A stretch of 24,960 bases of DNA, from positions 1-24,960 of IMG/VR virus record IMGVR_UViG_3300017765_000054; one strand, 5' to 3'. How positions within the stretch are numbered: position 1 is the first letter of the stretch; the number at the start of each line of letters is the position of its first letter. The stretch comes from a virus. A model generated the notes under the pieces. It saw only the letters and a program-made list of their open reading frames with translations. It was not told the DNA's origin and did not search any database. Shown piece by piece: positions 1 to 24,960 of the stretch. The position numbers and the translations under genes are program-made.

Positions 1-1372
1 GCTGCATGAGCTCCAGCAAACGCATGGCAGACTGGATGTCACCCTGACGCTGCGCTTTTGCTAGTGGGCTCACATATTCGATATCTATTGTTGTATCGCG
101 CATAAACTCAGGTGCTGGCCGGAAAACCTTGCGCTCGGTCAATATAGAAAACACCCGGTTGATTAATGGCTGCAGCAGCTCGGCCTGCAGCCTACCAAGC
201 ACAGGGCCAAGCAGGCGCATCTTCTCTTCTGTCCTTTGCACCACCTCGGTTGCCGTCATCTGCGGCCCCTGGCTCAGGATGAGCTGATCAACAAAGAAGG
301 CTGATTGTATGGCTTTGCGGCGCTGCTCTTCCATTTGCAGGCCCAGCGGGTTGTTTGCGCCTATATTGAGCGGCTCCAGGCGGTCCCTGGTGCCTGAGCG
401 GTAGAAATTTAGTCCACCCGGAACAGTGCGGATGGGAAGGATGAACCCATCATCAGGTACGAGCAAGGGAGGATCGACCTGTTTTTGCGCTGCCCGGATG
501 GTTACCTCAGACATCTTGTTGATCATTTTGATGTCTGGTAGGGCGGTCATGGCTGGTGATCTGCCATATCCAATCTCAAAACTGGCCTTGAGGAACCTTG
601 GCGCCATATACGGAAAACTATCAAAGCCCTTTTCGCGCAATGCTGTTTTGGCTTCCGGGTCCAGATATATCGATGCAAAGGCCTTGTTTTCGCTGGTGAG
701 CTTGGTGATATCCCGATCCTGGCGTGGGAACACCGCATGGATCAGGGTCACCAGCTCATAGGGATTCTCGGTGTCTGTCTTTTGTATTTTCTGCGATAAA
801 TTGTCGATGCCGAACTCATTAACCACAGCCCTGGCCGGCATCTGAAACTTGCGAAACACCGTATCTACACGGCCCGTTTCATCTTCTGATATATAACATT
901 CTGCTATATGTCTTGTTGAGAACCGGACATCGAACTCATCATCATCCTCGACAAAAATCACGCCTGTGCCAAATGTAATCAGATCGTGATAGAGCTCATG
1001 GATCTGCTCGGCAAAATTAGACCGGGCAAAGGCTGTATACATGGTCTCTTCTACAGACAGCAGATATTCCTTGGCCTCATCATTGCCCTCTAGATCAGGG
1101 TCCAGATACCGCAGGCTAAACCATTTTGTGGACATATTGGTCAACATGCCGTGCAAACTGGCGCTCAGCAGCTCAGCTGCATGTATGGCTGTGCTGTCAA
1201 ACACAAGCTCGGTGCGCTTGTCGCCCGGTGATCTTTTCTTTGTCACGTCAGCTTTACGCGGCACGACAAAGTCAGCAATCTCCTGCCAATGGCTCTCCCA
1301 GGTCTGCCTTTGCGATTGCAGGCTGGAAAACCTTTTTAGCAGGATTACTGCTTGTTCATCGACTGTTGCCAT
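1..1372 (-). CDS. Portal protein (podovirus head-to-tail connector), C-terminus cut by window edge
   Basis: The ATG is at 1372 and the frame stays open to the left edge, giving 457 residues with no stop. The protein starts MATVDEQAVILLKRFSSLQ and continues with a W(E)xxWxEIAxxVxPR-like segment, a stretch reading GTRDRLEPL and a QMTATEVVQRTEEKMRLLGP helix. These are typical of the podovirus head-to-tail connecting protein family, whose members form the dodecameric ring at one capsid vertex. The DNA passes through this ring and the tail docks on it. The start codon directly abuts the TAA of the upstream proline-rich gene (TAAATG), so the two are probably translationally coupled. Family members are about 500-560 residues, so roughly 50-100 residues are missing beyond position 1. 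Assignment is by remembered family resemblance and by position downstream of the large terminase. Confidence 0.9.
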   Translation of the reverse strand, partial: MATVDEQAVILLKRFSSLQSQRQTWESHWQEIADFVVPRKADVTKKRSPGDKRTELVFDSTAIHAAELLSASLHGMLTNMSTKWFSLRYLDPDLEGNDEAKEYLLSVEETMYTAFARSNFAEQIHELYHDLITFGTGVIFVEDDDEFDVRFSTRHIAECYISEDETGRVDTVFRKFQMPARAVVNEFGIDNLSQKIQKTDTENPYELVTLIHAVFPRQDRDITKLTSENKAFASIYLDPEAKTALREKGFDSFPYMAPRFLKASFEIGYGRSPAMTALPDIKMINKMSEVTIRAAQKQVDPPLLVPDDGFILPIRTVPGGLNFYRSGTRDRLEPLNIGANNPLGLQMEEQRRKAIQSAFFVDQLILSQGPQMTATEVVQRTEEKMRLLGPVLGRLQAELLQPLINRVFSILTERKVFRPAPEFMRDTTIDIEYVSPLAKAQRQGDIQSAMRLLELMQ

Positions 1373-2155
1373 TTACTGTCCTGTCAGTGATTTTTTCTGC
1401 ACATTTTTGCCTTTGCCGGCATAGGTCTGTGATCCCAAGATAGATCTGCCCTCACCGGCCCGGCCTGGACGCTTGCGCCGCTGTGGCCCAGCTTCCTCGC
1501 CCCTCACAACATCGTCAGGATCGCCATCGCCGCTGGTATCTTCTGGCTTTGGTGACCCTGATGTTGGTGGTGTTGTTGCCGGTGGGTTATCAGCTGGCGG
1601 GTTATAAACATCTGGTAAGGTCGGATCTGGCCCAGGATCAGCCGGTATTGTCGGCTCATCATCAGGATCATAGCCAGGCGCACCAGGCCTTTTTGGCTCT
1701 TCAATGTCTGGCTGATAACCGCCATAGGGAAAATCGCCCGGCGGTGTGGTGTCGGCTATAGAATCATCCGGCATTTCCGGCAGCACCGGCTCTGGTATTG
1801 GACGCTCTGGCTCTTCTGCATCCGGCACATAGCCGTCATATGGCATATCTGGTGTTGTGCCAGGCGGCAATGTAAAGCCCGGATTATCATCATCGTCATC
1901 AATATCGTCATCCGGGAATGTATCCGGGAAATCGATGTCAATAGGATCAGGATCTGGCTGTGGGCCTATCTGGTCCGGCGGCCTTGTCCCTGGATTATCA
2001 AACGGTCTGTCAGGCTCAGGCTCAGGTTTCGGCTCTGGCTCTGGGGCCGGCGGTGGTGATGGCGGCGGTGTTGTTGGAACTCCGGGCGGTTCTTGATTGT
2101 CGCCCGGATCTGGTGAAGGGCTGTCGCCCCCATCTGTTGGACCGCCACCCCCCAT
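1373..2155 (-). CDS. Proline/acid-rich protein with basic C-terminal KSLxG motif, between terminase and portal
   Basis: About 260 residues. An ATG at 2155 lies 2 nt after the TGA of the preceding gene; a GTG at 2161 is an alternative start. Residues 1-220 are low complexity and dominated by Pro, Asp, Glu and Gly, with PEPEPKPEPEP-like runs. A degenerate internal duplication reads PYDGYVPDAEEPERP near residue 107 and PYGGYQPDIEEPKRP near residue 145. The chain then turns sharply basic (QRRKRPGRAG) and ends in a conserved-looking tail with GRSILG and KKSLTG. A similar tail occurs in the 76-residue neighbour and resembles small podovirus proteins coded beside the portal, T7 gp7.3 being the best known. 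I infer a virion or tail-assembly role with a long disordered, strongly acidic N-terminal extension. No enzymatic motif is visible. The function is not established. Confidence 0.7.
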   Translation of the reverse strand: MGGGGPTDGGDSPSPDPGDNQEPPGVPTTPPPSPPPAPEPEPKPEPEPDRPFDNPGTRPPDQIGPQPDPDPIDIDFPDTFPDDDIDDDDDNPGFTLPPGTTPDMPYDGYVPDAEEPERPIPEPVLPEMPDDSIADTTPPGDFPYGGYQPDIEEPKRPGAPGYDPDDEPTIPADPGPDPTLPDVYNPPADNPPATTPPTSGSPKPEDTSGDGDPDDVVRGEEAGPQRRKRPGRAGEGRSILGSQTYAGKGKNVQKKSLTGQ

Positions 2156-2157
2156 TG

Positions 2158-2388
2158 TCACTTCATCTTCTTTGCGCCGCCCAGGAGCGACTTATACTCA
2201 ACGCTATCCTCATTAAGGACGCCTTGAGGGCCAGTCACCTGGGTCTTTTTCTTGTTGACCTTTTTCGGGTCTTTCATTTTTGCATCCGTGTCAGCCGCAA
2301 CAGCTGAGGCCGGTATGGCTTTTGCCGGCGGCGGTGGTGGTGGTGGTGGCGGGGCTGGCGATTTGCCGCCCCCGAACAATCCAGACAT
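2158..2388 (-). CDS. Small proline-rich virion-assembly protein (gp7.3-like)
   Basis: 76 residues. AGGAG lies 7 nt before the ATG at 2388, just after the terminase stop. The N-terminus is MSGLFGGGKSP followed by nine consecutive prolines, then a Lys-rich middle and a C-terminal motif TGPQG...YKSLLGG. Small proteins with an N-terminal GLFGG and a C-terminal TGPxG/KxLLG signature are common next to podovirus portal genes. By analogy with T7 gp7.3 they are thought to help attach the tail to the connector. The motif recurs in the next gene downstream. Functional transfer is inference; the gene itself is well supported by its ribosome-binding site and tight spacing. Confidence 0.75.
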   Translation of the reverse strand: MSGLFGGGKSPAPPPPPPPPPAKAIPASAVAADTDAKMKDPKKVNKKKTQVTGPQGVLNEDSVEYKSLLGGAKKMK

Positions 2389-2390
2389 GG

Positions 2391-3674
2391 TTAAGCTCCT
2401 ACATATCCAAGTGGGTTATAGTGCGAATCCGCAAATGCTTGCGGGGGTCTATCGGTTGCCCTGGCATCTTTGATACCAACCGCCAAATAACGAAAAGCAT
2501 CTGCAGCATGGCTCGACCAATCGTGAACAGGGGTGTTACGAAAACTTCTAAGTCTCTCATTGTAGGCTCGGTGATACTGCCGTAAGGCTTCGAGCCCCGG
2601 TTTTGTGAGCTCCGCATCAAACCAGCAGCGTGGTATAAGCATCTGTGCAGCATGGAGCCCATCCTCGACAGGCAGCTTTGGAACCACCCTAAAATTAATC
2701 CCTAGATCCCAGGATACCTCGCGCCGGCTCTTGCCTGAGCCCAGCTCACGAACCTCAATGTCATGCGGCGCGTTATGGCTCCCATACAAATATTCTTTTT
2801 GCTGCAAAACAGCAGCGTAATGGGGCAAGCCCTCGCCCCTGTTCTCGTAAAAATCTATGACATGCACAGCCCGGCCAACGCTTTGGGTAAACCAGATAGC
2901 CGTGCTATCGCCTATGCCCAGATCCCACCAGGTATCAACCCGGTATGCCGGGTCATATGGCACACTGCTGATGCGCCCCATTTCATGGATCTGCTGCAGC
3001 TCTTTGCCGAAAACAGCACCTGGCACATTAGCCACCCAAGAGCACTCAAATTCCTGCTGGTACTGGTCAGCTGACATCATGGACCTGGCAGCATCCAGCT
3101 CTTCTGCATCCAATATGCCGGTCTCACTGGCCTTGTGGATTGCCGTGTACCAATCGTCCTGGCTCTCAGCAGCCGTATAAAGCTCATAGAAAGCGTTGTG
3201 GCCCTTGGGTGTACCAATGAACAGCGCCTTGCCCTTACGATCGCTCAGCGCCGGCCTAATGATCTCAGGGAACAAGCTCTCCGGCATGTCAGCCATCTCA
3301 TCAAGAACGGCCATATCCAAATATATTCCACGCAGGCTGTCAGGATTCTCAGCACCCAACAGCTGTATCCTTGCACCATTAGGCAGATCACACCTCAGCT
3401 CAGTCTCATGGAACCTTGCCATTGGTATCTTGCCGGCAAACTGCTTGAGGTAATCCCAAGCAACAGCCTTAGCCTGCCGATAGGTGGGCGCTATGTAAGC
3501 ACAGCGAGGGTTGGTATGCTGGTTAAGCACAGCTTCCCTTAGCAAGTGATTAATCGCCATGACTGTCTTGCCAGCTCGGCGGTGCAGCACGACTACGCCC
3601 CAGCGCTTCTGGGACAGCTCAGAGTGGATCTGAGCCTGCAGCGGCCTTGGGGAATAGGGGATCTCAATGTTCAT
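2391..3674 (-). CDS. terL: Terminase large subunit (DNA packaging ATPase/nuclease)
   Basis: The motor ATPase that pumps DNA into the prohead and cuts it. Walker A is LHRRAGKT, Walker B is MAVLDEMAD, and the coupling motif is FIGTPKG. The nuclease half begins with DTWWDLGIGDSTAIWF, whose Asp is metal-binding, and ends near SSHAADAFRYLAVG. The product from the ATG at 3674 is about 427 residues starting MNIEIPYSPRPLQAQIH, which is where I would expect this family to begin. The frame stays open upstream to a GTG at 3791 and an ATG at 3767, so up to 39 extra residues are possible. No candidate start has a strong ribosome-binding site. The gene follows the small terminase subunit and precedes the portal, the usual podovirus packaging order. 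Confidence 0.95.
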   Translation of the reverse strand: MNIEIPYSPRPLQAQIHSELSQKRWGVVVLHRRAGKTVMAINHLLREAVLNQHTNPRCAYIAPTYRQAKAVAWDYLKQFAGKIPMARFHETELRCDLPNGARIQLLGAENPDSLRGIYLDMAVLDEMADMPESLFPEIIRPALSDRKGKALFIGTPKGHNAFYELYTAAESQDDWYTAIHKASETGILDAEELDAARSMMSADQYQQEFECSWVANVPGAVFGKELQQIHEMGRISSVPYDPAYRVDTWWDLGIGDSTAIWFTQSVGRAVHVIDFYENRGEGLPHYAAVLQQKEYLYGSHNAPHDIEVRELGSGKSRREVSWDLGINFRVVPKLPVEDGLHAAQMLIPRCWFDAELTKPGLEALRQYHRAYNERLRSFRNTPVHDWSSHAADAFRYLAVGIKDARATDRPPQAFADSHYNPLGYVGA

Positions 3675-3791
3675 TAGAGACAGGCTCTTGTCAGGGTTTA
3701 TATACGTTATAGACACAGCGCCCGGTCTTTTGGGGGGCCGGGGGTGGTCGCCAGGAAATCGAGACATTGTAAACAGGTGTGTATCCCGCAC

Positions 3792-3926
3792 CCGCTCGTA
3801 GGCTAGCCAAGCATCACAGAGCTCTGGGTCACAGCTCGGTCACAAGATCAGCTTTGTAAACTAAAATCAGGTTGACATATGCCTCGTGCGCGCGAGCCCT
3901 GCCACTGGATGACAGCACTGCACCAC
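3792..3926. other. Terminase intergenic region with tandem TGGGTCACA-type motifs
   Basis: This non-coding gap lies between the small and large terminase genes. TGGGTCACAG at 3825-3834 and TCGGTCACAA at 3836-3845 repeat with an 11-nt period. On the other strand they read CTGTGACCCA and TTGTGACCGA, close to the TTGTGACCCA pair at the attachment site. A short GC-rich dyad (CTCG-TGCGCG-CGAG) lies at about 3882-3895. Packaging-initiation sites often sit near terS in other phages, but nothing here proves that role. Confidence 0.4.
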
Positions 3927-4343
3927 TCAACCACTAGCCTGCACGTCAGCATTGCCCCAGCTCAGCGTGATCGTCCCGCTTGCCTGCTTGCTGTCCTCAG
4001 CCTTGTCTCGTAGCCCCAGTGGCTGCATCTGCCTTATGTGCTTATCCTTGTGATCTGCCTCTAGCCTACGCCTCTGTACCTCAGCCATTGCCAGCTTAGG
4101 ATCGCTTGGCAACGGTGCCTCTACCAGGTCAATGATCTGGTCACGCATGACCTCACATTGCAATGACCTGGCTATCCTATAGCTTGTGTAAGCAGCCTCA
4201 TCCTCTTGAACATGGCGCAGCACTGTCCTCCACGATGGCAGCTCGCTGTCCTCGTTGCAGATCCTGGTCAGACTGATTCCGTCAGCAATACGCTCACAGA
4301 TAATCGTCATCTGAGCTTTGGTGATGCGTCTTTTAGCCATTGC
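3927..4343 (-). CDS. terS: Terminase small subunit (Sf6 gp1-like HTH)
   Basis: From the ATG at 4343 (MAMAKRRITKAQM) the product is about 138 residues. A second ATG lies 6 nt later, and the frame is open back to 4490. The N-terminal region ICERIADGISLTRIC...SWRTVLRHVQEDEAAYTSYRIAR matches the helix-turn-helix DNA-recognition domain of small terminases like that of phage Sf6. Helical residues follow (VMRDQIIDLVEAPL, MAEVQRRRLEADHKDKH), which would form the oligomerisation region. These proteins recognise the packaging site and load the large subunit. The longer N-terminus is unlikely because it contains odd residues and covers a strong hairpin at 4357-4394 ending in CCTTTT just before this ATG. 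The gene lies directly upstream of terL in the same direction. Confidence 0.75.
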   Translation of the reverse strand, partial: AMAKRRITKAQMTIICERIADGISLTRICNEDSELPSWRTVLRHVQEDEAAYTSYRIARSLQCEVMRDQIIDLVEAPLPSDPKLAMAEVQRRRLEADHKDKHIRQMQPLGLRDKAEDSKQASGTITLSWGNADVQASG

Positions 4344-4356
4344 CATCCATAAAAGG

Positions 4357-4394
4357 CCAGCTGCCTGTTGCTCGGGTAAACAACAGACAGCCGG
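4357..4394 (-). terminator. Strong hairpin with short T-tract just upstream of terS
   Basis: Arms at 4357-4370 and 4381-4394 pair over 14 positions with one mismatch and one G-U, around a 10-nt loop. On the coding strand the hairpin is followed by CCTTTT and then the terS start. It may act as an attenuator or weak intrinsic terminator, or as a 5' UTR structure controlling terS translation. Confidence 0.5.
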
Positions 4395-4551
4395 TAAGGT
4401 TCCGTTAGGGAGAAAACAATGCGTCAGTCCCATTACAACAGAGGGTCCAACCATGCAGCGAATGAACCGCAGTCCATCTAACAGCGACATATAGTCGATG
4501 CTATTAGCAAAGCTACAATATTCGGTACATTCGCGTCAACTACCTTTACGT

Positions 4552-4950
4552 TTAAAGCATATAATATAACCGTATTAGTGCATCTTTGTAGCGTTGCTTC
4601 ACGATCCTGGGGTCATGTAGGCCCAGTATGACCGCCAGCTTTGTCCAGCGTGGGCCTCGCTGCCGATACGCAGCTGAGGCTGCCACAGCCCATACCAGGC
4701 GCCTGTCCTCTTCATCTAGCTTAGTGAGCACCAGGCTCAATGCTGCATCGTAACGGCTAACCTGATCAGGTGTTGCCTTGAGCATTGGCACCTCAAAAGC
4801 ATTATAGCCATAGGCTGCATAGTCCCTGGGATAGTCAGGCCAGCCGGACATTTTCTGTTTACGCATTGCAGCTGGCAGCTTGCGCTCTGTCTCAGCTGCT
4901 TCCATGAAGAGCTCGTCAAGCTCAGCTATTGTTAGCCTGCTTAACTGCAT
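4552..4950 (-). CDS. DUF6362-type phage protein
   Basis: 132 residues, MQLSRLTIAELDELFMEAAETER at the start. The body contains WPDYPRDYAAYGYN, then PDQVSRYDAALSLVL...DRRLVWAVAASAAYRQRGPRW and a final helix pair. The pattern (W-P-x-D-x-x-YG, then DRRLVW and an R..GP.W helix-turn-helix-like end) is what I recall of the DUF6362 family of phage and prophage proteins. That family has no assigned biochemical function but is often found upstream of terminases, and its C-terminal part looks like a small sigma-region-4-like HTH. The start overlaps the end of the preceding gene by 29 nt, indicating a tight operon. A regulatory or packaging-accessory role is conceivable but unproven. Confidence 0.65.
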   Translation of the reverse strand: MQLSRLTIAELDELFMEAAETERKLPAAMRKQKMSGWPDYPRDYAAYGYNAFEVPMLKATPDQVSRYDAALSLVLTKLDEEDRRLVWAVAASAAYRQRGPRWTKLAVILGLHDPRIVKQRYKDALIRLYYML

Positions 4951-5260
4951 TGAGCTTGTCCTGCATGTCGTTGAGCCAGTCTTGGCGTTCCAGCGGCGCT
5001 AATGCGCTGACCTGGTTCTGCAATTCCATGTAACGATCAGAGCCATACATGGGCCTCAGCCTCTTAAAAACCCTGCGTTGAAGCTCATCAAGCGGCGATA
5101 GCTTAGCTCTGGCTATAGCTGAGCTATAAGCATAGCTTGTTTGCTTGGCAGTGCTTTTCAGTAAGTTATTTATTATTGGGTTGTCGCTGAGCTTTGTTTG
5201 CTGAGCTCTGGGTAGCTTAGAATCTAGCGCGGCTACGCCGATTTTATTTTTACTTTCCAT
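4922..5260 (-). CDS. Hypothetical phage protein (112 aa)
   Basis: I do not recognise this protein. The sequence is hydrophilic and mainly helical: MESKNKIGVAALDSKLPRA, a Ser/Ala/Tyr-rich stretch (AKQTSYAYSSAIARAKLSP), then DELQRRVFKRLRPMYGSDRYMELQ and LERQDWLNDMQDKLNAVK. There are no membrane segments and no cysteines. The start lies 6 nt after the TGA of the preceding 59-residue gene, and the 3' end overlaps the DUF6362-type gene by 29 nt. The arrangement supports a real gene in the leftward operon. Confidence 0.6.
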   Translation of the reverse strand: MESKNKIGVAALDSKLPRAQQTKLSDNPIINNLLKSTAKQTSYAYSSAIARAKLSPLDELQRRVFKRLRPMYGSDRYMELQNQVSALAPLERQDWLNDMQDKLNAVKQANNS

Positions 5261-5266
5261 TTTCTG

Positions 5267-5446
5267 TCAACCCCCTTTACGAAATAACGCAAATAAAGGC
5301 TTCCACCAGGGATCAGTCTTGCCGCCAATATCGTGCCAGGCCTGCAGATCTTTCCTGGCCTTTTTGTCAGCCCAGGCCTTCTTGAGCCGCTCCGACTGGG
5401 CTTGTCGCCGCTCATCTGTCCATGACATCTTGTGTCGCTTTCCCAT
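5267..5446 (-). CDS. Small basic hypothetical protein (59 aa)
   Basis: Read directly from the minus strand: ATG at 5446, TGA at 5267-5269. The product begins MGKRHKMSWTDERRQAQS and continues as a strongly charged helix rich in Lys, Arg, Ala and Trp. It ends in a WWKPLFALFRKGG tail. A purine-rich AAAGGGAAAGAG ribosome-binding stretch lies immediately upstream. The longer frame over the same DNA (to 5478) gives an unnatural Arg/Gly/Pro-rich sequence, so I prefer this one. The start overlaps the end of the upstream zinc-ribbon-like gene, as elsewhere in this operon. The sequence SERLKKAWADKKARKD recalls short NUMOD/AP2-like DNA-binding helices, but that is only a hint. Confidence 0.55.
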   Translation of the reverse strand: MGKRHKMSWTDERRQAQSERLKKAWADKKARKDLQAWHDIGGKTDPWWKPLFALFRKGG

Positions 5447-5615
5447 CTCTTTCCCTTTCTACTGCAATGCGCCAACACCGATCATTTGCACAAAGCAGAT
5501 CCTTGTTGGCTGTGATGATCCAGGTTCCCGTGTGCAGCTGATGCATCGCGCCGCAGACAACGCATGGCTCTGGTTCTGTTTGTCTTGGTGCTGGCATCGA
5601 TCTTTTTTTCTTCAT
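5412..5615 (-). CDS. Small zinc-ribbon-like protein (67 aa)
   Basis: The start is the ATG at 5615, which overlaps the TGA of the methyltransferase gene in an ATGA junction; the frame is also open to 5666. The product reads MKKKRSMPAPRQTEPEPC, followed by CVVCGAMHQLHTGTW and later LLCANDRCW. The CxxC plus CxxxxC spacing with an intervening His suggests a small zinc-binding fold. Such mini zinc ribbons are common among phage early proteins as nucleic-acid or protein adaptors. No specific family is recognised. Confidence 0.6.
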   Translation of the reverse strand: MKKKRSMPAPRQTEPEPCVVCGAMHQLHTGTWIITANKDLLCANDRCWRIAVERERDGKATQDVMDR

Positions 5616-6127
5616 ATCCAGCCCAGCTGCGGGACGCCGTTGTAGTTGCTGTTCCACACGAACCATGCATAGGCAGTCGTCCCGGTGCCGGCAGGCTCCT
5701 CGCCGCCCTTCCAGATCGTCAGGCGCCTGGAAAACACATGGATTCGTGATGGTGGGTAATTATCAAACAGCTCCAGGAACCGCCCACGCCCCTCCAGGAA
5801 GCTCAAGCGCAGCAGCCAGGCATGTTTCTTGACGCCAAGCCCTATGGCATGTTCGATGAACTGCTGAGCCAATTTGTATGGCGGGTTGGTTACCAGGCAG
5901 TCAGCCTCACGGTCTGTCGCCATCAGAAAGTCCAGGCCGGAAGCGCAATAGCCATAATCGTTCAGATCCTGGCTGATGACCTGATAGCAGGCCAGCTCCA
6001 GCACCTTGGATATAGCCCCGTCACCAGCTGCCGGCTCCCAGATAACAGGGTCAAACACCTCGACATCCAGAAGGCTCTTGATTGCTGTGTGAGGGGTTGG
6101 ATACCAATCATCTTTCTGCCTGGTCAT
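5612..6127 (-). CDS. DNA methyltransferase-like protein (NPPY motif)
   Basis: 171 residues. The protein opens with DDWYPTPHTAIKSLL, a typical YxTP start of phage adenine methyltransferases. WEPAAGDGAI follows at about residues 30-39 (SAM-binding motif I) and DCLVTNPPY at about residues 76-84 (catalytic motif IV for amino-methylation). The remainder (AWLLRLSFLEGRGRF, SRIHVFSRRLTIW, GTGTTAYAWFVW) matches the C-terminal beta strands of class I methyltransferases. The likely role is N6-adenine or N4-cytosine methylation of phage DNA to evade host restriction. No target-recognition domain or partner endonuclease is evident, so it is probably an orphan enzyme. Its start directly abuts the stop of the upstream gene. 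Enzymatic activity is inferred from the motifs only. Confidence 0.75.
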   Translation of the reverse strand: MTRQKDDWYPTPHTAIKSLLDVEVFDPVIWEPAAGDGAISKVLELACYQVISQDLNDYGYCASGLDFLMATDREADCLVTNPPYKLAQQFIEHAIGLGVKKHAWLLRLSFLEGRGRFLELFDNYPPSRIHVFSRRLTIWKGGEEPAGTGTTAYAWFVWNSNYNGVPQLGWI

Positions 6128-6505
6128 TTAGTCTTTGCCCAAACGCTTGGCGTCCAGGGGAACAGCCTTTACAAACCCCAAGCCCTTGTTGTCAGTGTGC
6201 TTTTGACGCTTCGCAACCCGGCGCGCGGCTATATCCATAGCGTGTTCATCGTTCATTGCGCGTATTGTGTAACTCTTGGCGTACGTGACGTGCAGCGTCA
6301 CAGCGAATGTCTGATAATACTGGTAGCCAGGTGGCTTGCGTGATTTCAGCAGCTCGTCTTGCTCTTCATCCTTCATAGGTATTTCTCCCTTTCCATCGCA
6401 TTTTGGACACAGCTCAGACTGGACGCAGCTCATGCCATCAGGCATGTACACCCAGCCTTTTTTGCAGCGCGTGTAATGGTTTTTGAAATCGCAGATACGC
6501 ATCAT
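6128..6505 (-). CDS. Hypothetical protein with Cys pairs (125 aa)
   Basis: Not assigned to a family. The N-terminal 40 residues carry cysteines in MMRICDFKNHYTRCKKGW and CVQSELCPKCDGKGEIP. The CPKCDGKG element is a DnaJ-type zinc-binding CxxCxGxG repeat. The C-terminal half (QYYQTFAVTLHVTYAKSYTIRAMNDEHAMDIAARRVAKRQ) looks like a small alpha/beta domain. The ATG overlaps the stop of the VRR-NUC gene, and the stop abuts the methyltransferase start. A nucleic-acid or protein-binding accessory role is possible. Confidence 0.6.
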   Translation of the reverse strand: MMRICDFKNHYTRCKKGWVYMPDGMSCVQSELCPKCDGKGEIPMKDEEQDELLKSRKPPGYQYYQTFAVTLHVTYAKSYTIRAMNDEHAMDIAARRVAKRQKHTDNKGLGFVKAVPLDAKRLGKD

Positions 6506-6891
6506 GGCCCTGCCCTCAGCTTGACCAGGGGCGCCAAGATTTCATGGACCTCATCAAGAGACCGGGCCATGCCCCAATGCGCCCCAGCATCGAGCAGAGC
6601 GTCACGCATGGTCTTTTGATTGTCGTTGAGCCGGCCACCCTTCATGCGTTTTAGCTCAATAAATATCGCCGAGCTGAGGCCAGTCTTGGACTGATCAGCT
6701 GGGACAAAGATTTCCAGGTCAGGCCAGCCGAACTTGGTCCCCATACGCTTGATCTTTGTTTTGAACGCAACGTGCCGGGTGCCTTCGTTAGGCGAGTGAT
6801 GAAACACACAGCCCGGCGGCAAAGCGAGAGGCAACCAGCTGGCTACCTGGATTTGCAGCTCATCCTCAGTCACGGCGCATATAGAAATCAT
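6502..6891 (-). CDS. VRR-NUC domain nuclease
   Basis: 129 residues from the ATG at 6891. This start has GGAGAGG about 9 nt upstream; an upstream ATG at 6909 is less well placed. Motifs fit the VRR-NUC branch of the PD-(D/E)XK nucleases: FHHSPNEGTRH, then GTKFGWPDLEIF (catalytic Asp58), IFIELKRMKGG (Glu79 and Lys81), and LNDNQKTMRDALLDAG with the helix Gln92. It ends with the usual GMARSLDEVHEIL. Stand-alone phage VRR-NUC proteins are structure-specific nucleases, presumably acting on branched DNA during replication, recombination or packaging. The gene follows the Cro-like gene, overlapping its 3' end by 26 nt, so it is probably the second gene of the leftward operon. Confidence 0.85.
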   Translation of the reverse strand: MISICAVTEDELQIQVASWLPLALPPGCVFHHSPNEGTRHVAFKTKIKRMGTKFGWPDLEIFVPADQSKTGLSSAIFIELKRMKGGRLNDNQKTMRDALLDAGAHWGMARSLDEVHEILAPLVKLRAGP

Positions 6892-7078
6892 TTGGCATGA
6901 CCTCTCCATTGGTCAGCACAATGATCTTATCCATGTTGTCTTGCCTGGGGATCAGCCGGTCCTTGTCGTCAAACGGCAGGCACCAACGCCGGACTATTGT
7001 GGCGTGTTTCACGCCAACTAACCGCGCTAAATCCGTATAGTGCCAGCCTTTTTTAAGTCTGTACTCATTCAATAGCAT
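6866..7078 (-). CDS. Cro-like helix-turn-helix regulator (70 aa)
   Basis: The protein MLLNEYRLKKGWHYTDLARLVGVKH continues with ATIVRRWCLPFDDKDRLIPR and ends NGEVMPNDFY. This is a single Cro/CI-type HTH: the DLARLVGVKHATIVRRW stretch is helix 2-turn-helix 3, and the VMPNDFY end is characteristic of small phage Cro proteins. It is the first gene of the leftward operon and diverges from the CI-like repressor across a 111-nt control region with repeated operator-like motifs. It presumably competes with the repressor to commit to lytic growth. Operator binding is inferred. Confidence 0.75.
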   Translation of the reverse strand: MLLNEYRLKKGWHYTDLARLVGVKHATIVRRWCLPFDDKDRLIPRQDNMDKIIVLTNGEVMPNDFYMRRD

Positions 7079-7189
7079 TTACATATTCCGTCTGACTATG
7101 TTCTGCAGACAGTAATATAGTTGACTTATTAAGACAAGCCATTTACTTAGTACATTCTGTTGACGTTTTCAGACAAATGGAGCAACATA
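7079..7189. promoter_or_regulatory. Divergent lysis/lysogeny control region with repeated operators
   Basis: The motif GTTGAC-N6-AGACA occurs exactly twice, at 7120-7136 and 7159-7175, both in the same orientation 39 nt apart. A third, different dyad GTCTG-N11-CAGAC spans 7090-7110. TTGAC within each copy could double as a -35 element for rightward transcription. On the minus strand TATATT at about 7114-7119 could serve a leftward promoter. The layout fits an immunity operator region between repressor and Cro genes. Promoter assignments are tentative. Confidence 0.5.
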
Positions 7190-7957
7190 ATGCTGACAAA
7201 ACAGGAAGTATTCATGCCGCCAAATAATCTAAATAAGATGATTGAGACATCAGGAGATCGCGGTCCCAAGCTCAATAAACGTCAAGTTGCCGAGCTGAAG
7301 GGCATCCAGCCGCCAACTGTGTCGCGCCATATTTCCGGCGAAATCGGAATCTCGCTAGGTGATGCAGAGGAATATGCAAAGATTCTAAATTGCAGGCCGG
7401 AACACATATTTTTTCAGTTCCCACCAATACCCATTATGGGCGTTGTTATGCAATCCGATCAAGTTGACTGGAAAGCAGAAGAATTTGCGCGGCTGCATCA
7501 GAAAAAAACGCCACCACTCGTTGCCTGTCATCATTTCAAAACGCCACGAATGAAAAAGTACAAGAAAAAAGCCATTTACATGCACGACTACTATGACCCG
7601 AACACTATGGCTGTTTTTTGGGATATTCCTGACACTGATAATTCAGATATTGCTTGGCAACACGGTATGCTGGAAATGGTTGATATTTCCGGCGCTGTTG
7701 CAAAAGAGGTGAACCCACTTTCATTCGGAAATTATTGCTACTGCATGAGCACCGAGGGTGCGCTGCTTTATGGTGTTTTGTACCAGAGCGGCCCCAAAAC
7801 CTACAAGATAACATCAAACTACTTTGGCACACATGACAATATCAAACTGCAATGGGCCTGCCCCGTCATATGTATGGTTTTGAGAAACAAGGTTCGTCAT
7901 GTTGAGTGGGTTGATCAGCAAGAACCTTATCATATTTGCAGTGATTTTATACCATAA
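7190..7957 (+). CDS. CI-like phage repressor
   Basis: 255 residues from the ATG at 7190, chosen because GGAG lies 7 nt upstream; the frame opens 30 nt earlier at a TTG. The N-terminal domain contains LNKRQVAELKGIQPPTVSRHISGEIGISLGDAEEYAKIL, a classic XRE-type helix-turn-helix. The C-terminal part (about residues 80-255) has beta-rich stretches such as PIMGVVMQSDQVDW, DNSDIAWQHGMLEMV, NYCYCMSTEGALLYGVL and WACPVICMVLRNKVRHV. These fit a LexA/S24-like oligomerisation domain, but I do not see an obvious Ser-Lys catalytic dyad with an Ala-Gly cleavage site. Autocleavage-based induction is therefore doubtful. It faces the Cro-like gene across the control region and should maintain lysogeny. Confidence 0.75.
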   Translation: MLTKQEVFMPPNNLNKMIETSGDRGPKLNKRQVAELKGIQPPTVSRHISGEIGISLGDAEEYAKILNCRPEHIFFQFPPIPIMGVVMQSDQVDWKAEEFARLHQKKTPPLVACHHFKTPRMKKYKKKAIYMHDYYDPNTMAVFWDIPDTDNSDIAWQHGMLEMVDISGAVAKEVNPLSFGNYCYCMSTEGALLYGVLYQSGPKTYKITSNYFGTHDNIKLQWACPVICMVLRNKVRHVEWVDQQEPYHICSDFIP

Positions 7958-7994
7958 TAAGAAATAGGGTTTACGTATTAAGTAAAGTGTTATA

Positions 7995-8016
7995 GCTTCT
8001 CTAGTAACGGAGAGGC
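7995..8016 (+). promoter_or_regulatory. Hairpin overlapping the ribosome-binding site of the nuclease gene
   Basis: GCTTCTC (7995-8001) pairs with GAGAGGC (8010-8016), with one G-U wobble. The right arm contains the GGAGAGG Shine-Dalgarno sequence (8009-8015) of the gene starting at 8022. Upstream, TTTAC-N7-GTAAA at 7970-7986 is an inverted repeat that could be an operator, with TTATAG at 7990-7995 a possible -10. No T-tract follows, so this is not a good terminator. Confidence 0.4.
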
Positions 8017-8021
8017 TTATC

Positions 8022-8969
8022 ATGTTACACGAAACACCCGACTGGGCTGCCAGGCATCACTTTTTCTGGCACTCAAACCCAAGATCAAAAGATCGCGCAA
8101 AAGCGATTTACGAGAAAACCCACGTCAGAGTATTGGTTGACTGGGCTTTCCAAATCCTCAAATCACCACAGGCAGACCCGGCTGATCGCGCTAGAGCGCG
8201 TGAGATCCTCGACACGCTGCATTTCAATACTGGCTCAGCAAACATGATGGCCGGCGTTGCAACGCAGCTGGCCACTGACATGGTCCTGGTGCCTGACAAG
8301 GAAGGCAAGACCACCTCAGTAGAAGAGGCCAAGCAGGCAGCTATAGACAAGCTGAAGGCCTATAGGCCTATCAGCTGGGACAATGGCACTGATGAGATCA
8401 AGAAAAGCAAATATCTAGAAGAGCTGCCGCTAGTCATAGACAATGCCATAGCCGGCCTGCGGGAAGCTATGGCACGGGAGAACCGCATCCTGGGCGAGAT
8501 CGCCCTGATGGATACGCTGCCCGGCAATGCATTACCTCATAACACTCGCCCTGATTATGTGCGGCGCGGAGACCTCAAAACGAAATGGTCAAAGCCTGCC
8601 AAGACTAAATCTGGGTGGGGTAGCGTTTCAGCGCCTAAGAAACTATCCGGCATGTGGGAGATGAACTCTGTCTACCAGGCTGCCGGGTTCTGGGCTCTGA
8701 ATGGTCACCAGCCACCCTTTATCTTGTATGCCAGCACAACGGACTATGTGCTGTTCACGCCTGATAACGCGCCTGAGCTGCGTGACGATTTCCTCGCTGA
8801 TGTCGTCCAAGACATTCAGCACTATCACAAAACAACCGAAAACATCCTCAGGGCAGCCAGCAATAAGGACGAGCTGTTGGGCATGGTCTCACCAGACTGG
8901 TCCCTGCTGTGCTGGAAAGAATCGCCGGCATATCTGGATGAAGCCAAAAGGACATGGGGGTTGATATGA
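8022..8969 (+). CDS. PD-(D/E)XK-family nuclease, likely recombination exonuclease
   Basis: 315 residues with a strong GGAGAGG 6 nt before the ATG. The N-terminal half (WAARHHFFWHSNPRSKDRAKA...) is helical, and VEEAKQAAIDKLKAYRPISW resembles the lead-in of RecB/Cas4-like phage exonucleases. The putative catalytic core is GEIALMDTLPG, then RPDYVRRGDLKTKWS with the D-x-K-like pair (Asp184, Lys186), followed by MNSVYQAAGFWALNG, a QxxxY-type helix. The C-terminus (YVLFTPDNAPELRDDFLADVVQDI) fits the rest of such a fold. It is the first gene after the repressor on the rightward strand, followed by a putative annealing protein, which together suggest a two-component recombination module. The fold is inferred by pattern; the exact subfamily is unknown. 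Confidence 0.6.
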   Translation: MLHETPDWAARHHFFWHSNPRSKDRAKAIYEKTHVRVLVDWAFQILKSPQADPADRARAREILDTLHFNTGSANMMAGVATQLATDMVLVPDKEGKTTSVEEAKQAAIDKLKAYRPISWDNGTDEIKKSKYLEELPLVIDNAIAGLREAMARENRILGEIALMDTLPGNALPHNTRPDYVRRGDLKTKWSKPAKTKSGWGSVSAPKKLSGMWEMNSVYQAAGFWALNGHQPPFILYASTTDYVLFTPDNAPELRDDFLADVVQDIQHYHKTTENILRAASNKDELLGMVSPDWSLLCWKESPAYLDEAKRTWGLI

Positions 8970-9082
8970 CAATGTGGGAATGGATACGCGAGATTTTCGC
9001 AACAATACTTTTCGTAATTATGATGGGGATGGTGTGCGCCATGCTCGTCCTAATTTTCCCTGATCCAACACTATGGAAGTGA
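8966..9082 (+). CDS. Tiny single-span membrane protein (38 aa)
   Basis: Read directly from the sequence: ATG at 8966 overlapping the TGA of the nuclease gene (ATGA), stop TGA at 9080-9082. The product starts MTMWEWIREIFATILFVIMM and continues with a hydrophobic GMVCAMLVLIF to a PDPTLWK tail. It is one clear transmembrane helix of about 22 residues with a short charged N-terminus. Coupled translation and location between two early genes support it. Possible roles include membrane anchoring or superinfection exclusion; nothing specific is shown. Confidence 0.55.
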   Translation: MTMWEWIREIFATILFVIMMGMVCAMLVLIFPDPTLWK

Positions 9083-9084
9083 GA

Positions 9085-9435
9085 ATGATGCAAGCTGATC
9101 TTTTAGACTGGCCCGGTGATCCTGGCCCCAACGTGCATAAAAACGCCAAAGACACTGAGCGGCAGGCCGCTGAGTTTATTGCAACCAAAGTAACTGGACT
9201 GAGGCTACAAGCCCTGCAAAGCCTCGCCTCAGCCCAGCCCGGCCTAACTGGTAGTCAGGTTGCCGACAAGATGGGCGCCTGGCTGTATAGCGTCAAGCCT
9301 CGTCTTACCGAGCTGCAGCGCATGAGCCTGGTCATTGATAGCGGCAGGCGCGCAAAGAATGAGCGAGGCAGGCAGGAGGTTGTGTGGGAGATCACGCCAG
9401 CTGGACGCGAGCTGCTGGAGGGCATCTATGAGTAA
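9085..9435 (+). CDS. Winged-helix DNA-binding protein
   Basis: 116 residues from the ATG at 9085, preceded by a GGAAGTGAG ribosome-binding sequence; the frame also opens at 9073. After a disordered start containing LLDWPGDPGPNVHKNAKDTE, the central part AALEFI-like helix and LRLQALQSLASAQPGLTGSQ VADKMGAWLYSVKPRLTELQ form a winged-helix fold. The wing reads SLVIDSGRRAKNERGRQEVVWEITPAG, ending RELLEGIYE. Such MarR/PadR-like modules are frequent in phage early operons as regulators. The 3' end overlaps the next gene by 8 nt. The target is unknown. Confidence 0.65.
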   Translation: MMQADLLDWPGDPGPNVHKNAKDTERQAAEFIATKVTGLRLQALQSLASAQPGLTGSQVADKMGAWLYSVKPRLTELQRMSLVIDSGRRAKNERGRQEVVWEITPAGRELLEGIYE

Positions 9436-10099
9436 GCTGCCAGAATCCCTGATTGATATTTTCAAAGAGATCGGGCTTACAAAGGAACAGGCCACCTGGG
9501 ACTGCCACGGCACCCCGGTGGCTTTGCATAAAGCGTTAGAGCAAGTAGCAGCCCATCAGGGGATTACCTTTGATGCGCCGAATATCGTTGAGAGTGACCC
9601 CGCGTTGCGCTCCTGCGTTTTGATTGTTACTGGACGGCTAAAGGACAAGTCAGAGTGGTCTATCGGTGAGGCCATGCCTATAAACATCGATCGTGGGAGC
9701 CATAAACAAAGCTATCCTTACGCAATGGCAGAGAAGCGCGCCAAAGACCGCGTGATCCTCAAGCTCATTGGTGTTGCCGGGTTTGTCTATTCAGAAGCTG
9801 AGGCTGCGGCCTTTGAAGAATCAAGGCCGAACAATATATCGGGCGCACCTAAAAAAGAAACAGCAACGCCACCAGCATCTGACGATATCCCGTTTGATCA
9901 TGAGGATATGTGGGCGCAATGGGTGACAAAGCAAAAAGGCTTGATAGATGAGGCCGATAGTATTGGCGCCTGCACAGCATGGGTAAATCGTACCCGTAAA
10001 AAACGTGATGATCTAAAAGAATTTAGCCGCGAGCTGACTGCTGAGCTCAAAGATTACTACTCAGCCAAATATGACAAACTAAACAATGGAGAGAGATGA
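9428..10099 (+). CDS. Putative recombination/annealing protein (Rad52/Sak-like), tentative
   Basis: 223 residues from the ATG at 9428, with GGAGGG about 6 nt upstream; the frame is open further back to 9335 but that region is the neighbouring winged-helix gene in another frame. The core contains RSCVLIVTGRLKDKSEWSIG, a beta-hairpin, and GSHKQSYPYAMAEKRAKDRV followed by ILKLIGVAGFVYSEAEAAAF. The AMAEKRAKxRxxLxxxG segment is reminiscent of Rad52-type single-strand annealing proteins, where this helix carries DNA-binding basic residues. The C-terminus after residue 150 (TPPASDDIPFDHEDMWAQW...) is a linker plus a helical tail. With the exonuclease upstream it would make a phage recombination pair. 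The call is by analogy only. Confidence 0.45.
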   Translation: MSKLPESLIDIFKEIGLTKEQATWDCHGTPVALHKALEQVAAHQGITFDAPNIVESDPALRSCVLIVTGRLKDKSEWSIGEAMPINIDRGSHKQSYPYAMAEKRAKDRVILKLIGVAGFVYSEAEAAAFEESRPNNISGAPKKETATPPASDDIPFDHEDMWAQWVTKQKGLIDEADSIGACTAWVNRTRKKRDDLKEFSRELTAELKDYYSAKYDKLNNGER

Positions 10100-10455
10100 T
10101 GGCTCATTTTTCAAACAATAGTATCAAGCTGCGGCAGAACATGATCGCCGAGGATGCAGCTGGTCAAAAGGTAGAATACCGGGCGTCCATGTTTATCCAA
10201 TTTAAAACAAATTGGGATGACGATGCCGGCAGATATGAGCGCATGACAGAATCGCAGCAAAAGATCTGTGATGACTTTCATGCACAAATGGCAGATGCCG
10301 GTGTTGAGATTGGCTTTGTGTTCCAGAAACAAATGCCTGGTGAGACAGAGCTCAAGAATCTGCCAAAGATTATGACCGGCAAAGTCTACGTCAATAAGCG
10401 CAAGGAACAGCGGCAAGAACAGCAGCAAGAGGCAGGCGGTAATAATGGATGGTAA
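10096..10455 (+). CDS. Hypothetical early protein (119 aa)
   Basis: Tandem ATGs at 10096 and 10099 follow a GGAGAG sequence; the spacing favours the second. The first ATG overlaps the previous gene's stop in an ATGA junction. The product (MMAHFSNNSIKLRQNMIAED) has a soluble alpha/beta look with VEYRASMFIQFKTNWDDD and VEIGFVFQKQMPGETELKNLPKIMTGKVYVN. It ends in a Lys/Arg/Gln-rich tail with QRQEQQQE. I recognise no family. Position after the putative annealing protein suggests replication or recombination support, but this is only context. Confidence 0.6.
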   Translation: MMAHFSNNSIKLRQNMIAEDAAGQKVEYRASMFIQFKTNWDDDAGRYERMTESQQKICDDFHAQMADAGVEIGFVFQKQMPGETELKNLPKIMTGKVYVNKRKEQRQEQQQEAGGNNGW

Positions 10456-10642
10456 ATTTTTATATACCGTTGCTGAGGCCAGCCGTGTGCTGTGGGGTGA
10501 CGACCACAAGGCGGCTCAGCAAAAGACGCGCCGCCTAGTCAAGGCAATGGATTTGCCTGTCGTGCATATCGGGCGCAGCTGGTACATAAAACGCGACACG
10601 CTGCAGTCCGAGTTTGGCCCGGGAATGTTTGATGACGATTAA
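10445..10642 (+). CDS. Excisionase-like helix-turn-helix protein (65 aa)
   Basis: The protein MDGKFLYTVAEASRVLWGDD continues KAAQQKTRRLVKAMDLPVVHIG and ends with SWYIKRDTLQSEFGPGMFDDD. This is a MerR/excisionase-type winged HTH: YTVAEASRVLWG is the helix-turn-helix, and VVHIGRSWYIKRDTL is the wing that in other members reads 'xxxGRxxxIxxxxL'. It is the last gene of the rightward block and converges on the integrase, so it is a candidate recombination directionality factor (Xis). It could equally be a transcription regulator. It overlaps the preceding gene by 11 nt. Confidence 0.6.
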   Translation: MDGKFLYTVAEASRVLWGDDHKAAQQKTRRLVKAMDLPVVHIGRSWYIKRDTLQSEFGPGMFDDD

Positions 10643-10652
10643 ATTTTTAGAT

Positions 10653-10744
10653 TGGCGCGTGTAGTTTCTGTATCAGCGACAGCGCGCCATAGGGGGAGCA
10701 AGTTTGCAAGGCCAGTACATAAAATGGCCTACTTTTGCTCCCCC
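10653..10744. terminator. Two tandem hairpins between convergent genes (possible bidirectional terminator)
   Basis: Hairpin 1: TGGCGCG (10653-10659) with CGCGCCA (10683-10689), 23-nt loop. Hairpin 2: GGGGGAGCAA (10692-10701) with TTGCTCCCCC (10735-10744), enclosing a second dyad GGCCA (10710-10714)/TGGCC (10725-10729). They occupy the 111-nt gap between the excisionase-like stop and the integrase stop. Neither has a clean T-tract immediately after the stem, so classical intrinsic termination is only moderately supported. Confidence 0.5.
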
Positions 10745-10753
10745 GCTCAACAA

Positions 10754-11872
10754 TCAAAAGATCTTCGATATTTTATCAGCAACCTCGGCGTCACGTGCGT
10801 CATCGTCAAGCCAGTGCCCATAGATCTCTGTGGTTGTCTTGATGCTCTCATGGCCCATCAGGTTGGTGACAGTCCACCAGTCGCCGGGGAAGGCCTGCAA
10901 GAGCTTTGAGGCATAGTAGTGGCGCAAATCGTGCCACCTGATGCGCGCAACACCAGCTGCATCGCAGGCAGCGTGTATGGCCGGCAGGAACCTACTGTCT
11001 GATAGCACATGCCCCGTGCGTGACGGAAACACCAGGCCTTTGGTAGGCCGGCCCTCGGCCATCCACAGTTCTTTCATTTTCTTGGCTACGTCTGGCGACA
11101 GCGGAACCTTACGCTTACCCGCCGGCGTCTTTGTATTGCCAACGCCAGCCCGGTGTTCGATAGCTTTATTGACATCAACCTTTTTAAAGTCATGGTCAAC
11201 CAAGTCAGCCCACAGAAGAGCGCGCTGTTCGCCCTGGCGCAGGCCGGTGGTCGCTGCAAACTCAGCGCGCAGCTGCCACACAGGCGTCATGTGCGAGATG
11301 ACATTTGCAATCATGCTTGGGTTAGGTTTGACTGCCAACCCTTTACCGGCGCCCTTGGAACCCTTGGCCTTGACGCCGAGAGCCGGGTTGCTGTTACGAC
11401 AGCCAGAATCAATCGCGTGATCAAACATCAGGCGCACATTGCCCATAATGTTTTTGACTGTCTTGATTGTGCGGTCTTTCTTCAGCTGGTTCATCAGCTG
11501 CAGCTTGATCTGGCCGGCGGTCAGGTCACGCACCTTTTGGCTAGAGAGCTTGTGGTTATCTAGCGTTAGTTTAACAAAGCATCTCGCGTGGCGTTTTTTC
11601 TCCAGCATGTTAGAGCGCTTAATCTCGCCATCATCGTACTCTTTTTGGACATGGGCAACGTAGTTGTCGCACAGCTGCTTAAACGTCCAGTCCCAGGCCT
11701 GTGAGCTGGCCGGGTTGATCTCGGCTGCAACGTGCTTAGCATAGACCTTTGCCTCGGCCTTTGTTTTGAAAAATTCCTGCTTGCCTTTGTGTACCAAAGC
11801 GCGAGTGTCAACGCACCAAGAGGCTTTGCCTGCCTTAGCGCGTGAAGGATATTGGCTTACATCTATTTCCAT
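10754..11872 (-). CDS. int: Tyrosine-family integrase
   Basis: 372 residues. The protein has an arm-binding-type N-terminus (residues 1-60, KQEFFKTKAEAKVYAKHVAAE), a core-binding SAM-like domain (about 61-175), and a catalytic domain. Catalytic residues: Arg212 in TGLRQGEQRALLWADL, a beta-hairpin Lys in KTPAGKRKVPL (about 248-257), His314 and Arg317 in WHDLRHYYAS, His341 in LMGHES, and Tyr351 in TTEIYGHWL. All hallmark residues are present, so it should be active. It would insert the phage at a tRNA 3' end: a tRNA-3'-end sequence lies about 490 nt upstream at 12364-12388. The start has GGGAGA 5 nt upstream. It sits in an operon behind the 98-residue gene, transcribed from the promoter at 12229-12257. 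Confidence 0.95.
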   Translation of the reverse strand: MEIDVSQYPSRAKAGKASWCVDTRALVHKGKQEFFKTKAEAKVYAKHVAAEINPASSQAWDWTFKQLCDNYVAHVQKEYDDGEIKRSNMLEKKRHARCFVKLTLDNHKLSSQKVRDLTAGQIKLQLMNQLKKDRTIKTVKNIMGNVRLMFDHAIDSGCRNSNPALGVKAKGSKGAGKGLAVKPNPSMIANVISHMTPVWQLRAEFAATTGLRQGEQRALLWADLVDHDFKKVDVNKAIEHRAGVGNTKTPAGKRKVPLSPDVAKKMKELWMAEGRPTKGLVFPSRTGHVLSDSRFLPAIHAACDAAGVARIRWHDLRHYYASKLLQAFPGDWWTVTNLMGHESIKTTTEIYGHWLDDDARDAEVADKISKIF

Positions 11873-11898
11873 GATTGTCTCCCTTGAAAACGGGGCCG

Positions 11899-12195
11899 TT
11901 AGGCCACCGCCTTGCTGAAACGCTTGAGGAAAGATTGAATCTGACGAGCTTCACGCTGGTAAGTTTTCAGCATCTCCCCCTCCCAGCCACCTTCCTCAAG
12001 ATTGCACTGACTAATATCCAAGCGGTTTTCAGCTTCACCGATGATGTACTCATCGTTGTACTTAGCGTTGACCTCTTCAATGTCCCCCTTGACGAGCATA
12101 CCGTCCTCAACATCGATGCGGGTAAATTGATAGACAAGCTCGTCACACTTGAACGCGGCGCGGACGATTGGGCGAATTTTGGTTTGTTTGGTCAT
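11899..12195 (-). CDS. Hypothetical protein upstream of integrase (98 aa)
   Basis: The ATG at 12195 follows a GGGAGA ribosome-binding sequence. The product (MTKQTKIRPIVRAAFKCDEL VYQFTRIDVEDGMLVKGD) is acidic and helical with IEEVNAKYNDEYIIGEAENR. It ends with basic helices (KTYQREARQIQSFLKRFSKAVA). No family recognised. It precedes the integrase by 26 nt in the same direction and is the first gene after the attachment-site promoter, so it may be an integration/excision accessory or regulator. That role is inferred from position only. Confidence 0.6.
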   Translation of the reverse strand: MTKQTKIRPIVRAAFKCDELVYQFTRIDVEDGMLVKGDIEEVNAKYNDEYIIGEAENRLDISQCNLEEGGWEGEMLKTYQREARQIQSFLKRFSKAVA

Positions 12196-12228
12196 CAGTC
12201 TGTCTCCCTTTCTTTACCTTACATAACA

Positions 12229-12257
12229 TATATATTGACGTTTTACGTAAAGGTCAA
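12229..12257 (-). promoter_or_regulatory. Sigma70-type promoter of the integrase operon with embedded palindrome
   Basis: TTGACC (12252-12257, minus strand) is followed by a 17-nt spacer and TATATA (12229-12234). The spacer contains the perfect palindrome TTTACGTAAA (12242-12251). The plus strand here also carries TTGACGTTTT (12235-12244), the same ten bases as at 7160-7169 in the immunity region. The operon begins at 12195. Confidence 0.65.
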
Positions 12258-12297
12258 GACCGGGAAAGGGAAAAATCCCGCACCCACTTCATATTTC

Positions 12298-12536
12298 TTG
12301 TGACCCATTTGTGACCCAAACGCAAAAAAACCATTGCTTTCGTAATGAAAACAATGGCTTGCGTGGCGGGAGTGACGGGACTCGAACCTGTTAAAACACT
12401 GTTACATTACAGTGCCATACGTGCCACATGAGGCCACATAAAGCAATACGTAATATTTGTGTTACGTCTGATTACGCACAGTTACGTCAGGCACGAGACC
12501 CAGCTGTGACCTTGGTCACAAACAGTTTGTGACCCA
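12298..12536. other. attP: Phage attachment site (attP) with arm-type repeats
   Basis: The core at 12364-12388 reads on the minus strand as the 3' half of a tRNA: the T-loop GGTTCGAGTCC, a 3' acceptor strand, a G discriminator and CCA. The rest of the tRNA is absent, and one T-stem position is mismatched. Flanking it are three exact copies of TTGTGACCCA (12298, 12309, 12527) and a perfect dyad TGTGACC-TT-GGTCACA (12505-12520). Also present are tandem 10-bp units GTTACGTCTG/ATTACGCACA/GTTACGTCAG (12461-12490) and a GCCACAT pair 10 nt apart (12423, 12433). CACTGT/ACAGTG (12397-12414) is another dyad. These look like integrase and accessory arm sites. The host isotype is uncertain (Asp-like by G73). 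Confidence 0.7.
12324..12357 (-). terminator. Rho-independent terminator next to attP core
   Basis: On the minus strand CCATTG (12331-12336) and CAATGG (12352-12357) pair. An inner TTTC/GAAA pairs after one mismatch, with loop GTAAT. The minus-strand stem is followed by a run of seven T (plus-strand A at 12324-12330). It lies 7-40 nt past the core, so it could be carried from the tRNA gene's own terminator. It would end leftward late transcription before the integrase operon. Confidence 0.75.
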
Positions 12537-12537
12537 G

Positions 12538-12678
12538 CTAGGCTTTTTTCTTCTTTTTCTTTGGAAATCCTGCCTTCATGTTTGCGTAGGCAGCTTTGCT
12601 GATTGTGCTTTTAGATTTAGAACGACTGGTGCCGGCGGCGCGGCGCCGATTGATGTTGGCATATAGACCAGGTTTCAT
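12538..12678 (-). CDS. Small basic phage protein, MKPGLYANI type (46 aa)
   Basis: The ATG at 12678 gives MKPGLYANINRRRAAGTSRS, followed by a KSKSTISKAAYANMKAGF stretch and an all-Lys end. The frame is open further upstream to 12783, but that part overlaps the next gene in another frame and looks unnatural. Short proteins beginning MKxGLYANIxxKR with a basic tail are common in phages. The gene is the last of the leftward late block, ending just before attP. Its role is not known; its composition suggests nucleic-acid binding. Confidence 0.7.
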   Translation of the reverse strand: MKPGLYANINRRRAAGTSRSKSKSTISKAAYANMKAGFPKKKKKKA

Positions 12679-12680
12679 GG

Positions 12681-12950
12681 CTAACAATCCCACTTTCTTA
12701 GAGCTTTGTTGATACGGCTGTTTGGATCGCGCGCTGTCTTTGCAGATGTCAGCTTTGATTTCATCCCAGACATACGCGCGCAAAAACTCTTACGCCTGGC
12801 AGCTGATTTCGGTGATTTCTTTGCCTGCTTCGCACTAACTGGAGCCTGCAAATTCATGCCCTGCCGGCGAGCTGATTTTCTGCCTGCCTCGTTAAGGCCA
12901 CCTGATTCACTTTGCCCAGCTGAACGCTGCCACGCAGGCGTCTTAGCCAC
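12681..12950 (-). CDS. DUF6321-type phage protein (KTPAWQR family)
   Basis: The start is a GTG at 12950. The 89-residue product begins MAKTPAWQRSAGQSESGGLN and has RKSARRQGMNLQAPVSAKQA followed by KSPKSAARRKSFCARMSGM. These blocks (KxPAWQR, GGLNxxGR, LxAPVxxK, RKSFCARMxGM) define a widespread family of small basic phage proteins, usually labelled DUF6321, found near lysis or structural genes. The start overlaps the end of the 52-residue gene by 8 nt. Function is unknown; it may be a virion-associated DNA-binding protein. Confidence 0.85.
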   Translation of the reverse strand: MAKTPAWQRSAGQSESGGLNEAGRKSARRQGMNLQAPVSAKQAKKSPKSAARRKSFCARMSGMKSKLTSAKTARDPNSRINKALRKWDC

Positions 12951-13101
12951 GCCTAATGGACCCGGTCATAGCGGCCTTTTTAGAGCCCTTGGGGCCGGCA
13001 ACCTTTGTCATGGTGCCATATACGTAGGCATCGCGCTTCTTGCCCTTCAGCCCCTTCTTAGCGGCCTGGGCCATAAGGCTTTTCTCTAGTCTCTCAGGCA
13101 T
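12943..13101 (-). CDS. Small basic phage protein, MPERLEKSL type (52 aa)
   Basis: Read directly from the sequence: ATG at 13101, TAA at 12943-12945. The product reads MPERLEKSLMAQAAKKGLKG, then KKRDAYVYGTMTKVAGPKGS and KKAAMTGSIRRG. A block LKG(E/K)xxDAYVYGTMxK is a recurring small phage protein, commonly encoded beside the KTPAWQR protein. Its ATG overlaps the 3' end of the endolysin gene by 8 nt. Probable DNA- or capsid-associated protein; no activity is predicted. Confidence 0.75.
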   Translation of the reverse strand: MPERLEKSLMAQAAKKGLKGKKRDAYVYGTMTKVAGPKGSKKAAMTGSIRRG

Positions 13102-13552
13102 TGATCAAACCTTTCCTATATCCATTTTTTCTGTCGTATGTGAGCAGCTCTTTGCGTGGATCTGGCGCCCAGCTGCAGTGAACCCAGCCAGTGTTACCGC
13201 CCGTGTAGCACTCTAGAATTAATTGATCGAAATTTAGGTGGTCGCGTATCCACTCAGCCAGAACAAGGTTATCAATCCCAGCAACCTCGAAATCAGCTGC
13301 CGCACATTTGCCATCGGTGCAGCAATGCTGTGACGTGATTTTTGAGCCTATGGCAACACACAGCTCCGGGCTTCGGAACCCAGATGATACCATGAAGGGT
13401 CCGAACTTATCTCTGATGGGCTGTAATATGTGCTCACACAGCAGCTCAAGTGCTTCTATCTCATCTGTGTTGGGCAGATTTGGTATGCCCTTTCTCTCCG
13501 CTGTCTGGCTTTTGCACAGCTCGTCCAGGGTAAAATTAGTAGATAGCCTCAT
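13094..13552 (-). CDS. M15-family peptidase endolysin
   Basis: 152 residues from the ATG at 13552, which lies in an ATGA overlap with the holin gene and has AAAGG upstream. The frame is open to 13645 but the extra region is the holin gene in another frame. The metal-binding residues fit the M15_3 D-Ala-D-Ala carboxypeptidase/endolysin family: His76 in ITSQHC, Asp87 in AAADFEV, and His125 in GWVHCSW. GPFMVSSGFRSPEL is the usual substrate-side segment. The odd insertion CCTDGK between His76 and Asp87 is longer than in many relatives. It probably cleaves peptidoglycan cross-links at the end of infection once the holin has opened the membrane. Confidence 0.85.
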   Translation of the reverse strand: MRLSTNFTLDELCKSQTAERKGIPNLPNTDEIEALELLCEHILQPIRDKFGPFMVSSGFRSPELCVAIGSKITSQHCCTDGKCAAADFEVAGIDNLVLAEWIRDHLNFDQLILECYTGGNTGWVHCSWAPDPRKELLTYDRKNGYRKGLINA

Positions 13553-13950
13553 GCCTTTTTCCTGTTTATTAGCTGCAAGCCCTGCTTGCCAAACCGATAG
13601 CCAAAAGAGCTGCCGATCACGATGTAGAGCATGTGGTGAAACCAATCAGGAGTGTGTTGGTCGAGAAACACAAACCCGTTTTTTACATACTCTTGAGTCC
13701 AAGGCAGGAAGCAACCAGTCAGGACAAGCACAAACCAAATTGTCCAAATTTCATCTTTGATGCTGTCGCCCATGTGATCAGTCAGCCGCTGTTCCATAAG
13801 CGTCTGGCTTGTTGCTTCTGTCTCGTAAACTCTGGCCTCAGCTTTTTTCATAGCCACCTTGGCCTCAGTCTCAGCCGCTTTTGTTGCCGCCTTTGACTTT
13901 AGCCAGCCGCCAGCCAGATCTGCGATTGGCCCTATCAATAGCTGCAGCAT
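13549..13950 (-). CDS. Holin-like membrane protein (GTA/3TM holin type)
   Basis: 133 residues. The N-terminal part MLQLLIGPIADLAGGWLKSK is amphipathic, then an Ala/Glu/Lys-rich coiled coil (residues 17-55). Two membrane segments follow: WTIWFVLVLTGCFLPW (about 70-86) and WFHHMLYIVIGSSFGYRF (about 102-121). The organisation, with SIKDEIWTIWF and TPDWFHHML, is what I associate with 3-TM holins of phages and gene-transfer agents. It is immediately upstream of the endolysin with overlapping ATGA, the normal lysis cassette arrangement. It would permeabilise the inner membrane. Confidence 0.75.
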   Translation of the reverse strand: MLQLLIGPIADLAGGWLKSKAATKAAETEAKVAMKKAEARVYETEATSQTLMEQRLTDHMGDSIKDEIWTIWFVLVLTGCFLPWTQEYVKNGFVFLDQHTPDWFHHMLYIVIGSSFGYRFGKQGLQLINRKKA

Positions 13951-14159
13951 TAGTGTTTCTCTGAATTAAGCCAGACCGCCAGAGAGCCTGTCATTGCTCC
14001 TGTGACTACGCTTATAAGACTGGCCTGTTGCGTTGTAAGATCAGGCTGAGATAACGCCCACTCAATGCAGCGTATGTAAACGCCTGTCATCACCAAGATA
14101 CAAAAACGTGGCAGTATCTTTAGCTCAAGCATTTTTCTTGCAATATCTTCTACTGTCAT
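13950..14159 (-). CDS. Small two-helix membrane protein, holin-like (69 aa)
   Basis: The protein MTVEDIARKMLELKILPRFC continues ILVMTGVYIRCIEWALS, with LTTQQASLISVVTGAMTGSL AVWLNSEKH. It has two membrane segments around residues 17-34 and 45-62, separated by a polar LSQPDLTTQQ loop. I recall similar small proteins with a 'DxTTQQxxxxSVVxGAMTGxF' block in marine phages near lysis genes. It may be a second holin or an antiholin. Its start overlaps the next gene's stop and it abuts the large holin-like protein. Confidence 0.7.
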   Translation of the reverse strand: MTVEDIARKMLELKILPRFCILVMTGVYIRCIEWALSQPDLTTQQASLISVVTGAMTGSLAVWLNSEKH

Positions 14160-14761
14160 TTTTGACTCTCCCGAATTGCCTTGAGGGTGTCCCTAATGCT
14201 CGGCGGCTTGGGCGCGTCAGGCACAAAGTCACAAAGGTATTCACGCGGAAACCACTCGCTCATTCCAAAGCTCATTGATTCTTGTGTGTTCCATGCGCCT
14301 TTATAAACGCACCATCGTTTCCCTTGGAAAACCTCGCAGACCACCAGCCGGCACACCACATGCTCTGGCTGCGCCTTTGCAGCTTGGCCTTTCAAGAACA
14401 ATACAAACAGGGTGATGGATGCAGCGCCAAATACTGCCATCATTATCCAAGCCACAATCTCAACAAACTTTTGACGGCGCTTTCTTTGCTTGTAGAGAGT
14501 TTCCTGTCGCTGCTTTCGGATCTGCCCTTCCATACGAACAAGGTCATCCCACTTTTTGCGGCCAAGCGTCATGGAGATCCATTGTTGCAATTCATATCTC
14601 TGTTGTTGCGCTTTCTCCTTAGCTGCAAATGCCTCAATAGCTTCCTGCTCTACAGACTTTCCATTGAAGAGCTTTTTAAATATTGGAGGGTTCTTGGCCT
14701 CTTTCTCAAGCATGTCCAAGTCGCTAAGCGCGCCCATCCACCTCGACAAGTCACTTGCCAT
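14156..14761 (-). CDS. Phage structural/lysis-region protein, main C-terminal part of a split gene
   Basis: 201 residues from the ATG at 14761. The frame is open further back to a TTG at 14836. The product begins MASDLSRWMGALSDLDMLEK and continues AKNPPIFKKLFNG, then a helical region, RKQRQETLYKQRKRRQ, a transmembrane segment (IVAWIMMAVFGAASITLFVLF, residues about 130-150) and a Cys-containing extracytoplasmic tail. It belongs to a phage family I recall with a continuous N-terminus (MDPIS...GFxxGRDIxxM). Here that N-terminus lies in another frame, 14805-14897, split by a 49-nt hairpin insertion. Without the insertion the protein would be about 230 residues. A sole ATG start without a ribosome-binding site suggests the long form is the biological one. 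Confidence 0.75.
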   Translation of the reverse strand: MASDLSRWMGALSDLDMLEKEAKNPPIFKKLFNGKSVEQEAIEAFAAKEKAQQQRYELQQWISMTLGRKKWDDLVRMEGQIRKQRQETLYKQRKRRQKFVEIVAWIMMAVFGAASITLFVLFLKGQAAKAQPEHVVCRLVVCEVFQGKRWCVYKGAWNTQESMSFGMSEWFPREYLCDFVPDAPKPPSIRDTLKAIRESQK

Positions 14762-14776
14762 TGATTCGATATCGCG

Positions 14777-14828
14777 TCCTTGTGTGAGGCTTACCCCCCT
14801 CCAGCTAAGCCAGAGGGGGGCAAGCCCC
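14777..14828 (-). repeat. 49-nt hairpin insertion between Gly codons, bypass-like element
   Basis: Going down the minus strand, codon GGG (14826-14828) ends the first frame; GGA (14777-14779) begins the second. Between them lie 46 nt. Bases 14828-14813 (GGGGCTTGCCCCCCTC) pair with 14801-14786 over 16 positions with two G-U pairs, around an 11-nt loop that contains the in-frame TAG stop (14807-14805). Five nt separate the stem region from the GGA. See the findings for interpretation. Confidence 0.6.
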
Positions 14829-14897
14829 AACGGCAAAGCCCTTTTTCAAAACGCCAAAGGCGGCACTGGCTGTTGCCATGCAACTTATCGGGTCCAT
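14805..14897 (-). CDS. N-terminal part of the split phage gene (30-residue open frame)
   Basis: The ATG at 14897 overlaps the stop of the upstream gene (TAATG). The frame reads MDPISCMATASAAFGVLKKG FAVG, then runs into the hairpin insertion (ACPPLA) and a TAG at 14807-14805. The GFAVG end matches the point at which the family continues as GRDIESMASDLSRWMGA, which is found 49 nt further on in another frame. This is therefore the missing N-terminus of the gene above, or a decayed start. As a stand-alone peptide it has no recognisable function. Confidence 0.65.
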   Translation of the reverse strand: MDPISCMATASAAFGVLKKGFAVGACPPLA

Positions 14898-15121
14898 TAG
14901 TAAAGCCTCTGATTAGAGTTTTCGGGGATCTCAACGGGCAAACAATAGGCAGTGATCTTGTCAGTACCAGCGCGGTAGAACTCATAGTTCCCGTAAGTTT
15001 TCACGACACGCGCGGCATACCATTGGCAGTCAACCAAACTGCGAAAAAGCATTTTGTCGTGGATTAGCTTTTTGTTTTCGCCCAGCCCCAAATAGACACT
15101 GAGAACGAAAACTGTGAGCAT
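14897..15121 (-). CDS. Small secreted phage protein (74 aa)
   Basis: The protein starts MLTVFVLSVYLGLGENKKLI with a hydrophobic N-terminal segment (residues 2-12) that could be a signal anchor. It continues CQWYAARVVKTYGNYEFYRA, and ITAYCLPVEIPEN closes it. One pair of Cys (residues 32 and 59) could form a disulphide outside the membrane. The blocks MLxxLVLSVYLGLGENxKLI and RITAYCxPV are found in small proteins of marine phages near this same family of genes. It is immediately followed by the split gene (TAATG overlap). Function is unknown; a lysis accessory role is possible from its context. Confidence 0.7.
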   Translation of the reverse strand: MLTVFVLSVYLGLGENKKLIHDKMLFRSLVDCQWYAARVVKTYGNYEFYRAGTDKITAYCLPVEIPENSNQRLY

Positions 15122-15123
15122 GG

Positions 15124-15294
15124 TTATTTGCCTAGAAGTATGCCTATTAGCAGAAGAATTGTTGTGCCAGCAGTGCCAATCATAATGTGTTCAATGCGCT
15201 TTATACGTAGGATAGTTTCCCTCCATCGCTCAGCACATACCGCTTCATGTGTATCTATCTGGGCCTGTACAGATGCGGCTGTAGGCTTTGCCAT
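15124..15294 (-). CDS. Small XhlA-like membrane protein (56 aa)
   Basis: Read directly from the sequence: ATG at 15294 overlapping the TAA of the upstream gene, stop TAA at 15124-15126. The product starts MAKPTAASVQAQIDTHEAVC and has an AERWRETILRIKRIE heptad-like helix. A C-terminal transmembrane helix follows (IMIGTAGTTILLLIGILLG). The helix-plus-membrane-anchor form resembles haemolysin XhlA-type and other lysis accessory proteins. The gene sits between a fibre-associated protein and the 74-residue secreted protein in a tight operon. Confidence 0.65.
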   Translation of the reverse strand: MAKPTAASVQAQIDTHEAVCAERWRETILRIKRIEHIMIGTAGTTILLLIGILLGK

Positions 15295-15650
15295 TACCAG
15301 CCTGCCGGAACAGCTTGGCGCATTGGAGGATTAGCCAGAGCAGTCATCTGCTCGTCAAGCATTGTCTGCATTTCAGCTTCGGTCTTTTCCAAAGCCTCAA
15401 GCGTCTTTGTCTTGCACCAGTCTTTCGTAATACTGTCAAAAGCAATATAATCGGCATCACCCTCGTCTGGCGTTTCAACAGCAACGGTGCCGTATGCCGT
15501 GACACTGATTGCGTTGCCATCTGCGTCTGTCGCGCTGGGATGCGTAGCCGTCATTCTGTAGTGGATGCCGGTGATGCAATCAGAGTGTCCGTTTTGGGCC
15601 TCGTTACAAACGTCTAGTGCTGGGAAGTCCCAAGTGTATGTGTTAGCCAT
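15294..15650 (-). CDS. Phage protein of DUF7936 type, tail-fibre-associated
   Basis: 118 residues starting MANTYTWDFPALDVCNEAQN, with ITGIHYRMTATHPSATDADG and later YIAFDSITKDWCKTKTLEAL. The C-terminal helices read EKTEAEMQTMLDEQMTALAN, then PPMRQAVPAGW. The sequence (WxFPxxDV..., an Ig-like beta domain, then WxxxxLxAxxxT and a helix with a PP end) fits phage proteins placed after tail fibres, for which I use the DUF7936 label with caution. Likely role: fibre-assembly helper or baseplate-associated protein. Its start is preceded by GGAGACACTA. Confidence 0.5.
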   Translation of the reverse strand: MANTYTWDFPALDVCNEAQNGHSDCITGIHYRMTATHPSATDADGNAISVTAYGTVAVETPDEGDADYIAFDSITKDWCKTKTLEALEKTEAEMQTMLDEQMTALANPPMRQAVPAGW

Positions 15651-15659
15651 TAGTGTCTC

Positions 15660-15989
15660 CTACGGCTTGGTAGGCCAGACGACATCGTCCAGCGATTGAT
15701 ATGAGTTGGTGATGTCTCTGAGTGCCTGACGATAAACGGTTTGGTCGGATGTCATATCTGTCGTGTCAGACAAAGCCCAATAATCAGTCTCAGCAATAAG
15801 AGCATCACGCTTTGCCCTTAGTCGGCGCAAGTCATCAGCAGCGGCAAGCTCAGTGGCCTTTGCAGCTACAGCAGTTTCGTCAATAGTCACTTCTGCGCCA
15901 TCAACATTGTAAGCGGTTTCAGAGCCATCTCCATTGTCGTTGATAGAAACAACATTTGCATGAAGTGCATAGATTGCAGCGTGTCTCAT
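15660..15989 (-). CDS. Tail fibre assembly/chaperone-like protein
   Basis: 109 residues, MRHAAIYALHANVVSINDNG and YNVDGAEVTIDETAVAAKAT. The C-terminus reads LRAKRDALIAETDYWALSDT, then TDMTSDQTVYRQALRDITNS and a WP end. A 'LRxxRDxLLxxTDWxxxxD...YRQALRDIP' block is the hallmark of phage tail fibre assembly chaperones. The gene sits directly downstream of the fibre genes. The frame abuts the next gene upstream (start 15989). It likely folds or attaches the fibres. Confidence 0.75.
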   Translation of the reverse strand: MRHAAIYALHANVVSINDNGDGSETAYNVDGAEVTIDETAVAAKATELAAADDLRRLRAKRDALIAETDYWALSDTTDMTSDQTVYRQALRDITNSYQSLDDVVWPTKP

Positions 15990-16483
15990 TAGCCAATCTC
16001 CTCTGCCATGATAAAGCTACAACCACGTTCCATATCCTGTGAGTTGCCATCGCCAGCACACCTATTGACGTAAACAGTGACGTTTGAATTTGTCCTCATA
16101 CCAAGTTTGTAAGTCACGCTAGACGTTGTGCTTGGCGTATCAACAAAAGCCCACATTGCGTAGTTAGGTGTTGAGTTACTGTCGGTTGAGTAATACGGAT
16201 TGTTTGGTATTGCTATTCCGCAGTTTCTATTGCCTGAGCTTGCTTGACCTATCTTTGTGCTGTTCCTAAAAAAGAACAAAGTTGAATCCCAAGCATCATA
16301 TCCTTGTTCGTGAAACAAATAGCCAGTCAACAGTATCTTGGATGAAGTTGTACTTGGAGTAATGCTCGTGGATATGTTGTTAATTGCAGTATATGTGTCG
16401 GCTGATATGCTCTGAGAAAATGTACCAGTGTAAAGCTGATAAACCTTGCCAGTGAGGCCAGACGGCCCAAGTGAAATAGCCAT
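15989..16483 (-). CDS. Tail fibre-tip/accessory beta-rich protein (164 aa)
   Basis: The protein MAISLGPSGLTGKVYQLYTG continues with Ser/Thr/Asn/Gly-rich beta-strand repeats, for example SADTYTAINNISTSITPSTT. It has KILLTGYLFHEQGYDAWDST and ends GDGNSQDMERGCSFIMAEEI. This composition fits small beta-sandwich receptor-binding domains (C1q-like) that trimerise at fibre ends. It follows the 1248-residue fibre directly (TAATG-like junction, 16483). It may provide host-receptor specificity, but no ligand-binding motif is identified. Confidence 0.6.
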   Translation of the reverse strand: MAISLGPSGLTGKVYQLYTGTFSQSISADTYTAINNISTSITPSTTSSKILLTGYLFHEQGYDAWDSTLFFFRNSTKIGQASSGNRNCGIAIPNNPYYSTDSNSTPNYAMWAFVDTPSTTSSVTYKLGMRTNSNVTVYVNRCAGDGNSQDMERGCSFIMAEEIG

Positions 16484-19400
16484 TACTTAGCCTCCATATC
16501 AGCTATTCGCTGTTCTAGTTGTTCGATTTTGCGGTGTGCGTCTTGCAGTGCCGAAACCAATATCGGTGTGATGCGTCCGTAGTCCATAGACATCATCGCA
16601 TCGTCATCATCGCCAGTGCTGACTGCCTCTGGCATGACTTTCTGCATTTCCTGTGCAATGAAGCCCATGCTGCGTGGGCCATCGGGGTCAGCCTTCCAAG
16701 CGTAGCTGACAGGGTTCATCTGCATCAGCTTGTCGGTTGCGGCTAGAGGTTCGATGTCTTGCTTGAGGCGAATGTCTGAGGTGGTGTTGTAGGTAACACC
16801 AGTTGAGTTAATTGAAATATCGCCTTTGTTTGCACTATTTCGACCAAACCAAACGATAGCACCCGTGTCTGTGCGGTTGAAGAACGCGGGGGTATTAGAC
16901 GTGCGGCTTGCTATCAAAAAGCCAGAGGGGTCTAACTCACAGCCAATGTTGAAGTTGCTGTCTGGCACTTTACCGACAGCAAAACGGCCTGAACTATCAA
17001 ACCTGCCCCGCTCATTGCCGTTAGTTACAAAGCGAACATCGTGTGAGCCTGTAAAGTGGACTTCACCCGTATGACCCGCAGTGCCTTTAAGGCGAGTTGC
17101 ATAAACAGAACCGTTAAAATAACCGTCTTTGAAACGTGCGCCACTATTGCCGATGTCTATTGCACCATCTCTACCCGAGCCATCGGTGTTGCTTGGATAA
17201 ACTTGGTCTGCGCCATCGTGAAAACGCAGTCCGGTGTCACCAGTTCCAGCAACCATATCGCCACCGATTGTGCCGATTGAGCCAACCGTTGAGCTGTCTT
17301 TTTGAAAGCGTAGAATTTCACCATCACTGGACAAACGGTTCAGATATGAGACGGTTCCACCGTTTCTTGTCCCAGCCAAAAAGCCATCAGGCCGCGCTTG
17401 GAAGCCCACATTGCCAACGCCTTCCGCTGTCTTTCCAACCAGCAGATTGCCTGACGCATCCAGTCGCATACGTTCAGATGGCGAACCAGCAGATGCAGAA
17501 GTATGAAAACTCAATGGCTCAACGGCTAAAGTTCTAATCTTCATACCGCCAGCATCTGACATTTGAATGTCTGCGCCCGAGTTGGTTGCGCCATTTGCTT
17601 GAAATAAAATCTGAGTGCCGTGTGCCGCGTTGGAGTTATCTAGCAAAACAGTGCTGAAATCACCACCGACCACAGTCAGGGGCTTTGCAGGTGACGAAGT
17701 GTTTATGCCGACTGAGCCGCCGCCAGTGATTGTTAAGCGTTGCGCTCCAGCGGTAGAGAATTTCATAGTGTCGTCTGAGTGTGCGTAGATAATCCTGCCA
17801 GCGTGGTCATTGCCATCTGTCGCATCTTGGAAATCTATGAAGCCACCATCACTGCCAGCCATTTCAATAGCAGCATAGTTTCCTGACATTCCGGCATGAA
17901 AACCAGAGGCAGCAGGGCTTACGTCTACAGCACCAGCAACGTGAAGGGCTGACAGAGGATTGCTAGTTGAAATCCCTAAGCGACCCGCTTGGCTCAATCT
18001 CATTTTCTCAGTTGAGCTGGTGGCAAAAACCATACTGTCTACACCAGATGCACGGAAAATGTATGGATTTGACGTATCGCTTGCTGCGCCACTTGACGCA
18101 AACCTCAAACCGCCATCTATTCTTGCGCCGTGAGACTGCGTGTATATTTTGGCTGAGTTGTCGTGATAAAGCGTGACTGCATCATTGGAAATAGCAGCTA
18201 TATAGTTTTCCGTTCCCGCAGTGTTTTGAAGATATAGATTATCTCCGTTAATCACTAAACTTCCGCTGCCGCTTTCTGTAATGTGGCTATTGCCGTTTGA
18301 AGCGTTATGATAAATCCGTAAATCAGTGCCAGCACCAAAGATGGCTTCATCGTTGTCGCCAAAGTTGATATCGTGTCCGTTGCTTTGCAAGTCAGCGCCG
18401 AGCTGGGGGCTGGTGTCCTCAACTACGTTACCTATGCCAGCAGTAATAGATGCCCAAGCACTGCCTGTGTAATACTTCAAAGCATTGTCTGATGTATTGT
18501 ATGCAAGATCACCTGCATCAAGGCTGCTGCTAGGATCGCTTGAGCCTACACGGTAACGCTCTGCAAAGCTGTTTACGCCACTAATGTTAGAAGCAACTGT
18601 GTTTACATTGGCTATTGATCCACCAACATTATTTACATTGGTAATAGCCCCTGCAACGGTGCTTACGTTAGATGATGCTCCGGCAACAGTTGTTACGTTA
18701 GACGCAATCCCAGCGACAGTGGTTACATTGGCTGCAATATTTTCGACAGCAGCTACATCGCTGCTAATTCCAGCTACAGCCGTTACATCACTGGATATGC
18801 CAGCCACCGTGTTTACGTTGCTAACAGCCCCAGCAACGGTAGCAAGATTGTTAACATTATTGGTGGTTGCGATTGTATTAAGGTCAGACACAAAGTCAGA
18901 GGTAGCAAGCAGATTCAAGTCTGTAACAATGTCTGATGTGGCAAGCGTGTTGATGTCACTTACGATATCGCTTGTAGCCAAAGTGTTCAGATCAGAAACA
19001 ATATCACTGGTAGCTAATGTGTTTAGATCGCTAACAATGTCAATCGTGGCTAAGGTGTTTAGGTCGCTAACGATATCGGATGTTGCCAAGGTGTTCATGT
19101 CACTTATGACATCAGTGGTGGCGAGCAATGCCATGTCGGCAATGACATCGGAATTTGCAAGCAGCGCCATGTCATCTATAACAGCTGATGCCGCTAAAGC
19201 AGAGATGTTGGAATTGGCGCCAGCTACCGTGTTAATATTTGTCTGATCGCTGCTTGATGGTTTGACATCTACCCATGCGGAGCCTGTGTAAACTTTGACG
19301 CCAGTACTTGTGTTGAAATACAAATCGCCGGCATCAAGGTTGCTGGTCGGGTCAGAGCTGGCGGCGCCATGATATTGACCTTGGAAAGTTGTGAGCGCAG

Positions 19401-20229
19401 TTTCAGCGGCGGTCTTTGCCGTTTCGGCGTCATTCTTGTGAGTTTCGGCTGTGTTGCGGTAACTAAGCGCTAGATCACGGGCAGCCTCAGAGGCTGTCTG
19501 GGCGTTGCCGGCTGCAGTAGCGCTTGACGCCGCAGCTGACGCGCTTGTGGTCGCAGACGCAGCATCAACAATCAGGTCGTATTTAGCGCTGTTGGCGTTA
19601 GTTGTCAGGGGCTGTGAGCCAGAGCTTGTGTGTGCCTCGTTGACGATAAAAATGTTATTGGTGCTAGTGTCTTTGACCAGGTCGCGCACAGCATAGCTTG
19701 TCGATGCTGCCCAATCACCTCTGTTGGTGCCGAGCTCCTGGGTGACAGATAGATTCCCAGATGCATCAAACGCAAAGACCTTGTTAGCCCGGTCTGTGGC
19801 TGACACTGTAAATTCGGAATTGGTAATGGTGTTTGTCACAGATGCTTTGATAGATCTGTCCAGCTCTTCCTGCATCTGCTGGGTGACAAAGGTTAGCCGG
19901 TCAAGCGCATCCTCATGGCTCTGCGCCGGGAACGGGTCATTCTCAACGTAGTCGGTGCCTTGTGTCAGCGTCAGCTCACGCTGGATAACAACAGTCTCGC
20001 CACTGGCCGGTATATTGCCTGAGGTGAAAACGACATTGCCGCCAGTAGCCACCCCGGCATTAGTGACCGTGTAGTGGGTGCTTATCGTTTTTAGCGTTTC
20101 TGTGCCGGCGCTAGTCCTGATAAAGACCTTTAGATCACTGTCGGCAAATATCTTGAAGGTATAGGCAAAGGTGTCCAAAGACCCGTTGCCGGAATAGCTA
20201 ACCTTATTTGCGGTGCTTGATACTGTCAT
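16483..20229 (-). CDS. Tail fibre protein, T7-type N-terminus and S74 chaperone C-terminus
   Basis: 1248 residues. Residues 1-165 (SYSGNGSLDTFAYTFKIFAD..., QSHEDALDRLTFVTQQMQEEL) match the T7 tail fibre N-terminal domain, which attaches to the tail. An Ala-rich coiled coil follows (about 225-290, ASATTSASAAASSATAAG), then nine 12-residue and nine 10-residue repeats, then beta-helix/ladder material (DLRIYHNASNGNSHI, LRLSGRL-type blocks). The last 98 residues are an intramolecular chaperone of peptidase S74 type: SDIRLKQDI with the Ser1151/Lys1156 dyad, PVSYAWKADPDGPRSMGFIA, then a coiled coil (HRKIEQLEQRIADME). The chaperone would help trimerise the fibre and then be cut off. The fibre should recognise the host surface. 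Confidence 0.93.
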   Translation of the reverse strand: MTVSSTANKVSYSGNGSLDTFAYTFKIFADSDLKVFIRTSAGTETLKTISTHYTVTNAGVATGGNVVFTSGNIPASGETVVIQRELTLTQGTDYVENDPFPAQSHEDALDRLTFVTQQMQEELDRSIKASVTNTITNSEFTVSATDRANKVFAFDASGNLSVTQELGTNRGDWAASTSYAVRDLVKDTSTNNIFIVNEAHTSSGSQPLTTNANSAKYDLIVDAASATTSASAAASSATAAGNAQTASEAARDLALSYRNTAETHKNDAETAKTAAETALTTFQGQYHGAASSDPTSNLDAGDLYFNTSTGVKVYTGSAWVDVKPSSSDQTNINTVAGANSNISALAASAVIDDMALLANSDVIADMALLATTDVISDMNTLATSDIVSDLNTLATIDIVSDLNTLATSDIVSDLNTLATSDIVSDINTLATSDIVTDLNLLATSDFVSDLNTIATTNNVNNLATVAGAVSNVNTVAGISSDVTAVAGISSDVAAVENIAANVTTVAGIASNVTTVAGASSNVSTVAGAITNVNNVGGSIANVNTVASNISGVNSFAERYRVGSSDPSSSLDAGDLAYNTSDNALKYYTGSAWASITAGIGNVVEDTSPQLGADLQSNGHDINFGDNDEAIFGAGTDLRIYHNASNGNSHITESGSGSLVINGDNLYLQNTAGTENYIAAISNDAVTLYHDNSAKIYTQSHGARIDGGLRFASSGAASDTSNPYIFRASGVDSMVFATSSTEKMRLSQAGRLGISTSNPLSALHVAGAVDVSPAASGFHAGMSGNYAAIEMAGSDGGFIDFQDATDGNDHAGRIIYAHSDDTMKFSTAGAQRLTITGGGSVGINTSSPAKPLTVVGGDFSTVLLDNSNAAHGTQILFQANGATNSGADIQMSDAGGMKIRTLAVEPLSFHTSASAGSPSERMRLDASGNLLVGKTAEGVGNVGFQARPDGFLAGTRNGGTVSYLNRLSSDGEILRFQKDSSTVGSIGTIGGDMVAGTGDTGLRFHDGADQVYPSNTDGSGRDGAIDIGNSGARFKDGYFNGSVYATRLKGTAGHTGEVHFTGSHDVRFVTNGNERGRFDSSGRFAVGKVPDSNFNIGCELDPSGFLIASRTSNTPAFFNRTDTGAIVWFGRNSANKGDISINSTGVTYNTTSDIRLKQDIEPLAATDKLMQMNPVSYAWKADPDGPRSMGFIAQEMQKVMPEAVSTGDDDDAMMSMDYGRITPILVSALQDAHRKIEQLEQRIADMEAK
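18568..18837 (-). repeat. Nine 10-residue VAGxxSNVxT repeats in the tail fibre
   Basis: A 30-nt period on the coding strand. Units read VAGAVSNVNT, VAGISSDVTA, VAGISSDVAA, VENIAANVTT, VAGIASNVTT, VAGASSNVST, VAGAITNVNN, VGGSIANVNT and VASNISGVNS. The alternating Val and Val/Ile positions suggest a trimeric fibre shaft. The DNA itself has diverged, as expected from selection on the protein. Confidence 0.85.
18868..19191 (-). repeat. Nine 12-residue TSDIVSDLNTLA repeats in the tail fibre
   Basis: A 36-nt period on the coding strand. Consensus TSDIVSDLNTLA; the first three units (ASAVIDDMALLA, NSDVIADMALLA, TTDVISDMNTLA) are most divergent. Central units are nearly identical, so this could expand or contract by slippage. 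The array also gives the long antisense open frame on the plus strand, which is an artefact. Confidence 0.85.
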
Positions 20230-23075
20230 TTCAATACTTCCATAATGTTATCTGCCTGCTTGGATCTTTTGTCGTTTGCTCTCCCCATAAGCTCAAGCAG
20301 CTCAGGGCCAAATTCTTTGTCGGACATCATGTCGCCCTTCGCCATTTGCCTGGCTGATTGCGTGGCGCCGCGCAGCATCAAGATGGCCTGATCACGGGCC
20401 AGCTTGTCTCCGTTGTTTACAAAGGCATCGCGGAACTTTTGATATTCCGGCATCCCCACAGTCTGGGTAATTGTTTGCAGGGCTCTCATGCCGGCATAGT
20501 CGTGAAACCGGGCTTTCATCATTGGCCCGAACTCAATCATGTCATCAAAATTGCTTGGGTGATCTGTCGGCCCCCATTTGATTGCATCAAACTCCTGGTC
20601 GAGCTCAAAGGCCTGTTTGGCGCGAGCAGGGTCTGGGTCCAGCTGGTTTGGCCCGAACTGGCCTTTGTAAATTGGGCTGATAATATCGGGGCCAGCTGCT
20701 TCGCTAGTGTAGATTGTTTGCCCCCAAAAGTTACGCCGGGCTGGCAAAGAAGAACTCAGACCAGGGATCTGAGCTCTAAACAAATCTATCTTGTCCTGCG
20801 TTGCTCTCACAGTTGGATCTAATATACGCTCAGCACTGGCCGCTATCCGAGGTGTTAAAGATCTTATAAAATTATCTGCCGTTGATTCACCATAACGAAC
20901 CGGGTCATTGAGTGTTTTGATTAAGTTGCTAAAGCCCTGCATAAATGTCTTGTTGGTCAGCTGATTGCCAATGACAGCTGCGACAGCCGCATAAACATCC
21001 TCGCTTTCGTCAGCAGTCATGCCCCCATAATACATTGCCTCAGCTGCATCAGCGGCCATACCAATGATTGTCGAAAAAGGTTCTGCTGTTTGATAGTTGT
21101 AATATGTGTTGCCGATCTTGACAGAGTATGGCTTCCACCCACTACGCATCATCGATGCGCGCAGACCTCTATCAGCTGGACCCTTGCCGGTTATCTCTCC
21201 GTTTGCAGCAAAGCCAAATATCATTGCCCCGGTCATCGAGCCCATAGAAATCCTGGCGATTGCTAAATCTCCAGCAGCTTTGTCAGCCATAGACGCGCCT
21301 GGCGCGTTTGCTCTTTTTATGGCCCTGCTGCTTTCGCCATAGGCTATGCCTACTGGTGTGCGGTCTAACATGGCGTATTTAAAAGCATTATAAGGCGTTT
21401 TGAAGAATGGCAGGAAATACCTCATGCCAGGTATTTTCCGCAGGCCACCAATGTTTTTGCCAACCTCGTCCAGCTCACTTTGTAACGTCACATATTTAGC
21501 GTGGGCGTCTGCCTGCTTTGAAGCGTTAGGCGGTGGGTTGTAAACATACTGAGCGATATGCTCAGCCAGATCATCGCCGGTAAAACCCTTCTGCCGGCCT
21601 GACCGCATACCTTGCTCATAAAGGGACATGCGTTGTGCAACCACTTTGAAAAAAGCATCCTCAAACTCCAGCGCACGGGTTGGCACTCGTCCAAGGGTTG
21701 CGAGGTGGCCTAGCCCATCTATGGCGGTGCCTAATGCACCCTGAGCGCCAAACGCCTCACCAGAAAATGCATTGCCTGGGCGCCGCCCTAAGCCGCCCTC
21801 TATCTTGGTCCCAGGAATAACTCTCTCGCCGGTCATAAAACCCCGACTTGCAGCTCCCCAGGCCTCTCTCAGCGCCATCATAGAGGCAAACATAGATGCG
21901 TGGGCATCTGACGCTGTAGCGCCGCCCTGGCCGCCCATAGCGCGCCTCATGCCACCAACCATAGCAGCACCATACATTTCCGGCACATGAGCGCCAGTGG
22001 TCAAAAACGCGCCAGCTATGTTTTTTACATGCGTGACCGGGTTACTTAGAAGGATATTGATCCATGCCTCATAGACAGCATCAAAGCCCTCTTTAATTTT
22101 GAGCTTGCTTACCTTCCTAGCAAAGCCAGCCCTGCCGTGCGTTGAGCCGGCCTGATTGTACATTTTGGCAATATTGCGTATGTCGCCAGAACCACCATAC
22201 TCATCTAGCACTGATGTCATCATTGCGGCGCGCATCACTGGCTCTTGGCCTGATTGTGCGGGAATCCTAAACTGCGCTAAAGCTCTTGCAATTTCTGTTT
22301 GTGAGCCTTTTATCTGTGTTTGCAGCTGGCCTACTAACTCCAGCTGCGCGCGAAACATCAGGGCATCCTCATCTGTTCCTGTCTCTGCTTTAAGCGCCAG
22401 CTCATCCAGGTTCTTAATTTCCCTTACAAGCAAATCCCTAGCTGCCAGCATGGTTTCTGCCAGGCCCAGCTCTGACGTGATGACGCCGCCCTTTTCCCTG
22501 GCTAAAATATTACGAGCTAGATTTTTTGGGCTCGTGCCTAAAAGATTTGCAAGATCACGGGTAGCCGTTTGTGTCATTTCTCCGCGCGTGGCGTCAGTAA
22601 TTTCGTTGCTGTAGGTTTTGCTGATAGCCTCTATGGACTGCAGTACACGGCCCTCGTTTGGGATCTTTTCATCCCCTGCAGCCCCTACCGCACGAAAGTC
22701 AGTAAGCAAACCATCCTCACCAACCTGGACCGGCTGATCGCTGGTAAAATCTCCAATTAGCTCTTCATCAGATTTGCTGAATTGTGGTGACGGGCCTCGC
22801 TCATACGGCGCGGTCATTGCTTTTAGCTGTGCCTCATAAACGGGATCAACCGGCACTGCATCTGGAGCAATCTCAGGGGCTGCAGGCTGTGGCTGTGTCT
22901 GCAGCTCGCGCAGGCGCTGTTGAGCTTTGTTGAGGACCGGGCCACCTACTGCCTTTCCTAGCGCGTCAAATAGCCCAGCAGTCTGGACGGGCTGCATTTC
23001 ATTGCCCTCTAACGGGCGCAGTAAATCGCCCTGCAAGGCCATGCCCTCAGGTGTCTTAGGATCTGTAAGTGCCAT
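20226..23075 (-). CDS. Large internal virion/ejection protein
   Basis: 949 residues from the ATG at 23075 (MALTDPKTPEGMALQGDLLR). The upstream ATG at 23111 would translate through a terminator hairpin and is rejected. The N-terminal 150 residues are Pro/Gln-rich. The middle is long helical: WINILLSNPVTHVKNIAGAF near residue 340 is a motif seen in big phage virion proteins. YFLPFFKTPYNAFKYAMLDR and the ISMGSMTGAMIFGFAANGEI helix follow. The rest (TADNFIRSLTPRIAASAERI, IISPIYKGQFGPNQLDPDPA) is typical of internal virion proteins of podoviruses that are ejected with the DNA. It lacks an obvious lysozyme or transglycosylase catalytic motif. Stop overlaps the tail fibre start by 4 nt (ATGA). Confidence 0.75.
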   Translation of the reverse strand: MALTDPKTPEGMALQGDLLRPLEGNEMQPVQTAGLFDALGKAVGGPVLNKAQQRLRELQTQPQPAAPEIAPDAVPVDPVYEAQLKAMTAPYERGPSPQFSKSDEELIGDFTSDQPVQVGEDGLLTDFRAVGAAGDEKIPNEGRVLQSIEAISKTYSNEITDATRGEMTQTATRDLANLLGTSPKNLARNILAREKGGVITSELGLAETMLAARDLLVREIKNLDELALKAETGTDEDALMFRAQLELVGQLQTQIKGSQTEIARALAQFRIPAQSGQEPVMRAAMMTSVLDEYGGSGDIRNIAKMYNQAGSTHGRAGFARKVSKLKIKEGFDAVYEAWINILLSNPVTHVKNIAGAFLTTGAHVPEMYGAAMVGGMRRAMGGQGGATASDAHASMFASMMALREAWGAASRGFMTGERVIPGTKIEGGLGRRPGNAFSGEAFGAQGALGTAIDGLGHLATLGRVPTRALEFEDAFFKVVAQRMSLYEQGMRSGRQKGFTGDDLAEHIAQYVYNPPPNASKQADAHAKYVTLQSELDEVGKNIGGLRKIPGMRYFLPFFKTPYNAFKYAMLDRTPVGIAYGESSRAIKRANAPGASMADKAAGDLAIARISMGSMTGAMIFGFAANGEITGKGPADRGLRASMMRSGWKPYSVKIGNTYYNYQTAEPFSTIIGMAADAAEAMYYGGMTADESEDVYAAVAAVIGNQLTNKTFMQGFSNLIKTLNDPVRYGESTADNFIRSLTPRIAASAERILDPTVRATQDKIDLFRAQIPGLSSSLPARRNFWGQTIYTSEAAGPDIISPIYKGQFGPNQLDPDPARAKQAFELDQEFDAIKWGPTDHPSNFDDMIEFGPMMKARFHDYAGMRALQTITQTVGMPEYQKFRDAFVNNGDKLARDQAILMLRGATQSARQMAKGDMMSDKEFGPELLELMGRANDKRSKQADNIMEVLK

Positions 23076-23086
23076 AAATTTGCCGT

Positions 23087-23109
23087 AAAAAAAGGGCGCT
23101 TGAGCGCCC
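23087..23109 (-). terminator. Intrinsic terminator just upstream of the 949-residue virion protein
   Basis: On the minus strand GGGCGC, a 4-nt loop (TCAA), GCGCCC and a run of seven T. Stem arms are 23094-23099 and 23104-23109; the T-tract is 23087-23093. It sits 12 nt before the ATG at 23075, which would end leftward transcription from the upstream virion genes or attenuate it. Confidence 0.85.
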
Positions 23110-23152
23110 ATGTTATTAAAATACTACACGATTTGATTCGTTTGAGAAACTC

Positions 23153-23326
23153 TTATTGCGCCGGTGCCTCGTCAGGCTTTTTCTTGTAAGACCCCGTGAC
23201 ATACAAATCTTTGCTTGTTTGCCCTGATTTAGCCGCCGCTATCTGCCGGCTCAGCTGGGCCGCCATCCGGCTGTCTTTGCCGTACTGCGCCACCATTTCG
23301 TCCCGCAACTGTTCCAAAGTCTTCAT
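23153..23326 (-). CDS. Small virion-region protein (57 aa)
   Basis: Read directly from the sequence: ATG at 23326, TAA at 23153-23155, with AGGAG 9 nt upstream. The product begins MKTLEQLRDEMVAQYGKDSR and continues MAAQLSRQIAAAKSGQ, ending in a basic tail with YVTGSYKKKPDEAPAQ. It is helical and hydrophilic with no membrane segment. The first 98 nt overlap, in a different frame, the 3' end of the large upstream gene. No family is recognised; it may be a small virion or scaffolding component. Confidence 0.6.
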   Translation of the reverse strand: MKTLEQLRDEMVAQYGKDSRMAAQLSRQIAAAKSGQTSKDLYVTGSYKKKPDEAPAQ

Positions 23327-24960
23327 AGCTGGTTGCTCCTACAACGTAATCTACGTTTGGATTAGCATACACTTTCGTATCATAGAAAACAACATCCGCA
23401 TAAGTAATGCCATCAATGCTGAGAATTTCTTCCATTGCTTGAGCATAAACCTTTTGGGCCTCTTCCATGACAGCTGCCAGCTTAGGATCATTGGTTGTGC
23501 CGGCAAACTCAGGAATATATTGGAATCTAACTCCAACTAAGCCAGCAGTTTGTTCATCACCGCCAGCCTGGACATCAACTCTATCTGACTGCCGCGCATC
23601 TGTGATGTAGGTAAAGCCATCAATTGACTCGCCACCAATCTTATATTTTTTCAAAATTTGCGTTACTTGCTGGGCAAAATCCACACCCCGCCTGTTTTTG
23701 AAGTAAACCTCGCCACCAGGTCTGGCGTTAGCTGTGCCTGGCGGCACGACCTTGGATACAAAAACAGCGTCTTGTTCATATTTTTTGCCGGCTTCTATCA
23801 GTGATCTAGTCATTTCAGTGGGGTCAAAATCTACTTGCGTGACCACCTCATAATTTAGAGATCTTTCTAGATCCCCCATAAACTCACCGTAAGTGTTATT
23901 CGCTTGCGCTCCAATAACCTTTTCATCCGCTAAAACAGGCTGCAACACCTCTTGGGCAAGTTCGTTTTGTTCTATGTTCGTTGGCACAGCATCCGGCCGC
24001 TCTCTTGCTATTCCGGCGACAAACCTCTGGGGCTCACCTTCTAAGGTCGATAGCTCTGTTCTAGCTGCATCCTTAGCTTGAGTGTCGGCGTTCTCTGCCT
24101 CTGCTACACGCTTTGCGTATTCTTTATCAGTATCTTTTTTTCGTTTTGCCGGCGGTGTAAATTTTTTGTTTATCAGTGAGCGTAGTTCTGCAACTCTGTC
24201 TCTGTCAGGGGAGCCGCCATAGACAGATTCATAATCAAGCGAACCGCCCTCGCCAGCTTTTGTCGTCCAACCGTTTTTAGTCCACTTTTCTTTTTCCAAA
24301 AACCATACAATTGCTTGCAAATCATCTGGGCCAACATCGCCTAGATCTGGATTTATTTGTTTGATTACTCCGCTTGCGTTAAGCTCAGTGGCTGCTTTTG
24401 CAAACACATTTTGCCCGAAGCCAAATTCAGCACCAATTTGAGGATCTTCAAAAGTAGACGCTGTGAGATGTTTTCCAGAGACAGCTTTTTCAGCCGGCGG
24501 CGGTATTCTTGGCAAACCGGCTGCATCTCTCAGGAACCTGGCAGCCCAAACATCGATAGTCGCGTCTGTGCCAAACCCAATCAAATTACCAGTAAAATTA
24601 ATCGTTTTAGGCGCTTTATTGGCTTTGATTTGCCTAAACATATCCAGCAACGCTTCTGTCGCGGCTGGGCTATTTGTGTTGAACAATGCGCCTGATGCCT
24701 TTGTAATCAGTCTAAATGGGTTGTTCTCATCCTTGTGCAGCTTAGTTAATTCTGGGCTGCCCATTTTGTCACCAGCATCGATCCTTGCTTGATAGATATC
24801 AATTTCATCATCAAACTCGCCGCGCGTAAATCTTCGCAACACTTGCAAAGCATTTTCGTAATTTTGCTGTACATTCGTTTGAGCTGAAGTTGCGCCTATC
24901 AAATCAGCAAAAACATCACCTAAACCGCCAAACTCTTGCCTCAGCCTGGTACGCATTGAC
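23229..24960 (-). CDS. Giant internal virion protein, C-terminal 575+ residues (truncated by window edge)
   Basis: The frame is open to the right edge, so the true start lies beyond 24960. The visible part includes GDVFADLIGATSAQTNVQQN, INFTGNLIGFGTDATIDVWA ARFLRDAAGLPRIPPP and later LSTLEGEPQRFVAGIARERP. The 'F-x-DLIxATSPQTNV' and 'TIDVWAARxLRDAAGL' blocks are features of large phage polyprotein-like virion proteins (DUF7178-type). The C-terminus (AGRNGGAVRQRQPDGGPAEP) is low complexity, and this part overlaps the 57-residue gene. It is probably an ejection or tail-internal protein, possibly carrying an enzymatic N-terminus that is not in this window. Confidence 0.7.
   Translation of the reverse strand, partial: SMRTRLRQEFGGLGDVFADLIGATSAQTNVQQNYENALQVLRRFTRGEFDDEIDIYQARIDAGDKMGSPELTKLHKDENNPFRLITKASGALFNTNSPAATEALLDMFRQIKANKAPKTINFTGNLIGFGTDATIDVWAARFLRDAAGLPRIPPPAEKAVSGKHLTASTFEDPQIGAEFGFGQNVFAKAATELNASGVIKQINPDLGDVGPDDLQAIVWFLEKEKWTKNGWTTKAGEGGSLDYESVYGGSPDRDRVAELRSLINKKFTPPAKRKKDTDKEYAKRVAEAENADTQAKDAARTELSTLEGEPQRFVAGIARERPDAVPTNIEQNELAQEVLQPVLADEKVIGAQANNTYGEFMGDLERSLNYEVVTQVDFDPTEMTRSLIEAGKKYEQDAVFVSKVVPPGTANARPGGEVYFKNRRGVDFAQQVTQILKKYKIGGESIDGFTYITDARQSDRVDVQAGGDEQTAGLVGVRFQYIPEFAGTTNDPKLAAVMEEAQKVYAQAMEEILSIDGITYADVVFYDTKVYANPNVDYVVGATSYEDFGTVAGRNGGAVRQRQPDGGPAEPADSGG

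Follow-up and report, generated by a model that had tools for sequence, protein, structure and literature searches.

A candidate second, core-less integrase-binding site in the terL leader of uncultured marine phages

In the window, a 24,960-nucleotide stretch of viral DNA (IMG/VR record IMGVR_UViG_3300017765_000054, positions 1 to 24,960), two tandem words in the gap between terS and terL, referred to here as the slot, repeat the arm words of attP. We propose that this pair probably serves the phage's own tyrosine integrase as a second, core-less binding site, with regulation of terL or the late genes as its most likely use. If this is correct, the integrase would directly control packaging or late genes, and integration would thereby be coupled to the lytic programme in uncultured marine phages.

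Arm-type words in the slot and at attP

The slot pair lies between the TerS stop codon (3927) and the conserved TerL start (ATG, 3672–3674, minus strand). The original prediction described it as CTGTGACCCA (3825–3834) and TTGTGACCGA (3836–3845), both on the minus strand, 11 bp apart and each agreeing with TTGTGACCCA at 9 of 10 positions, and placed exact copies of TTGTGACCCA at 12298, 12309, and 12527 (plus strand); all of these are present as described. The motif search proposed with it, run against 100 dinucleotide shuffles, gives eight matches to TTGTGACCCA with at most one mismatch in the window, compared with a mean of 1.46 and a maximum of 5 in the controls. The remaining near-matches are TTGTCACCCA at 9920 and 19880 (minus strand) and TTGTGACCAA at 12512 (minus strand).

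The word TGTGACC occurs seven times in the window, exclusively in two intergenic places: twice in the slot (3827 and 3838, minus strand) and five times in the attP region (12299 and 12310, plus strand, and the three copies of the P arm cluster, Table 1). This count is matched in 1 of 100 shuffles. Two of the att copies, at 12505 and, inverted, at 12514, had been absent from the original prediction.

The att region adjoins the integrase gene and contains the P cluster, a tRNA gene 3′ end, which we take to be the att core, and the P′ pair; ARAGORN finds no whole tRNA at this core. In the window and its relatives, the 8-mers shared by slot and att are the arm words and a second element. Because the core is not seen among them, recombination at the slot is unlikely, and the slot is ruled out as a second attP. 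We infer that the slot holds a pair of integrase arm-type sites that lacks a recombination core.

Table 1. Coordinates of the features discussed, in window positions
Feature	Position	Strand	Remark
terL, from the conserved Met	2391..3674	-	residue 40 of the mechanical ORF 2391-3791, start GTG 3791
Second shared element GGGTGCGGGAT, slot copy	3783..3793	-	52 bp downstream of slot-pair start
Weaker third slot word CTGTGATGC	3811..3819	-	
Slot site 2, CTGTGACCC, candidate integrase arm-type word	3826..3834	-	word match; 11 bp from site 1
Slot site 1, TTGTGACCG, candidate integrase arm-type word	3837..3845	-	word match; tracks own att arms in relatives
Conserved cos-like dyad GCTCGCGCGCACGAGGC	3881..3897	-	also in many relatives without the pair
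terS, Sf6-like small terminase	3927..4490	-	PF20901
Tyrosine integrase	10754..11872	-	N-domain residues 16 (K), 25 (A), and 32 (Q) predicted to read the arm word
Second shared element GGGTGCGGGAT, att copy	12275..12285	-	
attP P′ arm pair, 2x TTGTGACCC	12298..12317	+	11 bp spacing
att core, presumed tRNA gene 3′ end	12364..12389	-	
attP P arm cluster	12503..12535	.	TGTGACC at 12505 (+), 12514 (-), 12528 (+)

On the coding strand, the features follow one another as terS stop, dyad, pair, second element, C-rich tract, TATA-like stretch, and conserved TerL start at 3674. The second element is also found beside the P′ pair at att, and its 9-mer GTGCGGGAT is exact at the slot and att places only; one-mismatch matches to this 9-mer show no excess over expectation in the window. 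Among relatives, the word of the second element differs between phages and mostly lies about 52 bp from the slot pair. When the slot and att flanks of 21 loci are compared, their longest common word surpasses every one of 30 shuffles in 13 loci and does not in the other eight (L059, L093, L094, L103, L112, L121, L124, and L136).

The third slot word also occurs in L084, L131, L133, L137, L138, L140, and L142. It may not belong to the site, since in the window, L084, and the L137 group it departs from the arm words of the same phage. CTGTGATGC is constant even where the arms themselves differ (window, L084, L131, L137, and L140).

Slot words, own arms, and the integrase N-terminal domain

Relatives were collected from viral contigs as the best 80 of 597 by TerL and as 7 plus the best 80 of 204 by integrase, a selection that favors close kin. 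A scan of genome contigs yielded 55 integrase relatives, all distant, and of 27 TerL contigs, many of which are fragments, 6 contain PF00589. Among the phage records listed, the best match to the window TerL has 56.5% identity, with HTVC010P-type pelagiphages leading. The accessible text of Mizuno et al. (PMC3861242) describes marine phage groups with integrase or att links to SAR11 and SAR116.

The slot census comprises 105 loci; three more are too short, and L091, L106, and the loci from L220 up were excluded as duplicates. With L023 and L131 being the same contig, the recount gives 104 readable contigs. Under a fixed rule that requires two similar words at a spacing of 11 or 12 bp ahead of terL, 65 of them have a pair, whereas the same rule applied to shuffled slots finds a mean of 0.60 and a maximum of 3. 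The conservation in relatives that had been suggested as a check is observed, and the word follows the arms of each phage. An integrase is recognised in 34 readable contigs, of which 29 have the pair, five have neither the pair nor a dif-like site, and none has a dif-like site. The five without a pair by the script's rule are L052, L073, and L074, which have distant integrases, and L160 and L164, which carry tandem GGCACC and GCGACT words missed by the rule.

After near-identical copies were merged by hand, 25 lineages could be compared at both places, with the slots of L085, L095, L097, L110, and L135 taken from other loci of the same contigs. The six-letter core of the slot equals that of the phage's own att arms in 23 of the 25. 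Shuffling gives a mean agreement of 5.24 and a maximum of 15, and none of 200,000 shuffles reaches 23. The two mismatched lineages, L052 and L073, both have distant integrases. L142, missed by the arm script, was left out of this comparison; its arms match its slot.

In the phages that show both places, the words vary from phage to phage and agree within each phage at slot and att: TGTGATGC in L059, TGTGACC in L093 and L110, AGGCGCC in L095 and L103, TGGCACC in L109, TGGCACA in L124, TGGCATGC in L135/L022, and AGTGACC in L137. L059, L093, and L095 are near kin, with integrases 92–100% identical to that of L059, and their slot and att words have switched together. The integrases of L109 and L110 are both 71–72% identical to that of L066, and each phage has its own word, TGGCACC or TGTGACC, matched at slot and att. 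In L131, att and the integrase gene are about 1.2 kb apart, and even so the slot word is present five times at att. Conversely, the 8-mer that the script takes from the slot recurs near the integrase in many loci; in L123, L124, and L130 this 8-mer is off-register and does not recur there.

A search of 24 loci (389,806 bases) for tandem pairs of each phage's own word finds 38 at att, 24 in the slot (L137 and L138 included), and four elsewhere, compared with a mean of 0.52 and a maximum of 6 for letter-shuffled words. Own-word tandem pairs are thus almost confined to att and slot in these loci, rather than being matched many times over in coding DNA. The four pairs elsewhere belong to a single lineage (L084, L086, L088, and L089), in which one further TGTGAC pair in tandem (12 bp) lies some 2.5 kb upstream of terL. 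A chance origin of the words is ruled out by the shuffle controls for the window words, the arm/slot agreement, the own-word pairs, and the slot pairs.

A blind scan of alignment columns points to the integrase residues that may read the word. From 59 loci with a clear att consensus, 42 unique N-domains were retained. Motif position 2 has residue 25 as its top column, and position 4 has residue 32. Positions 7, 8, and 9 all point to residue 16, though at position 9 its lead is narrow and the scan explains this position weakly. At residue 32, Gln goes with T4 (16 of 16) and Arg with G4 (26 of 26). At residue 25, Tyr goes with A2 (10 of 10) and any other residue with T2 (32 of 32). At residue 16, Lys goes with C8 (19 of 20), Trp with G8 (8 of 8), and His with A8 (6 of 6), and among rarer residues Arg goes with C8 (three) or T8 (one) and Ile, Leu, and Gln with T8 (4 of 4). 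Position 6 differs in 4 of the 42 sequences, and its top-ranking column is residue 155, which lies outside the N-domain.

Eighteen left-out loci were displayed and ten of these scored by eye, namely the att of L101, L102, L104, L111, L117, L119, L123, L144, and L155 and the slot of L157; L117, L123, L144, and L155 are near to loci in the code table. All nine att regions agree at positions 2 and 4, and the code holds in the L157 slot save for G2 in one of its two copies. The unscored loci are L125, L143, and L146 (no usable att), L142 (the same N-domain as L137), and L052, L161, L162, and L164 (too distant). In the L146 integrase, residue 32 is Ile instead of Gln or Arg.

Integrases 92–96% identical to that of L059 go with other arm words (L093, L095, L096, and L098), and 22 of the 47 variable positions in the L059 integrase family fall within the first 49 of 378 residues. 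The N-domain is predicted to comprise three strands in a sheet and one helix, and residues 16, 25, and 32 map to, or close to, the ends of strands 2 and 3. Searched alone against known folds by Foldseek and VIA, it gives no clear match, and a PDB profile search returns weak matches with unrelated names. The covariation suggests that the arm word is specified by the N-terminal domain of the integrase and, judged from sequence, the integrase very probably binds the slot physically. The code of residues 16, 25, and 32 is testable and could serve for the prediction of arm sites and for matching integrases to their att sites.

Proposed role of the slot pair and rival readings

In the arrangement that we propose, two integrase N-terminal, arm-binding domains would sit side by side on the slot, separated by roughly one turn of the helix, in the manner of the P′ arm of attP. 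The bound integrase would hold down, or time, the expression of terL and the late genes, and packaging would thereby be tied to the integration state. A regulatory role is the most likely one because the site, within the terL leader, keeps an almost constant distance to the TerL start. This distance is 160–179 bp in 61 of 65 contigs, 46 of which fall at 169–172 bp; in the remaining lineage, represented by four contigs (L018, L020, L137, and L138), it is 308 bp. Across 26 clusters, in a search limited to 130–190 bp, 16 have the pair at 169–172 bp, and the interval has a median identity of 50%. Mean vector lengths for helical phasing relative to cos and to terL are nearly independent of the period, and therefore we claim the tight distance alone. 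The steady spacing may reflect inertia and not selection. A role of the slot at terL expression is a tentative proposal, for which we would claim slightly less than an even chance. An extra stretch is present between slot and TerL start in the terL leader of L026, L137, L138, L018, and L020.

Besides the tight distance, regulation of terL or late expression is favored by precedents for integrases and recombinase-fold proteins as repressors. IntS of KplE1 represses its own gene and also regulates transcription through an att region, according to the portions of PMC2951348 available to us; there, unlike here, the target is the integrase promoter overlapping attL and not a late or packaging gene. 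In SPbeta, the repressor MrpR (YopR) has a tyrosine-recombinase fold and acts on repeated elements, as described in the accessible part of PMC10516654. The integrase model aligns with YopR (8bpz) with a Z score of 11.4 and an rmsd of 17.7 over 251 residues. MrpR has lost recombination, whereas the present integrase is presumed to be active, with a slot site that duplicates its own arm site.

The closest likeness for the sites themselves is the lambda-type attP, in which short direct and inverted words around the core, with pairs 11–12 bp apart, are read by the integrase N-domain. The lambda Int structures 1z1b (Z 18.3, rmsd 10.0, 307 aligned residues) and 1z1g (Z 17.7, rmsd 10.3, 311 aligned residues) both align with the integrase model along its length. 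Unlike in lambda, one core-less pair is separated from attP by 8.5 kb and lies in the terL leader, and the arm word is hypervariable between near kin. Searches of a partial set of open-licence papers listed none that describes integrase arm sites at a terminase gene, a comparable residue code of the arm domain, or a dif site in the slot.

The main rival to regulation is a direct role at cos: the slot-bound integrase would act on packaging by covering or bending the cos region, stopping terminase from cutting DNA due for integration or excision. This role is possible because the slot is near the cos-like dyad, and we regard it as unlikely, though worth serious consideration. The dyad is GC-rich and is found in most loci read, including loci without the pair. 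In 52 distinct slots, the pair starts 50–69 bp from the dyad start (a group at 50–52, one at 57, and the rest at 60–69), and two contigs terminate within the dyad, L090 with its right end and L004 with its left end after nine unmatched bases. Such ends would suit cos, and the dyad is a candidate cos site. However, the dyad–pair distance is more spread than the distance of the pair to the TerL start, and the small terminase belongs to the Sf6 family, whose members serve headful packaging.

Alternatively, the slot could be a decoy or an architectural site that supplies extra intasome arm sites by looping, with no regulation. The presence of arm-type words alone, with no recombination core seen, would fit this idea; its near-fixed place and spacing in the terL leader of diverged clusters would be unexpected for a decoy, and we consider it improbable.

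Other rivals concern the protein that reads the words. The original prediction envisaged one binding protein for both places, be it the integrase, TerS, or a host factor. A shared reader is upheld by slots and arms changing together, and the residue code selects the integrase from among these candidates, leaving TerS and a host factor disfavored. Another phage protein, such as an excisionase (RDF) of the Cox/Apl kind, might read both places, with the integrase merely co-travelling. The RDFs of P2 and 186 provide a precedent, with tandem binding sites both at att and at promoters, and the window encodes an HTH_17-like protein (10445–10642) that scores below the Pfam cut-off. Against this, single residues of the integrase N-domain predict single bases, perfectly so at residue 32, and a TTACG repeat (12462–12486) is the better candidate for RDF sites; we consider this reading improbable as well. 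TTACG is present in three copies, each 10 bp from the next, in the stretch that separates the P arm from the att core, and these copies are possible excisionase sites.

A small terminase could be expected to bind tandem sites next to a cos-like dyad in the gap that separates the terminase genes, and cosB of lambda offers a comparison; the slot words would then be cosB- or pac-like TerS sites and the likeness at attP would stem from TerS. We judge this very improbable: the TerS proteins of L059 and L093 are 100% identical over 132 aa and go with different motifs, each matched at att and slot, those of L121 and L130 are 94.9% identical over 138 aa and their motifs differ, and the motif tracks integrase residues. 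A conserved host factor of the CRP or IHF kind is rejected because the motif differs between phages whose integrases are 92–96% identical, the word not being constant among the near kin L059, L093, and L095; a CRP-like reading of the inverted pair at att (TGTGA-N6-TCACA) was likewise dropped, as word and spacing differ in L059.

dif-like sites in the slots of relatives without a recognised integrase

In some relatives in which no integrase is found, the slot contains a dif-like XerCD site instead of the pair. Scored against the E. coli dif, 18 of 18 arm positions match in seven loci, 15–17 in six more, and 14 in L026, which was classed as having neither site. The 105 readable slots, with the L023/L131 contig counted twice, divide into 66 with a pair, 13 with a dif-like site, 26 with neither, and none with both. 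A score of 14 of 18 is also reached, presumably fortuitously, within coding sequences of L064, L066, and L106.

The dif-like slot sites occur in either orientation, 124–368 bp from the TerL start, in contrast to the tight distance of the pairs. They neighbor the cos-like dyad, and the contigs that carry them have tailed-phage terminase genes (L041, L042, L049, L054, L057, L063, L083, L239, and others), and two pattern scans find dyad and dif-like site together in nine contigs, four of which are among the loci already collected. No PF00589 integrase is found in the seven such records searched, the longest of which has 37,240 bases, the others being fragments.

The dif-like site in the slot suggests how integrase-less relatives may integrate. 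It resembles the sites of elements that use XerCD and dif (IMEX, such as CTXphi), which the available text of PMC5357621 and PMC2731167 describes as filamentous phages or islands, whereas the contigs here carry tailed-phage terminase genes. As a broader and rather doubtful extension, the slot could be a site for whichever recombinase integrates the phage. Insertion at a XerCD dif would cut terL from terS and cos, arm pairs would achieve the same by occupancy, and packaging or the late operon would read the integration state. The arm specificity, set by about three residues, would then diversify fast, as immunity operators do, so that related prophages are not cross-regulated.

Among 385 alphaproteobacterial genomes, 20 have a TerL relative, at most 56% identical; their short TerL loci contain neither a dif-like site nor an 11-bp pair; among these loci, L257 has one 12-bp repeat, and L255 and L260 have a TCGCGCGC word. 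The terminase stretches (3.7–5.2 kb) of HTVC010P, HTVC034P, HTVC028P, and the Methylophilales phage Venkman contain no dif-like site and no dyad near terL, their best dif scores being 13–14 of 18, outside any slot. Pelagibacter ubique is given as being without dif/Xer in the accessible part of PMC2731167, where an Agrobacterium dif is also printed that a second type of our dif-like sites resembles. Elsewhere in the window, a 1248-aa ORF (16483–20229) has internal repeats of the kind ATSDIVSDLNTL.

Follow-up and report, generated by a model that had tools for sequence, protein, structure and literature searches.

The window analysed here, a stretch of 24,960 nt of a marine phage from a viral record (IMGVR_UViG_3300017765_000054, positions 1 to 24,960), contains on its minus strand a gene whose coding sequence is divided between two frames. 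The first of these starts at ATG 14897 and comprises 24 codons, MDPISCMATASAAFGVLKKGFAVG (14826..14897), which correspond to residues 1-24 of the uninterrupted proteins of L008-L011. It continues with ACPPLA and ends at a TAG (14807-14805) six codons past the GGG of the last Gly. The second frame, GRDIESMASDLSRW..., opens with GGA 14779-14777, and the 206 codons that follow this Gly (RDIESMASDLSRW..., 14156..14776 including the stop) extend to the stop codon at 14158-14156. Between Gly24 (GGG 14828-14826) and Arg25 (CGC 14776-14774) a coding gap of 49 nt remains (14825-14777), of which GGA is the last codon. This arrangement of two frames, with GFAVG in front of the gap and the resumption 49 nt later, had been described in the initial annotation and was confirmed on the sequence. 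An automatic gene caller may choose TTG 14836 as start (minus strand, 14156-14836; 226 aa), a codon within the N-part that is in frame with the C-part; the split is hidden by that choice and the protein receives a false N-terminus.

The gene belongs to PHROG 32327, a family of unknown function which is also present in Roseobacter CRP phages. No Pfam match was obtained for the split-gene protein, and a fold search with its predicted structure matched uncharacterised phage proteins only. In the AlphaFold model (mean pLDDT 72) the junction is located in the loop that connects helix 3-22 with helix 31-51. A predicted M15 endolysin is encoded nearby (13094-13645).

A scan of IMG/VR revealed 80 relatives; in 79 of them G is followed immediately by (R/K)DI, and one, L002, carries the insert. 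No insert was present in any of the other 95 relatives fetched (72 distinct). Because the insert-free homologues run straight through the junction, the 49 nt are indeed an insertion. The joined window protein is identical to the proteins of L008-L011, which contain no insert, over residues 1-60. Homologues with a natural start at MASDLSRW would speak against a split gene; however, every homologue fetched extends beyond this point, with a start about 30 residues before it. Searching related phages for the same insertion yielded three more viral contigs. Besides L002, a scan with the hairpin pattern found L082, with a gene that has only 67% DNA identity to that of the window, and a pattern for any insert of 25-55 nt at the site returned L082 again together with the new carrier L089. 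The number of carriers may be an undercount, since the collections are stored in pieces and a pattern across a piece edge is missed, as happened with L002. Further pattern matches (L086, L088) and BLAST matches (IncC traF, Paraburkholderia, Paenibacillus and an Arthrobacter phage) were due to chance and contain no such hairpin.

The insert occupies exactly the same base in all four contigs, with a length of 49 nt in the window, 47 nt in L002, 45 nt in L082 and 48 nt in L089. Its 5' side reads in each case GGG followed in frame by GCU UGY CCC CCU CUR GCW UAG, which places the UAG (14805..14807, minus strand, near the hairpin top) at an equal codon position in the four carriers, and its 3' side reads AGGA followed by CGC GAU AU. 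The length difference between the window and L002 is one CA unit, and the coding parts are intact despite this change. In all four carriers both coding parts are without stops or frameshifts. No intact second copy of the gene was found in the carriers' records, which may be fragments of genomes with a copy elsewhere.

The hairpin formed by the insert (14786..14828, minus strand) has its stem base at the GGG codon. Instead of the 16-bp stem described in the initial annotation, which recognised the hairpin and understated its size, we counted 20 pairs, so that the stem has at least 20 pairs and a 3-nt top. For 66 nt a folding energy of -42.9 kcal/mol was calculated (z -5.4), and none of 200 shuffled sequences was as strong. 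Among 66-nt windows on both strands of the whole stretch (mean -14.6, sd 5.0) this is the strongest structure, with -45.5 against -34.9 for the next one elsewhere. All four carriers retain the stem, with 98.7% of the cells paired compared to 46-65% when the pairing is slid. The changes among the carriers include one double compensatory change from C-G to U-A and three one-sided changes that keep the pair. As 15 of the 20 pairs are invariant across the four sequences and the shuffle control was not exceeded, the covariation is support for the stem and not a proof of it. In Rfam 15 the element obtained only sub-threshold matches, none above the gathering score.

In a protein tree the carriers appear in three places, which corresponds to three changes of the insert on the tree, and long-branch effects may have contributed to the placement of L089. 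A tree that holds the carriers together is rejected by the AU test for the four carriers (p 0.0015) as well as without L089 (p 0.002). The presence of the insert is therefore patchy and departs from the gene tree. The simplest history would be a single insertion that was later spread and lost through recombination with uninterrupted relatives. The codon CGC directly after the junction (14774..14776) occurs in 4/4 carriers and in 0/70 distinct uninterrupted relatives, and the stretch AAAAAGGGC upstream of the gap in 4/4 and 3/70, respectively. Measured against trios of uninterrupted genes of similar divergence, the conservation of the flanks is only moderately unusual (0.04-0.10) and may therefore reflect either short conversion tracts or function.

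The C-parts of the window and L002 differ with dN 0.03 and dS 0.25. These values were not taken as proof, because the two sequences are recombinant and the differences may have arisen in copies free of the insert. Constraint on the N-parts of L082 and L089 is at least as strong as in uninterrupted relatives. Between the window (14750-15290) and L002 the comparison is a mosaic, in which identical stretches alternate with diverged patches; one such patch of 23 nt just past the landing site discussed below contains nine differences, all synonymous.

We propose, with a probability of about 0.58, that a palindromic insert is made harmless in this gene through translational bypassing, similar to gene 60 of phage T4 but different in detail. 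Ribosomes would read the 24 codons as far as GGG, the putative take-off codon, where the very stable hairpin, with its base at this codon, would block normal decoding. An SD-like AAGGG about 10 nt upstream of GGG possibly assists (the 3' end of the stretch AAAAAGGGC, 14838..14846, minus strand, is about 10 nt away from the take-off codon). The peptidyl-tRNA-Gly would then leave GGG, skip the gap of 45-49 nt including the UAG, and re-pair with GGA just past the 3' foot of the hairpin. Decoding would restart at CGC and result in a family protein of 230 residues with one Gly at the junction, and ribosomes that do not hop would release a peptide of 30 residues with the end ACPPLA. The hop, the two hop codons and the stimulators are what we infer from the comparison of the four sequences.

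With the four insert lengths all three frames are represented, and the frame across the gap would consequently be irrelevant; reading through the stop would not restore the protein in every carrier, and no single fixed frameshift would do so either. Joining GGG to GGA yields exactly the family sequence, with a single Gly, in four of four cases, and as judged from these sequences only an event indifferent to length would give the family protein in every carrier. The two codons specify the same amino acid and share the first two bases, the third base being different. Bypassing or another recoding had been suggested for the window from its sequence; that reading has gained comparative support from four records with one site, three frames, GGG and GGA, the UAG, the stem and intact halves, and the bypassing itself is still inferred. 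Counting against it are the UAG, which in all four carriers lies six codons after the take-off codon and not directly next to it, the take-off and landing codons, which agree in two bases and only by G/A wobble in the third, the short N-part of 24 codons, in which no nascent-peptide signal like that of T4 is known, and the covariation, which is drawn from four sequences with few changes. A hop from the GCU before UAG to an Ala codon was compared by hand in the four inserts and would be in frame in L002 only.

Translation might instead stop at the hairpin's UAG and be initiated anew at Met30 (ATG 14761, 14759..14761), which would yield a protein of 201 residues without the first 29 and reduce the N-part to a short leader peptide. 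Such a restart would be likewise indifferent to the gap length, Met30 is conserved (in uninterrupted relatives too), its codon is preceded by AGGA, and the position of the junction in an interhelix loop of the model implies that the shorter protein could fold. The spacing of 15 nt between AGGA and ATG is however too long for a good start. The N-terminal part is present in all fetched homologues and still constrained in the carriers. The five codons RDIES between the landing site and Met30 are kept as protein: only synonymous change is seen among the carriers, and the two codons that differ between the window and L002 do so synonymously. As the N-part and RDIES are both conserved, we consider a restart rather unlikely; GGG and GGA at the two ends would also be unneeded.

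It is doubtful, too, that the insert is simply a mobile or recombining palindrome in a dispensable gene, from which no full-length product is made and whose carriers are tolerated variants. The patchy distribution outside of one clade would fit, and a comparable case was found in the unrelated, mycobacteriophage-like L125 (IMGVR_UViG_2522572167_000002). Here an insert of 52 nt with a similar palindrome (TGG, 52 nt, CTC; hairpin 3731-3768; the gap ends in TGA) separates a Trp from a Leu codon and splits the gene of a minor tail protein (L125:3182-4928, minus strand). The N- and C-parts of this gene, of 387 and 178 residues, are collinear with three aligned family members, the long adjoining ORFs are open, and the joined query is matched over 80% or more of its length by 1107 phage records (mycobacteriophages and kin). 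L125 is one case only and may be a broken gene. The core GGGCTTGTCCCC is REP-like, being also found in Pseudomonas REPs. Each of the two inserts is preceded by an xyG codon and has xyA as its last three bases, which is roughly what a short target duplication would give (GG..GG and TG..TG); a near-matched landing codon would be supplied automatically by such a duplication. In the unrelated viral contig L126 a palindrome that shares the arms (GGCTTGTCCCCC...GGGGGACAAGCC; 8664-8702) is situated between two ORFs. Against an insertion without any product stand the halves free of stops and frameshifts in four carriers, the constraint on the C-part, and the compensatory change that preserves the stem in a diverged carrier. 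The element is moreover single-copy in each phage record, since a covariance model detected no copies elsewhere in related phages. Two scans of bacterial genome contigs with exact patterns gave zero matches for the element. A mobile palindrome, which had been named as an alternative from the outset, is thus suggested by these data as the origin of the insert and is not favoured as the whole account.

Readthrough of the UAG, alone or together with frameshifting, would bridge the inserts of L082 and L089 and give the full protein with 15-16 extra residues. It is very improbable, because further shifts, in opposite directions, would be required in the window and in L002, although a CA unit and a single base are all that separates the two. 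In addition, TAG serves in the window as a normal, if rare, stop codon (TAA 15, TGA 14, TAG 3), which also argues against amber recoding. Palindromes can mislead assemblers, but an assembly or sequencing artefact, considered initially, is excluded by three more contigs of diverged sequence and different IMG/VR dataset numbers with the insert at the identical base.

Natural bypassing is established for T4 gene 60 and for the mitochondria of Magnusiomyces capitatus, and Hau3 and Corndog are candidates (PMC5009743, PMC4351075). T4 ribosomes cross gaps below 56 nt with high processivity (PMC11194080), a range that includes the 45-49 nt described here. The bypassing proposed in the present gene would resemble that of gene 60 (50-nt gap; PMC5009743, PMC11194080, PMC3014915) in that a phage gene with gap-free relatives is interrupted by about 50 nt, which contain a UAG and a hairpin and are flanked by Gly take-off and landing codons starting with GG. 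In T4 these codons are identical (GGA), whereas here they are GGG and GGA; the UAG directly follows the take-off codon in T4 and lies six codons away here. The nascent-peptide signal of T4 is located about 30 residues back, but only 24 codons precede the gap here. T4 further possesses a separate 5' stem-loop in contrast to the single, much longer stem of the present insert, which occurs in several lineages at one site, whereas that of T4 is reported for T4 alone. Since the adjacent stop of T4 is not found here, we do not file the element as gene-60-type, although it would work like one.

The byp elements of M. capitatus (81 sites; PMC5009743) are likewise short frame-breaking blocks in coding genes, taken as skipped by the ribosome, and their take-off and landing codons are not always perfect matches. 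They differ in that they are read by mitochondrial ribosomes, whose decoding is relaxed, with an unused codon in the A site, and in that a genome contains many copies, whereas the present bacterial system has a single copy in each phage record. For the terminase of Streptomyces phage Hau3 (PMC5009743) and the Corndog tape measure (PMC4351075) bypassing in phage genes was also proposed from sequence or peptides. Both are without such a hairpin insert; the gap of Hau3 is much shorter and tied to a UUA codon, and Corndog lacks the usual start codon. REP and RPE palindromes (PMC3686654, PMC3733652) are small and G+C-rich as well, RPEs and a part of the REPs are found within genes, and the Pseudomonas REP class PF6 shares the core GGGCTTGTCCCC. 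In contrast to REPs no GTAG or GTGG tag is present at the foot, the GTTG or ATAG at the 5' foot being codons of the host gene, and unlike both classes the insert lacks further copies in these phages. For RPEs, insertion in frame is described, whereas the present insert contains a stop and breaks the frame.

Firm evidence for efficient bypassing of long gaps comes from a single phage gene, T4 gene 60, and from one group of yeast mitochondria, and a review from 2016 stresses this paucity. If the proposal is true, the gene would be a second natural phage system, with four natural versions from three lineages that vary in gap (45-49 nt) and stem. These would allow direct tests of the need for an adjacent stop, a nascent peptide and an exact codon match, and would show how a palindromic insert survives inside a gene without killing it.

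Two further palindromes were noticed. The pattern match in L083, an unrelated viral contig, was rejected as a carrier: the palindrome GGCTTGCCCCCCTCGGTAGAGGGGGG (3037-3062) lies inside another ORF and is read through in frame. Downstream of the gene L002 (5666-5698) and L015-L018 (5600-5632) have a second hairpin in common, identical among them (AAGCCATTGTTTTCATTACGAAAGCAATGGTTT), which may be a terminator.
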